In this document: positions 1 through 64,000 of the stretch, piece after piece
Layout: every line of letters starts with the position of its first letter
Position numbering within the stretch: position 1 is the first letter of the stretch
Translations under genes and position numbers: made by a program
Notes under the pieces: model-generated
The model's input: the letters and a program-made list of their open reading frames with translations, nothing else
Databases searched by the model: none
Told to the model about the DNA's origin: nothing
Source of the DNA: Myxococcales bacterium
Lineage (GTDB): Bacteria; Lernaellota; Lernaellaia; Lernaellales; Lernaellaceae
Assembly (NCBI GenBank): GCA_012517325.1
Contig: JAAYVF010000027.1
Location: forward strand, 1-64,000
Direction: 5' to 3'
DNA length: 64,000 nt

Positions 1-2
1 CC

Positions 3-110
3 ATCGACCAATATGTCCGCTGGTACAATGAAAAACGAATCCACTCGGCGCTCGGTTACCGGACGCCGAACGAGGTCGAAGCGGCTTACCTCACCCTAAA
101 AGCCGCCTAA
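3..110 (+). CDS. IS3-family transposase (OrfB), C-terminal fragment cut by the window edge
   Basis: The window opens inside a reading frame that runs from base 3 to a TAA at 108-110 and encodes 35 residues. It contains the pattern WYNEKRIHSALGYRTPNEVE. This is the typical C-terminal end of the DDE integrase domain of IS3-family OrfB transposases (the W-YN-R-H--L-Y-TP segment). Only the tail is visible, so whether the element is intact cannot be judged. It lies just upstream of, and convergent with, the GH36-like gene. Confidence 0.85.
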   Translation: MDQYVRWYNEKRIHSALGYRTPNEVEAAYLTLKAA

Positions 111-137
111 ATCTGTCTTGCTTTCGGGGGGACACTA
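111..137. mobile_element. Probable right terminal end of the IS3-type element
   Basis: The bases right after the transposase stop include TGTCTTGCTTTCGGGGGGAC. A short G-rich terminus ending in ACA a few dozen bases after the orfB stop is usual for IS3-group inverted repeats. The left end lies outside the window, so the exact boundary and any target duplication cannot be checked. Confidence 0.35.
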
Positions 138-184
138 CGAACGCCTCCTCCGAATTGGGATCAAGCAGGGAAATCAAGATCGGT

Positions 185-2833
185 TTATTCGGTGGCCGAG
201 AAAGTCACCGTCCAGGTCACGTCCGGATGCCACTGGGCCGCGCCCTCGTCGACGACCGTGAAGCGCAGCGTCGCGACATTGCCGGCGGTCGCGAGGCTCT
301 TCCCGGTGATGGCAAATCCGGCGGGCGCTTCCACGGCGGCCGAATCCGCCGCGTAGCCGGCGGGCACGTAGAGCGTGACTACGTGCTCGAACGGCACGTA
401 GTCGGTGCCGACCGAGCCTTCCTGAACGCCGGTCAGCGTCAGGGCCTTTTCGTTCCAGGCCAGCGAGCGGATGACGGCAGCGCCGCCCAACACGTGGCGG
501 TTGGTGCCCAACAATTGCGGCCGGCCCAGCAGCGGGCGCAGGGCGACGACGCGCGGCGTGCGCGCCGGCACCGTCACGGCCAGTTCGCCGGTCACCACGC
601 CCAGAAATTCCTGCGTCCAGTATTCGAAGGCGAGGTACTCGGCGTCGGGATCCAGCCCCGCTTCGTTGAAATCGGCGACCAACTCACGTTCGGCGTCGGC
701 GACGAACTCGTAAGGCGCGACGGTCAGATCGCGGTTGAGGCCCCAGTTGAGCAGGCCGACAGTCGTGTAGGGCTCGTCGAAATCCTCGACCGGCAACACC
801 CAGACTTCGGGGAACTCGCGGCGGAACAGGTCGATCGGCCGTCCGGCCTTGCCGTAGACCGGCAGCACACCGCGTAGCGAACGCACCGCGTCGGTCGACA
901 GGTCGACGATGCGGTCGCCGATTTTGACGATGCCGCCCTGCAGGGCGACCGAGGTGGCGAAGGTCTGCGATTCGTTGAGCGTCAGCGGCGGGAACTGCGG
1001 ATCGCTGTGCGCCCGGAAGAAGATCAGGTCGGGGTGGTTGATCCAGACCCGGCCGTGCAGGTAGTAGCGCCGCGCGCAGTCGCGGTACATCGGTTTGAGG
1101 CCCTGGTTGTCGAAGAAGGCGATCGGCGAGTAGGGGTCCTCGTTCTCGCCTTCCCACACCGGCATGGTGTCCAGGGTGATGCGGTCGGAGTCGATTTGGC
1201 CGTAGTTCGCGCCGACCAGCGCCACGTTGAGGAAAAACACGTCGTCGGCGAGCGCCTGGCGGATGATCGACACGCCGCGGCGGTAGAATTCGAAGATCGC
1301 CTGGTCGGGTTCGTACCAGCCGGAAGTCATCAAGGCGCGATAGGCGAAATCGAGTTTCAGCCAGTCGATGCCCCAATCCTGCAGCGTTTCCATCAGGTCG
1401 GTCAGGTAGGCCTCGACCTCGGGATTGGTGAAATCGAGCACGGGGCTGTTTTCGACGAGGCCGAATAAAAACGGGCCGGTGAACCAATCGGGGTGATCCT
1501 GCAGGATTTGCGCGTTTTCGTCGGCGATGAACGCCGAGATCCAGAGGCCCGTCAAAAAGCCGTAATCGTGCGCCCGGTTCATCAGCCATTCGATGCCGTT
1601 CTGGTCGCCGTGGTCGGGGAACCGCGTCGTGTTCACCACCCAGTCACCGACGGTCTGCTGCCAGCCGTCGTCGATCTGAAAGTAGTTCATGCCCCAGCGG
1701 CGCAGCTCGCGAGCGGCGAAATCCATGTTGTCGACGATGATCTGCTCGTCGATGTCGTGGCCGTAGCCGCCCGAGGAACTGCTGCCGGACCACGAGTTCC
1801 AGCCGGCCGGCACGCCGATTTCCGGGTGCCGTTCCAGCCAGGTGGAAATGCCCAGCCAGTCGTGCAGCCGATCGGCGTAGGTTTCCAGCGCCGCGAAGGG
1901 CGAGGCCGCGCCGAAATCGACGAGCATCGTCTCGGCGTTGAAGGCGGCGCCGGCCGCCACGGACTTGGCGGGGAAGTATTGGGAAACGGCCTGCAGCGAC
2001 AGCCAGCCGGGTTGATCCTTCTGCGGGCCGGTGTAAACGATCGGTTCGGCGATGTTGAAGGTCAGGTAGCCGAGCAGGAAGCTCGCCGCGGCCTCGGGAT
2101 TGTAGACGAGCGTGCTCCAATTCGAGATCGTCGGCGTCGAACCGGGCGACAGCGGCACGGCGAAATCGAGGAAATCCGCGGCGCCGTTGGTCAGCACGCG
2201 CAGGCTGTGCGGCATGCCGAACAGCAGGCCGCCGTCCGGCGTGTCGGCATACAGGGCGTAGATCGAGCCGATCTGCAGCGCCGCCTTGGCGGTGTTGATC
2301 ACGCTCACGTCGGCGCGCACGGCGCTCCGGTTTTGATAAACCGCGAAGGTCTGCCGCAGCGCGGGCGCGTCGGCGACGCCGCCGCGCGAAACGGTGATCG
2401 CCTTGCCGGTGCCCAGGGCGTCGCTGACGTCCTCGCTGGTCCACTGGTAGTGGGGCAGGTCGGTGCTCTTCCAGGTTTGCAGCGGCAGAATCACGAAGCT
2501 GTACACGCGAGCGTCGGCGTGGGCGACCACGAGCCGGCTGGCGCCGTCGCGCAGTTCGTACCAGCCGCCGGCCAGGTGATAGCGCACCACGACCTGCGAA
2601 TTGCGAATGACCAGGAATTCGCCGCTGGTGAAGACGCGCACCTCGTCGCTCGGGGTGGTGTCGTCGTTGTCGTCGTTATCGTCATTGTCATTGTCGTCGT
2701 CGTCGCCCGGCGAGGCGTCATCGTTGTCGTCATCGGTCGCGCCGTGATCGTCATCATCGTCGTCATCGCCGCAGCCGGCAAACGACAGCATCGCCAACAA
2801 AAGAAAAAACGCCAGAAAACGAGTGCTTTTCAT
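185..2833 (-). CDS. Asp-linker lipoprotein with GH36-like (alpha-galactosidase type) glycosidase domain
   Basis: An 882-residue protein with signal peptide and lipobox (LSFAGC, Cys21). An Asp/Asn-rich linker follows to about residue 60, then a beta-sandwich-like region and a TIM barrel of the GH27/GH31/GH36 alpha-galactosidase clan. Barrel landmarks are the GWNSW segment, MNYFQIDDGW at 382-391 and WLKLDF with Asp495 as the likely nucleophile. A C-terminal beta domain follows. It probably cleaves alpha-linked sugars at the cell surface or in the periplasm. The ATG at 2833 is chosen because MKSTRF begins the signal peptide; upstream in-frame ATGs at 2839 and 2884 are possible but add unlikely residues. 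The family is clear, the substrate is not. Confidence 0.8.
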   Translation of the reverse strand: MKSTRFLAFFLLLAMLSFAGCGDDDDDDDHGATDDDNDDASPGDDDDNDNDDNDDNDDTTPSDEVRVFTSGEFLVIRNSQVVVRYHLAGGWYELRDGASRLVVAHADARVYSFVILPLQTWKSTDLPHYQWTSEDVSDALGTGKAITVSRGGVADAPALRQTFAVYQNRSAVRADVSVINTAKAALQIGSIYALYADTPDGGLLFGMPHSLRVLTNGAADFLDFAVPLSPGSTPTISNWSTLVYNPEAAASFLLGYLTFNIAEPIVYTGPQKDQPGWLSLQAVSQYFPAKSVAAGAAFNAETMLVDFGAASPFAALETYADRLHDWLGISTWLERHPEIGVPAGWNSWSGSSSSGGYGHDIDEQIIVDNMDFAARELRRWGMNYFQIDDGWQQTVGDWVVNTTRFPDHGDQNGIEWLMNRAHDYGFLTGLWISAFIADENAQILQDHPDWFTGPFLFGLVENSPVLDFTNPEVEAYLTDLMETLQDWGIDWLKLDFAYRALMTSGWYEPDQAIFEFYRRGVSIIRQALADDVFFLNVALVGANYGQIDSDRITLDTMPVWEGENEDPYSPIAFFDNQGLKPMYRDCARRYYLHGRVWINHPDLIFFRAHSDPQFPPLTLNESQTFATSVALQGGIVKIGDRIVDLSTDAVRSLRGVLPVYGKAGRPIDLFRREFPEVWVLPVEDFDEPYTTVGLLNWGLNRDLTVAPYEFVADAERELVADFNEAGLDPDAEYLAFEYWTQEFLGVVTGELAVTVPARTPRVVALRPLLGRPQLLGTNRHVLGGAAVIRSLAWNEKALTLTGVQEGSVGTDYVPFEHVVTLYVPAGYAADSAAVEAPAGFAITGKSLATAGNVATLRFTVVDEGAAQWHPDVTWTVTFSATE

Positions 2834-2927
2834 GGACATGGCCGATCCCGCGAGAAGTTGTTGAACCGATCGGCAGCGTATCACCGCCCCGGCGAGGGGT
2901 AAAGCAGAATGAAATAATATTTGGCGT

Positions 2928-4385
2928 TCAGTCGAACCAGCGCTCGATGACGATCGTTTCTTCGGTGAAGAATTTGAAAGCGTCGCGGCCCTGCGCGTGC
3001 AGGTCGCCGAAGAACGACTGTTTCGTGCCGGCGAAGTGGAACATCGCCATCGGCGCGGGCACGCCGATGTTGATGCCCAGGTTGCCGCAGCGGGCCTCGT
3101 ACTTGAAGCGCCGGGCCGTCGCCCCGCTCGAAGTGTAGAGGTTGGCGGCGTTGCCGTACGGGCTGTCGTGAATGACTTGCAGCGCCTCGTCGAAATTCTT
3201 CACCGGCACGACGCACAGCACCGGGCCGAAAATTTCCTCGCGGGCGATGGTCATCGCCGGGGTCACGTCGGTGAACACGTGGTGGCCCACCCAGTAGCCG
3301 CCGGGCCGGCCGGGCACCTTCACGCCGCGGCCGTCGACCAGCAGCGTGGCGCCCTCGCGCAAGCCGGTTGCCACGTAGCGTTCGACGCGTTCCTTGGCCG
3401 CCGGGCTGATGATCGGGCCCATCGCCGTGGCGGGATCGAGGCCGTCGCCGATTTTGCGCCGGGCGATGCCGGCCCGCAGCAGCGGCTGCACCTTTTGGTA
3501 GGTGTCGCCGACGCAGAGGATGCCGGCGAGGGCCAGGCAGCGCTGGCCGGTGCAATCGTAGGCCGAGGCGATGATGTTCTCGACGCTTTTTTCGAGGTTG
3601 GCGTCGGGCATGACGACACCCCAGTTCTTCGCGCCGGCCTGCACCTGCACGCGTTTGCCGTACCGCGCCGAGGTTTCGTAGACGATCCGGCCGACGGGCG
3701 TCGAGCCGACGAAGCTGATGCCGCAGATTTCCGGCGCGGCCATGATCGCCTGGGCGGTTTCGGTGCCGCCGTGCACGAGGTTGAGCACGCCGGCCGGAAA
3801 GCCGGCGCGGTCGATCAGTTCGAAGATTTTAACCTGGGTCATCGCGACGCGCGGACTGGGTTTGACGAGCTGGCAGTTGCCGCAGGCGACGGCGTAGGGC
3901 AGCGACCAGAAGGGGATCATCGCCGGGAAGTTGAACGGGTTGAGGCTCGCGAAGACGCCGAGCGGCTGCCGGATGGCGGTTTCGTCGATGCCGCCGGCCA
4001 CGTCCTCGAGGTTGTGGCCCATCATCAGCGACGGCGCGCCGCTGGCCACCTCGATGTTTTCGATCGCCCGCTGCAACTCCATGTAGGCTTCGGCCTTGAT
4101 CTTGCCGTGCTCGCGGGTCAGGGTCACGGCCACGTCTTCCTGGTTTTCGAGCAGCAAATCCTTGAGCTTCATCAGAAGGCGCGCGCGGCGCAGCGGCGGC
4201 GTGCGACGCCAGGTTTCGAAGGCGCGGCGGGCGGCTTGGGCCGCGGCGGCGACTTCCTCCGGCGGCGACAGCGGCGCGCGGGCCAGCAGTTTGCCGGTCG
4301 CCGGATTGTGCACGTCCTCGAAATTCGTCGCCCGCGATTTGACCCATTTCCCGTCGATGTAGTTTTTCAGCACCGGAACCGCCAT
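2928..4385 (-). CDS. mmsA: CoA-acylating methylmalonate-semialdehyde dehydrogenase-type aldehyde dehydrogenase
   Basis: A 485-residue aldehyde dehydrogenase of normal length for MmsA/IolA. It has the NPFNFPAM segment and the catalytic cysteine in GQRCLALAG (Cys283), both characteristic of the CoA-dependent methylmalonate-semialdehyde subfamily. The family oxidises (methyl)malonate semialdehyde to propionyl- or acetyl-CoA in valine or myo-inositol breakdown. A clear Shine-Dalgarno (AAGGGGAG) precedes the ATG at 4385. It is last of three genes after the two transketolase halves, with a 15-base gap, so it is probably co-transcribed. No other inositol or valine genes are nearby, so the physiological substrate is uncertain. 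Confidence 0.88.
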   Translation of the reverse strand: MAVPVLKNYIDGKWVKSRATNFEDVHNPATGKLLARAPLSPPEEVAAAAQAARRAFETWRRTPPLRRARLLMKLKDLLLENQEDVAVTLTREHGKIKAEAYMELQRAIENIEVASGAPSLMMGHNLEDVAGGIDETAIRQPLGVFASLNPFNFPAMIPFWSLPYAVACGNCQLVKPSPRVAMTQVKIFELIDRAGFPAGVLNLVHGGTETAQAIMAAPEICGISFVGSTPVGRIVYETSARYGKRVQVQAGAKNWGVVMPDANLEKSVENIIASAYDCTGQRCLALAGILCVGDTYQKVQPLLRAGIARRKIGDGLDPATAMGPIISPAAKERVERYVATGLREGATLLVDGRGVKVPGRPGGYWVGHHVFTDVTPAMTIAREEIFGPVLCVVPVKNFDEALQVIHDSPYGNAANLYTSSGATARRFKYEARCGNLGINIGVPAPMAMFHFAGTKQSFFGDLHAQGRDAFKFFTEETIVIERWFD

Positions 4386-4400
4386 GATCGCTCCCCTTAT

Positions 4401-5345
4401 TTAGGCTTGCCGTTGCAGCAATTGCCGGGCCGCGGCGGCGATGGCGGCCGTGTCGCAGCCCAGCTTGGTGAAAATCGCCTCGTCGTCGCCCGATTCGCCG
4501 AAGCAATCCGGGAAACCGATGCGGACCTGCAGACAGGGCGCGTGCGCGGTCAGGGTTTCGGCCACCGCGCCGCCCAGGCCGCCGATCACGCTGTGATTCT
4601 CCACCGTGACGATCCGCCCGATCTCGCGCGACGCCCGCACGATTTCCTCCTCGTCCAGCGGCTTGAGACTGGGCACGTGCACGACGCGCGCGCCGATGCC
4701 TTCGCGGTCCAGTTCCCGCGCCGCCGCCAGCGCCTTGGCGGTCATCATCCCGGTGGCGAGCAGCGCCACGTCGCGCCCTTCGCGCAGCCGGTAGGCGCGG
4801 CCCCACTCGAGCCGGTGGTCGGACCCGAACAGCGTCGGCACCTCACAGCGCACCGTGCGCAGGTACACCGGCCCCGGCGTTTCCACCGCCAGCCGCGTCG
4901 CCAGCCGCGTTTCCGGGCCGTCGGCGGGCACGAGCACCCGCATGTTCGGCACCGCCCGCATCACCGCCAGATCCTCCACCGATTGGTGCGTCGCACCGGC
5001 GCGCCCGGTCGGGATGCCGCCGTACGAGCCGTTGAGTTTGACGTCGAGGCCGGGATAGGCGACCGAAATGCTGATCTGGTCCAATGCCCGTTTGGCGATG
5101 AACACCGCGAAGGTCGAGACGAACGGCACGTAGCCTGTCAGGGCTAGGCCGGCGGCGATGCCGATCAGGTTCGCCTCGGCAATTCCCACCTGCACGAAGC
5201 GGTCGGGATACGCCTTCTGGAACAGCGCCGACATCGTCGAGGTGCCCACGTCGGCGTCGAGCACCATCAGATCGGGATGATCGCGCCCCAGTTCGACCAG
5301 GGCTTCGCCGAAGGCCTTGCGCGGGGCGATGAGTTCCACGGCCAT
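4401..5345 (-). CDS. Transketolase, C-terminal subunit
   Basis: A 314-residue protein matching the pyrimidine-binding and C-terminal domains of transketolase. The GIAEANLIGIAAG segment carries the Glu that activates thiamine diphosphate, and a C-terminal transketolase domain follows (ENHSVIGGLGGAVAE). The normal single-chain enzyme is split in two here, as in many archaea and some bacteria. Its start at 5345 follows the stop of the N-terminal subunit by three bases, and a GGAG ribosome site overlaps that stop, so the subunits should be made together. Role: pentose phosphate interconversions, or a transketolase-like sugar pathway given the adjacent dehydrogenase. Confidence 0.92.
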   Translation of the reverse strand: MAVELIAPRKAFGEALVELGRDHPDLMVLDADVGTSTMSALFQKAYPDRFVQVGIAEANLIGIAAGLALTGYVPFVSTFAVFIAKRALDQISISVAYPGLDVKLNGSYGGIPTGRAGATHQSVEDLAVMRAVPNMRVLVPADGPETRLATRLAVETPGPVYLRTVRCEVPTLFGSDHRLEWGRAYRLREGRDVALLATGMMTAKALAAARELDREGIGARVVHVPSLKPLDEEEIVRASREIGRIVTVENHSVIGGLGGAVAETLTAHAPCLQVRIGFPDCFGESGDDEAIFTKLGCDTAAIAAAARQLLQRQA

Positions 5346-5348
5346 GGG

Positions 5349-6170
5349 TTACTCCAATTCCTGCAGCGCGCGGGCCATTTCCTCCCGCGACGGCGCTTTC
5401 GAGTGCCATTCCACCCGGTTTTCGATGAAGCTGACGCCCTTGCCCTTGATCGTCCGCGCGACCACGAACACCGGTCCCGCCGCCGCGCGGGCCTTCGCCT
5501 CGTCGAGCGTCGCGACCAGCGCCGCCGGATCGTGGCCGTCGCATTCCAGCGTCGACCAGCCGAAGGCCGCCACGCGCCCGGCGAGCGGCTGCATCTCGAT
5601 CACCGCCGGCGTCGGCGCGGTCAGTTGCAGGCCGTTGCAATCGACGATCGCCACCAGTCCGGGCACGCGCCTGGCCCCGGCGAATAGGATCGCCTCCCAC
5701 ACCTGCCCTTCCTGCATCTCGCCGTCGCCGAGCAGCACGTAAGCGGTGGTCGGCCAGCCGCGCCGCCGCGCGCCCAGCGCGATGCCGATGCCGATCGACA
5801 GGCCCTGACCGAGCGAACCGCTGGACATGTCCACGCCCGGGGTCTTGTTGCGGTCGGGGTGGCCCTGGAAGCGGCCGTTGATTTCGTCGTACTCGGCCAG
5901 CAGGTCGGCTTCCGGGAAGAAGCCCCGCTCGGCCAGCGTGCTGTAATAGCCGGGCGTTGCGTGACCCTTGGACAGGATGAAGCGGTCGCGCTCCGGCCAG
6001 GCGGGCCGCGCCGGATCGACGTTCATCGCGTGGAAGTACAAAACGGTCAGAATTTCGACCATCGACAGCGAGCCGCCCGTGTGCCCCATGCCCTTGGTGC
6101 CGGTCAGGGTGATGATGCGCCGACGGATATTCCGGGCGCGGGCGGCGAGTTCATTGAAATCCGGGTCCAT
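5349..6170 (-). CDS. Transketolase, N-terminal subunit
   Basis: A 273-residue thiamine-diphosphate-binding half of transketolase. Features include GHTGGSLSMVEILTVLYF, the substrate-side His in SKGHATPGYYS, the GSLGQGLSIGIG loop and the GDGEMQEGQVWEA cofactor/metal motif. First gene of a three-gene minus-strand group (TK-N, TK-C, mmsA). A strong AGGAG site lies six bases before the ATG. The divergent neighbour starts 155 bases away, so both promoters lie in 6171-6325. Confidence 0.93.
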   Translation of the reverse strand: MDPDFNELAARARNIRRRIITLTGTKGMGHTGGSLSMVEILTVLYFHAMNVDPARPAWPERDRFILSKGHATPGYYSTLAERGFFPEADLLAEYDEINGRFQGHPDRNKTPGVDMSSGSLGQGLSIGIGIALGARRRGWPTTAYVLLGDGEMQEGQVWEAILFAGARRVPGLVAIVDCNGLQLTAPTPAVIEMQPLAGRVAAFGWSTLECDGHDPAALVATLDEAKARAAAGPVFVVARTIKGKGVSFIENRVEWHSKAPSREEMARALQELE

Positions 6171-6325
6171 CGCTGCTCCTCGGCTCGATTCGTTTCAACT
6201 TTCCGAGATCAGTTGCCGATATTAAGGACATCGCCCGGTCGGGGCAAGCAGTCTTTGTCCGTCTTGTTTTGCCGGCTCGCGGTCGGTAATTTTCGGCAAG
6301 AAATTTCAAACCGAAAGGTGGAGCG

Positions 6326-7936
6326 ATGAAGTTATCGTGTTGGTTTTTCGGTCTGCTCGTTCTTTTGCTTGCCTTGGCCGCCTGTTCTTCGGACGGCGGC
6401 GACGACCTGGAGTCCGCGAGCGATGACGATAACGACGACGCCGGTCTGGACGACGACGACGGCGGCGGCGACGACGACGACAACGACGACAACGACGACG
6501 ATACCCCGGCGCCCGGCGATTCGTCGCCGAGTTTCAACTACGGCATTGTGCATTATCACTACTACGGCGACCTGGGCGGCTACGACGGCCAGATTTTCCT
6601 CGACGACCAAAAATGGGCGGCGGCCAACGTCGAACTGGGGATCATCGGCAACACCGACGACGGTTCGCGGATGGCCTGGAGTGAAATCCGCGCCAACCAG
6701 CCGCGCGGCTGGTGGCTCGTCTGGCAGACGGCGCACCTGTTCAACACCCGCGAGGCCGAGGGCGACTGCGCGAATCCGCAGCCGGGCGACGCCGACCAGG
6801 CCTTCGCCGAGCGGCAGGCGGAATTCGCGGCGTTCCTCGACGATTATCCCGCGTACGGCGACGGCGAAAACTGCTTCCTGCACGCGCGGCGCGACGGCCG
6901 CATCCAGGCCCGCTGGCATGCCCTCGGGTGCGACATCATCCTCAACCAGGCGGGCGAGGAAGGCAGCGCGCCCGACCGGAAGGGCGCCCGCATCGAAACG
7001 ATGGTCTGGGACGAATACGCCTGGCTGTTCGATCTGGGCAGCGACTGCGCCCGCGATTTCCACATCTGGAAGGTCGGCCGGCAAATCACCGACGACGGCT
7101 TTTCCGGCGGCGGCTTCGACAACCTCGGCAGCCCGCTGGCCGACGGCTACTACCTGCCGGTGCAGATCGACGACATCGACATCGAGGAAATCCCCGACGA
7201 CGTCGAGGCCGACGCCGAAAAGCTCGATGACTGGTACTACGACACGGTCACGGATTTTCTGACGGCGGTCGGCGCGGGCCTCCGCGAAATCCACGCGGAC
7301 GCGGTGCTGGTCTTCAACGGCGCCACTTATTGCAGTTGGGATGGCTACACCGAGCAGTTGGCGGCCATGGTTTCGGCGGGCGTGGGCATCTGGTGCGAAA
7401 GCGGCTTGCAGTACCCCTCGTGGGGCGCCATCGACACCCCCGACCGGATCGAGGCGCTCGCCGATCTGTCGGGCCGCCTGGCGGAAAAGGACTCGTTCCT
7501 CGTGCTCGAGACCGCTTACGACGGCGGCCAGTCCGACCCCTCGCCGGAGGAAGTGCTTTATTATCTGGCGGCGCTGTACGCGCTCAAGAGCGACGGCGAC
7601 TTCCTGTCGCTCGTCCCCGATTGGTCGCCCTATTCGCCGCTCAAGGACGTGTTGTGGTTCCCGGTGTTCGAACGCGACCTGGGCCAGCCCACCGGCCCGG
7701 CGGAGGCGTTCGGCGACGGTATCTTCACGCGGCCGTACCGGCGAAGCGACGGACTGGAAACGCTGGTGCTGGTGCGGGTGGACGGCGACAACGCCGCGGT
7801 GTCCTACTCGCTTGACGGCGATTACTGCCGCGTCGGCGCCGACGACGCGCTGACCCCGTTGACGGGCGACATCACGGTCGAAAGCGGCGACGGATTGATC
7901 CTGCTGGTGAACGGCACCGGTGATGCGGGTTGCTAG
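6326..7936 (+). CDS. Asp-linker lipoprotein, putative TIM-barrel glycoside hydrolase-like
   Basis: A 536-residue lipoprotein. It has a signal peptide with lipobox LALAAC (Cys20, Ser at +2), then an Asp/Asn-rich linker to about residue 66. The long second part is rich in Trp, Tyr and acidic residues and includes VHYHYYGDLGGYDG, a FDNLGSPLADGYY segment, and LVFNGATYCSWDG followed by GIWCESGLQYPSW. This layout resembles the hypothetical glycosyl hydrolase (GHL-type) TIM barrels, but I cannot name the family with certainty. A good ribosome site (GGTGGAG) precedes the ATG. Likely surface-exposed or periplasmic; substrate unknown. Confidence 0.6.
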   Translation: MKLSCWFFGLLVLLLALAACSSDGGDDLESASDDDNDDAGLDDDDGGGDDDDNDDNDDDTPAPGDSSPSFNYGIVHYHYYGDLGGYDGQIFLDDQKWAAANVELGIIGNTDDGSRMAWSEIRANQPRGWWLVWQTAHLFNTREAEGDCANPQPGDADQAFAERQAEFAAFLDDYPAYGDGENCFLHARRDGRIQARWHALGCDIILNQAGEEGSAPDRKGARIETMVWDEYAWLFDLGSDCARDFHIWKVGRQITDDGFSGGGFDNLGSPLADGYYLPVQIDDIDIEEIPDDVEADAEKLDDWYYDTVTDFLTAVGAGLREIHADAVLVFNGATYCSWDGYTEQLAAMVSAGVGIWCESGLQYPSWGAIDTPDRIEALADLSGRLAEKDSFLVLETAYDGGQSDPSPEEVLYYLAALYALKSDGDFLSLVPDWSPYSPLKDVLWFPVFERDLGQPTGPAEAFGDGIFTRPYRRSDGLETLVLVRVDGDNAAVSYSLDGDYCRVGADDALTPLTGDITVESGDGLILLVNGTGDAGC

Positions 7937-8000
7937 GCGAACCGGCGACCGCACAGCCTTAGCGCACCAATTTAGCGAATGAGCCAGCGTCGCGGGAAGG

Positions 8001-9296
8001 CTAAAACTCGATCCGCATCCCGGCGGCGAAAAGGTGCACCGTGCCCTCGCTGTGGAAAGTGTAGCCGTCGCTGGTTTGGGCCTCGCGCGGCACCAGGTAA
8101 TGAAGCTGGTAGGCGGCGTCGAACACCAGGTCGTGCTTGAGCACTTCCGGCGAGTGCAGCCGCCAGCCGACGCCCGCCGAGCCGACGTGGGTGTCGGCGT
8201 CGAGAATTACCGTTCCCTTAATGGTGTGGTCGGGATACGGATAGCGCGTGCCGATGGTGTGAAACGGCGTCTGCTCGAACCGGTAGCCGCCGCGCACGAC
8301 GAAATTGTCGAAAACCTCGACTTCCGAACCGATCCGCGGCGTCCACAGGTCGATCGTCGTGAAACGCGAATGCGAACCGACGAAATGATTTTCCTCGAAG
8401 ACGTTGTCGAACCGGCTCCAATTCCGCCAACTGCCGTCGACCAGCAGCTTCCAGCGCGGCAGCACGTCCCAGGAAACGCCGACCGCCGCCTCGCGCGCGA
8501 CGAACGTGTCGACGAAATCCATCGGGATGTGCATGGTCGCCAGCGGGGTGCCGTACAACGCCGGCGTGGCGGTCACCTCGATCGATTCGAACCCGCCGTA
8601 GGTTTCCTCGCGGTAGGTCAGGCCAAGGCCCCAGGTCCGGCCGTGGAAGAACAGGCCGGCCAGCGGCACCGGGTGGTTGTGGCCGCGCATCCGCGTGCCT
8701 TCGTTGGCGGTGGAGCCGTTGACGTCGGCGATCGTCTCGACCTCGCCGTTGCCGCGGAATCCGCCGTGGAACCCGACGCCGACCGACAGCCAATCGGCCA
8801 CGCCGACGGCCAGCGCGCCCTGCATGACGAGGTTGGCCAGGCCGTACCGCAGAAAATCGCCGCGGCTGGTGCGCATGTCGTCGAAAGCCATCATCGTGAA
8901 GAAATTGTTGTCGACGGCGACGCTGAACCCGAAGCCGATCGGCGGTAGCGGGACGGTGTCCTGGAACAGGTTGGTGACGTTCACCCGGGTGGCGAAAGTG
9001 CCGATGCGGTTGCTTTCGTTTTCGCGGACGCGGTCGCCGCCGACCAGCCCGCCGGCGAGAAACGGCCGGCCGTACAGGTATCCGACGCCGATCTGGCTGG
9101 GCACGGGATAAGCCAGGCCGGCCGGATTGTAGTATTCGGCCGCGATGTCGCCGCCGTCGCCGGTCAGCGCGTTGCCCAGCGCGGCGCCGCGCGCCGAAAG
9201 CCCGTACGTGTTGGGCGTGTAGATAAACGAGGCCCGCGCCGCCGCCGGCAGCAGCAGCATCGACAGACAAAGGAGCGCGAGCAGCCTCGTTTTCAT
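8001..9296 (-). CDS. FadL/TodX/OmpP1-family outer-membrane transport porin
   Basis: A 431-residue protein with a cleavable signal peptide ending ARA. The N-terminal hatch region typical of FadL follows (SARGAALGNALTG, then AAEYYNPAGLAYP). Alternating beta strands run to a C-terminal phenylalanine (MRIEF), as outer-membrane barrels require. FadL-type channels import long-chain fatty acids or aromatic hydrocarbons. An AGGAAA site precedes the ATG at 9296. An acyl-CoA synthetase and a patatin lipase lie elsewhere in the window, which fits lipid use, but they are not linked. No close operon partner. Confidence 0.88.
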   Translation of the reverse strand: MKTRLLALLCLSMLLLPAAARASFIYTPNTYGLSARGAALGNALTGDGGDIAAEYYNPAGLAYPVPSQIGVGYLYGRPFLAGGLVGGDRVRENESNRIGTFATRVNVTNLFQDTVPLPPIGFGFSVAVDNNFFTMMAFDDMRTSRGDFLRYGLANLVMQGALAVGVADWLSVGVGFHGGFRGNGEVETIADVNGSTANEGTRMRGHNHPVPLAGLFFHGRTWGLGLTYREETYGGFESIEVTATPALYGTPLATMHIPMDFVDTFVAREAAVGVSWDVLPRWKLLVDGSWRNWSRFDNVFEENHFVGSHSRFTTIDLWTPRIGSEVEVFDNFVVRGGYRFEQTPFHTIGTRYPYPDHTIKGTVILDADTHVGSAGVGWRLHSPEVLKHDLVFDAAYQLHYLVPREAQTSDGYTFHSEGTVHLFAAGMRIEF

Positions 9297-9497
9297 TTTT
9301 TTCCTGGATCGGAAGCGTGTTACCGTTCGACCGGCCAGCCGGCCGGATAAAATCCGCTACGGAGTTCGTTGCCGGGCGAGAATGGCAGGATGGTTTTGCG
9401 ATGTCAACATGACGTAAAAATCGTGCACTGAGGTCGGGAAACTCGACTACGGCGAAGATCGGTACTAAGGTGACAAAAGCACACTCGGGAGGAAAAC

Positions 9498-10466
9498 ATG
9501 CCGGGGTTTGCGCGACCGACGCTCGTGGCCAGCCGTTGTCTGGGCTTCGCCGCCTGCCGCTGGGACGGCGAGATCGTTCGCAGCGAGGCGGTGCAAAAGC
9601 TGCTGCCGCACGTCCGCTTCATCACCCACTGTCCCGAGGAGGAAATCGGCCTGGGCACGCCGCGCCGCCCGATCCGGGTGATCGAGGAAAACGGCGAGCA
9701 GCGGCTTTATCAGCCCGACACCGGACTGGATTTCACCGCGCCGATGCGGGAATGGTCCCGGAAAATCCTCGCCGGCTTGCCCCCGGTGGAAGGCTTCGTT
9801 CTCAAATCGCGCTCGCCTTCCTGCGGCCTGGCCGACGTGAAGCTTCATCGCGGCAAGGCGGGCGATGGGCCGACCCGGCGCACGGCGGGCTTCTTCGGCG
9901 GCGAGGTGCTGGAGCGCTACGGCGATCTGGCCGTCGAGGACGAGGGCCGACTGACCAACTTCGTCGTGCGCGAACGGTTTCTGATCCGCGTTTTCACCTT
10001 GGCCGAATTCCGCGAAACGCGCCGCGCGGGCGATCCGGGCCGGCTGGTCGCCTTTCAAGCGCGGCACAAATTGCTGTTCATGGCCTGTCACCAGACCGCG
10101 ATGCGTGCGCTGGGGCGAATCGTCGCCAATCACGAAAGGCTTCCCTTCGCCGAGGTCGCGGCGCGCTACGAGGAAACTCTGCTCAAACTGCTGCGCGGCG
10201 GGCCGAAAACCGGCAACACCGTCAACGTGCTGATGCACGCCCTGGGCTATTTCAAAAAAACGCTGCGGGCCGGCGAAAAGGGTTTCTTTCTCGATCTGCT
10301 GGAGGCCTACCGGAACGGGCAGACGCCGCTCAGCGCCCCGGTCAGCGTCTTGCGGTCGTGGATCGAACGGACCGACGAGGACTATCTGCGGCGGCAAAGC
10401 TTTTTCGAGCCCTATCCGCGCGACCTGCTGGACCTCGGCGATTCGGGCCGGGGACGCGATTACTGA
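9498..10466 (+). CDS. DUF523-DUF1722 fusion protein (TudS-like desulfurase domain plus YbgA-like domain)
   Basis: A 322-residue protein of two known domains. Residues 1-150 are DUF523, with Cys14 and Cys20 (SRCL, ACRWDG), Cys45 in a CPEEEIGLGTPR segment and Cys109 in RSPSCGL. Members of this family have been described as iron-sulfur thiouracil desulfurases (TudS). Residues 170-320 are DUF1722 (YbgA), recognised by its HKLLFMACH segment and the GYFKKTL segment. The fusion is widespread in bacteria and its exact role is unsettled. A terminator follows at 10609-10653. Confidence 0.88.
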   Translation: MPGFARPTLVASRCLGFAACRWDGEIVRSEAVQKLLPHVRFITHCPEEEIGLGTPRRPIRVIEENGEQRLYQPDTGLDFTAPMREWSRKILAGLPPVEGFVLKSRSPSCGLADVKLHRGKAGDGPTRRTAGFFGGEVLERYGDLAVEDEGRLTNFVVRERFLIRVFTLAEFRETRRAGDPGRLVAFQARHKLLFMACHQTAMRALGRIVANHERLPFAEVAARYEETLLKLLRGGPKTGNTVNVLMHALGYFKKTLRAGEKGFFLDLLEAYRNGQTPLSAPVSVLRSWIERTDEDYLRRQSFFEPYPRDLLDLGDSGRGRDY

Positions 10467-10530
10467 TGGTGATCGCGCCGATGACTCGTTTGATTGCTAC
10501 GTGGCTTGGTAAACCGGTGAAATGCTTAAA

Positions 10531-10585
10531 AACCCCTCTCCCCCGGAAACGTGTGGGAGAGGGGTGGCGAAGCCGGGGTGAGGGA
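10531..10585. repeat. REP-like palindrome of the CCCCTCTCCC/GGGAGAGGGG type
   Basis: ACCCCTCTCCC at 10532-10542 pairs with GGGAGAGGGGT at 10555-10565, followed by a G-rich tail GCCGGGGTGAGGG. Intergenic palindromes of this composition are common dispersed repeats in GC-rich bacteria. Only this one copy was found in the window. Confidence 0.5.
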
Positions 10586-10608
10586 TTCGAGAGAGAAGTG
10601 AATTAAAC

Positions 10609-10653
10609 GCCTTCAACCCGTCGCCAGCCGACGGGTCGAAGGCTCTTTTTTTT
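10609..10653 (+). terminator. Intrinsic terminator after the DUF523-DUF1722 gene
   Basis: A GCCTTCAACCCGTCG arm pairs with CGACGGGTCGAAGGC with one mismatched position, a short loop between, followed by a run of T from 10644. This is a classic rho-independent terminator on the plus strand, separating the convergent barrel gene. Confidence 0.85.
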
Positions 10654-10668
10654 CACCCGTTTATTTTT

Positions 10669-11403
10669 CTAGAAAAACACGCTCAATCCCGCGTTCAGGC
10701 CGATATCGATACCCGCGCCCGACGCGTTGTTCTTCTCGGGGTTGCGGTCCAGGTCGTCCTCGTTCACCTTATCGACCCGCACCGCCGGACCGCCGGCCAC
10801 CAGCAGGCCGAAGTCGAACGCCACGTTCTTCACCGGGAAAATCCGCACGCCGCCTTCCGCGCCCAGGAGCGGTTTGACGTAAGTGCGCGTGAAGGTGGTC
10901 TTGTCCTCGTCGCCGACCTGCTCGGTCCAGGATTGGGTTTCCACGTCGATGCCCAGCACCGGGCCGACGTACGGCATGACGAACGTGCTGGGACGGAAGT
11001 TGTAGTTGTAGTAGCCCGCCAGGCGGCCGCGCCAGATCGAGTTTTGCGAGGTGCGCACGTCGGCGTCGTCATCCTTGGGTTGAACGGCGTTGGTCTGCAT
11101 CAGATTGATGGCCATGACGTGTGCGCCCACGTCGTGATGTCCGTTCATCAGGTAGCCGAGTTTCAGGCCTGCGGTGCTACCGCCGGTCATGCTGTCGAAG
11201 TTGACCAGGGCTTCGTTGTCGGTGGTGTCCTCGTCGACATCGCTCAGGCCGATGGCGCTGATGTTGAACAGCGACAGAAAGCGAACGTCCAAGTGGAACG
11301 AATCTTGTTCGGGCAACAAAATGGGTTCTTCCGCGGAAGCCGCGAACGGAATTACCAAAACGAACAACAAAGCCAGCGCAAATCCGAGATTCGTCAATTT
11401 CAT
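10669..11403 (-). CDS. Predicted outer-membrane beta-barrel protein, function unknown
   Basis: A 244-residue protein with a signal peptide (cut after ASA) and alternating amphipathic strands such as YYNYNF, FVMPYVGPVLGIDVE and AGLSVFF. The C-terminal Phe is typical of outer-membrane barrels. No named family recognised; the size suggests 8-10 strands. It stands alone, with an AT-rich upstream region holding a near-consensus sigma54 promoter (11473-11487). It may therefore be a regulated envelope protein. The mature part is acidic and Asn-rich. Confidence 0.65.
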   Translation of the reverse strand: MKLTNLGFALALLFVLVIPFAASAEEPILLPEQDSFHLDVRFLSLFNISAIGLSDVDEDTTDNEALVNFDSMTGGSTAGLKLGYLMNGHHDVGAHVMAINLMQTNAVQPKDDDADVRTSQNSIWRGRLAGYYNYNFRPSTFVMPYVGPVLGIDVETQSWTEQVGDEDKTTFTRTYVKPLLGAEGGVRIFPVKNVAFDFGLLVAGGPAVRVDKVNEDDLDRNPEKNNASGAGIDIGLNAGLSVFF

Positions 11404-11472
11404 CGTCCTTCTCCTTCTTTCGTGTGCAATTTCAAAGTGAATATTCGTTGATTGACGACGCCCAGGATTTCA

Positions 11473-11487
11473 GCAAAAGCGATGCCA
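11473..11487 (-). promoter_or_regulatory. Candidate sigma54 (-24/-12) promoter for the beta-barrel gene
   Basis: Read on the minus strand the sequence is TGGCATCGCTTTTGC, against the sigma54 consensus TGGCACG-N4-TTGC. The GG and GC doublets are 10 bases apart as required, and 13 of the 15 positions are compatible. It lies 70 bases upstream of the ATG at 11403. Confidence 0.6.
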
Positions 11488-11648
11488 AAATAGAAAAATT
11501 ATATTTTCGTTTTATTTAACAATCACTTAGGTAATTTTGCGGCGGATGTTGTAAAAATGCATCAAGAAGCATTTTGGTTTATCATTTTGGCATAGTAAGA
11601 TTGTATCTGTTTGTATTTATGAGGATATTCTTAAAACGTGCCAAAATG
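11483..11648. repeat. Short repeated motif TGCCAAAAT/ATTTTGGCA upstream of the barrel gene
   Basis: Perfect copies occur at 11483-11491 and 11639-11647 (same strand) and inverted at 11584-11592. A partial ATTTTGG lies at 11571-11577. One copy overlaps the -24 element of the sigma54 candidate. The stretch 11404-11687 is AT-rich and has no gene. The copies could be operator or activator sites, or chance in an AT-rich spacer. Confidence 0.4.
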
Positions 11649-11687
11649 AACTGCTGACAAAAAAGCATGGGCAAATTTAAAAATCTA

Positions 11688-12476
11688 CTAAGCCTTCTGC
11701 AAAAACACATACACCTCCTCGTCGGCGTACGAGAGGCGGAGGGCCGGGTCGATGGGGGTGAGGTCGCGCCAGGCGAGGCCGGCGAGGCGAAAGGGGCTGG
11801 CGGCGATCAGGCGATAGAATTGCGGCTGATCCCACTTGCGATGGACGTGGCGGGCGACGATTCGCCGCTCGGGGTCGCCGGGCCGCCGGATCGTCAACGC
11901 CGCCTCGAACTCGGCGAGGCCCCGGTCGGCGTCGACGGCCAGTAGGGTCCAGGACGCTTCCACACTTAGGTTCTCCCGTGTAAAAGACCAGCCGTCTTTT
12001 CGGCCGAGGGCGGAGCGTTCGATCGGGCCGAAAGACAGCCCGACGGCGTAGACCCCGCCCGGCGTCAGATTGGCCGCGACGGCGGCGAGGTGCCGCTCCG
12101 GGTCGCCGGGCGCGGTCAGGTAGCCGATGCCGCCCAGCGGACAGATCGCCAGGTCGACCGGCACGGCGAGGCGAAAATCGCGCAGGTCGGCGTTCACCGT
12201 TTCGGCGGCCAGGCCTTTGGCGCGCAGTTTCCTTTCGACGAAGGCCAGCATCCCCGGATGGCGATCGAGGCCGACAGCCGCGAGCCCGAGCGCCGCCAGA
12301 TCGGCCAGTACGCGCCCCGTGCCGCAACCGATTTCCAGCGCCCGTTTCACCGGATGCCCGAGTAGCGCCGCCGCCGCCGCGACGACATCGCGTGTTTCGG
12401 CGAGCGAATCCCAGCCGTAGGCGAGATCGTAGGCTTCCGGATCGGCATAGAGCGGATCGGTCAGCGGGTCGGACAT
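11688..12476 (-). CDS. Class I SAM-dependent methyltransferase
   Basis: About 262 residues if the ATG at 12476 (MSDPLTDPLYADPEAYDLAYG) is used; upstream in-frame ATGs at 12494, 12533 and 12566 have no better ribosome sites. Motif I is ALEIGCGTGRVL, with the acidic end of strand 2 at VGLDRHPGML and motif IV-like ICPLGGIGYL. This is the Methyltransf_25 type of fold. Substrate unknown. Monocistronic and divergent from the large sensor kinase. Confidence 0.8.
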   Translation of the reverse strand: MSDPLTDPLYADPEAYDLAYGWDSLAETRDVVAAAAALLGHPVKRALEIGCGTGRVLADLAALGLAAVGLDRHPGMLAFVERKLRAKGLAAETVNADLRDFRLAVPVDLAICPLGGIGYLTAPGDPERHLAAVAANLTPGGVYAVGLSFGPIERSALGRKDGWSFTRENLSVEASWTLLAVDADRGLAEFEAALTIRRPGDPERRIVARHVHRKWDQPQFYRLIAASPFRLAGLAWRDLTPIDPALRLSYADEEVYVFLQKA

Positions 12477-12587
12477 GGCGCGGTTATCAGCCATCGTCTC
12501 ACAGGAAATGATAAAGTGAAAATCCGTCGACATGATACCCTGCTTGCTTCCGTCGAGCCACCGCATCTATAGTGGATTAATAGAATC

Positions 12588-15500
12588 ATGATTTCGCAAA
12601 AAGGCGACGCCACGAGAGCGCAAGAAAAATATCGAGTGGGAAAAATGCCTGAGCAACAAGATCGGCCGGAGGACCCATCTCGGCGGTCTTTTCGTGTTTT
12701 CCTTTTATTTTTCTTGTTGTTGCTGCCGATTGAGTCGCTTTCCTTCGCCGCGGAAGCGCCGCGGACGCTGATCATCGTCGACGACAAAGACTATCCGCCC
12801 TTTGCGTTTCTCGACGCCAAGGGCGCGGCGTGCGGCATCACTATCGACATCTGGAAACTCTGGAGCCGGAAAACGGGGATTCCGGTTCGGTTTGAGTTGA
12901 TGGAATGGGACGCGGCGCTGGCGGCGGTGCGCGAAGGACGCGCCGACGCGGTCGGCGGACTTTTCCGCACGGCGGCGCGCGAGGCGGATTTCGATTTCAG
13001 CCGGGCGATTCTGAAAATCCCGACCGGCATTTTCTTTCACCGGCAAATCGCGGGCATCAAGGGATTGGACGATCTCGACGGCTTTCAGGTCGGCGTGATC
13101 AAGGGCGATTTCGGCGAGGAACTGCTGCGGACGGGACATCCGCACATCGAATTACGGTCGTTTTCCGGCGCCGGAGAGCTGGTGCGGGCGGCCGTCGCCG
13201 GCGAGATCAAGGTGTTCGTGGCCGACGAGCCGGTGGCGCTGTTTTACCTGGCGCAACAGCCGGGTGGCGATCAATTCCAGGAGACGACCGCGGTCGCGAA
13301 ACTCAATCCGCAATGTACGGCCGTGAAAAAGGGAAACGCCGAATTGCTGGCGACGATCCAATCCGGTTTTGCGCGGATTTCGGAAGCCGAGATCAAACAA
13401 ATCGTGGCCGACTGGGCCGGCCGGTCGACGGTTGGGCGCCTCCCCTGGCGGGAGATCGGGCTGGGTTTGCTGGCGGTTTTGCTGCTCGTCGCCGCGGTTC
13501 TCGCCTGGAACTTCCTGTTGCATCGAAAAGTCGCCGAAGCCACGCAAAACCTGCGGGAACGCGAGGAGACCTTTCGCGCGCTGACCGAAAATTCCCTGGA
13601 CGTCATCATGCGGTTCGACCGGCAGGGGCGCCATTTGTACGTCAATCCGATCGCCGAAAAACAGACCGGAATCCCCGTCCAAAATTTCATCGGGAAGACG
13701 CACGCGGAACTTGGCTTCGCCCCGGAGTTGTGCGCCGTCTGGGAAAAAGCGATTCGGGAAACCGTCGAGTTCAAAGCGGTTCGCCGGATCGAATTCCAGC
13801 TTCCCCGCGGCGCCTGGATCGATTGGCTGCTGATGCCGGAATTCGACGCGCACGGCGAGGTGAAAGCGGTCATCACCGCGGCGCGCGACATCACCGAACG
13901 CAAATTGGCGGAGGAGGCGTTGCGCGCCAGCGAGCAGAAATACCGCCAGCACTTCGCCAGCGTCAACGACGTGATTTATTCCTTCGACGCCAACGGAGTG
14001 ATCCTTGACGTTTCACCGTCGATCGAGCGGTTTCTCGGCTTCCAACCGGAAGAATTGATCGGCCGGCCGTTCGCCGAACTGAATCTGCTCACTCCCGAGT
14101 CGCTGGAAAAGGCCGTGGTCTACGTGGCGCGCGTTTTTGCTGGCGAGCGAATCGACGGCGTGGAATACGAATTCGTCCACCGGGACGGGTCCCGGCGGTT
14201 CGGCGAAGTCAGCGGTTCGCCGATCATCGTCGACGGTCGAGTCACGGCGACCGTCGCCGTGGCCCGCGACGTCACCGAGCGCGAGCGGGTGGAACAAGCG
14301 CTGCGGGACAGCGAAAACCTGTTCCGCAATCTGTTCGAACAACACGTGGCGATCAAATTGGTCATCGATCCCGAAACGGGAAACATTTTCGACGCCAACC
14401 AGGCGGCCGCGAATTTCTACGGCTGGCCGAGAGAACAGCTCGAGCGGATGAACATCCGCGATATCAACACACTGTCACCGGAGCAGGTCGCGCGGGAAAT
14501 GGAAAAGGCGAAGAACCTCGAACGGGTCTGTTTCGATTTCCGCCACCGGCGGGCCGACGGCTCGATCCGCGATGTCGAGGTTTACAGCAGCAAGATCGAA
14601 ATCAGGGGAAAGGTTTTCCTCCATTCCATCATTCACGACATCACCGAACGGAAACAAATCGAGGAGGCGTTGCGGGAAAGCGAGGAAAAGTATCGTTCCC
14701 TGGTGGAAACGACGGCGGAATGGATCTGGGAAATGGACCTCACGGGCCGGCATACCTACTCAAACCCGGGAATCTCGACCATTTTGGGATATCGACTCGA
14801 CGAATTCCTCGGCCGGGATGCTTTTGACATCATTCACCCGGAAAACCACCGGGAAATCGAGGCAGCCTGGCCGCGGCTGATCGCCGAAAAAAAGGGCTGG
14901 CGGGGATGGATTGTCCGGTTCCGCCACCGGGACGGCAGCTATCGTTACCTGGAAAGCAACGCCAATCCCATTTTGAACGCGGCGGGCGAACTGGTCGGTT
15001 TTCGCGGCAGCGACCGCGACATCACCGAGCGCAAACAGTCCGAGGAAGCCCTGCGGCGGACCCAGTTCGCCATGGATCGGGCCCGTGACAGCATCCTCTG
15101 GATCGATGACGACGGCCGCATCATCTACGCCAACGATTCCGCCTGCTCTTCTATGGGGTTCACGCGCGATGAATTGTTGGCGATGAAGGTCTTCGACATT
15201 GATCCGGACTTTCCCCAGTCGCAATGGGAACAATTCAAACAGATGCTGCGCCGGCAAGGGCACCATACGTTCGAATCGCGCCACCGGACCAAGGACGGCC
15301 GCTACTTCCCCGTGGAAGTCAGCACCAACTCCTTCCAATTCGGTGACCGCTTCATCGCCTGCGCCTTCGATCGCGACATTTCCGAACGCAAGCGGGCCGA
15401 GCGGGAAAAAGACGAACTGGCGGCGCAATTGCAGCAGGCCATGAAAATGGAAGCCGTCGGACGGCTGGCCGGCGGCGTGGCGCACGATTTCAACAACCTG

Positions 15501-16568
15501 CTGACGGGCATCACCGGCAACGTCGAGCTGGCCTTGTTGGATCTCGCGCCCGGCGACCCGCTCGCCGTCCCCATTGCCGAAATCGGCAAGGCGGCCGACA
15601 GCGCCGCCGCGCTGACCCGGCAATTGCTGGCCTTTTCGCGCAAGCAACTGATCGAACCCAAGGTGCTCGATCTGAACCAATTAATCGCGAATCTGCACAA
15701 AATGCTGACGCGGTTGATCGGCGAGGATATCGAACTGACCACCGTCGCCGGCGGGGATTTGGGTCCGGTGCGGATCGATCCGGGCCAGTTCGAGCAGATT
15801 CTGGTGAACCTCGCGGTCAACGCCCGCGACGCCATGCCGGCCGGCGGCAAACTGATCATCGAAACGGCCAACGTCGAGTTGGACGAGGAGTATTGCCAGC
15901 GGCACGCGTACGCCAACCCGGGAAACCACGTCCTGCTGGCGGTCAGCGATACCGGCCACGGCATGAACGAGGAAGTCAAAAAGCACTTGTTCGAGCCTTT
16001 TTTCACCACCAAGCCGCTCGGTCACGGCACCGGCCTCGGGCTGGCGACGATCTATGGCGCGGTCAAGCAGGCGAACGGCCACATCGAGACCTATTCGGAG
16101 GAAGGGCGGGGAACGACTTTCAAAATCTATTTGCCGCGCGTCACGGAAAGAGCCGGCGAGAAAATCGCCCGCGGCGATGCGGAGGCCATGCGGGGCGGAA
16201 ACGAGGTCGTCTTGCTGGTCGAGGACGACGATCTGGTGCGCGGCCTGGCGCTCAAGGTCTTGCAACGGCTGGGCTACCGAATCCTGTCCGCGGCCGACGG
16301 CCAGCAGGCCCTGGAAATCGCCGGCCAGCACCCCGAACGGATCGACCTGCTGCTCACCGATGTGATCATGCCGGGCATGAACGGCCAGCAGTTGGCCGAA
16401 CGTCTGACGCAGATTCATCCGGAAAGCAAGGTGCTTTTCACCTCGGGTTATACCGAGGACGCGATCGCCCATCACGGCGTCATCGACGCCGGCCTGCACT
16501 TCATCGGCAAGCCGTACACCCCGCAAAATCTGGCCCGCAAAATCCGCGAGGTGCTGGAATCCGATTAG
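12588..16568 (+). CDS. Hybrid sensor histidine kinase: periplasmic solute-binding sensor, five PAS domains, kinase and receiver
   Basis: A 1326-residue membrane kinase. After a signal-like segment, residues ~60-285 form an extracytoplasmic solute-binding domain of the amino-acid type (SBP_bac_3: [21 protein letters not shown]). A transmembrane helix lies near 290-312. Five PAS units follow, about 325-965, each ending with an RDITER-like linker. The H box is [16 protein letters not shown] with His966. The ATPase has the N, G1 (DTGHGM), F and G2 (GHGTGLGLA) boxes. A C-terminal receiver carries Asp1258 ([12 protein letters not shown]). It should sense a periplasmic small molecule plus internal PAS signals and pass phosphate within itself and on to a regulator not encoded nearby. 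The start is uncertain: ATG at 12588, or 12645 (MPEQQD), which has a somewhat better ribosome site. Confidence 0.9.
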
Positions 16569-16625
16569 CGTCGCTCTTACATTTCGCATTCCCCAGTCGC
16601 CATTATTTTTGCTTCGTTCGCCGCT

Positions 16626-16654
16626 TTGCATCCGCCGGTCCGCCTTGTTAGAAT
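16626..16654 (+). promoter_or_regulatory. Candidate sigma70 promoter of recA
   Basis: TTGCAT at 16626-16631 and TAGAAT at 16649-16654 are separated by exactly 17 bases and lie 39 bases before the recA start codon. I see no LexA box of the CTGT-N8-ACAG or GAAC-N4-GTTC type in the upstream region. Confidence 0.55.
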
Positions 16655-16692
16655 CCGGCCAACCTCAAGCGATGCGAACAAGGAGCGGTGCC

Positions 16693-17766
<1,074 letters not shown>

Positions 17767-17770
17767 CCGG

Positions 17771-19009
17771 ATGGTCGAAGCGGGCGAGCACCTGAATCTG
17801 CAACGCCTGCTGCAGGCGGCCGTGCAATACGGCGCGTCCGACGTGCACCTCAAACCGGGGCGCGCGCCGATCATCCGCATCAACGGCGAGCTACACGAGC
17901 TGACCAAGCATCCGCGCCTGTCGCCGCCGGACATCATCGCCTCGGCCGAACTGATGATGGACGACCGGCAGGTGGCGCTCTTCAAGGAACAGAACGAGAT
18001 CGACCTGGCCTACAGCCTGCCCGGCCTCGGGCGGTTCCGCGTCAATATTTTCCGCCAGCGGGGCAGCATCGCCGTGGCGTTGCGCATCATCCCTTACCAG
18101 ATCCGCACCTTCGCCGAACTGCACATGCCGCCGGTGCTCGAAAAAATCGCCGCGGATCAACGCGGCATGGTGGTGGTGACCGGCGCGACCGGTTCGGGCA
18201 AGTCGACCACCCTGGCGTCGATGATCGATTACATCAACTCGAACCGCACCTGCCACATCATCACCGTCGAGGATCCGATCGAATTCCTGATCCGCGACAA
18301 GAAAAGCGCCATCAGCCAACGCGAAGTCGGCATCGACACCAAGGGCTTTCTCACCGCCCTGCGTGCCGCCCTGCGCCAGGATCCCGACGTCATTCTGGTC
18401 GGCGAAATGCGCGACCTGGAGACGATGACCACCGCCCTGCAGGCCGCCGAAACCGGCCACTTCGTGCTGTCCACCCTGCACACCACCGACGTCATGGAAA
18501 CGATCAGCCGCATCCTGGCGGTCTTTCCCCCGGGGCAGGAAAATCAGGTCCGTTTTCAGCTTTCCACCAGCCTCAAGGCGATCATCTGCCAGCGGCTGGT
18601 GCCGCGCGCCGACGGCTCCGGCCGCGTGCCGGCGGTTGAAGTCCTGGTTTCGAACGCGCGCGTGCAGGAATGCATCAAGGAACCGAAAAAGACGTCCGAG
18701 ATTCCGGATATCATGACCCAGAGCTACACCACCTACGGCATGCAGTCGTTCGACATGAGCCTGATGCAACTGGTCCGCGACAAATTGATCACGGTCGAGG
18801 CCGCGTTGCAGAACGCCACCAACCCCGGCGACTTCAAGCTGCGCTTGCAAGGCGTTTCCGGCGCCGATGAAGCGCGTTTCGACGAGTATAGCGAAGGCGT
18901 GGAGAAAAAGAAGAAAGGGCCCGGCGGCGGCGGAACCGGCGGCGGCGGCGGAGCCGGCGGTCAGAAGGGCGGCAATTTCGGCGACCTGATCGAGCGCTTT
19001 TCGGAGTAA
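17771..19009 (+). CDS. pilT: Type IV pilus retraction ATPase PilT/PilU family
   Basis: A 412-residue secretion-superfamily ATPase. It has the N-terminal PilT domain (GASDVHLKPGRAPIIRINGEL), Walker A GATGSGKST at 138-146, the Asp box ITVEDPIEF, Walker B DPDVILVGEMRD and a His box (LSTLHTTD). It powers pilus disassembly in the cytoplasm beneath the pilus base. The C-terminus is extended by a Lys-rich then Gly-rich low-complexity stretch before DLIERFSE, which is unusual. It starts four bases after recA. Whether it is PilT or PilU cannot be decided from sequence; no other pilus gene is in the window. Confidence 0.93.
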   Translation: MVEAGEHLNLQRLLQAAVQYGASDVHLKPGRAPIIRINGELHELTKHPRLSPPDIIASAELMMDDRQVALFKEQNEIDLAYSLPGLGRFRVNIFRQRGSIAVALRIIPYQIRTFAELHMPPVLEKIAADQRGMVVVTGATGSGKSTTLASMIDYINSNRTCHIITVEDPIEFLIRDKKSAISQREVGIDTKGFLTALRAALRQDPDVILVGEMRDLETMTTALQAAETGHFVLSTLHTTDVMETISRILAVFPPGQENQVRFQLSTSLKAIICQRLVPRADGSGRVPAVEVLVSNARVQECIKEPKKTSEIPDIMTQSYTTYGMQSFDMSLMQLVRDKLITVEAALQNATNPGDFKLRLQGVSGADEARFDEYSEGVEKKKKGPGGGGTGGGGGAGGQKGGNFGDLIERFSE

Positions 19010-19015
19010 CGCGGA

Positions 19016-19921
19016 TTGTTCGCCACGCTTAAACCCATCGTGCTTTCTATGCGGCCCCGGCAGTGGGTCAAGAATTTCATGATTTTCCCGGCGCTGGTTT
19101 TTTCGGGCGGCATCTTCGACCCGATCAGCCAGATCGTCTGCCTGGGCGGGTTCGTGGTGTTTTGCCTCGTCTCCGGCGCGGTGTATCTGTACAACGACCT
19201 GGCCGACGTCGAGCGCGATCGTAACCACCCGGTCAAACGTTTGCGGCCGATCGCCTCGGGCGCGTTACCGGAAAAAACGGCGGCGGCGGCGATCAAGTGG
19301 ATTCTCGGCCTGGCTTTCGGGCTGGCCTTCGCGTTGAATTTGATTTCCACGAAAGTCGGTTTCGATTTCGCGCTGATTTGCCTGCTCTACCTGCTCATGC
19401 AGGTGGCGTATTCCAACCGGCTCAAGCACGTGGTGATTCTCGACGTGATGTGCATCGCGGCGGGATTCGATCTGCGCGTGCTGGCCGGCGCGGCGCTGCT
19501 CAACGTGCCGGCGAGTTTCTGGCTGGTCGTCTGCATGACGCTGCTGGCGCTGTTTTTGGGTTTCGGCAAGCGGCGGCACGAGTTGACGCTGCTGACGGAC
19601 GGCGCCGGCAGCCACCGCAAGATCCTCGCGGAATACAACCTGACGTTTCTCGACCAGATGATCGCCGTGGTGACGGCTTCGACCGTGCTGGCCTACAGCC
19701 TGTATACGCTCAGCGAGGACACCCTGGCGCATTTCGGCCCGCGCGCGCATTACCTGCCGCTGACCATTCCCTTCGTGCTCTACGGCATCTTCCGCTACCT
19801 CTACCTGGTGCACCAGAAAGACAGCGGCGGCAGTCCGACCAAGGCGCTGCTGAACGACCCGCCCATTCTGATCAACATCGGGCTCTGGTTCGTAACCGTG
19901 GTTGCGGTGCTGTATTACTGA
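19016..19921 (+). CDS. UbiA-family prenyltransferase, decaprenyl-phosphate phosphoribosyltransferase-like
   Basis: A 301-residue polytopic membrane protein. The first Asp-rich motif is NDLADVERDRNHPVKRLRP, matching NDxxDxxxDxxHPxKxxRP. The opening SMRPRQWVKNFMIFPALVFSG resembles decaprenyl-phosphate phosphoribosyltransferases (the DprE-pathway UbiA subgroup). It probably transfers a ribose-phosphate or another acceptor to a polyprenyl phosphate. The start is a TTG at 19016 whose GGAG site overlaps the pilT stop; the later ATG at 19049 would cut conserved residues. Probably co-transcribed with recA-pilT. Confidence 0.82.
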   Translation: MFATLKPIVLSMRPRQWVKNFMIFPALVFSGGIFDPISQIVCLGGFVVFCLVSGAVYLYNDLADVERDRNHPVKRLRPIASGALPEKTAAAAIKWILGLAFGLAFALNLISTKVGFDFALICLLYLLMQVAYSNRLKHVVILDVMCIAAGFDLRVLAGAALLNVPASFWLVVCMTLLALFLGFGKRRHELTLLTDGAGSHRKILAEYNLTFLDQMIAVVTASTVLAYSLYTLSEDTLAHFGPRAHYLPLTIPFVLYGIFRYLYLVHQKDSGGSPTKALLNDPPILINIGLWFVTVVAVLYY

Positions 19922-19948
19922 AAAGCATCTCCGGGGCGCCGGTCGGTC

Positions 19949-20572
19949 TCAGATGATTCCCAGCCAGTCGTGAAACAGGAAGTACGTGCGGCCGATCAGC
20001 AGACTGATGCGGGCCATCACCGTGTAGCCGAAGGCCGCGCCGAAGGCGATCATCAGGAAGAGAACCCCGACCTTAGCGCCGTAGCCCACCAGGCCGCGGT
20101 GCTCGGCCGAAAAATAAAAATAGACGAGCGTGGAAAGCACGCCCACGACGATGATGATGTGGTTGAGGTTGTTGAGCGGCAGAAACGTCGCCTGCACCTG
20201 CGGCAGCACCATGCCGTGGATCGCGCCGGTCACGCCAAGCCCCGCCGAGATCCCCATCGTGAAAGCGATGGCGACCCGCGACAGGTAGGCGATGCGCGGG
20301 ATCATGCGCGTCAGCATCAGCAGGCCGAGAAACGCGGGAAAGAGCAGCAGGTAGCGGTCGAGGCCGGATTTCTGCGCCCAGCCGTCCACCAGCATCGGCT
20401 TGACGTCGAAGAAAAGCACGTAAATCAGCCAGAACCCGGCCGACAAGCCGATGTAGACGTGCTCGGCCAGCTTGTAGACCGGGTTGTCCTTGTACAGGAA
20501 CGACATGATGGCCAGCGTGAAAAACGCCGCCATCCAGATCCCGAAGGTGGTCGCGAAACCGCTCGGTTCCAT
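19949..20572 (-). CDS. Polytopic membrane protein of a four-gene module, function unknown
   Basis: About 207 residues with five or six hydrophobic helices (for example FGIWMAAFFTLAIMSFLY and IIIVVGVLSTLVYFYFS). The ATG giving MEPSGF is chosen because the upstream open frame reads like another-frame shadow of the preceding gene. The start overlaps the previous gene's stop by one base. Last of four minus-strand genes with gaps of -1, -4 and 10 bases, implying a stable complex. I do not recognise a named family. Confidence 0.7.
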   Translation of the reverse strand: MEPSGFATTFGIWMAAFFTLAIMSFLYKDNPVYKLAEHVYIGLSAGFWLIYVLFFDVKPMLVDGWAQKSGLDRYLLLFPAFLGLLMLTRMIPRIAYLSRVAIAFTMGISAGLGVTGAIHGMVLPQVQATFLPLNNLNHIIIVVGVLSTLVYFYFSAEHRGLVGYGAKVGVLFLMIAFGAAFGYTVMARISLLIGRTYFLFHDWLGII

Positions 20573-21414
20573 TACCGCCTCCGTTCCGCCCGGCGCAACA
20601 GGACGAACGTGACGTTGCCCATCACGATCAGCCCCAGAATCGCCAGGTGCACCCAGGATTGCGCCGGCATCGCCAGAAGGCCGAGACCGGGCAGCTTTTC
20701 GAGTGTTTCGTATTCCGCCGCGCCGCGCATGCCGCCCAGCAGGCCGACCAATTGCTTCGCCTGCAGGTAGTTGTAGTAGTCCGGCGCGCCCACCGCCGTC
20801 GTGCCGATGACGATCTTCACCCCGTAGCGCGCCTGGGCGAACTGGATCCACAATTCCGGCGTCGCGCCGTGGGCCAGCGCGACGACGGCCGCCATCTGGT
20901 CGTAATTGTGGATGTCCTTCATCAGCGGCAGTTGGTCGAGCGGCGTGCCGCGGTAATCGACCGCGAACAGGTCGCGGATTTCACGGCCCAACGAGACGAT
21001 CACTGCCTGCTGGCCGGGCCGGTAGCCGAGATTGACGTAATCGACGCCGTAGGTTTTGCCGTCGCGCGCCGCCGCTTCTTCCAGGGCCTGCATCCCGAGC
21101 GGTAGCCCGATGGCCAGTTCGCCGGTCAGCAGCACGCGCAGGTTTTTACGGAAAAACTGGTGCAGCATCGCCACCAGCATCGGTTGCAGTTCGGGCATCG
21201 AGGTGGCGTCGTAGTCGATGGAGATCAGTACCACGCCGCCGGCGGGAATCGCCTCGAGAAAGTCGTAGGCCTGCTTCACCTCGGCGGAGACCTGCACCGG
21301 GCTGGTCAGCTTGAGCAGCATCGGAATGCTGACCACGACGAAGACCAGCAGGAAGATCAGCCGCCGATCGACGTTGTTGATCCGGTGCAGAAAGGTGGCG
21401 CGTTCGCCGCTCAC
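20572..21414 (-). CDS. Membrane-anchored extracytoplasmic protein of the four-gene module, function unknown
   Basis: A 280-residue protein with one N-terminal helix (LIFLLVFVVVSIPMLL) and one C-terminal helix (LAILGLIVMGNVTFVLL). A soluble domain of about 200 residues lies between, probably outside the membrane. Its fold looks alpha/beta, with VVLISIDYDATSMPELQPM near the start and IVIGTTAVGAPDYYNYL near the end. GTG start at 21414, overlapping the upstream gene by four bases. No named family recognised. The ISIDYD motif may bind metal or nucleotide, but this is a guess. Confidence 0.7.
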   Translation of the reverse strand: MSGERATFLHRINNVDRRLIFLLVFVVVSIPMLLKLTSPVQVSAEVKQAYDFLEAIPAGGVVLISIDYDATSMPELQPMLVAMLHQFFRKNLRVLLTGELAIGLPLGMQALEEAAARDGKTYGVDYVNLGYRPGQQAVIVSLGREIRDLFAVDYRGTPLDQLPLMKDIHNYDQMAAVVALAHGATPELWIQFAQARYGVKIVIGTTAVGAPDYYNYLQAKQLVGLLGGMRGAAEYETLEKLPGLGLLAMPAQSWVHLAILGLIVMGNVTFVLLRRAERRR

Positions 21415-22043
21415 GAGATGTAGCTCCTCTCAATGCCCAGAATGATGCGGATCGAGGTCGCCGCCGCGCCGAGGTAGGCGCCGATCATGATGCCGCGCTT
21501 GGCGCCGATCTGCGGTACATTCATGATCCAGTCGGAGATTTCCGGGAACCGCGACCAGATTTGCTCGCCCACCGGCACGCGGCCGAGCATGACCAGCGCC
21601 GCCGAAAGCAGCAGCATCGTCGCCGCGACGTTCCGCACCCGGAAGGCGCGGTAGGCGGCCGACGCGATGAAAAACGACAGGATGGCGAACATCGTGCCCT
21701 GCAGTGGCACGATCATGTACAGGTAGACGTACATGAACGGGCTGTCGAGGTGGAAGGGCGAGCCGTTACGCGCCTGCCCGATGATGCCGGTGATCAGCGC
21801 CAGCAGGCACGACGCCAACAGCACCGCCGCGTAGCCCCAGCCGGGCCGGCGATGCACGACCTTCTGCAGGTTGACGCGCAGCAGGCTTTCCACGCCGACG
21901 ACCATCGAAATGCCGATGACGATGGCGAACCACGACAGCGTCAGTTGCTCGATGTCGCCCAGCGGACCGCGCGGAAAATAAAAGGCCAGCACGATGAACG
22001 CGCCGGTCACGAAGGTGATGATCAGTGGCACCCGCTGTTTCAT
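21411..22043 (-). CDS. Polytopic membrane protein of the four-gene module, function unknown
   Basis: A 210-residue integral membrane protein with about six helices, such as LIITFVTGAFIVLAFYF and WFAIVIGISMVVGVESLL. A conserved-looking acidic/aromatic stretch (RFPEISDWIMNVPQIGAKRG) follows the fifth. Overlaps the next gene by four bases and follows the first gene of the module by 10 bases. No recognised family. Confidence 0.7.
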   Translation of the reverse strand: MKQRVPLIITFVTGAFIVLAFYFPRGPLGDIEQLTLSWFAIVIGISMVVGVESLLRVNLQKVVHRRPGWGYAAVLLASCLLALITGIIGQARNGSPFHLDSPFMYVYLYMIVPLQGTMFAILSFFIASAAYRAFRVRNVAATMLLLSAALVMLGRVPVGEQIWSRFPEISDWIMNVPQIGAKRGIMIGAYLGAAATSIRIILGIERSYIS

Positions 22044-22053
22044 GGCCGCCGCT

Positions 22054-23085
22054 TCAACCTCCCGCGCCCGTTCCCGAACCGCTAAAAATCAGGGTCATGA
22101 TCCGCAGGGCCGACGCCGCCCAGCCGTGCGGCGCGAGCGCCGCCGCCGTCGCCAGACCCGCGCCGATCAAGATGGCCCCGCCCAGCACGAGCTTGAGCAC
22201 GTCTTGCGATTTGAGCGTGGCGAGCTGCACCGGGTCGCGCGACAAATAGCTGGCCGCCGCGTAAAGCTCCTCGCCGATTAGCGTGTAATCGCAGGCCGCC
22301 ACGAGAAACGGTAGTTGCGAGGTCTGGTCGGTGCCGGCGATCTGAATCGCCCCGATCGAATTGCCGGTTTCGGCCATGACCAGCGCCTCGGCGGCGAACC
22401 AACCCTGCATGAACACCGCGCCGGGCTTCTCGCGCATCATGATGCCGTCCACGCCCGCCGCGTAACCGAATTGATCGTAGGTCAGGTAGTTGACCTGGTC
22501 TTCCTGAAACAGATCCGGGCGCCCCGCCTCGAGGTAGGCCATCTTCACCGTTTCCTGCGCGGTCGGATGGACGATCGGGTCGGAACACGGCACCAGCAGC
22601 TTCGCCTGGTACTCCGCCACCAGCCGCGACACCCGCCGCAGAATCGACAGCGCCGCCAGTGTCGCCAACATGCTCATGTCGCCGATGCCCGGAATGAACA
22701 GCACCGGCTTGCCCATCTCCGTCGCGCGGCCCACCGCGTCGTCCACCGCCTCGAGCCCCGCGATCTTGCGGATGAACAGCGCGCCGCCCGCCCGTTTGGC
22801 GTGCCGGATGAAGAACAGAATCATCAGCGTCAGCGTGGCGATGATCACCAGCGATGGGAGGCGGTCCTTGGCGAACCAGGGCCCGGGTTTTTTCGCCTGG
22901 TCGGCCGGCTCGGCGGGTGATGCTTCGGGCGCCACCGCGGTCGGTTCCGCGGTCGCGGCGGTCGCTTCCGGCGCTGGCTCCGGCGTCGGCGGCACGGCGA
23001 CCGGCGTCGCGTCCTGGGCGACGGCGAGCGAAGCCATCGTCAGAAGGATTGCCGCCGCGATCAGCCAAAAGATTGTTTTACGCAT
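22054..23085 (-). CDS. Membrane protein with large cytosolic alpha/beta domain, leader gene of the four-gene module
   Basis: A 343-residue protein. It has a signal-like N-terminus (MRKTIFWLIAAAILL), a Pro/Ala/Thr-rich linker, a helix (LVIIATLTLMILFFI), then a domain with FIPGIGDMSMLATLAAL, LLVPCSDPIVHPTAQE and an AGTDQTSQLPFLVAACDYTL segment. A final helix follows. The domain reminds me of the uncharacterised family DUF6754, recalled from memory and unverified. The ATG at 23085 is in frame after a less likely upstream extension. It leads the module, so it may be the scaffold. Confidence 0.7.
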   Translation of the reverse strand: MRKTIFWLIAAAILLTMASLAVAQDATPVAVPPTPEPAPEATAATAEPTAVAPEASPAEPADQAKKPGPWFAKDRLPSLVIIATLTLMILFFIRHAKRAGGALFIRKIAGLEAVDDAVGRATEMGKPVLFIPGIGDMSMLATLAALSILRRVSRLVAEYQAKLLVPCSDPIVHPTAQETVKMAYLEAGRPDLFQEDQVNYLTYDQFGYAAGVDGIMMREKPGAVFMQGWFAAEALVMAETGNSIGAIQIAGTDQTSQLPFLVAACDYTLIGEELYAAASYLSRDPVQLATLKSQDVLKLVLGGAILIGAGLATAAALAPHGWAASALRIMTLIFSGSGTGAGG

Positions 23086-23175
23086 GTTTTGCGCGCACCC
23101 GCCGCTCTCGATTTGTCTTTGAATCCTTATAAAGGACGGCCCGCGGGAAAGCAAGAAGTTGCGGGGCCGCGGTCG

Positions 23176-24453
23176 TCAAAAATGGTATTCGAGGCTCAGG
23201 GAGCCGATGTGGTCCTCGAATTTGTTCGTCGAGCTCAGGGGGTCGTTCATGCGATAGAGGTAGCGCGCCTTGGTGTAGAGGCCGTACTTGAGGCGGACGG
23301 TCAGCCAGGCGGAGGTCAGGAACAGGCGGTCGATCCGGTCGGGTTGTCCCGGGATGGGATTCGTGGCCCGGGAGAAGGTCTTGTAAACGTACTCGTCGTA
23401 CAACGACAGCGTGAAACGATCGTTCAGGCGCACCGAATAGAACACTTCCGCCTTGTGCTTGATGAAGCCGAATTCCGCGTCGATATCCAGCGAGCCCTGA
23501 TCGCCTGATGAACGGCCGAAGTCGCCCGACATGTTTCCTGGCGAGGGCGAGGACATCGGCGGGGGAGACGATCCCGGCGGCATCGGCGGCGACGGGCCGT
23601 CATGTTGCCTCGGGTCGGGTTGGGTCGGCGTCGGCGTCGGGGTCGGAGTGGGGGATCTGGAAGAGTCACTTGCCATATCGAACGGTTCGTAGTCGCTGTC
23701 GTCCACCTGATAGAGGTAAGCGCCCCGCAGGCAATGACGCTGGGCGAAAAAGGCATCCACTCCCGCTTCGACGGTGAAGCGGTCGCCTTTTTCGGGTGCG
23801 CGGGGTTTGAACGAATCGGCATCCCCCTCGCCGCCGACGTAAGCGAGGTAGTCGACGGAATAATAGGTGGAAACCAGGGGCGTCCAGGTATTGCGCAGTT
23901 CGACGAAACCCCCGTTCATGAAATAGTCGAGCGGATGGTTGTCGGGGTGGGAGGAGAGGATGTTTTCGTAACCGATCCGGCCTTCCAGCAGGCGGAAAAT
24001 CGTGCGCTTGTATGCCAGGGTCGCCGCGTTGCGGACGAAATCGGACCAGAAATCGTCGGGCGTCGAAAAATAGCGTGCGCTGTCCAGGACGCTGACGGTA
24101 TTGGCGCCGAAGTTGAGCCCCAGATAGAGATTGGCATTGCCGACGTACCAGGGATCCTTGGAATGGTAGTAGGGCCAGTTGCCCAGGCCTTGCAGATCGA
24201 ATTCCAGTTGCCACAGCCGGGCCCACGAGAGGCTCGTGTCGATCTTTGCGTCGACGCCCAGAATGAAATCCTCCCGGTGAAGATCGTCGTTTGCCCGGGC
24301 CTCGTTCAGGGAAAAATTCGAGTCGTACATTCCCGACAGACCCAACGAACCGCTCACCGGGAAGGGGGTTTTTTCCTCGTCGGCGGCGGTTGCGGCGACC
24401 GGCAGGACCAAGGCCGCGAGCAACCACAAAAAACAAGTCAGGTAGCGCATCAT
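23176..24453 (-). CDS. Predicted outer-membrane beta-barrel protein with Pro/Thr linker
   Basis: A 425-residue protein with a signal peptide (cut after ATA). Many amphipathic strands run to a C-terminal SLSLEYHF. A low-complexity insert near residues 270-315 (SPTPTPTPTPTQPDP, then Pro/Ser/Gly) probably lies in an extracellular or periplasmic loop. It is last in the kinase-regulator operon and overlaps the coiled-coil gene by four bases (ATGA). The first strands (SGSLGLSGMYDSNFSL) look like surface-composition barrels of capsule or curli-type loci, but no family is certain. Confidence 0.68.
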   Translation of the reverse strand: MMRYLTCFLWLLAALVLPVAATAADEEKTPFPVSGSLGLSGMYDSNFSLNEARANDDLHREDFILGVDAKIDTSLSWARLWQLEFDLQGLGNWPYYHSKDPWYVGNANLYLGLNFGANTVSVLDSARYFSTPDDFWSDFVRNAATLAYKRTIFRLLEGRIGYENILSSHPDNHPLDYFMNGGFVELRNTWTPLVSTYYSVDYLAYVGGEGDADSFKPRAPEKGDRFTVEAGVDAFFAQRHCLRGAYLYQVDDSDYEPFDMASDSSRSPTPTPTPTPTQPDPRQHDGPSPPMPPGSSPPPMSSPSPGNMSGDFGRSSGDQGSLDIDAEFGFIKHKAEVFYSVRLNDRFTLSLYDEYVYKTFSRATNPIPGQPDRIDRLFLTSAWLTVRLKYGLYTKARYLYRMNDPLSSTNKFEDHIGSLSLEYHF

Positions 24454-24962
24454 GGCGTTCCGCCTTCGTGTTGCCGCAGGGCATCGGCTTTCTTTTGGTA
24501 TTGAGCGAAAATATTTTTCAACCGCTCCTTCTCCCGTAACAGCTCGCCGCGCGAGTCGGTTTGCTGTTTCAGCAATTTTTCCTGTTGTTGAATGCGCTCG
24601 GTCAGCTCGTGCTTGCGCTGGAGCGTTTGGGAATCGCGGCCTTGCTGCATTTCCGACAAATCCTGGAGAACTTCCTTTTGCGTGTGCAACGATTGCAGGA
24701 TTTGCTGGTTCTGGTCGATCGCGAGAGTAAGCTTTGTTTCCTCGCGGCTCAATTCGTCCAGGCGGTCCGCGATGATTTCGGCCTTTTCCTGGATGTCCTC
24801 GGGTCCGTCCAGCGGACGGATGACGATGGCCGCGTCGATGCTCTTCAGCCGGCGCCAGGCGTCGGCCGCGTCCGCCGGATCGTCACTTGCCCAGACCACT
24901 CCCGCGGCCGCGAGCAGCGCGGCGGTCAGCAACGCCAGCACGGCGACCCGGGAGGCGGACAT
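24450..24962 (-). CDS. Exported coiled-coil protein
   Basis: A 170-residue protein with a signal peptide (cut near VWA-SDD). Almost the whole remainder, about 55-165, is heptad-rich helix full of Glu, Gln, Lys and Leu (for example LSREETKLTLAIDQNQQILQ). It should be a periplasmic coiled coil. Its start overlaps the regulator stop by one base and its stop overlaps the barrel start by four, so the three are translationally coupled. It may be the periplasmic partner of the barrel. Confidence 0.75.
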   Translation of the reverse strand: MSASRVAVLALLTAALLAAAGVVWASDDPADAADAWRRLKSIDAAIVIRPLDGPEDIQEKAEIIADRLDELSREETKLTLAIDQNQQILQSLHTQKEVLQDLSEMQQGRDSQTLQRKHELTERIQQQEKLLKQQTDSRGELLREKERLKNIFAQYQKKADALRQHEGGTP

Positions 24963-26341
24963 CAGTCGGTGACTCCGAATTTTTCCAGCTTGTAGCGAAA
25001 ACGGTTCCGGTCGATGCCCAGCATTTTGGCGGCTTTGGCCTTGATCCGGCCGGATCGTTCGTAGCCGTGCAGGATCAAGCGCCGCTCGAAGTTCTCCATT
25101 TCCTCGTCGAAATTCACGTCCGAATCGGGCAGGCAGACGTACGAGGCGGAGGGGGGCAAAAACGTCGGCGGCAGGTGGGACAGATTGATCGGCGCGCCGG
25201 CCGCCAGGATGGTGGCCCGCTCGATGACGTTACGCAATTCGCGGACGTTTCCCGGCCAGTTGTAGTCCATCAGCGAATCCATCGCGCGCGGCGTCAGGCC
25301 CGGCGCCTGCCGTTCCTGCCGCTGGGCTTGCCGTTTGATGAAGGCCTCCACCAACAAGGGGATGTCCTCCTTGCGGCTGCGCAACGGCGGCAACTCCATC
25401 GTGAAAATGTTGAGCCGGTAGAACAGATCCTCGCGGAACTCGCCGTCCCGGATGGCCTTCGGCAGGTTTTTGTTGGTCGCGGAAATGATGCGGATGTCCA
25501 CCTTGAGGGTCCGCGAACCGCCGACCCGCTCGAATTCCTTTTCTTGAATCGCGCGCAGCAGCTTGGTTTGGAACGGCACCGGGATCTCGCCCACTTCATC
25601 GAGAAAAAAGGTGCCCTGATCCGCCAGCTCGAAGCGCCCGAGCTTGCGTTCGATCGCGCCGGTGAACGCGCCCTTCTCGTGGCCGAACAGTTCGCTTTCC
25701 AGCACGCCGCCGGCGTAGGTCGCGCAATGGACGCTGACGAACGGCCCCTTGGCCCGGCCGCTCTTGGCGTGAATGGCGCGCGCGACCAGTTCCTTGCCGG
25801 TGCCGCTTTCACCCAGGATCAGCACCGTGGCGTCGGTCGGCGCGACCTTGTCGATCGTTTCAAACACCCGCTGCATGGGCTGGCTTTTGCCGATGATTTC
25901 GCCCAGGCCGTGTCGATAGGCGTCATCCGCCTCCAGGGTGCTGACCCGCGCGTCCAGGCGCTCCATCCGCCGGGCGAGTTCCCGCTGCGCCACGGCCTTC
26001 TGGAATTTGACCTGCAACTCGCCGTTGTCGAGCGGTTTGGTGATGAAATCGAAGGCGCCGATTTTCATCGCTTCCACCGCCGCCTCGACGCTGCCGTAGG
26101 CCGTCACCACGATGACGACCACCTCCGGCCACCGTTCCCGCGCCTGGCGCAGCAACTGCATGCCGTCCACTTTCGGCATTTTCAAGTCGGTGACGAGAAC
26201 GTCGACGGGCCGTTCCTCCAGAAACCGCAAGGCCTGTGCGCCGTCGTAGACCGCGTGGGCCGCGTGGCCGCGCCGCTCGACGAGCGCGCAGAGCGTATCG
26301 GTTGCCGTTTTGTTGTCGTCCGCGATCAGAAATTCGGCCAT
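24962..26341 (-). CDS. NtrC-family sigma54-dependent response regulator
   Basis: A 459-residue activator. Receiver domain: Asp52 in VTDLKMPKVDG, Lys102 in FITKP. AAA+ domain: Walker A GESGTGKE at 177-184, the sigma54-contact loop GAFTGA at 224-229 and Walker B LDEVGE. A C-terminal Fis-type helix-turn-helix includes KAAKMLGIDRNRFRYKLEKFG. All catalytic features are intact, so it should activate -24/-12 promoters once phosphorylated. The cognate kinase lies 13 bases upstream. Strong sigma54 promoter candidates occur at 28059-28074 and 11473-11487. Confidence 0.95.
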   Translation of the reverse strand: MAEFLIADDNKTATDTLCALVERRGHAAHAVYDGAQALRFLEERPVDVLVTDLKMPKVDGMQLLRQARERWPEVVVIVVTAYGSVEAAVEAMKIGAFDFITKPLDNGELQVKFQKAVAQRELARRMERLDARVSTLEADDAYRHGLGEIIGKSQPMQRVFETIDKVAPTDATVLILGESGTGKELVARAIHAKSGRAKGPFVSVHCATYAGGVLESELFGHEKGAFTGAIERKLGRFELADQGTFFLDEVGEIPVPFQTKLLRAIQEKEFERVGGSRTLKVDIRIISATNKNLPKAIRDGEFREDLFYRLNIFTMELPPLRSRKEDIPLLVEAFIKRQAQRQERQAPGLTPRAMDSLMDYNWPGNVRELRNVIERATILAAGAPINLSHLPPTFLPPSASYVCLPDSDVNFDEEMENFERRLILHGYERSGRIKAKAAKMLGIDRNRFRYKLEKFGVTD

Positions 26342-26354
26342 GATTGCCCGCCTT

Positions 26355-26888
26355 CTAGCCCTGGCTTGCCCGAGGCAAATGGATGGTGAAGCACGCCCCC
26401 GCCTGGGGAAGGTTGTCGACGGAAATGGTTCCGCCGTGGTTTTTGACGATCAAAGCCACGTTGGCGAGTCCGAGGCCGGAGCCGGTCACCTTCGTGGTGA
26501 AAAACGGTTCGAACAGTCGCGGCAGGTTTTCGGCGGAAATACCCGGTCCCGTGTCCTGGATCACGAAGTCGACGCCCCCGTCGCCGGCGGCTGGTTGAAT
26601 GGTCAGAGCGACCCGGCCGCCGTCATCGCAGGCTTCGACGGCGTTGAGCAAGAGGTTGAGCAACGATTGTTCCATCCGTTCGCGGTCCATCCGGACCAGC
26701 GGCAACCCCGGCGACGAGTGCGTCCTGATTTCCACGTTTTTTTCGCGCGCCGCCGCCCCCGCCAGTTCGACGGCGGTCGCGGCCAGTTCGACGGGATCGA
26801 CGTCGTCGACGACCAGCGTGATCGGGCGGGAGTAGGTCAGGAACTCGGTCAAAAAGCGGTTGAGCTTGCCGATTTCGTGCCGTCGCGC
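26355..26888 (-). pseudogene. Sensor histidine kinase, C-terminal part (ATPase domain) after a frameshift
   Basis: This frame holds the rest of the kinase begun at 27796. It continues the dimerisation helix (HEIGKLNRFLTEFLTYSRPI) and has the N box (NLLLNAVEACDD), G1 (QDTGPGIS), F box ([14 protein letters not shown]) and G2 (GSGLGLANVALI). It has no plausible start of its own at the proper place. The two frames join near 26875-26890, where one missing base would restore a single protein. Either the gene is recently broken, the reading is shifted during expression, or the sequence has an error. It ends 13 bases before the cognate regulator gene. Confidence 0.8.
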
Positions 26889-27796
26889 GGTTCCTGCAGT
26901 TCCTCGCCGAGCAGAGTGATGAGCAATTTGATGGAGTTCAGGGGATTGCGGATTTCGTGCGCCACGCTGGCCGACATTTCCTTCAACTTGGCGTCGCGCG
27001 CCTGGACCAGACGGGCCATTTCGTTGAGCGAGTTCGCCAACACCTCCAATTCGAGAATCGAGGGAATCGGCACGCGAGCCTGGTAATCGCCGTTGCCGAT
27101 CTGCTCCGCCGTTCGCGCCATGTGACGGATCGGCCTGGTCAACGTGCGGGCCAGCAGTAGGGCCACCAGAAAAGCGATGATCGCGCCGCCGGCGGCGGTC
27201 CAGTACAAACGCGATTGCATGCGATTGATCAACTCGATTTCCGTGGCGCCGGCGTTCACCCCGACGATGGCGAACAAGCGTCCCTGATCGTCCATGACCG
27301 GCGCGTAGGCCGAGATGAAAAGCTGGTCGTTGGCGGCGGGGTAACTGCCGGTGCTGGCCGGCCGCCCTTGTTGAAGGCTGGTCAGGAAATCCTTCTTGAA
27401 ATGACCGAGCGCCGAGGGGGAACCGATGAGCCGGTCGAGGCGCGGATCCACCAGCAGGGAGCCGTCCGGTTGAAAGATGAAAACGTCTTCGACGCCGGTC
27501 GCTTCGCGGATTTCGGAAAGTTTTTCTTTGAGGCGCAGCACCATGCGCGTTTGATCGTCCCCGGTTTTGATCAGCGCCAGCCGCTCGTAGGGCGCGTTGC
27601 GGGCGGCGATTTTGGCGATGTCCTTGAGTTTTCTGCCGATTTCGTTTTCCAGGTGCGTCCGGGCCGTGGAGATGAAAGGCACGCCGAAAATCAGGATGAC
27701 CGCAAGGATGAGCAAAAGGTAGAAAAATACCTGGGTCGCGAAGATGGTGCGGTTGCTTTTCAGCTTTTTCATTCCGTCGATTCCATACGATTCCAT
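26849..27796 (-). pseudogene. Sensor histidine kinase, N-terminal part (dCache-like sensor, HAMP, H box) before a frameshift
   Basis: About 315 residues: membrane helix (FFYLLLILAVILIFGVPF), extracytoplasmic sensor domain (VEDVFIFQPDGSLLVDPRL and ISAYAPVMDDQGRLFAIVGV, Cache-like), second helix, HAMP linker (TRPIRHMARTAEQIGNGDY) and H box (SASVAHEIRNPLNSIKLL). The frame then leaves the family with KSASSTAF and stops, while the family sequence continues in another frame. The ATG at 27796 or 27772 is the likely start. Together the two parts make a normal NtrB-class kinase of about 480 residues for the regulator downstream. Confidence 0.8.
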
Positions 27797-27819
27797 CCGG
27801 ATTTCCAGAGAGAGACAAA

Positions 27820-27834
27820 GCAAAGATTATACCA
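27820..27834 (-). promoter_or_regulatory. Candidate promoter of the kinase-regulator operon (extended -10, or sigma54-like)
   Basis: On the minus strand the sequence reads TGGTATAATCTTTGC. It contains a perfect TATAAT with an extended TGG, and no good -35. The same bases also show GG-N10-GC spacing as in sigma54 promoters, though with only partial consensus. It sits 24 bases upstream of the ATG at 27796. Confidence 0.4.
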
Positions 27835-27913
27835 AGCAATCCGCGTGTCGAGCGGCGGTCGGCGACGGGGGGTGAATGACGAAATTAATCTTTATTAACG
27901 GGTGGTTTGGTGA

Positions 27914-27967
27914 TTTTTCAGTCCGGTCATTGATCCTGTCTAAGTTTCAGCAGTGCTAATTTTTCAG
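27914..27967. promoter_or_regulatory. Repeated TTTCAG motifs upstream of the sigma54 promoter
   Basis: The gene-free region 27797-28128 holds TTTTTCAG at 27914-27921, GTTTCAGCAGTGCT at 27944-27957 and TTTTTCAGCGCT at 27960-27971. The last two share TTTCAGC...GCT. They lie 90-145 bases upstream of the -24/-12 promoter, a usual distance for activator binding. The motifs are short and could be chance. Confidence 0.3.
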
Positions 27968-28058
27968 CGCTTTGTATCCAGGCGAATTCACGGAAATCGA
28001 ATGCCTTGGCCATTCCGTAACGAATTGTATTTCGCGGGCTTACGTCGCGTTTGCCTCC

Positions 28059-28074
28059 TGGCATGGTTTTTGCC
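28059..28074 (+). promoter_or_regulatory. Strong candidate sigma54 (-24/-12) promoter for the KAS III/sulfotransferase genes
   Basis: TGGCATGGTTTTTGCC matches the sigma54 consensus TGGCACG-N4-TTGC at all but one defined position. The GG (28060-28061) and GC (28072-28073) are exactly 10 bases apart. It lies 55 bases before the start codon at 28129, leaving a short leader with a GAAGAAGGG ribosome site. Confidence 0.7.
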
Positions 28075-28128
28075 GTATTGCCGTGTTGGACGCGGGCAAA
28101 TTTTTTCAGGGGAAGAAGGGAACTTAGA

Positions 28129-29154
28129 ATGGCCTTTCCGGAACTGTACTTATCCAAGCCGGCGATCGTTCTCCCCGCGAAAAAAATCGATAACGACGAG
28201 CTGCTGGACCTGATCCGCATCAACTACCGCGGCGCGAAAGGCGATTACCCAGTGCTCGAAAAGATCGTCGAAAAAATCTTCGAACAATGCGGTTCCGAAA
28301 CCCGCTACATCGAAACCGATCCGACGGTGCGCGTGGCCGAGTATGCCATCAAAGCCGCGCAAGCCTGCCTCGCGGCCAATGGCCTTAACGCCGGCAACCT
28401 GGATTTGCTGATCAACGGCAGTATCGCCCGCGAGTACTTCGAACCCTCCACCGCCATGGAGATCGCCGCCGGCCTGGGCATCGAGGAGATTCATGCCTTC
28501 GATGTCACCAGCGCCTGCGCCGGCTCGCTGGAAGCCGTGCACATCGCCGGCGCCTATTTCAATCTGCACGATCATTTTCAGAACGCCCTGGTCTGCTCCG
28601 CCGAATTGACGCGGAATTTTCTGAGCTACGCCATCCAATCCGTGCCGGAACTGGTCGAGAAGGCCGCCGGCCTGACGATCGGCAACGCCGCCGCGGCCTG
28701 GGCGATCAGCCGCCGGCCTTTCCCGGGCGGTTGTCTGCGTATCCGCGCGGCACGGAATTACAGCCTGCCGCGGCATTGGCATCTCTGCACGACGCCGATC
28801 GACGGCACTTTCACCTCGATGGCCGGCGAACTGTTCAAGCTCAGCGTCCACGTTGCCCCCGAACTGCGCCGCGTTTTGGCCGGCATCGGCTGGTCGGCCG
28901 CGGACGTCGATCATTTCGTCTTCCACCAACCGAGCGAAAAAATGGTCCAGGCCGTGATGTACGACCTCGAAGCCGCGCCGGAAAAGGCGGTCTACAGCCA
29001 TCATCTTTACGGCAACACCTCCAGCACCACGGTAGCGTTGGCCTTGCATCAATTGCTCAAAGAGCGGGATATTTTGAACGGTCAAAAACTTTTGCTTTCG
29101 ACCGCCGCTTCCGGTTTCACCATGGTGACCATCGCGGGCGAATGGGTGGAGTGA
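28129..29154 (+). CDS. 3-oxoacyl-ACP synthase III (FabH)-like thiolase-fold enzyme
   Basis: A 341-residue condensing-enzyme homologue. The catalytic triad is intact: Cys130 in DVTSACAGSLEA, His266 in DHFVFHQPSEKM, Asn296 in HLYGNTSSTTVALAL. It should form a C-C or ester bond from an acyl thioester. It is not in a fatty-acid synthesis operon but heads a sigma54-promoted group with a sulfotransferase, suggesting a specialised lipid or secondary metabolite. The glycine loop around residue 185 (TIGNAAAAWAIS) differs from the usual GDGAGA. The ATG at 28129 is preferred over the upstream in-frame ATG at 28051, which overlaps the promoter. Confidence 0.88.
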   Translation: MAFPELYLSKPAIVLPAKKIDNDELLDLIRINYRGAKGDYPVLEKIVEKIFEQCGSETRYIETDPTVRVAEYAIKAAQACLAANGLNAGNLDLLINGSIAREYFEPSTAMEIAAGLGIEEIHAFDVTSACAGSLEAVHIAGAYFNLHDHFQNALVCSAELTRNFLSYAIQSVPELVEKAAGLTIGNAAAAWAISRRPFPGGCLRIRAARNYSLPRHWHLCTTPIDGTFTSMAGELFKLSVHVAPELRRVLAGIGWSAADVDHFVFHQPSEKMVQAVMYDLEAAPEKAVYSHHLYGNTSSTTVALALHQLLKERDILNGQKLLLSTAASGFTMVTIAGEWVE

Positions 29155-29158
29155 TGAA

Positions 29159-30277
29159 ATGATGAAATACATCAATTTATACCGCTTGATCCTGCGAACC
29201 TTCGGCTTTCACCTGCGGCCGGTGGGAACCTTTTGCCTGTTGCAGATCCATCGCCTGATCAACGGCGCGACCCGCGCCTTGGATCACCTGTTTTTCCCCG
29301 AATTCCGCCGGCAACCGCTCGACCGGCCGATTTTCATTCTGGGCAATCCGCGCGGCGGCACGACCTTCGTCCATCGTTTTCTGCTCAACACCGATCGCCT
29401 GTGCGCCTTCGAATTGTGGGAAATGCTGTTTCCGGCCATCACCGCGCGCAAAATCTTCGGGCGGTTCATTCACCGGTTCGCGCCGCTGTCGCCGGCCCGC
29501 TATCACAGTTCCGACGCCCACGAAACCGGCTTGCGCGACGTCGAAACCGACGACGCCATGGCTTTCTTCCACTTCGTGGACGGCGGTTTTCTCTGGTCGT
29601 ATTTCCTGGCCTGGGAAGATACCTGGGGCAGCCGGTTGAGTCGGGACTATTTCGAGCTGGACGACGAGCCGGAAGAACGGAAACAGCGGCTGTTCCGCTA
29701 CCTGGAAGGTTGTTGGCGGCGCAACCTCATGGCCAAGAGCAAGAGCCGGATCATCGTGAAGAGCAGCATTTTCACCCTGCGGGTCAAGACCCTGCTGAAA
29801 CGTTACCCGGATTGCAAGATCATCTACTGCGTGCGCGACCCGCTGGAGACAATCCCGTCCGGCATGTCGTTGCTGACCGGCGTGCTGGAGCAATCCTACG
29901 ACATGTTCCATTCCACCTCGCCCGACGTGCGCCAGCGGTATCTGGAAAACCTCTACCAGGGCTCCTGTGCCATGTACCGGACCTTCCATGATCTGCTGCA
30001 AAGCGGCGTCATTCCCGAAAGGAATCTGAAAATCGTCCCCTATCCGCGGCTCATGAACGACCTCGAGCGAACCATGGCCGAGTTGGTGGATTTTCTGGAG
30101 ATCGAACCGAGCGCGCGGTTCACCGAAAAACTGCTCGAGCAGGCCGAGAAACAACGCCATCACAAAAGCAGGCACGAATACTCCCTCGCCAAATTCGGCT
30201 TGGACGAGGCGCGCCTTCGCCGGGATCTGGCGTTCGTCTACCAAACCTACGGCCTGGCGGGAGGATCCGAATCATGA
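29159..30277 (+). CDS. PAPS-dependent sulfotransferase family protein
   Basis: A 372-residue sulfotransferase-fold protein. The 5'-phosphosulfate loop is NPRGGTTF at 63-70, and the 3'-phosphate-binding segment is KIIYCVRDPLETIPSGMSLL near 223-242. Such enzymes move sulfate from PAPS to hydroxyl or amine groups of lipids, sugars or small molecules. The first 45 residues are basic and hydrophobic and may associate with the membrane. It starts four bases after the KAS III stop and overlaps the next gene by four bases. Acceptor unknown; the context suggests an acyl-derived product. Confidence 0.85.
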   Translation: MMKYINLYRLILRTFGFHLRPVGTFCLLQIHRLINGATRALDHLFFPEFRRQPLDRPIFILGNPRGGTTFVHRFLLNTDRLCAFELWEMLFPAITARKIFGRFIHRFAPLSPARYHSSDAHETGLRDVETDDAMAFFHFVDGGFLWSYFLAWEDTWGSRLSRDYFELDDEPEERKQRLFRYLEGCWRRNLMAKSKSRIIVKSSIFTLRVKTLLKRYPDCKIIYCVRDPLETIPSGMSLLTGVLEQSYDMFHSTSPDVRQRYLENLYQGSCAMYRTFHDLLQSGVIPERNLKIVPYPRLMNDLERTMAELVDFLEIEPSARFTEKLLEQAEKQRHHKSRHEYSLAKFGLDEARLRRDLAFVYQTYGLAGGSES

Positions 30278-31131
30278 AAACAAAAGTCGGGCTCCTGAGT
30301 GTTTTGGTTTTCTTTCTGGCTTTCCTGATGCCCTCGTTCGGTTGCTCCGGCGACGACGACGACGAAAATGATTCGGCAACGGACGACGACAGCGACAACA
30401 CCGGCGACGACGACGATAACGACGATAACGACAACAACGACAACAACGACAATGACGACAACGATGACAATGACGATTCGACCTTCGATCCGAGTGTCAT
30501 CCTCGGCCGGACCTATTCCCTGGATATCCCACTGTCCGCTTGGACGGTGCCGGCCGGCGTCGGCGACATCATCGGGTATTACGTCCCGATCCTGTTGTTC
30601 GAGCCGCGCAGCGCCGACGACGGCGTGCTCGATCTCCTGGCGACCGTGGGCGCCGAGGAAAAAACCGTCGTGCAGGACGAGTGCAACCTCACGACGGACT
30701 TTGCCGACAGCGTCTTGAACGACGACGGTTCCTTTTCGTTCGGCCCGCAAGACTTTGCGTTGCGCATCGAGGGCGTGAGCGCCGGTCTGCACCAGGCCTA
30801 CGGTTCGGGCACTTTTCTCGCGGACGGTTCCGGCTTCGATAACGGAGTACTCGGCGGGCTGTTGGACGCGCGGGAATTGCTGGATTTCCTGCTCTACGGG
30901 CTCGACGAAATCTGCCTGGTGACGGCGATCTTCGGCGCGCCGTGCGTAGCCTGTCCGGCGGACGGCGAAGTATATTGCGTGGAAATCAAGGCCGAAGGTT
31001 TTTCGGCGGCGACGGTTTCCGGCTTGTCCTTGACCGAAATCGGGTCGGACGATCTCGGTCCGGAATGCGACGATGACGACGACACCGCCGCCGCCGACTC
31101 GGTATCGGCAAACGAAAGCACCTTGTTTTAG
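30274..31131 (+). CDS. Asp/Asn-linker lipoprotein, function unknown
   Basis: A 285-residue lipoprotein. The signal peptide ends PSFGC (Cys24, Ser at +2), with an Asp/Asn tract at about residues 27-69. A compact, probably beta-rich domain follows (RTYSLDIPLSAWTVPAGVGD) with four cysteines (ECNLT, EICLV, CVACPADGEVYC). Ends with a second Asp run. Overlaps the sulfotransferase by four bases, so it belongs to the same operon. No family recognised. Confidence 0.7.
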   Translation: MKTKVGLLSVLVFFLAFLMPSFGCSGDDDDENDSATDDDSDNTGDDDDNDDNDNNDNNDNDDNDDNDDSTFDPSVILGRTYSLDIPLSAWTVPAGVGDIIGYYVPILLFEPRSADDGVLDLLATVGAEEKTVVQDECNLTTDFADSVLNDDGSFSFGPQDFALRIEGVSAGLHQAYGSGTFLADGSGFDNGVLGGLLDARELLDFLLYGLDEICLVTAIFGAPCVACPADGEVYCVEIKAEGFSAATVSGLSLTEIGSDDLGPECDDDDDTAAADSVSANESTLF

Positions 31132-31176
31132 CAGGGTGTGGAAAAACACCCGGCGTGCGATCCAGGGATGGATCGC

Positions 31177-31275
31177 CATTTTCGGTAACTTCCGAAGTTG
31201 CCGAAAATGAAGCGAAATAAAAACCACGCTTTTTATTGAGCGTAGTTGAAAAAGGCCAGGACGACCTTTTTCAAC
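31177..31275. repeat. Pair of intergenic palindromes (REP-like element)
   Basis: 31177-31209 is an inverted repeat with arms CATTTTCGGTAACTTC and GAAGTTGCCGAAAATG. 31245-31275 is another, with arms GTTGAAAAAGG and CCTTTTTCAAC. The element fills the 179-base space between two lipoprotein genes. It could be a dispersed repeat or an operon-internal attenuating structure; no T-run follows it. Confidence 0.5.
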
Positions 31276-31310
31276 AGCCTGTTAGAGAGGAAAAAAAGGA
31301 GTTCACGACC

Positions 31311-32858
31311 ATGGAAAGACATTCTCTTTTGTGGCTGCTGCTCCTGATTTTACTGACCGGGTTTTTCTTCCCCGCCTGCGGCAACGATGATGACGATGAC
31401 AACGATTCCGGCGGCGACGACGACAACGGCACGGATGACGATGACGACAACAACGACGACAACAACGATGATGATAATAACGACGACGACGACAACGATG
31501 ACGACAATGACGATTCGGCCGCCGGCGGCGATTTCACGGCGACGGTGACCGCAAACCCGATTTGCGGCATCTCCTGCATCGTCACCTGGACCACCTCCGA
31601 AGCGGCTTCCTCCTGGGTGGAATTCGGCCCGGCGGACGGCGATTACGCGCTGCTCATTGGCACGGATGATTTGACGACCGATCACCGCGTCGTGGTGGTG
31701 GGCATGCACGCCTCCACCGATTACAAACTGCTGGCGGTTTCGGAAACCGCGTCGAAAACGAGGCTGGAATCGCAAGAGTTGTCATTCTCGGCCGCCTCGC
31801 TGCCTTATGTCTGGCTGGCCGGCGATCTGGATGTGTACGAGGAAGGCCGGACGAACGACGGCTGGACGCTCACGAATCTCTCGGTCCAGACCATGGAAGG
31901 CCAGTTGGCCGTCGCCATGTACGATATGGAGGGCGAGCCGGTCTGGTATTACGTGCCGGCGAACTTCGGCGCCCGCATCGACCTGGTGGCGAGCTGGGTG
32001 GACGACCAATACGTGCTGGTCGGCCCGTCGGTGCAGTCCGGCAAGCGCCCCTTCGAGATCGACCTGGAAGGCAACAAGGTCTGGGAAGGCCCGGTCGAAA
32101 CCGGCAGCGGCATGACCGATGACGGCGCCATGCACCACGTGCTGCACAAACTGACCAACGGCGATTACATTACGACCTACAACGATGTGCGGTCGAACGT
32201 CGCCGGCGACGATATCGTCGAATTCGACGCCGACCTCACTACGACCTGGAGTTGGAGCTTCTGGGATCACCTGACGCCCAAAGCGCAAGCGATCGGCCGG
32301 GACTGGACCCACGTCAACACCGTGCTGGTCGATTTCGCTGACGACATTGTGTACGTCAATTCGTTCGCGTTGAGCCAGTTTTTCAAGATCGACCGGACCA
32401 GCGGCGAGATCCTCTGGACCTTCGGCGAGGGCGGCGACTTCACGGCCGACCCCGACGCCACCTATCCCTGGTACGGCGGCGGCCACGGGATCGACGCGCT
32501 CGGGGACAACCAGTTCCTGTTCTATGACAACGGCCTGGTCGGCCGCAATTTCTCGCGCGCGATCATCTACCAGTTGGACGAGAACACCATGGAGTCGAGC
32601 ATCATCTGGGAATACAAAGGCGCCGGCTCGGACGCCTGGTACAACATGTCGCTGGGCGACGCCGACCGGCTGGACAACGGCAATATCCTGATCGTCGCCG
32701 GCAACGGCACGCAAAACCAGTCGGGAAGTCGGTTCATCGAGGTCACACCGGACGGCGAAAAGGTGTGGCAGATGTGGCTCTACAGCAACAACCAGACGAA
32801 AGTCAGTTCCTATCAGGCGGATCGCATCCCGGCTCTGGCCGAGGCGTTGGACCGCTAA
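31311..32858 (+). CDS. Arylsulfotransferase (ASST)-like lipoprotein with Asp/Asn linker
   Basis: A 515-residue lipoprotein: lipobox FFFPAC (Cys23, Gly at +2), Asp/Asn linker 26-69, a fibronectin-like domain about 74-165, then a beta-propeller of the arylsulfate sulfotransferase type. Candidate catalytic histidines are His275/His276 (AMHHVLHKLTNGD), His334 (DWTHVNTV) and His392 (GGGHGIDAL). Bacterial ASST enzymes transfer sulfate between phenols without PAPS through a sulfo-histidine. An AAGGAG site precedes the ATG at 31311. It follows a PAPS-type sulfotransferase cluster, which makes a sulfation role more likely. Activity is inferred, since some family members lack it. Confidence 0.75.
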   Translation: MERHSLLWLLLLILLTGFFFPACGNDDDDDNDSGGDDDNGTDDDDDNNDDNNDDDNNDDDDNDDDNDDSAAGGDFTATVTANPICGISCIVTWTTSEAASSWVEFGPADGDYALLIGTDDLTTDHRVVVVGMHASTDYKLLAVSETASKTRLESQELSFSAASLPYVWLAGDLDVYEEGRTNDGWTLTNLSVQTMEGQLAVAMYDMEGEPVWYYVPANFGARIDLVASWVDDQYVLVGPSVQSGKRPFEIDLEGNKVWEGPVETGSGMTDDGAMHHVLHKLTNGDYITTYNDVRSNVAGDDIVEFDADLTTTWSWSFWDHLTPKAQAIGRDWTHVNTVLVDFADDIVYVNSFALSQFFKIDRTSGEILWTFGEGGDFTADPDATYPWYGGGHGIDALGDNQFLFYDNGLVGRNFSRAIIYQLDENTMESSIIWEYKGAGSDAWYNMSLGDADRLDNGNILIVAGNGTQNQSGSRFIEVTPDGEKVWQMWLYSNNQTKVSSYQADRIPALAEALDR

Positions 32859-32887
32859 GCGTTTTCTCGGTTTATTCCTCCACTTTC

Positions 32888-32913
32888 GGGCCACCCGCTT
32901 CGGCGGGTGGCCC
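32888..32913 (+). terminator. Strong hairpin after the ASST-like gene
   Basis: An 11-base perfect stem, GGGCCACCCGC and GCGGGTGGCCC, is closed by a TTCG loop 30 bases after the stop. The T-run downstream is weak, so termination may be incomplete; the hairpin may also protect the transcript end. Confidence 0.6.
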
Positions 32914-33167
32914 ACTCGTTTCAGCCGGTGTGACGATCATCGGTTATCTCGGCAGGGGAAAAAAGTCTTGTTGGAAAACGCCATGCATATATAATACTTT
33001 TAATTTGGAATCCATTTGTATCCATTTGATAATTAATCTTAATAAATAGACAATTTGGCGAGAATAAAAACTTTGACTTCCGACATCAATGGGAATACCA
33101 AATAGAATGCTCGTCGAAATAATGTTCATTTAACGGGTTATAAGTAGAAAAAAGGGGAGGATTTTTC
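32914..33167. other. AT-rich spacer, no gene; weak promoter candidate
   Basis: The base composition drops sharply to AT-rich from about 32980. TTGATA at 33026-33031 and GACAAT at 33049-33054 are 17 bases apart and could drive the lipoprotein gene at 33168, leaving a leader of about 110 bases. No RNA gene or repeat recognised. Confidence 0.35.
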
Positions 33168-33968
33168 ATGAAAAGCACGGGTTTCTGGTTGCTGTTGGCG
33201 TTGACGGTGTTTTCGGCGTTCCTGCTCGTCGCGGCCTGCGGCGACGACGATGACGACGACAACGATACCTCTGATGATGACACGGCCGACGACGATGTGG
33301 CCGACGATGATGCAGCCGACGATGATGCGGCGGACGACGACGCGGCGGATGACGATTCCGGCGACGACGATGATGACGACAACGACGTCGTCGAACTTTT
33401 CTCCGAGGATTTTGAAAGCTACACGGCCGGCGATCCGCTGGGGACGCCGTGGGTGGTGACCCTGACCGGCGAAAGCTATTCGACCATTTTCGAGGCGGTT
33501 GATACCAGCTACGGCAACTGCCTGGAAAACGTCGGCAGCATCCTGGCCGGCGAGAGCGCCAAGGCGGTTCTGGGCTACACCGGCGCGGCGGACGATCTGG
33601 CCGTGACATTCGATTACTGGGTCGACACCGATGCCTACGGCCGTTTCTGGCTCTCGAACGACGGCGGCACCACCGTGGGAGCCGGCGTGGCCACCATCCC
33701 CGGCGGGGCGTTGTACGCCAATACCGCGGGCGGCTTCGGCCAGGCTTGCGGTTCCGTGATTTCCGAGGAATGGAACACGATTTCGATTCTCGTGAACTAT
33801 GCCGCCGGTACGTATGACGTCGAGATCAACGGCAATATCGAATGCGAGGACGTGGACGCCGGCCTCGGCGCCGATGTCACCTACAACGCCATCGTCCTGG
33901 ACGACAGCATCTTGGTTTCCGAAGGCGGCTACTACTACTTCGACAACATTCTCGGCAAAACCCAATAA
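33168..33968 (+). CDS. Asp-linker lipoprotein with lectin-like (LamG/jelly-roll) domain
   Basis: A 266-residue lipoprotein. Lipobox LLVAAC (Cys24, Gly at +2), then an acidic linker in which DDDAA units repeat (about 25-72). The remaining domain starts with ELFSEDFESYTAGDPLGTPW and ends YYYFDNILGKTQ. This is the usual opening and closing of concanavalin-like jelly-roll domains found in surface proteins. A GGGGAGG ribosome site precedes the ATG. Carbohydrate or surface binding is possible but inferred. Confidence 0.68.
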   Translation: MKSTGFWLLLALTVFSAFLLVAACGDDDDDDNDTSDDDTADDDVADDDAADDDAADDDAADDDSGDDDDDDNDVVELFSEDFESYTAGDPLGTPWVVTLTGESYSTIFEAVDTSYGNCLENVGSILAGESAKAVLGYTGAADDLAVTFDYWVDTDAYGRFWLSNDGGTTVGAGVATIPGGALYANTAGGFGQACGSVISEEWNTISILVNYAAGTYDVEINGNIECEDVDAGLGADVTYNAIVLDDSILVSEGGYYYFDNILGKTQ

Positions 33969-33989
33969 TTCGGCGATTTTAAAAACAAC

Positions 33990-34023
33990 CGGCCGCAGGG
34001 AAGGCCCCGCGGCCGAGTTTTTT
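33990..34023 (+). terminator. Intrinsic terminator
   Basis: CGGCCGC and GCGGCCG arms enclose a G/C-rich loop, followed by TTTTTT at 34018-34023. It lies 22 bases after the lipoprotein stop and before the convergent patatin gene. Confidence 0.8.
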
Positions 34024-34037
34024 AATTCCGCGAGCCG

Positions 34038-35393
34038 TTACATCACCAGGCGGATGTCCCGCTTCAGGCGCTCCTTGCCCAGGATGCCGATGATGCCGTC
34101 GTCGTAGTTGGAGGCGGCGATCTTCTTCGCGTCCTCCTCGACGTGGATCATCGAGGTTTCGATGCCGTAGGAATTGAGGATTTTTTTGATCTGCCCGTAG
34201 TTTTCCTCGAGCGATTCCTTGACCGACAGGAACCCGCGCTCGGCCGCCTTGGCCCGCTGCCAGAAGGCCACCGGGTTCATTTCGAAGAACTGCACGTCGT
34301 TGATGTCGGGCTCGATCAGCACGATGTCGCCCAGGAAGTTCGGATCCTGCGCGAAGGCGCGCAGCGATTGGTGCAAACGGTGGTGCAGCAGCATCCGGAA
34401 GACCTGGTTGATCACCGCCAGCATGCCGCCCGCCGCGAGGTGCGGCTTGTCGGTGACGTACTGGTCGATCTCCTTGTACCACTGCACGACGAGCCGGTTT
34501 TCGAGCGGCCGGAACGGGTTGTAGCAGATGATCAGGCTCGCCCCGTGCTCGACGGCCACGTCGATGTTGGCCGTTTCGGCGACCGCGCCGTCGACGTAAT
34601 CGACGCCCTTGATCCGGGCCGGTTTGTAGAAGCCGGGCAGCGCCGACGAGGCCTGGATCGCCTCGCTGATCGACAGTTCGTTGTTTTCGTCGTGGCCGAA
34701 GACGACGCGCTCGCCGGTGTCCAAGCGCGTCGCGGTGATGTACAGCTCTTTCTTCTGGCGGTGGTAGAGGTCGGCGAAGTCGTTTTTGAAGTGCGCCGCC
34801 TCGAGGTTGTGGCGAATGTATTTTTCGAGGCGGTTGTTGTCGAAGATGCCCGAGGGGATGTAGTCGAAGAATTTCGGCAACGCCCGGCTGGCCGAAGCGA
34901 TGCGCACCAAAATCTTGATGACCGCGTCGAGGTTCTTGTAGCTGGGCGAGGTGACGAAATCGCCGAGGGTGGCCAGGAAGCGCTTGTCGGGCGACAGCAA
35001 CAGGCTGAGGAAGTTGATTCCGAAACGCGGCAGCGACGTGCCCAATTCGAAGGCCAGTTGCAGCGGTTTCTGGACGAATTCCATGACGTTGGGGTTGTAG
35101 AAATCGAGCGGCTTGAGCTGCGACAGGCGGTCGGATTTGCCGTCGAGGCTTTTAAGAATTTCTTCCGGCGTCAGGCCGATGGACAGCGGGCAGGCGATGA
35201 TGGCGCCCGCCGACAGGCCGACGTAGGTGTCGAAATCGGTCACGTCGCGGTTGATCATCAGGTCGGACAACGCCTTGAGGCCGCCGATTTTGTAGGTGCC
35301 GCCGCTGACCGCGCCGCCGGCCAGGACCAAGGCGATCTTCGCGTTTTTCTTGCGGATATTCAGGTCGCTCTTTTGTACGATCGTGATGCCCAC
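34038..35393 (-). CDS. Patatin-like phospholipase
   Basis: About 451 residues. The glycine-rich oxyanion loop is LAGGAVSGG at 24-32, the nucleophile motif is GLSAG with Ser61, and the dyad Asp is in YVDGAV (Asp268). Patatins are cytoplasmic or secreted lipid acyl hydrolases using a Ser-Asp dyad. No signal peptide is seen. The start is taken as GTG at 35393 because GGGAGG lies five bases before it; the longer open frame upstream covers the promoter. Divergent from the acyl-CoA synthetase, so released fatty acids could be activated by its product. Confidence 0.87.
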   Translation of the reverse strand: MGITIVQKSDLNIRKKNAKIALVLAGGAVSGGTYKIGGLKALSDLMINRDVTDFDTYVGLSAGAIIACPLSIGLTPEEILKSLDGKSDRLSQLKPLDFYNPNVMEFVQKPLQLAFELGTSLPRFGINFLSLLLSPDKRFLATLGDFVTSPSYKNLDAVIKILVRIASASRALPKFFDYIPSGIFDNNRLEKYIRHNLEAAHFKNDFADLYHRQKKELYITATRLDTGERVVFGHDENNELSISEAIQASSALPGFYKPARIKGVDYVDGAVAETANIDVAVEHGASLIICYNPFRPLENRLVVQWYKEIDQYVTDKPHLAAGGMLAVINQVFRMLLHHRLHQSLRAFAQDPNFLGDIVLIEPDINDVQFFEMNPVAFWQRAKAAERGFLSVKESLEENYGQIKKILNSYGIETSMIHVEEDAKKIAASNYDDGIIGILGKERLKRDIRLVM

Positions 35394-35480
35394 TGGAGCC
35401 TCCCGGTTGATCGCCCGAACCTTCCGCTGGCAATTAGGCAATCGCGGTCCGCACTTGAACCGCGTCAAGATATTGTGCGG

Positions 35481-35510
35481 AGTGTAGCGAGATGCCACAA
35501 TCCGTGTCAA
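35481..35510 (-). promoter_or_regulatory. Sigma70-type promoter of the patatin gene
   Basis: On the minus strand TTGACA (35505-35510) and TACACT (35481-35486) are 18 bases apart. The GTG start lies about 90 bases downstream. The divergent spacer 35394-35802 holds this and the plus-strand promoter and no gene. Confidence 0.65.
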
Positions 35511-35710
35511 CTTCAAAATAACGCGATCGACGTTTTCGCCGGCCGACAACCTCTCTGAATATCGGTTCAAACCGGGCAAACCTCAAATTGTTTGTTTCTT
35601 GAACCTTTTGCGAAGCGGAAAATTCTTTTCCGGGACCCGGTTTCAACGCAAAAAAACCGTGCCGAACGCTTCATTTTTCGACACTTTTTCATTCGAACGG
35701 CGGTGGGGGA

Positions 35711-35740
35711 TTGACGCCGCGCGGACCGGGGGAGTATACA
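35711..35740 (+). promoter_or_regulatory. Sigma70-type promoter of the acyl-CoA synthetase gene
   Basis: TTGACG at 35711-35716 and TATACA at 35735-35740 are 18 bases apart. The ATG at 35803 lies about 60 bases downstream with an AGGGGTG ribosome site. Confidence 0.65.
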
Positions 35741-35802
35741 AATTCGACAACCTTTTTCCTTTTTGTAGTGTACCAAAACATCATTCGCAGGGGTGCAACA
35801 TC

Positions 35803-37599
35803 ATGGACCAGGAAAATAATCTTGCCCAAATGTGGAAGAATCGTGTCGCCAAGTACGGCGACAAGGTTTATCTGCGCGCCAAACGCGACGGCGCGTGGAA
35901 ATCCTATACCTTCCGCGACGTCGACCGCATGGTCACCGATATCGCGCTGGGCATGTTGTCGCTGGGGTTCAAACGGGGCGACCGCATCTCGCTGCTGTCG
36001 GAAAACCGGCCGTACTGGACGATGTTCGACCTGGCCACCCAGAGCCTCGGCGGCATCCTGGCCACGATCTACGCCACCAACACCCCCGAGCAGTGCGCCT
36101 ATATCGTCAACAACTCCGAGTCGCGCTTCGTGGCGCTGTCGAACAACAACCAGCTCAACAAGCTGTTCGACAAGAAGGTCAGCATCCCGCTCGTCGAAAA
36201 GATCATCATCTTCGATCCGATCGACGGCATCACCGACAAGGACCCCCGCGTCCTGACCGTCAACAAGCTGATGGAACTGGGCCGTTCCTATCCGCATCCC
36301 GAGGAACTCGACAAGCTGATCGCCGCGTCCACCTTCGACGACGTGGCGACGCTGATCTACACCTCGGGCACCACCGGCGATCCCAAGGGCGTCATGCTGA
36401 CCCACGGCAATTTCTACTCGAACGTCCAGGGCGCCGCGGAAGTCATGCCCGTCTCGCCCGAAGAATCGTTCCTCAGCTTCCTGCCGTTGTCGCACAGCCT
36501 CGAACGGATGGCCGGCCACTTCACGCCGATGTACATCGGCGCGACCGTCAGCTTCGCCGAGTCGATCGACGCCATCCGCCAGAACCTGCAGGAGATCAAA
36601 CCCTCGGCGATGGTCAGCGTGCCGCGCATCTACGAAAAGTTCCACGCGGCGATCCTTGACAATGTTTCGAAAAGCGCGCCCCTCAAGCAGAAGCTCTTTC
36701 ATTGGGCGCTGGGCGTCGGCCGCGCCGCCGGCAAGTACATCCTGGCCAACAAAACGGTGCCGCCGCTGCTCGCCCTGCAGCACACCCTCGCCGACAAGCT
36801 GGTCTTCGCGAAAATCAAGGCCAACCTCGGCGGCAACCTGCGCTTCGCCATCAGCGGCGGCGCGCCCCTGTCGCCCGAGTTGTTCGAATTCTTCTTCGCC
36901 ATGGGCGTGACGATCTACGAGGGCTACGGCCTGACCGAAACCACGCCGGTCGTCACCTGCGCCTCGCCAGGCAACATCCGCACCGGCACGGTCGGCAGGG
37001 TGCTGCCGGGCGTGACGGTGAAGATCGCCGCGGACGGCGAAATTTTGGTGAAGGGCCCGAACGTGATGAAGGGCTACTACAAGATGCCCGAGGCGACCGC
37101 CGAGGCCATCGTCGACGGCTGGTTCCACACCGGCGACATCGGCGAACTCGACGCCGACAGCTTCCTGAAGATCACCGACCGCAAGAAGGACATCATCGTC
37201 ACCGCTGGCGGCAAGAACGTGGCGCCGCAAAACATCGAAAACATGCTCAAGATGGAGCGGTTCATCGAGCAGGTGAACATCATCGGCGACCGGCGCCGCT
37301 ACCTGACGGCGATCATCGTGCCGGATTTCGCCGAACTGGAAAAATGGGCTCGGGAGAAGGGCCTGCAGTACGCCGGCCGGAAGGAACTGGTCAAGCTTCC
37401 CGAGGTCCACAAGCTGATCGAGGACGCCATCAAGAAAAACAACTCGGAACTGGCCAAGTACGAAACCATCAAGAAGTTCCACCTGACCGACATTCAGTTC
37501 TCGCAGGAAAACGACATGCTGACCCCGACCCTCAAGGTCAAACGCAAGAAGGTCAACGCCTACTACGCCAAGGAAATCGAGGCGATGTACGAGGAATAG
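35803..37599 (+). CDS. Long-chain fatty acid-CoA ligase (AMP-forming)
   Basis: A 598-residue ANL-superfamily enzyme. The P-loop motif is LIYTSGTTGDPKGVMLTH, followed by the A5-type GYGLTETTPV motif. The ATP/ribose segment reads GWFHTGDIGELD, with TDRKKDIIVTAGGKNVAPQNIE beyond it. The long form and C-terminus match FadD15/FAA1-like long-chain acyl-CoA synthetases. It activates fatty acids to acyl-CoA on the cytoplasmic side of the membrane. The ATG at 35803 has a ribosome site; the longer open frame upstream spans the promoter. Confidence 0.93.
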   Translation: MDQENNLAQMWKNRVAKYGDKVYLRAKRDGAWKSYTFRDVDRMVTDIALGMLSLGFKRGDRISLLSENRPYWTMFDLATQSLGGILATIYATNTPEQCAYIVNNSESRFVALSNNNQLNKLFDKKVSIPLVEKIIIFDPIDGITDKDPRVLTVNKLMELGRSYPHPEELDKLIAASTFDDVATLIYTSGTTGDPKGVMLTHGNFYSNVQGAAEVMPVSPEESFLSFLPLSHSLERMAGHFTPMYIGATVSFAESIDAIRQNLQEIKPSAMVSVPRIYEKFHAAILDNVSKSAPLKQKLFHWALGVGRAAGKYILANKTVPPLLALQHTLADKLVFAKIKANLGGNLRFAISGGAPLSPELFEFFFAMGVTIYEGYGLTETTPVVTCASPGNIRTGTVGRVLPGVTVKIAADGEILVKGPNVMKGYYKMPEATAEAIVDGWFHTGDIGELDADSFLKITDRKKDIIVTAGGKNVAPQNIENMLKMERFIEQVNIIGDRRRYLTAIIVPDFAELEKWAREKGLQYAGRKELVKLPEVHKLIEDAIKKNNSELAKYETIKKFHLTDIQFSQENDMLTPTLKVKRKKVNAYYAKEIEAMYEE

Positions 37600-37649
37600 A
37601 AAAACCGCGACGGTTCCGGGGCGCCCCTCATCGGGCGCCCTCGGTTTTT
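37600..37649 (+). terminator. Intrinsic terminator after the acyl-CoA synthetase
   Basis: Nested inverted repeats: AAAACCG pairs with CGGTTTTT at the outside and GGGCGCCC with GGGCGCCC inside. A terminal T-run at 37644-37649 completes it. Confidence 0.75.
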
Positions 37650-37653
37650 AAAT

Positions 37654-37967
37654 CCGCATTCGCACCGGAATCCACACCTGTATCACCGACCGCATGACCA
37701 CTGTAGGAGCGGCTTAGCAGCCGCGATACAAACCCTACGCCGTCTTTTCGTGCGAAAGCCGGAATCCACACCGACGTCCACCAACCTGTCATGCCGAACT
37801 TGTTTCGGCATCTCAAAGCCCGACCCAGAAAAAAACCTACGCCGTCTTTCCGTGCGCCAGCCGGAATCCACACCGGGAGCGCCAGCGACCTGACTGGTGT
37901 AGGAGCGACTTCCCAGTCGCGATAAAAACCCGCGCCGTCTTTCCGTGCGCCAGCCGGAAACCACACC
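37654..37967. repeat. Cluster of REP-like repeats (three families)
   Basis: Family A, 34 bases beginning GCCGTCTTT and ending GGAATCCACACC, occurs at 37739-37772, 37841-37874 and 37934-37967, with a partial copy at 37660-37679. Family B, beginning TGTAGGAGCG and ending CGCGATA, occurs at 37702-37728 and 37908-37924 and can form hairpins. Family C is a palindrome, ATGCCGAA...TTCGGCAT, at 37791-37811. No gene is visible from 37650 to 38274. Confidence 0.75.
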
Positions 37968-38184
37968 GCTTCCGTTTTGAAAATTCTCTGATTTACTAGC
38001 CTTGACTTTGACAAAGTAAAGTAGTGTTATTTGTCCATGTGCTGGGGAATAATCGAAAAGACATTTGTGAGGATTCCGAGGGTAGTCGAAGGATGGAGTT
38101 AAATAATGCTCCGGAAATTCCAATTTTTATATACTGCCCCCGGAAATCCACGGGACCAAAACCGAAAAATGAAGGTAGATAAGT

Positions 38185-38245
38185 ATTGTGTCCCCGGAAT
38201 TCCCCGGAATTCCCCCGGAATTCCAATTGTGTCCCCGGAATTCCC
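38185..38245. repeat. Tandem CCCCGGAATTCC repeats
   Basis: GTGTCCCCGGAATTCC occurs at 38188-38203 and 38229-38244. Two further CCCCGGAATTCC units lie between. The repeat sits directly on the 5' edge of the truncated AT-rich gene, whose open frame runs back into it. Such GTGTCCCC units are often near mobile elements, but no transposase is here. Confidence 0.65.
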
Positions 38246-38274
38246 AAGGTGGAAAAGTCGATAATAGGTTGACC

Positions 38275-39042
38275 ATGTTTTCGGAAAATGGAGAAATCAT
38301 CTGGGATATCGATTTAACTCCAGGAGTCGATGAAGAGTGGGCGTTTATGATTCTTAATATCGAGGGAAGCCGTTTGTACTTATTGGGATCAAATAATCAT
38401 ATAGATAGCCATACCTACCTTTTGCCGGTTAACGAAAACGGCGATATCGGAGAGAGCTGGGATTTGGGTAGAGAAATATATACGTATGCCTCCGCAAATG
38501 ATGGTGAAGAATTGATTTTCTATATAAAAAACGATGAAGGGCAATTGCTAAAAAAATATCGCTCGGATGGAGAATTAGTATTTCAAGTGGAAAGACCCAT
38601 GAAAAGAGATTGGTTGGAGTGTAAACAAATTTATATTGATGAAATGAATGATATCTATCTATTTGCCTCTGAGGGAGGCGATTATGTTAGTCATATCTAT
38701 GTAACAAAGTATAGTGAATTCGGCGATTATAAATGGTCGCACATCATTGCAGGCCGGGATTACGAAGTTATTGAATTTGTCGAGGCGCAATATCGCGGTT
38801 CCGGAGAGTTCTACGTCAGCGGAGTTTTAGATCCACATGGTTGGAGTGAAGGTACCAAGACCGTATTATTGGGAATGGACAGCGATGGGAATAGACAGTG
38901 GATTCACTATTATCACCCCGAAAATGCCGAGTCGATAAAACCCCTGGCGACCACGCTCGATGAAAACGGCGATTTATTTGTCGCCGGAACCTACAGTATC
39001 GAAGAAGAAGAGATTGACAACGTCGGCGGCTGCGGCTGCTGA
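38275..39042 (+). pseudogene. 5'-truncated beta-propeller-like protein, AT-rich remnant
   Basis: 255 residues from the ATG at 38275; the frame continues upstream only into the GGAATTCC repeats. The protein has repeated short units such as MFSENGEIIWDIDL, KYSEFGDYKWSHI and GMDSDGNRQWIHYY, the pattern of SBBP-type secreted propellers. It lacks a signal peptide, so the original N-terminus appears lost. It ends VGGCGC. Base composition is much more AT-rich than the neighbours, pointing to recent transfer. It may still be translated, since an AGG lies before the ATG. Confidence 0.55.
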
Positions 39043-39064
39043 TTCGATTTCCTGCCGACATTTT

Positions 39065-39216
39065 CACATTCAAAATCCGCTTTGCATGGCCATCGATCCG
39101 GACGGATCGAAGACCATGGCACCCCGAAATGAAAGAATCGCCGACGATTTCACATTCCCACATCCGCCTTACATGGCCATCGATCCGGACGGATCGAGGA
39201 CCATGGCACCCCGAAA
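39065..39216. repeat. Two direct copies of a ~65-base palindromic repeat
   Basis: Copies at 39065-39129 and 39151-39216 agree over nearly their whole length, starting CACATTC and ending GGCACCCCGAAA. Each contains the hairpin CGATCCG-GA-CGGATCG. They fill the spacer 39043-39380 with no gene between. Confidence 0.75.
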
Positions 39217-39293
39217 AGGATTGCACCCTTCGAGACGGCAAAAGGCCTCCTCAGGTTTTTCGTCCTTCCCGGCGAAAGCGATCGAAAAGCCGC

Positions 39294-39321
39294 TTGTGTT
39301 TCGGGCGCTCGTCACTACAAT
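39294..39321 (+). promoter_or_regulatory. Candidate promoter of the MATE gene
   Basis: TTGTGT at 39294-39299 and TACAAT at 39316-39321, spacer 16, about 60 bases before the ATG at 39381. Confidence 0.4.
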
Positions 39322-39380
39322 GACCCGGTTCTTTTACCGGTGAAGCAACGGCCTTCTTCTTACATTGACGGCGCGATTCC

Positions 39381-40727
39381 ATGTCGAAACTGGTCAACGA
39401 AAGCCTGCCGAAAACCATCGCCAAGATGGCCGTGCCGATGCTGGCCGGGACGTTCGCCCTCAACACCTACCAGCTCACCAACGCCTGGTTCGTCTCCCGG
39501 CTCGGCACCGAATCGCTGGCCGCGATTTCCTTCGCCTACCCGGTCATCATGTTCATCCTGTTTCTGGCCCGCGGGCTGAGCAGCGGCGCGATGACGCTGG
39601 TGGCGCACGCTCTCGGGCGCCAGGACCAGCACGAGGCCGCGACGCTGACGACGCACGCCCTCGGCCTGACCCTGTTGTTCGCCGCGCTCGTCACCCTGGT
39701 CGGCCTGCTGACCGTGCGGCCGGTGTTCGCCCGGCTCGGGGCCGCCGGCGAGGTGTTGGAAATGACCGCGCGCTATATGCGGATCTGGTATCTGGGCGCG
39801 CCGATCATGCTGCTGCAGGTAGTCGCCGCGGACGTCATCATCAGCACCGGCAACACCAAGATCATCAGCCTGCTCATGGTCGGCAGCACGGGGCTGAACA
39901 TCTTCTTCGATCTCGGGCTCATCTTTGGCCGGTTCGGCCTGCCGCGGATGGGAATCGCCGGCGCGGCGCTGGCCACCATCCTCGCCCAGAGCGCGATCCT
40001 GGCAGCCGCCTGTTTCATCCTGGCGCGCCGGTTGGGGCTGATCGAACTGCGCCTTCCGGCGTGGCGCGAGCTGATGCGGTCGTGGGGGCGGATCCTCAAA
40101 TTCGGCGTTCCCGGCGCGCTGGGCCTGGTGCTGACGCCGATTTCCTCGGCGGTCATCACGCGGCTGGTCGCCGGCTACGGCACCGCGGCGGTCGCGGCGT
40201 TGGGCGTGGCCGGCCGGATCGAGATGTTCGCCTTCATGATCCCGATGACCGTCGGCATGTCGCTGATTCCGCTGGCGGCGCAGAACTACGGCGCGGGCCG
40301 GCTCGACCGCATCCGGGCGGCGCGAAAAGGGACGATGTTGTTCGCGGCCGGCTACGGGGTCTTCATCGGCCTGACGTTCATTTTTTTCGCGGACTCCATG
40401 GCGCGGATCTTTTCCGCCGAGGCGGCCGTCGTCGACGTGCTCAAGTCCTATATCTACATCACCTGCATGGGCTATGGGATGCTGGAGGTCAACCGTTACG
40501 CGGGGTTCGTCATGACCGGCGCGCAGGAACCTTTGAAAGCCTCACTGCTCAACATCATCCGCGTGCTCGTGCTGCTGATTCCGCTGTCGCTGCTGGGGAG
40601 CGCGCTGTTCCATTTGCGCGGCATCTTTTTCGGCCGGCTGGTCACCGATTTGACCGCCGGGACGATCGGCATCTGGTGGTCGGGACGGGTTTTGTCGGCG
40701 AAGGCGGCGCGGCGCGGCGAAGCGTGA
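39381..40727 (+). CDS. MATE family efflux transporter
   Basis: A 448-residue protein with about 12 hydrophobic helices in two homologous halves (MAVPMLAGTFALNTYQLTNAW near the start, GRILKFGVPGALGLVLTPISSAV in the middle). This is the MatE repeat structure. It exports drugs or metabolites using a Na+ or H+ gradient in the inner membrane. Substrate unknown. Its ribosome site is weak. It ends six bases before the convergent membrane-protein gene. Confidence 0.92.
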   Translation: MSKLVNESLPKTIAKMAVPMLAGTFALNTYQLTNAWFVSRLGTESLAAISFAYPVIMFILFLARGLSSGAMTLVAHALGRQDQHEAATLTTHALGLTLLFAALVTLVGLLTVRPVFARLGAAGEVLEMTARYMRIWYLGAPIMLLQVVAADVIISTGNTKIISLLMVGSTGLNIFFDLGLIFGRFGLPRMGIAGAALATILAQSAILAAACFILARRLGLIELRLPAWRELMRSWGRILKFGVPGALGLVLTPISSAVITRLVAGYGTAAVAALGVAGRIEMFAFMIPMTVGMSLIPLAAQNYGAGRLDRIRAARKGTMLFAAGYGVFIGLTFIFFADSMARIFSAEAAVVDVLKSYIYITCMGYGMLEVNRYAGFVMTGAQEPLKASLLNIIRVLVLLIPLSLLGSALFHLRGIFFGRLVTDLTAGTIGIWWSGRVLSAKAARRGEA

Positions 40728-40733
40728 GTGCGG

Positions 40734-41318
40734 TTACTGCTGGATCGTCTGCAATATCTGGTTGGCGGTGGCGTCCTCGGTTTGCTGCACGTCGCCGAGG
40801 CTCTTTTGGAGCAGCGCCGCGTAATTGCCGGGCAGGTTGCTCATCACCATCTTGCCGTTGAGGAAGCGCAGGTTGTGCGCCAGTTCCCACATCACCTCGC
40901 GCGGTTGCGCGGTGCCCAGCGACGCGCCCAGGGTCAGGAAGTCGTCGCCACGGATCTTGAGCTTGCGCTGGCCGCGGTAGGCGATGATCACCTCGTCGAT
41001 GTCGCTGCCCTGCAACTCGTGCGCGTATTCGAGGAAGGTCCGCACCAACCCCTGCGCGCCGCTGCGCGGATCCAGACCCCGCACGTCGAAGACGATGGTG
41101 TCCAGGTCGACGTAGCTGTCGAAATAGGCCGTGGCGCGAACGCCCAGGTTGCGGTCATCGCGGCCGATGACGCGGTTCAGCGGGCGCTGCAACAACCCGT
41201 AATTCAAAGCGAAAATGCCGATCATGCCCAGGACGGCCAAAATGATCAGGATGGTGAAGGAGCGTTGCAGGCCTTTGGAGCTCAGGTGAAAATTCAGGTT
41301 GCGCTTGAAGATCAACAC
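40734..41318 (-). CDS. Single-pass membrane protein, function unknown
   Basis: About 194 residues if GTG at 41318 is used (a GAAGGG site lies nine bases before). An N-terminal helix (FTILIILAVLGMIGIFALNYGLL) is followed by a soluble domain with YVDLDTIVFDVRGLDP and DEVIIAYRGQRKLKIRGDDF. The domain looks alpha/beta and extracytoplasmic. No family recognised. An in-frame upstream start at 41357 is possible. Confidence 0.6.
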   Translation of the reverse strand: MLIFKRNLNFHLSSKGLQRSFTILIILAVLGMIGIFALNYGLLQRPLNRVIGRDDRNLGVRATAYFDSYVDLDTIVFDVRGLDPRSGAQGLVRTFLEYAHELQGSDIDEVIIAYRGQRKLKIRGDDFLTLGASLGTAQPREVMWELAHNLRFLNGKMVMSNLPGNYAALLQKSLGDVQQTEDATANQILQTIQQ

Positions 41319-41481
41319 GAAGACAAACCCTTCCCGGTAAAGGCTTCCGTGCCCCACGCAAAACCGGCCCTGTTACCAGGAATCCCCCTTCCCGATGGCT
41401 CAACACTAGCACCGGTCAAGGAAAAATACAAGCAACCGGCAAGCCAGGCATTGAAACGGCAAAGCAGCGCTCAGGCGGGAT

Positions 41482-42453
41482 TCAGCGAATCTTTCCTTCG
41501 CGACGCAGGCGGAAGAAGTGCCGCCAGCCCAGAATGAGCACCCAGCGGCGTTCGCGGGGGGTCAGTTCGAGTTTGACGCCGTAGGTGCGTTCGACCTTGG
41601 CCAGCAGGATATCCACCCAGTTGTCGGTGAGCAGGATGCTTTTGGGCCAGCGCGCCTTGGCCCGGCGGCGGCTGCGGCGGATCAGCGCGGCGGTTTCCCG
41701 CAATTGGGCGGCGTGCAACGAAGCCGGGCGGCGCAGGTAATAGGTTTCCGGGTCGTCCTCGGGCAGGCGCGGCCGGAACAGTTCGGGCTCGAAGGCGCGG
41801 TATTGTTCCAGCAAGTGCGCCCAGATCGCGCGGTAGAACGGTTCGGCGGCGCGATAAAGCGCCTCGACCTTTTCGTCGGTTTTTTCGAGGCGCACCTCGC
41901 CCTCGTACGACAGGGCCAGGGCGCGCCGGATCAGCTCGGGCAGCGTGAAAACGGCGCCCACCTTGTTCAGCGCGTGCGGGGTCAGGGTCTCCATGGCCTG
42001 GTAACAGGCGCCGAGCACCTCGTCGCGCTCGAAAGTATCCCGCCACCAGATGACGGCCAGGCGTTTGCTGAACCGGCCCAGGTGGTAAAAATCCTTGGCA
42101 TCGGGCGCGACGTGCTTTTTCAGGTCGGCGAGGCTGATGACGCAGTACTTGCAGGTCGATTTACCGCCCGCCGGCCGCTCCAGTTCGAGGTAATAGATGT
42201 TGGGCGGCAGGAACGACGCCAGCCAACGGTCGCGCCGGCGGCGGTAAAAACGGCGGTAGTCGTCGCAAATCAGGTAGAAGTCGAAAAAGCTGGTATCGGT
42301 GGCGAGCTGGTCGTCGAGTTTCGAGCCGTAAAACACGACGGCCGCGAGCGACTCGCCGAAGACGCGGCGGAAGTGATCGACGAAGGGCGCGACGGCGGGC
42401 GACGGCGCGACGCAATAGGTTTCGCGCAGCAGTTCCAGCGGATTGAGGGGCAT
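41482..42453 (-). CDS. Tam41/Mmp37-like nucleotidyltransferase (possible CDP-diacylglycerol synthase)
   Basis: A 323-residue protein. The order of motifs matches mitochondrial Tam41 as I remember it: FYGSKLDDQ at 41-49 (for YGSGVxxQ), DFYLICDD at 58-65 (for the Asp-containing xDFxxxVDD), KYCVIS at 102-107 (for KYGVIS), FYHLGRFSKR at 122-131 (for LYxAGRLxKP) and LSYEGEVR at 181-188 with KTDEKV after it (for LSYSGDFR...K). Tam41 makes CDP-diacylglycerol from phosphatidic acid and CTP. No membrane helix is seen. It lies six bases before the end of the GT2/methyltransferase gene and is probably in one operon with it. The match is by eye and needs a profile search. Confidence 0.6.
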   Translation of the reverse strand: MPLNPLELLRETYCVAPSPAVAPFVDHFRRVFGESLAAVVFYGSKLDDQLATDTSFFDFYLICDDYRRFYRRRRDRWLASFLPPNIYYLELERPAGGKSTCKYCVISLADLKKHVAPDAKDFYHLGRFSKRLAVIWWRDTFERDEVLGACYQAMETLTPHALNKVGAVFTLPELIRRALALSYEGEVRLEKTDEKVEALYRAAEPFYRAIWAHLLEQYRAFEPELFRPRLPEDDPETYYLRRPASLHAAQLRETAALIRRSRRRAKARWPKSILLTDNWVDILLAKVERTYGVKLELTPRERRWVLILGWRHFFRLRREGKIR

Positions 42454-42459
42454 GCGGCG

Positions 42460-43869
42460 TTATCTCCCCGCGGCCTCAGGCCAGGCGGTCGATTCCCCGT
42501 GTTCGAGCCGCGCGATCCGCGCTTCGAGCACGAACTGGTAGGCGAACAGTTCCGGCCAGAAGCGGGCGAGACGATGATAGGCGCGGTCCAGAAAACGGAC
42601 CAGCGGGTTTTCGGCGTGCGACTGAAAGATGATCTCGAACGGCAGCGTGGTCACGGCGACGCGGACGATTTCGAACCCGGCCTGGCGCAGCAGCCGCGTG
42701 AAGGTGGCGCGGGTGAACAGGCGCACGTGGGTGTCGTCGAGGATGCCGCGCGCGTCGTACTCGAAGCGCCCGAGCAGCAGCGACAGGCGGTAGAACCAGA
42801 TGGCGATATTGCCGGTCGAGATGATCATCCGGCCCTCGGGTTTCAGGTGCCGCCGGGCCAGGGCGAGGACGGCCTCGCGGTTTTTCAGGTGTTCGATGAC
42901 GTCGGCCAGAATCACCACGTCGAATTCGCGGCCGTAGGGCAGGCGAAGCGCGGGGTCGTCGAGATCGGCCTGCCGGTATTGGTCGTAGGGCAGGCGCACC
43001 CGCTCCGGCGGCAGTTGATCGACGCCCGCCACGTGGCATCCCGCCTTGACGAGCCGATCGGCCAGCAAGCCCTGGCTGCATCCCAGGTCCAGCACCCGGC
43101 TGCCGGCCGGCACCGCCGCCAGGATCTGCTGGTGCGAACCGAACGGCGACCGCTTGTAGGTGTAACGCTCGCCGAAATCGACCAGCCAGCGGCCGTGCCG
43201 CAGCAGGTGAAGCTGGTGCAGGCGGTAGTGCAGCGCCGGCGAGAACAGGCGCCAGGCCTCGCGATCGCCGAGCGCGGGCCGGTCGACCCGCGCGCCGGGC
43301 AGGGGAACCTCGGTCGCCGACAGATCCAGGGCGCGGCCCTGAATCAACAGTTGGGCGTCGAACGCCTCGTTTTCGGTGTTGAGCAGGAAGGGAATGGCGC
43401 GTAGCGCGGCGGTCGAATAATACCGCCACCCGGACCGCAATTCGCGCCAGGAGCGGTGCAGAATCCAGTTCGTCAGGCGGATCGCCCGGCGTTCGGCGGC
43501 GGACGGCGGCGGCGTATCGCTCGCCAGGCCGACCGCGATGGCGGCGCCGTCGAAAACGGCGGCTTCCAGCAGGGGTTGCAGCGCCTCCGGGGTGAATTCC
43601 GCGCCGCGGCCGACGAAAATCACGCCGTCGAAGCCCTGTTCGACCGCGTACTGCAAACCGATCTTGCAGTTGGCGTAATAGCCGTATTCGCGCACGTGCC
43701 GCAACACGCGCGCCTTTTCCCAACCGGCGGCCGGCTCGCCGGCCGGCCGCGCCGCCTGGGCCGGCGTGAAAAAGCCGTAGGCCGCCGCCAACAACTCCTT
43801 CGCCGCGGGCGGCAGGCGCTCGGTCCAGGCCAGCAGCGCGGCGGGATCGGGGCAGGCGGCGAAGAACAA
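42460..43869 (-). CDS. Fusion of a degenerate GT2-like domain and a class I SAM methyltransferase
   Basis: 469 residues from a TTG at 43869; the frame stays open about 35 codons further upstream, so the start is uncertain. Residues ~50-215 follow the GT2 polyprenyl-mannosyltransferase pattern (GYYANCKIGLQYAVEQGFDG). The place of the metal-binding DxD holds VGRGAEFTP, so the domain may be inactive. Residues ~245-400 are a methyltransferase: motif I VLDLGCSQGLLAD, VAGVDQ, DVVILADVIEHL. This pairing occurs in lipid-linked sugar or cell-surface glycan genes. The Tam41-like gene follows by six bases. Confidence 0.72.
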   Translation of the reverse strand: MFFAACPDPAALLAWTERLPPAAKELLAAAYGFFTPAQAARPAGEPAAGWEKARVLRHVREYGYYANCKIGLQYAVEQGFDGVIFVGRGAEFTPEALQPLLEAAVFDGAAIAVGLASDTPPPSAAERRAIRLTNWILHRSWRELRSGWRYYSTAALRAIPFLLNTENEAFDAQLLIQGRALDLSATEVPLPGARVDRPALGDREAWRLFSPALHYRLHQLHLLRHGRWLVDFGERYTYKRSPFGSHQQILAAVPAGSRVLDLGCSQGLLADRLVKAGCHVAGVDQLPPERVRLPYDQYRQADLDDPALRLPYGREFDVVILADVIEHLKNREAVLALARRHLKPEGRMIISTGNIAIWFYRLSLLLGRFEYDARGILDDTHVRLFTRATFTRLLRQAGFEIVRVAVTTLPFEIIFQSHAENPLVRFLDRAYHRLARFWPELFAYQFVLEARIARLEHGESTAWPEAAGR

Positions 43870-44097
43870 CGCCAGCCGCGGCCAGGCCTCGCCCGACTCG
43901 CGCCGCCGGGCTGTTAATCGTTCCCAGGGCGAAATTTGAGGTTCGATGCTTTGAACTCCTTTGCCGGTGTCACTACTCTAAATACAACAACCGCCGGTCG
44001 CCCACAACGTGCGGCGCGAGCGCAAAATGGTCCGCTGCCCCACTTGATCCGCCGGGGGGCGGGCGCTTAGGATACGGCGACGGAAAGGAGCGGAACA

Positions 44098-45153
44098 TTG
44101 CATCCGATTTTATTCGAACTGTTCGGCCACGAGGTGCGGACCTACAGCATGGCGATGGCGCTGGGCTTCGTCGTGTCGATCATCCTGTTGCGCCGCCGCG
44201 CCCCGTACGAGCAGATCGACGTGAATATGGCGCTGAACATCGTGATCCTGTGCATCGTCGGGACGATCGTCGGCGGGCGGTTGATGTTCGTCATCAATAC
44301 CTGGGGCGAGCGCTTCGCCACCGAGGGAAAATCGTCGTGGGAAGTGTTTCTGGAAGCCTTCAAGGTCTGGGAAGGCGGCCTGGTGTTCTACGGCGGTTTT
44401 CTGGGCAGCATTTTGCTGGTCTGGCTGTACGTCAAAATCAAGGGAGGCGATTTCGCGGCAATCGGCGATTTTCTGGCGCCCTACGTCGGCCTCGGCCTGG
44501 CGATCCACCGGCCGTTCGGCTGCTTTATGAACGGCTGCTGCTACGGCGCGCCGACCGACCTGCCCATCGGCGTACACTTCCCGCTCGACGCCTCGGCCAC
44601 CAAGACCTGGGGCATCGACCAGGCACTGCACCCGACGCAGATCTACATGGGCTTCAACGGCCTGATCCTGTTTCTGCTGCTGCGCTGGTACCGCGAACGC
44701 AAACGCAGCCACGGCGAGGTCTTCGGCCTGCTGCTGATGGTTTACGCCTTCAACCGTTTTCTGATCGAAATCGTGCGCGGCGATAAAATCCGCGGTCACG
44801 TGCCGCTGTTCGACCTGTTGTACTTCGTGCTCTTCGCCGCCGGCCTGGCGCTTTGGCTCTACGCGCGCGGCCGCGAAAGCCGCCCGCGGCCGGTCGAGTA
44901 CCTCGGCCTGGCGCTGGCGGGGATCGCCGGCTTCATGGGTTTGTTCGGCACCGAGAGCGGCAGCCTGAACGAAACCGTCATCGAATCGCCGTTCTCGACC
45001 AGCCAATTCATCGGCTTCTTCGTGGCGGCGGCCGGCGCGGCGATGTTCTACTGGTCGCGGAAATTCGGGCCGAAAGTACAACCGGAATATGGCCGTTTGT
45101 TGCCGCCCGGCGCGCTGTCGGGCGAGGCCCCGACCGAGGAAACGGCAGGATAA
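44098..45153 (+). CDS. lgt: Prolipoprotein diacylglyceryl transferase
   Basis: A 351-residue inner-membrane enzyme with the Lgt signature near HRPFGCFMNGCCYGAPTDLPIG and about seven helices. It moves a diacylglyceryl group from phosphatidylglycerol to the lipobox cysteine of prelipoproteins, the first step for the many lipoproteins seen here. TTG start at 44098 with an AAGGAG site eight bases before. The C-terminal part after residue 260 is longer than in E. coli Lgt and adds two helices and a tail. Confidence 0.94.
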   Translation: MHPILFELFGHEVRTYSMAMALGFVVSIILLRRRAPYEQIDVNMALNIVILCIVGTIVGGRLMFVINTWGERFATEGKSSWEVFLEAFKVWEGGLVFYGGFLGSILLVWLYVKIKGGDFAAIGDFLAPYVGLGLAIHRPFGCFMNGCCYGAPTDLPIGVHFPLDASATKTWGIDQALHPTQIYMGFNGLILFLLLRWYRERKRSHGEVFGLLLMVYAFNRFLIEIVRGDKIRGHVPLFDLLYFVLFAAGLALWLYARGRESRPRPVEYLGLALAGIAGFMGLFGTESGSLNETVIESPFSTSQFIGFFVAAAGAAMFYWSRKFGPKVQPEYGRLLPPGALSGEAPTEETAG

Positions 45154-45192
45154 TCGAAGGGTTTGATTCGGCCGCGTTCGCGGCCGTGATCC

Positions 45193-45266
45193 GGGCGGAT
45201 AGCTCAGCTGGTTAGAGCATCGGTCTTACACACCGGAGGTCGCAGGTTCGATCCCTGTTCCGCCCA
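45193..45266 (+). tRNA. tRNA-Val (TAC)
   Basis: A 74-base cloverleaf. The acceptor arms are GGGCGGA and TCCGCCC with discriminator A, the D arm has GCTC-AGCTGGTTA-GAGC, and the anticodon loop CTTACAC lies between TCGGT and ACCGG. The T arm is GCAGG-TTCGATC-CCTGT. The anticodon is TAC, reading valine codons. The 3' CCA is not encoded. Confidence 0.95.
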
Positions 45267-45404
45267 ACAGCTTGCCAAGGCCATTTTGTCCAAATCCAAT
45301 TCCATTCGGCTCCTGAATGGTTCCAGGAATTTAAAAATTGAAAAAAGGGCGTTAATTTTATTTTTAACAAGAATTTTTTATTTCCCTCTATTTTTTCTTT
45401 TACC

Positions 45405-45434
45405 TTGCTTATTCATGGGAAAATGCGATAAAAT
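45405..45434 (+). promoter_or_regulatory. Candidate sigma70 promoter of the FG-GAP/OmpA reading frame
   Basis: TTGCTT at 45405-45410 and TAAAAT at 45429-45434, spacer 18, in an AT-rich region (45300-45460) 38 bases before the TTG start. Confidence 0.5.
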
Positions 45435-45471
45435 TTAGTGGGGAAAACTATAAAATAATCGGGGGCAGGCC

Positions 45472-48400
45472 TTGAAAAACATTTCGTGTCTTCTTTTGTG
45501 TCTTTTCAGTTTTGTTTTTCTGGCTCAAAGCGGCGAAGCTCGGGAAGTCATTCCGACTACTGTAGTTTTGGAGCCGAATATCCATCATCAATCGGGTATC
45601 ACTTGGCCGCAGCCCGGCGTGATACCCGGAATGAGCCAACAGTTTTCACCTGATCTCTTTACCCTGGCGGAGCCGGATTGGTCCGCCGAATCCCACCAAT
45701 CCAATTCCTTGTTTGGTTTTTCCGCCGCCGGGGCCGGCGACGTCAACGGCGACGGTTATGCCGACATCATTGTCGGCGCTTACAGTTACGACAACGACAT
45801 TTCCAACGAAGGCATGGTTTTCGTTTATTACGGTTCGCCGTCCGGTCCTTCCGCCGCGCCCAATTGGCTGATGGATTCCAATCAGATCAACGCCCGCTAC
45901 GGTTACAGCGTGGCTTCGGCGGGGGATGTCGACGGCGACGGTTATGACGACATCATCATCGGGGCACCGCGCTATTTGAACACGGAGCTGAAAGAAGGCC
46001 GCGCCTATGTCTACCTCGGTTCCGGCGCCGGACCTTCCTTGATCGCCGATTGGATCGTGGATTCCGACCAGAAGTCGGCATCGCTGGGCGCCAGTGTCGC
46101 CTCGGCAGGCGACGTCAATGGCGACGGCTTTGCCGATGTCATCGTCGGCGCTCCGAACTACGATTACAATGAAGTTCTCAATACCGGCGCGGCGTTTGTC
46201 TATTACGGTTCGGCCGCCGGTTTGTCGGCGACGGCGGATGTTTTCATTCCGGGCGACCAGAAGCTGGCCTACTTCGGCACGGTGGTGGCCTCGGCCGGCG
46301 ATGTCAACGGGGATGGATACGACGATGTCTTGATTTCCTCGCCCCGCTACGACGCGATTTACACCAATATCGGCGCTGTTTTTCTGTTTTACGGTTCGGC
46401 AAGCGGACTCTCCACCACGCCGGACTGGGGGGATTACGGTTTTTCGAGCATGTCCTTGTTCGGCGCCGGCGCCGCCTCAGCCGGCGATGTCGATGGGGAT
46501 GGTTATTCCGATATCGTCATCGGTTCGCCCGGTTACAGCTTGAACACCGGCATTGCCTATTGGTATTCGGGCGCGCCGTCCGGTCCGGGACTCACACCCG
46601 ACGTGTCGTTTTATCTGGGAACGGCAAATTCACTTTTCGGATCAGGGGTCTCTACCGCCGGCGACTTCAACGGGGACGGATACGAAGACGTTTTGATCGG
46701 CGCCCGTTCTTACGATAACGGCTCCACCGACGAAGGGGGCGCCTTCATCTCCTTCGGCTCGGCTGCCGGCCCTTCCGCTTCCTTCGATTGGGAGGCCGAA
46801 TCCGATCAAGCCGGCGCTTTGTTCGGTACCAGCGTGTCCGACGCTGGCGATGTGAACGGCGACAATTGCGACGATATCGTCATCGGCGCTCCTTCCTATG
46901 ATAACGATCAGATCGATGAAGGCCGGGCATTTGTTTTCTACGGCAACTGCCTCGATGACGATGATGATGACGATAACGACGACAACGACGATAACGACGA
47001 CAACGACGACAACGACGATAACGACGATAACGACGACAACGACGACAACGATGATAACGATGATAACGACACGGCCGACGACGATGATGACACTGCTGAC
47101 GACGATGACGATGATAACGACGACAACGATGATAACGATGACAATGACGACAATGATGACAACGACACGGCCGATGATGACGACAATGACGACAACGATG
47201 ACAACGACGACAACGATGACAACGACGACAACGATGACAACGATGACAACGATGACAACGACACGGCCGACGACGATAACGACGACACTTCGCCGGCCGA
47301 TGACGACAACGATGATGCCTCACCGACCGATGACGATGACAATGACTCGTCTTCCGGTGATGATGACCTGAACATCAGCCCGGAACCGGATCATTCCGAG
47401 GAAAGCGGCTGGACGCACGGCGGCGGCGGTTGTTCGATCGCCGGACCGGGCAATGATGACGACACGGCGCTGTGGCTGCTGGCGCCGATTGGACTGGCCC
47501 TTGGCCTGCGGAAACGCTTTTTTTTTCGCCTTCCGCTGAAGACGGCGGCGACGGTTTTCCTGGCGCTCTTCGCTCTTAATCTGGGCGCTTCGCCGGCGCG
47601 GGCCGATAAACCGGGGATGAACGTCCAGCTCTGGCGGCTCAATCCCGACGGTTCCGGTTTCGGTTCCGTTTGGGGGTCGCCGTCGTTGCGCTTTCTCGGT
47701 TTCGGCGGCGGAATCTACGCCGACTATGTCAACAATCCGTTGGTCTATGAAATGGAAAACGGTGACGTTCACAGTCTGGTTCGACAACGAACCGACTTCA
47801 GCTACTACGGCGCTTTCGGACCGCTGCCGATGGTGAACGTCATGGTGAACGGTCCTTCGCTGGTCATTCAAGATCTGAACAAGAATTTAACCGATGGCGA
47901 AACCCAGGTCGGCGACGAATGGCGGTTCGGCGCCAAAGGGAGCATTCTCGATCGCGAAAAGGCGCCCGTTGGCGTGGGCGTCAAATTCGAGGTGACCTCG
48001 CCGACCGGCAGCGCTCACAGCTTCGCTTCGGACGGCGACACGATCTATCTCCCCGGCGCGATCGTCGATTGGGAAAATCGCTACGTCATTCTCGCTTACA
48101 ACCTGGAAGTCATTCTGCGGCCGCAAACGCGGCTGCTCAATGAACTGCACATCAAGGACGAATTGGGACAGCGGCTCGGCGCGGCTTACAAAATCGACCG
48201 GCGCGGCGATCTGGCTTTCGTCGAACTCGACAATCGCGCGCCCTTCGACGATTTTTATTCGCAGGAATCGCTCAATCCGCTGGAACTGGTCGGCGGCGCA
48301 AAAATTACGATCTGGGACGGCCTCAGTTTCCACGCCGGCGTCGGCGCGGGCCTGAACCAGGGCGTCGGCAGTCCCGATTACCGCCTCGTCGGCGGCCTGA

Positions 48401-49101
48401 GCTGGTTCCGCCGCGGCATGGTTCCCAAACCGCCGGTGCTCGATCGGGACGGCGACGGCATTTTGGACGACCGCGATCAATGCCCGGAAGTCAAGGAGGA
48501 TTTCGACGGCTGGCAGGACGACGATGGTTGTCCGGACGTCGATAACGACGGTGACGGCATTCCGGATTCAGCCGATTCATGTGCCAACGAAGCCGGCCCC
48601 CTGGAACTGCACGGCTGTCCCGACAAGGATACGGACGGGGACGGCATCATGGACTCGCAGGACAAATGTCCCACGACCCCCGGCGTCAAGGAATTCGACG
48701 GCTGTCCGCCGCCGGCTTACGACAAGGTGCAGGTGACCAAGGACCAGATCCAGATCAAGGAGAAGATCCAGTTCAAGGTCAACAGCGCCGTTATCCTGCC
48801 GGAAAGCTACGAACTGCTGAACCAGGTGGCGCGGGCGATCAAGGATTACAACCTCAAACTCTTGCGCATCGAGGGCCACGCCTCGTCCGAGGGCAACAAG
48901 CAGCATAATCTGCGGCTGTCGCAGCAACGCGCCGAGGCGGTGCGCGCCCGGTTGATTATCCTGGGCATCGCGCCGGATTCGCTTCAGGCGCAGGGATTCG
49001 GCGACCAGGTGCCGATCGCTTCCAACGCGACCGGCGCCGGCCGGGAGAAAAACCGCCGCGTCGAATTCAAGATCCTGGCCGCCCCGGAGAAAGTGGAATA
49101 A
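45472..49101 (+). CDS. Giant fusion: FG-GAP surface protein with C-terminal sorting tail, joined in frame to an OmpA-family protein
   Basis: 1209 residues from a TTG with a GGGGGCAGG site. Part 1: signal peptide, seven FG-GAP repeats (each like AGDVNGDGYADIIVGA, calcium-binding, seven blades) to about 490, Asp/Asn tract 495-625, then GGGGCSIAG (Cys654), one hydrophobic helix and LRKR, a MYXO-CTERM-like sorting tail ending near 682. Part 2 begins without a stop: a second signal peptide (from LKTAATVFLAL, cut near SPARA), a barrel-like region, thrombospondin type 3 calcium repeats (~985-1080) and an OmpA peptidoglycan-binding domain (IEGHASSEGNKQHNLRLSQQRA). The join is a run of nine T. With eight T the first protein would end seven codons later, overlapping a CTG that would start the second. 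These are probably two genes; see findings. Confidence 0.75.
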   Translation: MKNISCLLLCLFSFVFLAQSGEAREVIPTTVVLEPNIHHQSGITWPQPGVIPGMSQQFSPDLFTLAEPDWSAESHQSNSLFGFSAAGAGDVNGDGYADIIVGAYSYDNDISNEGMVFVYYGSPSGPSAAPNWLMDSNQINARYGYSVASAGDVDGDGYDDIIIGAPRYLNTELKEGRAYVYLGSGAGPSLIADWIVDSDQKSASLGASVASAGDVNGDGFADVIVGAPNYDYNEVLNTGAAFVYYGSAAGLSATADVFIPGDQKLAYFGTVVASAGDVNGDGYDDVLISSPRYDAIYTNIGAVFLFYGSASGLSTTPDWGDYGFSSMSLFGAGAASAGDVDGDGYSDIVIGSPGYSLNTGIAYWYSGAPSGPGLTPDVSFYLGTANSLFGSGVSTAGDFNGDGYEDVLIGARSYDNGSTDEGGAFISFGSAAGPSASFDWEAESDQAGALFGTSVSDAGDVNGDNCDDIVIGAPSYDNDQIDEGRAFVFYGNCLDDDDDDDNDDNDDNDDNDDNDDNDDNDDNDDNDDNDDNDTADDDDDTADDDDDDNDDNDDNDDNDDNDDNDTADDDDNDDNDDNDDNDDNDDNDDNDDNDDNDTADDDNDDTSPADDDNDDASPTDDDDNDSSSGDDDLNISPEPDHSEESGWTHGGGGCSIAGPGNDDDTALWLLAPIGLALGLRKRFFFRLPLKTAATVFLALFALNLGASPARADKPGMNVQLWRLNPDGSGFGSVWGSPSLRFLGFGGGIYADYVNNPLVYEMENGDVHSLVRQRTDFSYYGAFGPLPMVNVMVNGPSLVIQDLNKNLTDGETQVGDEWRFGAKGSILDREKAPVGVGVKFEVTSPTGSAHSFASDGDTIYLPGAIVDWENRYVILAYNLEVILRPQTRLLNELHIKDELGQRLGAAYKIDRRGDLAFVELDNRAPFDDFYSQESLNPLELVGGAKITIWDGLSFHAGVGAGLNQGVGSPDYRLVGGLSWFRRGMVPKPPVLDRDGDGILDDRDQCPEVKEDFDGWQDDDGCPDVDNDGDGIPDSADSCANEAGPLELHGCPDKDTDGDGIMDSQDKCPTTPGVKEFDGCPPPAYDKVQVTKDQIQIKEKIQFKVNSAVILPESYELLNQVARAIKDYNLKLLRIEGHASSEGNKQHNLRLSQQRAEAVRARLIILGIAPDSLQAQGFGDQVPIASNATGAGREKNRRVEFKILAAPEKVE
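46954..47346 (+). repeat. Tandem GAC/GAT/AAC tract encoding the Asp/Asn linker
   Basis: About 390 bases of 9-base units of the form GACGATAAC/GACAACGAT, interrupted by ACGGCC (Thr-Ala) at intervals. All units are multiples of three, so the frame is kept. The longest of the Asp/Asn tracts in the window. It also produces long spurious antisense Val/Ile or Ser/Leu frames. Confidence 0.9.
47518..47526 (+). other. T9 homopolymer at the junction of the sorting tail and the OmpA part
   Basis: Nine consecutive T bases form three Phe codons directly after LRKR. Removing one T gives FFFAFR and a TGA at 47537-47539. That TGA overlaps CTG (47536-47538), the first codon of the second signal peptide. This is a natural slippage site and also a frequent place for sequencing errors. 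Confidence 0.8.
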
Positions 49102-49219
49102 CCGCCTGCCGCGGCGGTCACGGTTTCAACGGCAGCACGAGCGGCGGTAAGGGCTCCCGAGAAAGGGTGTGGCGCCAAGCGGAGATTCCGACAACCGCTG
49201 ATCGAAAACGCGCCGCGGC

Positions 49220-50788
49220 CTAGACGACGCGCGGATATTCGTCCGCCAGGAAGGCCTCGCGCAGGGCGTTTTTATCCCGCGCCGCGAAGGCTTTGATGAT
49301 CCAGTGATAGAGCCCGGCGGCGTTGCCGCCCAGAATATCGTGTGGCAGGCGGCGCGCGCCGGCGGCGTAATCCACGGCGAACAGGCCGAAGCGCGGCGCG
49401 AAGCTGCCCCACTCGTAGTTGTCGACCAGGGTCCAGTACGAATACAGGCGGACGTCCGCGCCGCGGCCCATGGCGCGCAGCATTTCCAGCAGCGCGTTCT
49501 TCAGCGCCTGATCGCGCGTCATCCCGTCCGCGCGCGGGACGCCGACGTTGCCCGCGCCGCGGATGCCGATGCCGTTTTCCAGGATGTGGATCGGCAGGTC
49601 CCGCGCGGCGGTGGAATACGATTCGAGAAACGCGGGCAGGGCCTTCGCGTTCGTGTTCCAGTCCCATGACTCGATGCGCAACCGCACCGGCGGCCAGAGG
49701 CCGAAGTCGAGATTGTTGGCCCAGAAGGGATCGTAAAAATCGAAGCCGACCGCGTCGACCACGCCGGGCTCGCCGCCGGCGTACACCTCGTCCATCAAGC
49801 CGGTGAGGGGCTGGCGGCGCAGTTGGCGCTCGATCAGCGATTCGAGGAGGCCGTCGAACGCCCGCTTGGCCCACTGCGGCCCGTGAATGTACGGCACGGC
49901 GCCGATCAGGCGGTCGAAATCCTTTTTTTGCCGGGCGAGGAATCCGGGCAGGTCGGCCCGGGCGACGCCGTGGCGCGGCGCAAGGAAAATGTCCTGCGCG
50001 AGGCGGTCCATGCTGTAAATCCCGGCGCACCAGGTGTTGCAGGTGACGGTCGGCCGCGCCCAGCCGCGCGCGCGATAAATCCGGTGCACGGCCCGGTAGG
50101 CCAGCACGTGGGCGAGCAGCAGGTTCTCGTAGGCCGTGAAGGCGGCGCGCAGTCCCTTGGCCGAGCCGCGCGGAAACGCGTTGAGCACGTACGCCGGCAG
50201 CGAAGCGCCGACCGGTTCGTTGATCGTGATGTAGTAGGGGATCGGCGGTTTGCCCAGTTCCTCGACCAGCACGCGGTTGATTTCGGTGACGGCGAATTCG
50301 AGGTAGGCGCCGAACAGTTCGCGCACGCGGTCGCGGTCGAGCCAGAAATCCATTCCGGCCCAGAGCGGGTGGGTGAAGTGATGCAGCGTGGGCGCCGGAA
50401 ACATGCCGCGGTCGTAAGAGGCCGCCATGATCCGAGCGTACCGGCGCGCGGCGTCCGGCGCGAAGGGCGGCGGCGTCCGGCATTCCGGGTCGGCGCTCGG
50501 TTGCAGCCGGGCCCATTCGATACCGAGGCGGAACAGGCTCAGGCCGATCGCCCGGCCGCGGTCGAGATCCTCCTCGTACAATTCGAGGAAGCGCGAACTG
50601 GCGCCGGTTCGTTCTTTCTTGCCGGAGGTTTCGAAAAAGTACCAGTTGTTTTTCGGCTCGTCCGGGCCGTTGAAGCCACCCTCGGCCTGATAGCCCGAGG
50701 TGGAGGCGCCCCAGTCGAAACGGGGCGGGAATTCAAATCGTTCCAGCACCTGGTCCAGGTCCGCGCGGTCGATCCGTTTTGGGTCCAT
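49220..50788 (-). CDS. GH1 family beta-glycosidase
   Basis: A 522-residue (beta/alpha)8 enzyme with the GH1 order of motifs: FRLGIEWARLQP, acid/base Glu191 in ITINEP, YWTLVDNYEWG near the end, and nucleophile Glu404 in ILENGIG. No signal peptide, so cytoplasmic, and it would hydrolyse imported beta-glucosides or related sugars. Opens a region of glycan-active genes but is divergent from the GH5 gene. It lacks the usual extended insert lengths, but the catalytic pair is complete. Confidence 0.92.
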   Translation of the reverse strand: MDPKRIDRADLDQVLERFEFPPRFDWGASTSGYQAEGGFNGPDEPKNNWYFFETSGKKERTGASSRFLELYEEDLDRGRAIGLSLFRLGIEWARLQPSADPECRTPPPFAPDAARRYARIMAASYDRGMFPAPTLHHFTHPLWAGMDFWLDRDRVRELFGAYLEFAVTEINRVLVEELGKPPIPYYITINEPVGASLPAYVLNAFPRGSAKGLRAAFTAYENLLLAHVLAYRAVHRIYRARGWARPTVTCNTWCAGIYSMDRLAQDIFLAPRHGVARADLPGFLARQKKDFDRLIGAVPYIHGPQWAKRAFDGLLESLIERQLRRQPLTGLMDEVYAGGEPGVVDAVGFDFYDPFWANNLDFGLWPPVRLRIESWDWNTNAKALPAFLESYSTAARDLPIHILENGIGIRGAGNVGVPRADGMTRDQALKNALLEMLRAMGRGADVRLYSYWTLVDNYEWGSFAPRFGLFAVDYAAGARRLPHDILGGNAAGLYHWIIKAFAARDKNALREAFLADEYPRVV

Positions 50789-50977
50789 GCGATGTTCCTC
50801 GTTTGCGTGGAGCGATGAAGGCGCCGCCGGAGAAGATTATAGTTCGATCGCCGGCCCGAGGAAAACGGTCCGGCGGACTTGGTTTTGCGGCATTCGTTTC
50901 CGGTGTATGATTTCCTGCGGTGTCGCCGCGGATTCGCCAGTCAACTATCGGCACAAGAAAACAAAGGGGGCTCGGTC

Positions 50978-52495
50978 ATGGCCCGGCTGCTGCTTTTCTT
51001 TTCGCTTTCGTTTTTGATCTTGCTCCTCGGCTGCTCGTCCGGCGACCCCGGATCAAGCCCGGGGCAGGCTCAAGATGACGACGATGATGACAATGACGAC
51101 GACAACGACAACGACAACGACAACGATAACGACAACGACGATACCGCCGCGCCCGCCGATCCCTATATCCGCGATGAGCAGGGTCGCGCGATGATCCTGC
51201 ACGGCTGCAATTTCGACGGCAACGCCAAGGGCGATTCGGGCCTGCCGCAGCGCACCGAGGCGGACGCAATCGAGTTGGCCGAGGTCTGGGGCTTCAATTT
51301 CGCGCGCTACCTGATTTTCTGGGCGCGGATCGAACCCACGGCCGGCGTCTACGACGAGGATTACCTGGATGCCGTCGCGGAACGGCTCGACTGGCTGGGC
51401 GACGCCGGCATCACCGTCGTGCTCGACATGCACCAGGACCTCTGGGGACCTTTCATCACCGAGGAATGGGGCGGCAGCGACGGCGCGCCGGAATGGGCGA
51501 CGATCACCGACGGCTGGCCCTACATTCCTTTCAGCCAAATGCTTGGCGGTTGGGCGTTCGATTACCTGTCGCCGGCGGTGATCCGCGCCTTCGACAATTT
51601 CTGGAGCTACGACCGTCATCCCGAATTGCAGGACCATTACGCCGCCATGTGGGCGCACGTCGCCGAACGGTTCCGCGATCATCCGGCGGTACTCGGCTAC
51701 GATCTGATGAACGAGGCGTGGCAGGGTTCGGGGCTTTTGCGGTACCGCGACTTCGATCAAAACGAGTATTCCGCATACAACCAGCGGCTGATCGACGCCA
51801 TCCGCCAGGTCGACGCCGACCGCTGGATTTTCTATGAGCCGACCGCGTTTTTGACCAACCAGGGCGGACCGATGTACGTGCGGGTGCTCGACGATCCGCG
51901 CGACGGGCCGAACCGGCTCGCTTATTTTCCGCATCTGTACCCCTTGCCGATCGAACTCGCGGGCGGTTACCTGCCGGAAGTCGACCATACCCTCGATAGC
52001 TGGGAGCGCCATGGCGCCGCGGCGGCCGAACGGCAGAGCGCGCCGTTGTTGGCGGGCGAGTGGTCGATGCTCTCCTATTTCGACGACGACAATCATCGGC
52101 TGTGGGTGAACGAGGCCCTGCGGATGCTGGAGCGGGTGAGCGGCGGTTGGTCGTACTGGGATTGCAGTTCGTTCCAGGAGTCTGCCGACGCGACGTTCCA
52201 AGCGATGGTGGCTGCTTCGTATCCGCGCCGCGTCGCCGGAACGCCGGTTTCCTACGGTTACGATCCCGCGGCGGGCGCGCTGACGCTGGTTTTCGACGAG
52301 CGTTCGGGCGTCTCCGGACCGACCGAGATCTACCTGGCGGTCTCGCGCGATTATCCGGCGGGTTGGACGCTCGAGGTCAGCGATCCGACGGGCGCCTGGT
52401 CGTCGGATTGGGACGAGGACGCCCAGGTGCTGTCGGTCTGGACCGACCCGAACACCCCGACGCACACGATCATCGTCGCGCCCGCCGCCCGGTGA
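50978..52495 (+). CDS. GH5 (endoglycoceramidase-related) lipoprotein with Asp/Asn linker
   Basis: A 505-residue lipoprotein: lipobox LLLGC (Cys19, Ser at +2), acidic linker 33-55, then a GH5 barrel. The strand-4 motif YDLMNEAWQG carries acid/base Glu246 and LLAGEWSML carries nucleophile Glu361. WARIEP and LDMHQDLWG also match endoglycoceramidase-type GH5 members. A C-terminal beta domain follows. It may cut glycolipids or beta-glycans at the cell surface. The ATG at 50978 is chosen for the signal peptide. Followed 32 bases later by the SMP-30-like lipoprotein. Confidence 0.85.
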   Translation: MARLLLFFSLSFLILLLGCSSGDPGSSPGQAQDDDDDDNDDDNDNDNDNDNDNDDTAAPADPYIRDEQGRAMILHGCNFDGNAKGDSGLPQRTEADAIELAEVWGFNFARYLIFWARIEPTAGVYDEDYLDAVAERLDWLGDAGITVVLDMHQDLWGPFITEEWGGSDGAPEWATITDGWPYIPFSQMLGGWAFDYLSPAVIRAFDNFWSYDRHPELQDHYAAMWAHVAERFRDHPAVLGYDLMNEAWQGSGLLRYRDFDQNEYSAYNQRLIDAIRQVDADRWIFYEPTAFLTNQGGPMYVRVLDDPRDGPNRLAYFPHLYPLPIELAGGYLPEVDHTLDSWERHGAAAAERQSAPLLAGEWSMLSYFDDDNHRLWVNEALRMLERVSGGWSYWDCSSFQESADATFQAMVAASYPRRVAGTPVSYGYDPAAGALTLVFDERSGVSGPTEIYLAVSRDYPAGWTLEVSDPTGAWSSDWDEDAQVLSVWTDPNTPTHTIIVAPAAR

Positions 52496-52527
52496 GCGCG
52501 CCGGACCTGAAAACAAGGAGCCGTTTC

Positions 52528-53547
52528 ATGATTTTCAGCCGCTTTTTCCTGTCGCTGCTTTTGGCTCTGACGCTGCTTGCCGGCTGTTCGTCGGGCGATG
52601 ACGATGATGATTCAACCGCCGCTGAGACCGACGACGATGATGACGATGATAATGACGATAACGACAACAATGATGACAACGACGACAACGACGACGACGA
52701 GGCGACTGCTTGCTGGGCCGATTTGCCGGTCGGCGAGAAGGCGATCTTCGCCCAGGGCTTCGACATGAGCGAAGGCATCGCTTTTTCGGCGGCGGGCGAG
52801 TTGTTCGTCGCCAACCGGACCGCCGTTTCGCTGGTGCAGCCCGACGGCACGTGGGCGCCGATCGTCGATTTCGTCTACCCGATCGGCATCGCCTTCGCGC
52901 CGGACGGCGATCTGTACGTTTGCGACTTCGGCGCCAGTTCGCTGCCGGCGCCCAACGACGGGGCGATTTACAAAATCGGTCCCGGCTACGCCAAGACCCT
53001 GGTCGCGACGGGGGTGGCGAATCCGAATTTCATCACCTACACGCCGCGCGGGACGTTTTTGGTATCGGACAACGAGACCGCGACGATTTATGAGCTGACC
53101 TTGGGCGGCGAGCTGACGCACTGGCTCGACGGCCTCGTCTCGCCCGACGGCATGGTTTATTCGCCGGACCGGCAAACGCTGTACGTCGCCGGCACCATCG
53201 CTCCGGGCAGCCCGCTGTTCGCGGTTTCGCTCGACGCGGCGGGACTGCCGCTCGATTTCGCCGTGCTGGCCGAACTGGACAAAGGTTCCTGGCCGGACGG
53301 CGTGGCGCTCGACGAAAACGGGATGGTGTACGTGACGGAAAACCTGTCGGGCAAAATCGTGCGGGTCGATCCCGCCACCGGCGATTTCACGGCGCTCGCC
53401 GCCGGGATGGAAGGTCCGGCTTCCATGGCCTTCGGCGCCGGGCCGGATTTCGATCCGTGCTCGCTCTACGTCACCGAACTGCGCGGCACCCATGTCTGGC
53501 GCGTCAGCGTCGGCGCGCACGCTTACCCGCTGGTGGCGGAAGAGTAG
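52528..53547 (+). CDS. Asp/Asn-linker lipoprotein with SMP-30/NHL-type beta-propeller
   Basis: A 339-residue lipoprotein. Lipobox LLAGC (Cys20, Ser at +2), acidic linker about 23-62, then a six-bladed-type propeller. The blades look like GIAFAPDGDLYVCDFG, FITYTPRGTFLVSDNE, DGVALDENGMVYVTEN. This matches the SMP-30/gluconolactonase-like or NHL repeat class. Enzyme activity is uncertain. AAGGAG precedes the ATG. Probably co-transcribed with the GH5 gene. Its stop is five bases from the convergent beta-helix gene. Confidence 0.78.
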   Translation: MIFSRFFLSLLLALTLLAGCSSGDDDDDSTAAETDDDDDDDNDDNDNNDDNDDNDDDEATACWADLPVGEKAIFAQGFDMSEGIAFSAAGELFVANRTAVSLVQPDGTWAPIVDFVYPIGIAFAPDGDLYVCDFGASSLPAPNDGAIYKIGPGYAKTLVATGVANPNFITYTPRGTFLVSDNETATIYELTLGGELTHWLDGLVSPDGMVYSPDRQTLYVAGTIAPGSPLFAVSLDAAGLPLDFAVLAELDKGSWPDGVALDENGMVYVTENLSGKIVRVDPATGDFTALAAGMEGPASMAFGAGPDFDPCSLYVTELRGTHVWRVSVGAHAYPLVAEE

Positions 53548-53552
53548 CCGTT

Positions 53553-55169
53553 TTACCTCGCCGCCGCCTCGTCGGCGCCGATATCCCAGCCGGCACCCTG
53601 CGGGCGCGGATCGCCGTCGAGATCGAAATGAATCGCGTCGCCGTCATACCAGGATGAGGGATCGACCCCCTGATCGATGCACGGGCTGCCGGTCTGCAAA
53701 TGAACGTCATTAGCGCCGGCCAGCAACGGATCGACGGAAATATTGCCCGCCGCCGCCGCGCAGCCGGCCCACTGGCAGGCGTTGAACTCGGCCAGGTCGG
53801 TGATCGCGAACGTATCATGATACACGAAGGAAAAGCCGGGGCTGTCATCGTAAAAATCATTCGCGAAAAAACGGAGCTGATGCGCATCGTTATTCACCTC
53901 AATGAACCGCGAAGCGCCGTCCCCGGAAGCCACGAACACGTTGTCCACCAGGGTGGCGGTGTCGGCGAGCCAAAGCGACCGCGCCGGCCATTCGTTTTCG
54001 CTGAAGATCGTATTTTGCAGCAGCACGATCGGCCCGTAAGCGACGATCGCCGCATCATAGCCCGCTTCCTTCATCAACACGGAGTTGGCGATCATCACCA
54101 GTTTACCCAAACCATAGGACCCCACCGCTACGGCTTCATCGACTTTCGCGCCAGCCGACGGACTCTCGGCCCGGATCTCGTTGGCGATCAGCACGGTTTT
54201 GGCGGACGAGGTTAAACTGGAGACCGAGACGCCGATAATTGCGCCGCCAATCACCGGACCAACGGCCAAACCGGAGCGGATGACATTGCGCTTGGCGACG
54301 ACCTGGTGGCTGGGAGCGTCGATCCACAGGCCGATGGATTCGGCGCCGATTATCCCGAAAGCCGGGCCGCCTTGCAGCAGGTTGTCCACCAGCAACAGAG
54401 AGGGCGCCGCGACCACCTGCACCGCCGCCGATATGGCGCCGGCCATGCCGCCGATATCCACCACCGAACCGCCCACCAGCTTATTGCAGGAAAGCACGGC
54501 GGCCTCGCTGTCCACCGTCACGGCTGCCGAGGTGGCGGTATGATTGTACGGCTGGTTGTTGGTGTCGGCGGAGCCGTGAATCTCCATTCCTTCCAGAACG
54601 ATGGTTTTTCCTTTTTCGTCGTTGTTGATGACGAATTTTTGTTGAAAGGGCGGAGCCACGATCGTCCGAACCGCCTCAATGTCGCGCGTCCAATTGGCGG
54701 CACGATACCCACCGAATACGGAAACCTTTGCTAGGACCGATTCTTCATAGCGGCCGCCGGCGACAAAGACGGATTGGCCGGCGTTGTAGGCGAGGGGGAT
54801 CGCGGCGGCGATGGTTTTCTTCGGCGCCTGCATCGTTCCCGGGTTGTCGTCGTTTCCCGTGTCGGCCGAGACAAAGACGCCATTCTCGTTCGTGGGCAAG
54901 GGCGCATAACCGCAGGCGGCAACATCGTCGTCGCCGCTGTCGTCGTCCGCGGCGTCATCGTCGTCATCCGCGCTATCATCGTCGGCCTCGTTGTCGTCAT
55001 TCTCCTGAATCGACCCCGGAGGCGATCCGTGATCGTCGTCCACGGTGGCCTCGCTGTCGGCGGACGAGGAAGAATCGTCCGGCGTTCCGCAACCGCCGGC
55101 GAGCGATAGAAAAATGACCAGGAAAAGAAAAACGCCGGTCCCCACTGCCGCTCGCCAGCCGGTTCTCAT
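53553..55169 (-). CDS. Acidic-linker lipoprotein with right-handed beta-helix (DUF1565-type) domain
   Basis: A 538-residue lipoprotein. Signal peptide ending LAGGC (Cys27, Gly at +2), acidic Ser/Asp/Asn linker to about 83, then GVFVSADTGNDDNPGTMQAPKKTI, the opening of DUF1565/pectate-lyase-like helices. Repeated short strands with Asn follow. The end, GSPCIDQGVDP followed by DIGADE, is typical of such surface proteins. The ATG at 55169 is chosen because GGAG lies at the right distance. No catalytic residues assigned. Confidence 0.75.
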   Translation of the reverse strand: MRTGWRAAVGTGVFLFLVIFLSLAGGCGTPDDSSSSADSEATVDDDHGSPPGSIQENDDNEADDDSADDDDDAADDDSGDDDVAACGYAPLPTNENGVFVSADTGNDDNPGTMQAPKKTIAAAIPLAYNAGQSVFVAGGRYEESVLAKVSVFGGYRAANWTRDIEAVRTIVAPPFQQKFVINNDEKGKTIVLEGMEIHGSADTNNQPYNHTATSAAVTVDSEAAVLSCNKLVGGSVVDIGGMAGAISAAVQVVAAPSLLLVDNLLQGGPAFGIIGAESIGLWIDAPSHQVVAKRNVIRSGLAVGPVIGGAIIGVSVSSLTSSAKTVLIANEIRAESPSAGAKVDEAVAVGSYGLGKLVMIANSVLMKEAGYDAAIVAYGPIVLLQNTIFSENEWPARSLWLADTATLVDNVFVASGDGASRFIEVNNDAHQLRFFANDFYDDSPGFSFVYHDTFAITDLAEFNACQWAGCAAAAGNISVDPLLAGANDVHLQTGSPCIDQGVDPSSWYDGDAIHFDLDGDPRPQGAGWDIGADEAAAR

Positions 55170-55208
55170 GCAGTTCTCCATTTTAATTCTTTTGGTAAAT
55201 ATGCAATT

Positions 55209-55236
55209 ATTATACCATGACACGCAGGATTGACAA
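55209..55236 (-). promoter_or_regulatory. Sigma70 promoter of the beta-helix lipoprotein gene
   Basis: On the minus strand TTGTCA (55231-55236) and a perfect TATAAT (55209-55214) are 16 bases apart, about 40 bases before the ATG at 55169. Confidence 0.65.
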
Positions 55237-55459
55237 ACGGTCATGATATCCGGGATTTGCGAATATTGAACCGTTTCGGCAACCCGTCGACCTCACGGAA
55301 ATGCCGAGACGGACCCTCGAAAATTCGTGGATCGGCGCGCCGGCCGGGCGTTGCGCAGGTTTTTTTTTCGTCGCGGCGAGGCAAAACAACCTCCCGAGCT
55401 TGCCAAGCAACGATAATAGGTCAGGATTTTCGTATTGTAATATAGTTATTAGCGATAAA

Positions 55460-55552
55460 TTGCAAAACGATCAATGCAATCAAAAATCGAAAAAAATGCA
55501 ATATCGTCTACTTTTTGATTGCAAAAAATGGATAATTTGCTATTTATTGCAG
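55460..55552. promoter_or_regulatory. Cluster of TTGCAA/TGCAAT motifs upstream of the glutamine synthetase gene
   Basis: The gene-free stretch 55237-55661 is strongly AT-rich. Within 93 bases it has TTGCAA at 55460 and 55519, TGCAAT at 55475 and 55497, and TTGCAG at 55547. They may be operator sites for nitrogen control. An opposite-strand GG-N10-GC (AGGCTCACTTTTTGC) lies at 55571-55585. No NtcA, TnrA or GlnR consensus was recognised. Confidence 0.4.
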
Positions 55553-55661
55553 TGACGAAGCAAGAAAAAAGCAAAAAGTGAGCCTGTTCACGCTAACCGC
55601 ACTTGCTTGGCTCATTTTTTTAATTTCATTTAAACCGCTTCTTTAACCGGGAGATTGCCTT

Positions 55662-57776
55662 ATGTCGAAAGAGAGCGTGCGTTCCTACCAGAAATTCGCT
55701 TGCGATGTCTTCACCCGCGACAAGATGGCGCAGTACATCAGCAAGGAAGCCTTGAAGGAAATGACCACCATCATCGACGAGGGCGGACCGCTCAGCCGCC
55801 AATTGGCCGATCAGGTCGCCCACGCGATGAAAGAATGGGCGCTGGACAACGGCGCCACGCACTTCACCCACTGGTTCCAGCCGATGCGCGGCGTCACCGC
55901 CGAGAAGCACGATTCGTTTCTGACGATCGACAACGGCATCGTGATCGACCGTTTTTCGGGATCGCAACTCATTCAAAGCGAGCCGGACGCGTCTTCCTTC
56001 CCCAGCGGCGGCATGCGCAGCACGTTCGAGGCGCGCGGCTACACGGCGTGGGATCCGACCTCGCCGGTGTTTCTGGCGAAGGGCACGAAAAACTCCACGC
56101 TGGTCATTCCCTCGGTTTACATGTCGTACAACGGCGAAGTCCTCGACATGAAAACCCAGGTGCTGCGGTCGCTCGAGGTGGTGGAATCGGTCGCGCTGAA
56201 AATGCTGAAAAAGTTCGGCAACCGCACGGCTAAAAGCGTCATGGTCACCCTCGGGCCCGAGCAGGAATACTTTCTGATCAGCCAGGCTTACTTTGAAAAA
56301 CGGCTTGACTTGCTGCTGACCGGCCGCACCTTGCTCGGGGCGCCCTCGGCCAAGCACCAACAGTTCGAGGACCATTATTTCGGCGCGATCGACCCGCGCG
56401 TCCTGGCGTTCATGGAAGAGCTCGACGAGGAACTGAGCCGGCGCGGCATCGCTTACAAGACCCGCCACAACGAAGTCGCCCCGCACCAGTACGAACTGGC
56501 GCCGACCTTCGTCGAGGCCAACCTCGCCGTCGATCAGAACCTGCAGACGATGGAAATCATGCGGCGGGTGGCCGAGCGGCACGGCTTCGCGCTGCTATTG
56601 CACGAAAAGCCGTTCGTCGGCATCAACGGCAGCGGCAAGCACGTCAACTGGTCGCTGATGGACAGCGACGGCCTCAACCTGTTCGAGCCCGGCGCGGCGC
56701 CGAAACGCAACATTCAGTTTTTGGTGTTTCTGGCGGCGATGCTCAAGGGCGTCGACCGTTACAGCGGCCTGCTGCGCGCGGCGGTGGCCGACGCGGGCAA
56801 CGACCACCGGTTGGGCGCGAACGAGGCGCCGCCGGCCATCATGTCGGTGTTCATCGGCGGCTACATCGGCGAGGTGCTCGACGCGATCGCCAAGGGCGAG
56901 GACATCGCCGACCTGGAAGAGGCGTCGTTGGACATCAACGTGAAGCAGATGCCGGGCGTGCAGTTGGATTGCACCGACCGCAACCGCACTTCGCCGGTCG
57001 CCTTCACCGGCAACAAGTTCGAGTTCCGCGCCGTCGGCAGCTCGCAGAACATCTCCGAGGCCGTCACCGCCCTCAACCTCATCATGGCCTACGGCATTCA
57101 GGAAATGCTCGACAAGATGGACAAGCTGAAGGGCGAATACCCCAAGGTGCGTGACGCGGCGCTGGCGGCGATCCGCGAGGCGGTGCAGGAAACCCGGCGC
57201 GTTCGCTTCGACGGCAACAACTACGCCGACGACTGGCACCAGGAAGCGGCCGTGCGCGGCTTGCCGGCGGCGAAGAACACCCCGGAGGCGCTTTACACCT
57301 ACCTCGATCCCGAGGTGGTGTCGCTTTACACCAGGTACGGCATCCTGACCCACAAGGAAATCGACGCGAAGGTCGAGGTGCGCCGCGAGGCCTACATCAA
57401 GGTCAAGCTGCTCGAACTGAACCTGTTGCAAGAAATCGCCCGCATCACCGTAATGCCCGCCCTCGTCGAGCAAATCCGCCGTTACGCCGAGGCCGAGCGC
57501 GTTTTGACGACCGGCCGCGGCAAGGAGGTGTTGGTCGGCAAGGTGAAGTACCTGTCGGATCTGCTCGGCGCGCTCGAGGAAAACATCCACCAGGTCGGCG
57601 CGATCGCCGCCGCGATTCAAGCCAACGGCTCGGTCGAATCCGCCGCGAACAAACTGGGCGAGGACGGCAACAAGGCGCTGGAAAAGCTCCGCGCCGTTTG
57701 CGACACCGTCGAGCAGGAAGTCGACGCCGAATTGTGGCGTCTGCCCCGCTATTCGCAAATACTGCACCTGTTCTAG
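55662..57776 (+). CDS. glnN: Glutamine synthetase type III
   Basis: A 704-residue protein, the large size of GSIII (GlnN) rather than the ~450 of GSI. It has the GSIII N-terminus (KDGATHFTHWFQPMRG-like, here NGATHFTHWFQPMRG), the substrate segment HEKPFVGINGSGKHVNWSL, LGPEQEYF and the C-terminal GSIII-specific helices. It condenses ammonia and glutamate with ATP. It stands alone behind a long AT-rich control region and has its own terminator. Other glutamine synthetases lie outside the window if present. Confidence 0.95.
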   Translation: MSKESVRSYQKFACDVFTRDKMAQYISKEALKEMTTIIDEGGPLSRQLADQVAHAMKEWALDNGATHFTHWFQPMRGVTAEKHDSFLTIDNGIVIDRFSGSQLIQSEPDASSFPSGGMRSTFEARGYTAWDPTSPVFLAKGTKNSTLVIPSVYMSYNGEVLDMKTQVLRSLEVVESVALKMLKKFGNRTAKSVMVTLGPEQEYFLISQAYFEKRLDLLLTGRTLLGAPSAKHQQFEDHYFGAIDPRVLAFMEELDEELSRRGIAYKTRHNEVAPHQYELAPTFVEANLAVDQNLQTMEIMRRVAERHGFALLLHEKPFVGINGSGKHVNWSLMDSDGLNLFEPGAAPKRNIQFLVFLAAMLKGVDRYSGLLRAAVADAGNDHRLGANEAPPAIMSVFIGGYIGEVLDAIAKGEDIADLEEASLDINVKQMPGVQLDCTDRNRTSPVAFTGNKFEFRAVGSSQNISEAVTALNLIMAYGIQEMLDKMDKLKGEYPKVRDAALAAIREAVQETRRVRFDGNNYADDWHQEAAVRGLPAAKNTPEALYTYLDPEVVSLYTRYGILTHKEIDAKVEVRREAYIKVKLLELNLLQEIARITVMPALVEQIRRYAEAERVLTTGRGKEVLVGKVKYLSDLLGALEENIHQVGAIAAAIQANGSVESAANKLGEDGNKALEKLRAVCDTVEQEVDAELWRLPRYSQILHLF

Positions 57777-57790
57777 ATTTCGGATAAAAA

Positions 57791-57826
57791 AACAACGCCC
57801 CGTCGCTACCGGCGGGGCGTTGTTTT
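57791..57826. terminator. Bidirectional intrinsic terminator
   Basis: AACAACGCCCCG pairs with CGGGGCGTTGTT, flanked by an A-run before and TTTT after. It serves glnN on the plus strand and the peptidase gene on the minus strand. Confidence 0.85.
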
Positions 57827-57838
57827 AAGCAGCTTTTT

Positions 57839-58537
57839 CTAATCCCGGTTCCGCAAAATCAGCAGCCGGATGAGCGTCAGAACCGCGGCAAGGGTGGCGG
57901 CCACGTAGGTCATCGCCGCCGCCGAAAGCACCTGCCGGGCGCCGCCGATTTCCTGCGGGGCCAGGGCGCCGGTGGTTTCCAGCATCGCCAGGGCCCGCGA
58001 CGAGGCGTTGAACTCGACGGGCAGAGTCACGAGGTGAAACAGCACCGCCACGCTGTAGAGCAGGATGCCGATGGTCACCAGCGGCTTGATGCCGAAGAGG
58101 AAGCCGCCGATCAGCAGCGGCCAGAGCATGGTCGAACCGAGGCTGGCGACCGGCACCAGGGAACTGCGCACCCGCATCGGCCAGTAACCCGCCTGATCCT
58201 GCAGGGCATGGCCGGTTTCGTGGGCCGCGATGCCCAGGGCCGCCAGGCTGTTGGAGGCGTATACGCCTTGCGAAAGGCGTAACACGCGACCGCGCGGATC
58301 GTAATGGTCGGTCAGATTGCCGGGGATCGGCTCGACTTTCACGTCGGCCAGCCCCGAACGATCGAGCAACGCCCGCGCCGCCTGGGCGCCGGTCAGGCCC
58401 GAGGCCGCCCGAATCTGGCTGAACTTGTTGAAAGCACTACGAACTTTCGACTGTGCCCAGATGCCCAGGATGAGGGCCGGGATCAGCAAAATCATCGTCG
58501 GGTCCCAGAACAGAAAGCCGGTCGTGGTCGGATCCAA
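57839..58537 (-). CDS. YugP-family zinc metallopeptidase (membrane)
   Basis: About 232 residues with the zinc motif AAHETGHALQ (His106, Glu107, His110) and about four helices (MILLIPALILGIWAQ, LLIGGFLFGIKPLVTIG). The Zn_peptidase_2/YugP family is widespread but of unclear role in membrane proteostasis. The start is taken as TTG at 58537 because GAGGAGG lies eight bases before it; an in-frame ATG at 58573 lacks a ribosome site. Monocistronic. Confidence 0.88.
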   Translation of the reverse strand: MDPTTTGFLFWDPTMILLIPALILGIWAQSKVRSAFNKFSQIRAASGLTGAQAARALLDRSGLADVKVEPIPGNLTDHYDPRGRVLRLSQGVYASNSLAALGIAAHETGHALQDQAGYWPMRVRSSLVPVASLGSTMLWPLLIGGFLFGIKPLVTIGILLYSVAVLFHLVTLPVEFNASSRALAMLETTGALAPQEIGGARQVLSAAAMTYVAATLAAVLTLIRLLILRNRD

Positions 58538-58754
58538 GGTCAATACCTCCTCTTTCGTCGACAAGGTAAGCATTTCGCGACCGCAGCGCAACGCAAATCC
58601 TAATCAAGTGACACCGCCGGGAATGGAAAAAGTAACAAATCCCGAATAAATAATTTAAGGAATATGCACCGAACGCCGACTAATTGAGTGCATATAGGAT
58701 GTGGTGTATATTGAAAGGGTCCCGATGGGGTCTCTCCGAAAAGCAGGGTCGATC

Positions 58755-58985
58755 ATGCAACGGTGTCCATTCCAATCTTTTTGCCCGTACTACAACAATG
58801 CGATCGCTTTGCCGCTCGGCTCCTGGGAAACTCTGGTGAGTACGTATTGCACGGGGGATGCGGGAGATTGCGCTCGGTACCAGGTGTACCATGAACTGAA
58901 AAATTTCCGGATCCCCACCGATCTGAAACCGCACCAGCAGGGTCGGGCGCACGAAATTATTTCGTGTGCGATGTACAGCAGCTAG
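58755..58985 (+). CDS. Small Cys-rich protein, function unknown
   Basis: 76 residues from the ATG at 58755 (CAGGG ahead); in-frame starts at 58701 (GTG) and 58725 (ATG) are alternatives. Cysteines occur in RCPFQSFCPYY, STYCTGDAGDCARY and a final IISCAMYSS. The order CPF...YC.GD...CARY is one I associate with short proteins of deltaproteobacteria-like genomes that carry a small metal or iron-sulfur site. That link is from memory. Monocistronic. Confidence 0.6.
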   Translation: MQRCPFQSFCPYYNNAIALPLGSWETLVSTYCTGDAGDCARYQVYHELKNFRIPTDLKPHQQGRAHEIISCAMYSS

Positions 58986-59241
58986 CGTAGTACGCGCCCG
59001 CCTTTACCGCCTTGGCCGATCGGCCCGGGGGTTACACCGAAGTCTAATCTCAGCGCCACACGCCGTCAGGCTGCTTCCGTAATTGTCACCCGAACGACGG
59101 GTCGGAGAAAGTTTGCGGCGCGGTGGCCGGCGTTGCGCCAAGGAGGAAGTCGATTCCGCCGGTTTGTTGCGCGCGCCCGAGGGCTGGGCTATAAACGAAG
59201 CGAATCGTCACAACCCGAAACGACGCGAAAGACGGCAACCG

Positions 59242-59937
59242 ATGACCGAGCCGCGAACCCTGTTCATCATTCCCGCTTACAACGAGAGCGCGAACATCGA
59301 ACGCGTGCTGCAAGAGTTGTCTGAAGTGGCCCGGCCCGAGGAAATCCTCGTGGTCAGCGACGGCAGCACGGACAACACGGCGGCCCTGACCCGCCGGCAA
59401 CCCGTGGCGCTGCTCGAATTTCCGTTCAACCTGGGCGTGGCGAGCGTGATGCAGGCCGGATTCCGCTACGCGCTACGCCACGGCTTCACCGCCGCGGTGC
59501 AGTTCGACGGCGACGGCCAGCACGTGCCGGGCGAAGCGGCCAAGCTGCTGGCGGCGCTCGCCGCGGGCGATTGCGACATCGCGATCGGCTACCGCTCGGG
59601 CGGCGAACGGGTTTCGACCCTGGCGCGCCACCTGGGCAGCAAAATCCTCGCGGCGCTGCTGGTCCTGCTGACCCGGCGCTTCTACCGCGATCCGACCTCG
59701 GGCTTCCGCGCCTTCTCGCGGCGGGCCATCGAGGCCTTCGCGAAAAATTTTCCCGAGGAATACCCCGAGGTCGAGTCGATCGTGCTGGCGAAAAAACTCG
59801 GCCTGCGCATCCGCGAAACGCCCGTGACGATGCGGCCGCGCATCGCGGGCAAATCGTCGATCACCGTGTTGGGGTCGGCGTACTACATGGTCAAGGTGAT
59901 GCTGGCTTCGCTGGTCATCATGCTGCGCCGTTACTGA
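59242..59937 (+). CDS. GT2 family glycosyltransferase, dolichyl/polyprenyl-phosphate mannosyltransferase-like
   Basis: A 231-residue GT2 enzyme: IIPAYNESANIERVL at the start, VSDGSTDNT, and the metal-binding FDGDGQHVPGE, then DPTSGFRAFSRRAIE. A C-terminal hydrophobic segment (VKVMLASLVIML) follows. This is the DPM1/ArnC-like soluble or single-anchor type that loads a sugar on polyprenyl phosphate. It precedes a polytopic protein that could use such a donor, 21 bases downstream. The ribosome site is weak. Confidence 0.88.
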   Translation: MTEPRTLFIIPAYNESANIERVLQELSEVARPEEILVVSDGSTDNTAALTRRQPVALLEFPFNLGVASVMQAGFRYALRHGFTAAVQFDGDGQHVPGEAAKLLAALAAGDCDIAIGYRSGGERVSTLARHLGSKILAALLVLLTRRFYRDPTSGFRAFSRRAIEAFAKNFPEEYPEVESIVLAKKLGLRIRETPVTMRPRIAGKSSITVLGSAYYMVKVMLASLVIMLRRY

Positions 59938-59958
59938 CGGCCGGCGGCGGGGATCCCG

Positions 59959-61317
59959 GTGCGGCGGCTCGCGACGATTCTCCTCTGGCTGACGATCTGC
60001 GCCGGCGGCTATTTCGGCGGCCGCGCCGCTTTTCTCGCGCAACCGCCCATCGGCGAGGAAGGCATTTTCGCCGACCTGTTTTACAGCCGTCCCGCGGGCC
60101 CTGCCTACCTGTTGCTGGGCCGGATCGACGGCCGGGAAATCCGCGAGCCCTTCAATCATCCGGCGCCGCCGTACGAGCTGCTGTCGGCGCTCGGCGGTGT
60201 CGCCCGGGCCGTTTTCGGGCTGCAATCCTTTCAGGAATGGACCTGGATTTTCGTCGCCCGCCTCGCCTTCGCCGGTTTTCTGTTCGTCGTCCTCTTCCTG
60301 CTCGGGCTGGCGGTGCTGACGGCGCCGCAACAAGAAAAGCGGCCTTTGCTGCTGGCGCTGATATTGGCGGCGGGTTTGTCGCCGCTGGCGGTTTCCTCCT
60401 CGATCAATCTGTACCTCGACGGCAGCGTCGGCGCCCTGGCGGCCGGGTTGTTTGCCCTGGCCGTGGGCCTGGAAATCCGCGGGCGCGGCGGCGAGCGGGC
60501 GCGGCGGCTGCTGGTCGGGCTGGCCGCTTTCGGCGTCGGCCTGGGCAAACAGGAATGGAGCCTGGCGCTGCTCGGCGCGGCGGCGGCGACGGCGCTCTTC
60601 TGGTTCGCCGTCTTCCGGACGAAAATGCCGCGGGCCGCGCTGCTGCTCGTCGCCGTCGCCGGTTGCGTCGGCGGCAACCTGGTCAGCTACGGGTTCGATC
60701 CGGTCAATTACCTCGGGCATCTGACGTTCTATCAAAACGCCGATCAGCTTCCCTGGTCCGGACTTCATCCGGGGCGGGTTTTACTCAGGCGCCTGTCGAT
60801 GCTGCTGGCGCCGCTGTTCCTGGCCGTTCTCGGCGGGTGGTTCGCCGCGCGGCGGCGGACGCCGGCGGCGCTGTTCGGAACTTTTTTCGCGGTGTTTCTC
60901 TTGGCGGGGTTTTTGCCGAATCTGGCGACCGTCGGTTTCGCGTTTCGTTATTTCGCGCCGGCGCTGGCCGCGCTGATCGTCGTCGTTCCGTTGCTGGCGC
61001 CGGAAAAACCGGGGCGTGGCCAACAGGCGCTGCTGGCACTCGGCGTCGTGATTTTCGCCGTCCAATTCGCCTTTTTTCGGCAGGCGGCGGTCGAACAACA
61101 CCTTTCGGTGACCGACGGCTTCGGTTTGCCGGTGGCCGCTTACTATCCGCAAAAAGCGGCGATGGTCGCGGCGGCGCGAGCGCGCGGCTGCGTGCCGATC
61201 CTGCCGGCCTGGGTGAAGTTTCAATTTCCCGAAACCGATTTCGTCATCCCGAGCATCGACGCGGCGGCGGCCGAACGGCTGATCAGCGAACACGGCAAGA
61301 CGCTCTGCCGCGATTAG
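59959..61317 (+). CDS. Polytopic membrane protein, probable GT-C-type glycosyltransferase
   Basis: A 452-residue protein with an N-terminal helix, a periplasmic loop (QPPIGEEGIFADLFYSRP) and about ten further helices. The layout and its position after a polyprenyl-phosphate sugar synthase fit the GT-C (GT39/83-like) class that uses lipid-linked sugars. The EEG-F-D pattern in the first loop could be the catalytic acidic site. GTG start at 59959 after a GGGG site. It ends six bases before the convergent radical SAM gene. Function is inferred from context. Confidence 0.6.
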   Translation: MRRLATILLWLTICAGGYFGGRAAFLAQPPIGEEGIFADLFYSRPAGPAYLLLGRIDGREIREPFNHPAPPYELLSALGGVARAVFGLQSFQEWTWIFVARLAFAGFLFVVLFLLGLAVLTAPQQEKRPLLLALILAAGLSPLAVSSSINLYLDGSVGALAAGLFALAVGLEIRGRGGERARRLLVGLAAFGVGLGKQEWSLALLGAAAATALFWFAVFRTKMPRAALLLVAVAGCVGGNLVSYGFDPVNYLGHLTFYQNADQLPWSGLHPGRVLLRRLSMLLAPLFLAVLGGWFAARRRTPAALFGTFFAVFLLAGFLPNLATVGFAFRYFAPALAALIVVVPLLAPEKPGRGQQALLALGVVIFAVQFAFFRQAAVEQHLSVTDGFGLPVAAYYPQKAAMVAAARARGCVPILPAWVKFQFPETDFVIPSIDAAAAERLISEHGKTLCRD

Positions 61318-61323
61318 CGGCGG

Positions 61324-62775
61324 TCACTTCAAATCGGCGAAGAGGCGCAGGGCGGTTTTGAGGTTGCGCCACAGCTCGCGCGGGCCGCGCACGGCCCGCA
61401 GGCGGCGCCACAGCGTTTTCGGGTGCAGGTAAAAGGCGTAATAGGCGCGGCGGTTTTCGCGTTCGAGGGTTCGCCGGTCCATCCCGGGCGCGGGATAGCT
61501 GATGACGCTTTTTTTCACCGGATCGACCGCGTCGGACGCGTCCACCAGAAAACCCTGGTTGACGGCCAGATCGTAAAACCCGGTGCCCTTGAAGGGCGTG
61601 GCGATGGAGAACATCGCCATTTCGACCTCGAGGTCGCGCAGGCGCCGCACCGTCCCGCGCACGTCGTCCGGCGTTTCGGCGGGGCTGGCGCCGATGATGA
61701 TGTTCAGTTTGGGCTTGAGGCCGCACGACCGGCAGACGGCGAGGGCTTTTTCCACCTGCGGCACCGTCAGGTTTTTGTTGACGTACTCCAGCGTCGCCGG
61801 CGACAGGCTTTCCACCCCGATGTCCACCGACACGCAGCCGGCCTCGCGCACCGCCGTGACGATTTCCGGATCGTCGAGAAAATCGGCGCGCGAAAGCATG
61901 CCCCATTCCAGGCCGAGCGGCTTGATGCCGCGGCAGATCTCCAGCGTCCGCTCCTTCGACCAGAGAAACTGATCGTCGACGACCGCCACCGCGCCGTAAC
62001 CCGCCGCCGCCAGGGCGGTGAATTCGGCAACGACCCGCGCGGCCGGCGCGACGGCGACCGGCGGTTTTTTGCCGAACACCCGCGCGTATTCCATTTCGCG
62101 GGCGAAGCTGATGGAGTTGGGCACGCAGAACAGGCAGCGAAACGCGCAACCGCGGCTGGCCATCAGCGGCGCGAACGGCCCGCGGCTGAACTTGGGGTTC
62201 CGCAAGGTCCGGTAGAAGGGCGCCACGTCCGGATGGTCGCGGGCCGGAAACGGCAACGCGGCCACGTCGACCAGCTCGCCGTCGATCGGCAGGTGCTCGC
62301 AGTCGTCGCCGAATCGCCGCGACTGGCCGCCGGCCGCACGGCCGGCCAGCAGTTCGCGCAGGGAGTTTTCGGGCTCGCCGCGGATCACCACGGTGTTTTC
62401 GTCCAGCAGGTACGCTTCGGGAACGCGCGTCGGCTCGGGCCCGTGAACGATCAATTGCGCCTTGGGCAGAATTTCGCGCAGGCGACGCAGGGCTTCCAGG
62501 TCGGTCGGCTTGGACAACAGCACCGAATGCAACACCACCGCGTCCGGACGCCAATCGGCGAGGCGGGCGAAGAAGGCCGCGGGGGCGAGGCGCTCGACGA
62601 CCGCGTCAATGAGGCGGACCTCGTGCCCCGCCTGCTCGGCGACGGCGGCGCAATACAGGTTGGCCAGGTCGGGAAAGTGGTACAGTTCGTACGAGCAGCC
62701 GTACAGACGCTCGGGAACCTGTTTTTGCCCTTCCCAGGAAGCCAGGACCGGCGGTTCGCAGAAGACGACTTTCAT
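61324..62775 (-). CDS. B12-binding-type radical SAM protein
   Basis: A 483-residue enzyme. Residues 1-140 resemble a cobalamin-binding fold (HEVRLIDAVVERL, VVLHSVLLSKP) although the usual DxHxxG histidine is not seen. The radical SAM iron-sulfur motif is CAFRCLFC (Cys210, Cys214, Cys217), with a barrel following (VVDDQFLWSKERTLEIC, SVDIGVESLSP). It belongs to the class often annotated as P-methylase, hopanoid C2-methylase or magnesium-protoporphyrin cyclase-like. Substrate unknown. The ATG at 62775 has a GTGGAG site; longer frames upstream are not coding. Confidence 0.85.
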   Translation of the reverse strand: MKVVFCEPPVLASWEGQKQVPERLYGCSYELYHFPDLANLYCAAVAEQAGHEVRLIDAVVERLAPAAFFARLADWRPDAVVLHSVLLSKPTDLEALRRLREILPKAQLIVHGPEPTRVPEAYLLDENTVVIRGEPENSLRELLAGRAAGGQSRRFGDDCEHLPIDGELVDVAALPFPARDHPDVAPFYRTLRNPKFSRGPFAPLMASRGCAFRCLFCVPNSISFAREMEYARVFGKKPPVAVAPAARVVAEFTALAAAGYGAVAVVDDQFLWSKERTLEICRGIKPLGLEWGMLSRADFLDDPEIVTAVREAGCVSVDIGVESLSPATLEYVNKNLTVPQVEKALAVCRSCGLKPKLNIIIGASPAETPDDVRGTVRRLRDLEVEMAMFSIATPFKGTGFYDLAVNQGFLVDASDAVDPVKKSVISYPAPGMDRRTLERENRRAYYAFYLHPKTLWRRLRAVRGPRELWRNLKTALRLFADLK

Positions 62776-62874
62776 GGCTCCACTTTCGGTGATTCGCCGT
62801 CCGGGTTCAAGTCGGCGCTGGCCGTTGGCGGCCGGGGCGGCTAAACTGGCGGGGAATCCATCGGGGAGGAAGAT

Positions 62875-63318
62875 GTGATCGGTTACTGGTTCATGCTGGC
62901 GATCGGCGTCATCACGTTGCTGGCCGGCTTGCGCCTGTATATCCGCATCGACAACGTCAGCCGCTGGCCGAAAGCGCCGGGCAAAATCAGCCGCCGGGAA
63001 ATCGTCCCGAAACGCATCGCAGCCGCGACCGACAACCCGAGCCGGCGCTGGCAACTCGATGTAGAATACACCTATATAGTGGACGGTATTTCCTATACGG
63101 GAACCCGCTTTCAACCGTATGAACAAATCTATCGCCTCGAGGAAGCGCGACGGGAAATCGAAGCGCTGCCCGAGGCGCCGCCCGTGTCGTACGATCCGCA
63201 AAAGCCGACCGAAGCCTACTTGTTCGCGGGGCGTCGGGTCTGGCCGTGGTTGGCCATCGGCGGCGGACTGGTTTTCACTCTGTTGGGGCTGTTGATGGTG
63301 CTGTTCGGCCGCGGCTGA
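62875..63318 (+). CDS. DUF3592 domain membrane protein
   Basis: 147 residues: helix (FMLAIGVITLLAGLRLYI), extracytoplasmic domain with WPKAPGKISRREI and VEYTYIVDGISYTGTRF, then a C-terminal helix (IGGGLVFTLLGLLMVLFG). This is the typical DUF3592 layout. Role unknown. GTG start at 62875 with a GGGAGGA site. Divergent from the radical SAM gene, and convergent with the PilZ gene 11 bases on. Confidence 0.85.
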   Translation: MIGYWFMLAIGVITLLAGLRLYIRIDNVSRWPKAPGKISRREIVPKRIAAATDNPSRRWQLDVEYTYIVDGISYTGTRFQPYEQIYRLEEARREIEALPEAPPVSYDPQKPTEAYLFAGRRVWPWLAIGGGLVFTLLGLLMVLFGRG

Positions 63319-63329
63319 GTCGGGCGGCG

Positions 63330-63983
63330 TTACTCGGTTTGGTAGATGAACCGGGCGATCTTGGCGAGTTGATCCGACGTTTCGTGAAAGTTGATGCCGA
63401 ACAGCGACTCGGTGCGCGACTTTTGCACCCGCACCACGTCGGCTTCCAGGTTGTCGATCGCGGTGCCGTCCGGCAGATTGAAGGAAATCCGCAGAATGTC
63501 GCCGATCGATAGCGGGGCGTTGCCCGTCAGCAAAGCCCCGTTGGCCGAAATGTCCACCGTGCGCATTTGCATTCCGTCGGCGCAGGTGACCGGCAATTCG
63601 AGGCTGACCCGCGGGCTGCGACGCAGATTCTTGAATTCCACGCTCTTCGGGTATTCCAGCACCCACATGGGCACCGGCGATTGGTATTCGCCGATCAGGC
63701 GGGTTGAAAAACCGTACACGGTGCCGTCGAGGATATACCGCAACACTACTTCCGCCGACGGGACGATTTTCACGGTGGTGGAGTCGAGACGAGGGATCGC
63801 GGTCATTAGATATTCGGGTTTTTGCCAACCCAACACGTTGGCAATCGAGCGGATTTGCCCGCTTTCGCCGTTGAATCCCATCATGAGTTGCAGACCGACG
63901 ACAAAACGAGGCTCGGTGTGGGGCGGGTCGATGACGCGGCATTCGGCTGTATGGCCAGGCTGGCGGATCCCCGAAATGGTCAT
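63330..63983 (-). CDS. PilZ-domain protein with YcgR-like N-terminal domain
   Basis: 217 residues. The C-terminal PilZ domain has the c-di-GMP-binding RRSPRVSLELPV (RxxxR) and DISANGALL (D-S-xxG) motifs. The N-terminal half (VVLRYILDGTVYGFSTRLIGE) resembles the PilZN/YcgR-N fold. It should act as a c-di-GMP receiver affecting motility or surface polymers, which fits a type IV pilus organism. The ATG at 63983 has a perfect AAGGAGG site close to the window end. Confidence 0.9.
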   Translation of the reverse strand: MTISGIRQPGHTAECRVIDPPHTEPRFVVGLQLMMGFNGESGQIRSIANVLGWQKPEYLMTAIPRLDSTTVKIVPSAEVVLRYILDGTVYGFSTRLIGEYQSPVPMWVLEYPKSVEFKNLRRSPRVSLELPVTCADGMQMRTVDISANGALLTGNAPLSIGDILRISFNLPDGTAIDNLEADVVRVQKSRTESLFGINFHETSDQLAKIARFIYQTE

Positions 63984-64000
63984 GGCGTCCTCCTTTTTTC

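Follow-up and report, generated by a model that had tools for sequence, protein, structure and literature searches.

What might a ketosynthase, a sulfotransferase and a putative exported sulfate-transfer protein, encoded in one cluster in a Gram-negative bacterium, do together? The window considered here is the whole 64-kb stretch of DNA that was analysed, and it carries four plus-strand genes that direct reading and Pfam scans place exactly where a preliminary description had put them. The first (28129-29154, plus strand) encodes a 341-aa predicted OleA/PpyS-like KAS III ketosynthase (PF08541), in which the reported Cys-His-Asn triad can be read as C130, H266 and N296, along with a glutamate, E105. 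It is followed by the gene for a 371-aa Sulfotransfer_3 protein (29162-30277, plus strand), and its earlier assignment as a PAPS-type sulfotransferase agrees with PF13469 (73.6 bits, cut-off 27) and PF00685 (46.9 bits). A four-base overlap (ATGA, at 30274) joins this gene to that of an acidic, Cys-anchored exported protein with a poly-Asp linker (30274-31131, plus strand), the small acidic lipoprotein of the preliminary description. This protein has no match in Pfam or NCBIfam scans, and a 57% identical counterpart occurs, among the loci compared, only in the relative G002 (locus L061).

The fourth gene begins 179 bp further on (31311-32858, plus strand) and encodes a propeller-family protein with a lipobox-like leader, recognised by eye, and a PF05935 match of 94.2 bits (cut-off 24.2) in keeping with the earlier ASST-like call. 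Hairpins or inverted repeats and a terminator-like site lie between the acidic-protein and ASST-like genes (31131-31275), so the latter may form a separate transcription unit. No exporter gene is present within the cluster.

Conservation of the gene pair and its neighbours

Scanning genome contigs with a sulfotransferase alignment yielded 10 loci which, with the window, make up 11 core loci, all from uncultured "Deltaproteobacteria"/Myxococcota and with sulfotransferases that are 61-77% identical (L061 is the contig of G002, and L066 that of G006). Two motifs stand out in the window protein, the phosphate loop GNPRGGTT and VRDPLETIPSG, and G61, N62, P63, R64, G66, T67, T68, Y222, R225, D226, P227 and S233 are invariant in the 11-member alignment. 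We take both motifs to serve in PAPS binding.

The preliminary description had tied its reading to conservation of the neighbourhood, and this is borne out: the ketosynthase gene lies directly upstream of the sulfotransferase gene in 10/11 core loci, the exception being L068 (no ketosynthase within the stretch covered), and in 5/11 the pair has an ASST gene no more than 5 kb away (the window, L061, L064, L067 and L070). The pair itself is carried by two of the six relatives searched in the window's class. All 11 core genomes contain PF05935 proteins (22 matches in total), and the linked ASST is the sole such match of its genome in three of the five cases. Treating genomes as independent, a Poisson calculation gives 0.043 linked loci expected by chance (P ~1e-9), or P ~1e-7 when one of the two window-family loci is dropped from the observed count. 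The ASST gene is placed in four ways: downstream of the pair, directly upstream of it, divergent from it with an APS kinase gene in between, or upstream and separated from it by a small protein. The pair stands without an adjoining ASST in the remaining six core loci.

APS kinase (PF01583), the enzyme that makes PAPS, is present in 10/11 core genomes and its gene adjoins the pair in three loci (0.028 expected by the same calculation, P ~3e-6): directly upstream in L066 and L067, and in L069 as a CysN-APS kinase fusion that, with CysD, is divergent from the pair. This linkage indirectly supports PAPS as the probable sulfate source of the sulfotransferase. Taken together, ASST and/or APS kinase adjoins the pair in 7/11 core loci. 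Elsewhere, L062 encodes a radical SAM protein ahead of the ketosynthase, with a TauE/SafE exporter following the sulfotransferase, and in L063 a TetR regulator precedes the pair and a DUF1329/LolA-like protein comes after it; L065 and L068 have no telling neighbours in Pfam scans.

A wider sulfotransferase family emerged when 377 genomes from G069's phylum were searched (E <= 1e-60): 50 were positive (3 core and 47 wider), the wider members being 36-42% identical where measured. A tblastn survey of 27 wider loci with 1.5-kb flanks returned no KAS III, a result superseded by larger flanks and a profile search covering loci of 40/47 wider genomes (including one of the three matches in G247). A ketosynthase with the glutamate, 39-46% identical to that of the window, is present in 3/40 wider loci: L114, where the order is ASST-ketosynthase-sulfotransferase, and L101 and L117, where it lies near the sulfotransferase along with an ASST and an APS kinase, respectively. 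The fetched stretch includes an ASST in 4/40 (L101, L114, L119 and L140) and an APS kinase in 1/40 (L117); ASSTs are numerous in many of these genomes (up to 32 matches), and their linkage is thus less telling here. A second KAS III clade (8 rows, support 100/100), with LIPD or VPD instead of FEP, lies near the sulfotransferase in 8/40 loci (L118, L122, L124, L127, L131, L133, L134 and L135), in both gene orders, and in L130 a FabH-like protein adjoins the sulfotransferase. Pairing of a KAS III with a sulfotransferase is hence recurrent and involves two kinds of KAS III.

The gene set exceeds chance expectation; the promoter site alone does not. The candidate sigma54-like -24/-12 site, TGGCATGGTTTTTGCC (28059-28074, plus strand, from direct sequence reading), does have the exact GG-N10-GC spacing described earlier and ends 54 nt ahead of the KAS III ATG (28129). 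It has two mismatches to the consensus, which we take to be TGGCACN5TTGCW. Sites with the GG-N10-GC core and at most two mismatches number 18 in the window (~11.4 expected), including 16 with two mismatches (10.5 expected). Upstream of the pair, the 300 bp in G002 hold no site with four or fewer mismatches, and those in G006 hold a single site, with four. A second sigma54-like site, TGGTATAATCTTTGCT (27819-27834, minus strand, on the upstream side of the kinase gene described below), likewise scores at chance level.

An rpoN gene is present in the genome (PF04552, at G000:C97), and the NtrC-type response regulator (24962-26341, minus strand; Response_reg, Sigma54_activat at 234.9 bits, HTH_8) has the intact GAFTGA reported for it, with a gene start 1.7 kb from the site; its link to the cluster is putative. 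Among the core loci an NtrC gene beside the pair is not conserved: an NtrC-like gene occurs in L063 only, 5.4 kb from the pair, and we treat it as coincidence. Between the NtrC gene and the site lies a histidine kinase gene overlooked by the preliminary description (~26355-27823, minus strand; HAMP, HisKA and HATPase_c domains). It is frameshifted in the assembly near 26850-26930, with HAMP and half of HisKA in ORF 26849-27823 and HATPase_c in another frame (26358-26930). The evidence therefore gives no support to the labels "sigma54-promoted" and "signal-controlled": the site is of a kind expected by chance and lacks counterparts ahead of the pair in G002 and G006, no NtrC gene is conserved beside the pair, and the cognate kinase is frameshifted in the assembly. 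We rejected the chance-level, non-conserved site as evidence that sigma54 control is a defining feature, and regard such control of the operon, which the rpoN gene would still allow, as doubtful.

Identity of the ketosynthase and the ASST-like protein

Pfam alone makes the KAS III call firmly at the C-terminus and weakly at the N-terminus. A profile built from the ten-member family, compared with solved structures, matches OleA best (3row, E=1.2e-32). A Foldseek search with the AlphaFold2 model, which we used for ranking alone as the model is moderate (pLDDT 76) and the rmsd is 6-8 A, placed entries titled OleA at 27 of the first 28 matches, the other being 3fk5, an X. oryzae protein titled FabH, with ordinary FabHs after these. 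The best-scoring NCBIfam family is PRK09258, at 127.9 bits against an equivalog cut-off of 285, and we therefore file the ketosynthase as OleA-like and not as OleA. Neither Pfam nor NCBIfam scans gave it a chalcone/stilbene synthase match.

The Cys-His-Asn triad is present in 10/10 family rows, as is the glutamate at the E105 position, which is found in only 1/28 KAS III controls taken from other genomes (mostly Phe at this position). E105 aligns on E117 of OleA, in a column where the E117D and E117Q mutant chains carry D and Q, respectively. This glutamate is described as the base for head-to-head condensation in both OleA and PpyS; PpyS, whose products are alpha-pyrones, forms no photopyrone when mutated to E105A, and MxnB and CorB are described as lacking the residue (PMC4578411). 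In a 54-row tree, the family, three more divergent members and a partial sequence together form one clade (support 100/99), which falls on the OleA side with OleA and L027 (97/92), the exact place of OleA being unsure as it is a long-branch fragment. The partial sequence, a 39% identical ketosynthase that lies at the edge of locus L138, was included in the tree and not counted as a pair, and the weak KAS profile matches in L137 and L140 were left uncounted. Profile, model fold, glutamate and, tentatively, the tree thus identify the window ketosynthase as OleA/PpyS-like, at the level of predicted family.

For the ASST-like protein, a profile of the five linked ASSTs was aligned to E. coli CFT073 ASST (3elq), whose H252, H356, N358 and H436 correspond to H276, H334, N336 and H392 of the window protein. 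These are among the active-site residues listed for ASSTs (PMC13426309), and their equivalents are kept in 5/5 linked ASSTs. Loss of the active-site histidines was to have counted against the ASST call, and the alignment to 3elq and the relatives retains all three. The position of R374 is variable, being F352 in the window, Trp in L061, Arg in L064 and L070, and Tyr in L067. In E. coli ASST, R374 coordinates the sulfuryl group, and it lies outside the Pfam PF05935 definition. The Phe at this position is the reason for the label "ASST-like", and the donor chemistry of the window and L061 proteins may differ from that of the E. coli enzyme. The AlphaFold2 model of the ASST-like protein (pLDDT 69) was too poor to serve as fold evidence, and its Foldseek list consists of unrelated propellers.

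A possible sulfate relay and its alternatives

In light of the observed families, catalytic residues and gene linkage, what might this cluster make, and for what use? Both the synthesis and the use of PAPS are cytoplasmic. Here, we propose that the cluster is a Gram-negative sulfate relay of the Cpz6/Cpz8/Cpz4 kind (compared below), separate from it and starting with an OleA/PpyS-type ketosynthase, a reading that sequence and analogy leave evenly balanced for and against. We infer the product, its export, its donor role and its acceptor as follows. The ketosynthase would join two acyl thioesters head to head, with the glutamate taking the alpha proton, to give a beta-keto or 4-hydroxy-alpha-pyrone compound; the product of OleA is a beta-keto acid rather than a pyrone, and here either may be formed, as both fit the evidence. 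The cytoplasmic sulfotransferase would move sulfate from PAPS onto an enolic or hydroxyl oxygen of this product. In the ASST-linked loci, the sulfated product would then cross the inner membrane, where the exported ASST would take it as donor and sulfate an envelope acceptor. Thus, from the sulfated-product pathway of the preliminary description we retain a ketosynthase/PAPS-sulfotransferase pathway linked to ASST, as the conserved loci and the kept histidines suggest, and find its signal control unsupported.

The sulfated lipid or pyrone may instead be an end product, such as a membrane lipid, a signal or an antibiotic, with the ASST trimming or redistributing sulfate or being a mere neighbour. 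The six core loci where the pair stands without ASST are in favour of this, as is the description of PpyS-type products as signals or antibiotics (PMC4578411), but an ASST linkage far above chance in four arrangements, repeated in L114 of the wider family, argues against it, and we judge it somewhat unlikely. The same linkage would be left unexplained if sulfation served to activate a beta-keto or hydroxy product so that it sheds sulfate and CO2 to give a hydrocarbon, with the ASST unrelated. Such loss of sulfate and CO2 after sulfation forms terminal alkenes in CurM/Ols. The ketosynthase does resemble OleA, whose pathway is described as ending in an olefin (PMC4578411), but the Pfam-scanned neighbours include no recognisable thioesterase, OleB, OleC or OleD, and a hydrocarbon product appears very improbable to us.

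It is also conceivable that the ASST-like propeller has a binding or scaffold role in place of sulfuryl transfer, a sulfated lipid then being all that the cluster makes. The Phe (window) and Trp (L061) at the R374 position and the uninformative model and fold search are compatible with this, but equivalents of H252, H356, N358 and H436 in all five linked ASSTs, and a PF05935 score of 94 bits, make it improbable.

If the relay exists, it would supply a natural donor for at least some ASSTs, extend sulfate relays beyond antibiotic making, and add a new function to those of the OleA/PpyS-type ketosynthases. Exported ASSTs occur in many bacteria, and the natural donors, acceptors and roles of most are described as unknown (PMC13426309). 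A recurring cluster that encodes an ASST along with the PAPS enzyme and a candidate carrier synthase makes the question of the physiological donor tractable. More broadly, and only tentatively, we suggest that Gram-negatives of several lineages evolved a membrane-crossing carrier of activated sulfate separately from Streptomyces: an OleA/PpyS-type pyrone or beta-keto lipid, charged from PAPS and discharged by ASST on the envelope.

Comparison with known systems

The ASST-like protein shares PF05935 and the H252, H356, N358 and H436 equivalents with E. coli CFT073 ASST and differs from it in having Phe for R374, a lipobox-like leader and a poly-Asp linker. The ketosynthase is like OleA of Xanthomonas campestris in its Cys-His-Asn triad, its Glu117 equivalent and its best profile and fold match, but it is only ~21-22% identical to OleA in fold alignments, has no recognised OleBCD nearby, and has a sulfotransferase partner. 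With the photopyrone and pseudopyronine synthases PpyS and PyrS it shares, by their published description, the same catalytic glutamate, whereas no sulfotransferase partner is mentioned for them in the relevant part of that description (PMC4578411).

The closest functional parallel is the relay of caprazamycin biosynthesis in Streptomyces sp. MK730-62F2 (Tang et al. 2013, as told in PMC6731281, PMC4924298 and PMC13426309). There, Cpz6 makes a triketide pyrone, which Cpz8 sulfates with PAPS, and Cpz4 passes the sulfate to the antibiotic (PMC6731281, PMC4924298), the carrier of the sulfate being a 4-hydroxy-α-pyrone (PMC6731281, PMC4924298, PMC13426309). The earlier statement that no described system has this gene set needs qualifying accordingly: it may stand for an OleA/KAS III-type ketosynthase with a sulfotransferase and an ASST, of which the open-licence papers listed by our searches gave no description, and it gives way where function is concerned, the Cpz relay beginning with a type III PKS. 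Both clusters bring together a thiolase-fold ketosynthase, a PAPS sulfotransferase and a PAPS-independent ASST-type enzyme, the last two within one cluster. Cpz6 is a type III PKS, whereas the window ketosynthase is an OleA/PpyS-like KAS III, and the Cpz genes sit within an antibiotic cluster, where the acceptor is known, in contrast to the present setting of a Gram-negative envelope without an antibiotic cluster. By analogy, the window cluster may thus work like the Cpz relay while standing outside it, as its ketosynthase comes from another family.

A leader and linker shared by exported proteins

In very many exported proteins of the window's genome, a poly-Asp/Asn linker comes directly after a shared Cys-anchored leader; the pattern occurs in the window at 30274-31131, 31311-31540 and 33168-33400 and at many more places elsewhere in the genome. 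With the window's ASST-like protein as query, 97 matches were obtained in this genome, most of them to this leader, and 91 in genome G001. This arrangement looks like a lipoprotein spacer used across the lineage.

ASST-family proteins and a second KAS III clade

PF05935 (ASST family) proteins are abundant in some genomes of the phylum of G069 (G112, G285, G387 and others), with 23 to 32 matches per genome. In the same phylum, wider-family sulfotransferases are adjoined, in both gene orders, by a second KAS III clade (8 rows in the tree, support 100/100; L131, 2400-3413, and L127, 741-2129, plus six other loci), possibly representing another route toward a sulfated product.

Surroundings of the cluster

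A frameshift near 26850-26930 breaks the histidine kinase gene (26355-27823, minus strand) and leaves HATPase_c out of frame with the sensor, the HAMP domain and one half of HisKA; this could reflect an assembly error or genuine loss. Between the acidic-protein and ASST-like genes, the intergenic stretch 31131-31275 holds five inverted repeats within about 150 bp, one with 16-nt arms (94%) and another with perfect 11-nt arms. The stretch about 1-5 kb downstream (34038-37599) encodes a patatin-like protein. It also holds a gene for a long-chain acyl-CoA ligase, whose best match is FadD11 with a score below the cut-off; the two may possibly supply acyl-CoA.

Follow-up and report, generated by a model that had tools for sequence, protein, structure and literature searches.

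A TraAB-like gene pair probably fused in frame, with an internal MYXO-CTERM tail and a nine-T tract at its join

The window, the whole 64,000-nucleotide stretch of DNA analysed here, carries an open reading frame (ORF) that runs uninterrupted over 1209 codons, from an FG-GAP surface protein through a MYXO-CTERM tail and into a barrel-OmpA protein. We read it as two genes of a TraAB-like pair truly fused in frame, with a probability of about 0.58 and with the nine-T tract at its join (T9) read from one assembly. The window is probably a real, independent case of an architecture that is known but rarely described. The features of the locus, all on the + strand, are as follows:

44098–45153, +: lgt, the upstream neighbour on the same strand (Pfam LGT, 179.3 bits)
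45472–49101, +: fusion ORF with a TTG start, 1209 aa, FG-GAP surface protein plus barrel-OmpA protein (open frame)
45472–45540, +: signal peptide 1 (LKNISCLLLCLFSFVFLAQSGEA), read from the sequence
45709–46956, +: seven FG-GAP repeats, outer bounds approximate (Pfam PF01839, 7 stretches, 154.5 bits)
46951–47379, +: Asp/Asn linker (sequence)
47419–47517, +: internal MYXO-CTERM tail, comprising GGGGC, a transmembrane (TM) helix and RKR (TIGR03901)
47518–47526, +: T9 tract at the join (sequence)
47536–47539, +: CTGA, where a reading with eight T (T8) puts the stop TGA (47537–47539) over CTG in a four-base overlap (sequence)
47536–47604, +: internal signal peptide 2 (LKTAATVFLALFALNLGASPARA) with an AxA-type site (sequence; hydropathy peak 1.96)
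47698–48411, +: outer-membrane beta-barrel, 12 long strands predicted (AlphaFold2, mean pLDDT 78.7, pTM 0.53)
48447–48716, +: thrombospondin type 3 calcium-binding repeats, bounds approximate (Pfam TSP_3; sequence)
48772–49056, +: OmpA peptidoglycan-binding domain (Pfam PF00691, 73.8 bits)

This anatomy, together with the arithmetic of the T8 and T9 readings, had been given by a sequence-only reading of the same DNA, and the ORF, Pfam, TIGR03901 and the readings of the T tract bear it out base for base. The internal tail scores 23.2 bits against the 20-bit cut-off of TIGR03901; the C-terminal position that goes with that family is not what is found here, as 527 residues come after the tail. 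Hydropathy analysis of the window gives a loop with 5 Lys or Arg and 0 Asp or Glu between the MYXO-CTERM helix and the helix of signal peptide 2. The predicted barrel matches FapF and a COG4313 channel at 11–15% identity in Foldseek, which is a resemblance of fold only.

The architecture has a precedent in MXAN_5598 of Myxococcus xanthus, in which a large adhesin region, an internal MYXO-CTERM, an outer-membrane barrel and OmpA lie in one ORF (Guo, Haft and Wall 2025, PMC11980579). Its authors suggested that two genes may have fused in it, likened it to TraA plus TraB with their overlapping genes, and placed it between ftsA and ftsZ (PMC11980579). The window has the parts that define this type, an internal MYXO-CTERM, a signal peptide, a barrel and OmpA in one frame, and, as in MXAN_5598, an adhesin-like part precedes them in the single ORF. 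It differs in its FG-GAP repeats and Asp/Asn linker, and in adjoining lgt rather than lying in the fts cluster. An internal sorting signal in a giant protein, which the sequence-only reading had thought would be new, is thus already on record in MXAN_5598 (PMC11980579), and we find such fusions in several genera.

These fusions come from a search of 116 genomes in the class of G034, a genome with no rank below the domain in common with that of the window. Thirty loci were returned, and in 22 of them the tail, a basic loop, a second signal peptide and the barrel lie in one frame, a proportion that should not be taken as a frequency for the family, since a fused query had these 30 as its best matches; in the other 8 a stop precedes the barrel. 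The fused loci span several genera, and some are in genomes assembled as one contig. Two fused junctions examined as DNA have no homopolymer, which we count in favour of genuine fusion. So do we count the position of a fused gene in G129 between ORFs that are FtsA-like and FtsZ-like (by sequence motifs, not family search), as for MXAN_5598, and the hairpin with a basic loop shared by four fusions: the window and four myxobacterial fusions alike show two hydrophobic peaks with a loop of 4–5 Lys or Arg between them. Another copy in G034 (C37) lacks OmpA but has the tail, the signal peptide and the barrel. A scan of genome contigs returned a single distant myxobacterial locus.

In M. xanthus, the TraA and TraB genes share a four-base overlap (PMC3325183). 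A true TraB in G034 (C32; 998.6 bits against the NF033763 cut-off of 700) has an ATG that, from its coordinates, overlaps the stop of a MYXO-CTERM gene as ATGA. These overlaps in G034 and M. xanthus count in favour of a genuine fusion of a TraAB-like pair, because the window shares with TraA/TraB the order of a MYXO-CTERM protein and then a barrel-OmpA protein, and its T8 reading would place CTGA where the G034 pair has ATGA, in the same four-base geometry although with no standard start codon. Unlike TraA/TraB, the window is fused, scores 205.6 bits against NF033763, under the cut-off of 700, and gave no Pfam match to the TraA features (PA14 domain, Cys-rich repeats) anywhere in the ORF, the matches being to FG-GAP and OmpA families.

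The same geometry is what an error would leave behind. The sequence-only reading had put forward two alternatives, a fusion or slippage on the one hand and an indel hiding two genes on the other, and we judge these to be the right ones. An indel in the assembly, or a mutation of one strain, that conceals two genes with a four-base CTGA overlap is in our view an unlikely explanation, though one with weight. Such errors typically fall in homopolymers, the T8 reading yields exactly the TraAB overlap, and a stop closes the other tails in the genome and its class. The T9 tract begins at the first base past the TIGR03901 match, which ends at 47517. With eight T the first protein would end RKRFFFAFR-stop, its TGA overlapping the CTG at 47536, and with ten T (T10) it would end FFFSPSAEDGGDGFPGALRS-stop, so that both readings terminate it shortly past the MYXO-CTERM tail. 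Against an error, the only candidate start for the second gene at the T8 overlap is CTG, the alternative being a GTG 63 bases upstream, and this limited choice we count in favour of a real T9. In the frame of the barrel as sequenced, no ATG, GTG or TTG was found near the join. The fusions that recur elsewhere require no error, and they favour a real fusion over one.

Other long runs in the same assembly also bear on the error reading. The ORF at G000:C3:24049-26559 (L183) joins glycosyltransferase-like and radical SAM-like parts (families by sequence reading) with an A10 run at the join; we considered it as a second false fusion and rejected this, as four relatives (G001, G003, G004 and G005) carry the same single ORF, and the assembly therefore has the right frame there. 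The T9 pattern is rare in the genome of the window, with 61 matches in 5.25 Mb, a count that includes overlapping matches; individual T runs were examined from 30 loci. Apparent genes contain several further runs of at least nine, and the frames continue open through them, as through an A9 run in an apparent PAS-domain protein, which argues against an indel. A T9 inside a gene is thus not unique; the unusual feature is its location exactly at the join, and as this was noticed post hoc we assign no probability to it. A second T9 run in the window (55360–55368) lies between ORFs of at least 150 aa. The T9 at the join was also considered as an intrinsic terminator and rejected, with no terminator-like site called there and RNA folding around it no better than in shuffles.

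The genome of the window and its class supply the evidence that we count against fusion, namely other tails that end at a stop and paralogous pairs that are separate. All 14 other tails measured there (10 fetched loci plus four more from the window's own genome, some under the TIGR03901 cut-off) have a stop 0–18 residues past the match, against 527 in the window. In the window's genome, FG-GAP or Cys-tailed surface proteins adjoin barrel proteins as separate genes at C79, C42 and C100. From these side-by-side genes, surface proteins are repeatedly paired with barrels in the lineage, and of the loci examined there only that of the window has the two fused.

Endings of another kind were seen alongside these tails. 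In 14 distinct ORFs from this genome and its relatives, a number that is not a rate because the search pattern chose endings with Cys near the stop, an acidic Asp/Asn-rich stretch and Gly/Ser lead to a Cys 0–6 residues from the stop (C-terminal ends of L085, L095, L072/L041, L073, L049, L044, L047, L037, L038, L033, L034, L052, L054 and L055). Examples are SCGCGC-stop and GGGCGSLFR-stop, too short for a TM helix or Arg cluster, and by their residues these endings look like the MYXO-CTERM signature minus its helix. Within the window, a glycosyl hydrolase family 5 protein (50972–52495) carries an apparent lipoprotein signal followed by an N-terminal Asp/Asn linker.

The T9 tract could also be put to use. 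In many bacteria, A/T runs of nine bases are prone to slippage (PMC1088944), and the window resembles the 9A/9T slippage genes of that study in having a T9 run with alternative ends in other frames; by analogy, slippage at this tract is possible. Functional transcript slippage on a genomic T9, or ribosomal frameshifting on U9, would make mostly fusion with a fraction of chains stopping after the tail, and these would add free surface protein, so that surface protein would exceed barrel. Stops just past the tail in both the T8 and T10 readings agree with this, as do the known use of slippage by 9A/9T genes and the selection against slippage at nine A/T in many genomes (PMC1088944). The two other junctions read as DNA lack such a tract, and no structure beyond that of shuffles lies near it, and we consider functional slippage rather improbable.

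If the fusion is genuine, its barrel bears on whether it arose once or more. In a tree of barrel domains, the window groups with unfused barrels of its own class, apart from the fused myxobacterial ones (99/95), a further difference from MXAN_5598, as is the window's lineage, which has only the domain in common with G034. The tree requires at least two changes of state between fused and unfused, and the window branch is long (1.28). Common descent of the window and the MXAN_5598-type fusions was not recovered in this tree with its long window branch. Because its barrel branches away from the fused myxobacterial barrels, the window fusion looks, on sequence grounds, independent of theirs.

In the genuine fusion, signal peptide 1 would export the FG-GAP part, the MYXO-CTERM helix would stop transfer and leave RKR in the cytoplasm, and signal peptide 2 would restart export, so that the chain would cross the inner membrane as a hairpin; the two hydrophobic peaks and the Lys/Arg loop fit a hairpin whose loop is cytoplasmic. 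To judge from the predicted signals, a myxosortase may cut after the tail Cys, and the Cys may be lipidated, perhaps by Lgt, while signal peptidase I would cut after SPARA, the predicted site of signal peptide 2. From the two cuts, a surface lipoprotein and a barrel-OmpA anchor would result as separate products, equal in amount. In the genome of the window, a CPBP protease scores 118.3 bits against the cut-off of 100 for NF040914 Mrt_core and under the cut-offs of MrtX, MrtP and MrtC, an assignment to the myxosortase family at the core level only; its passing the core cut-off we count for a genuine fusion. For MYXO-CTERM proteins, Lgt has been put forward as the candidate acyltransferase (PMC11980579), and we draw no operon conclusion for lgt and the fusion gene given the gap of 318 bases between them. 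As to origin, an overlapping pair was probably brought into one frame when a single base changed within the T tract, after which the ATG of the second gene, no longer needed as a start, would have been lost.

Two other readings also accept the fusion. It is very unlikely that the chain stays uncleaved as a single protein spanning surface and cell wall; one continuous frame is consistent with this, but both predicted processing signals are intact and the genome encodes the myxosortase-family protease. We also think it improbable that the locus is a bacterial polyprotein made on purpose, with hairpin threading, two proteases, independent appearance in two lineages and slippage at T9 tuning the ratio.

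What makes a genuine fusion interesting is that the architecture recurs outside the class in which it was described, rather than that it is a new kind of system. Should the T9 tract be real, fusion of the adhesin/barrel-OmpA pair has occurred two or more times. This suggests joint action of both products at a constant ratio, and a workable route to two envelope proteins from one chain by way of an internal sorting tail with an internal signal peptide after it.
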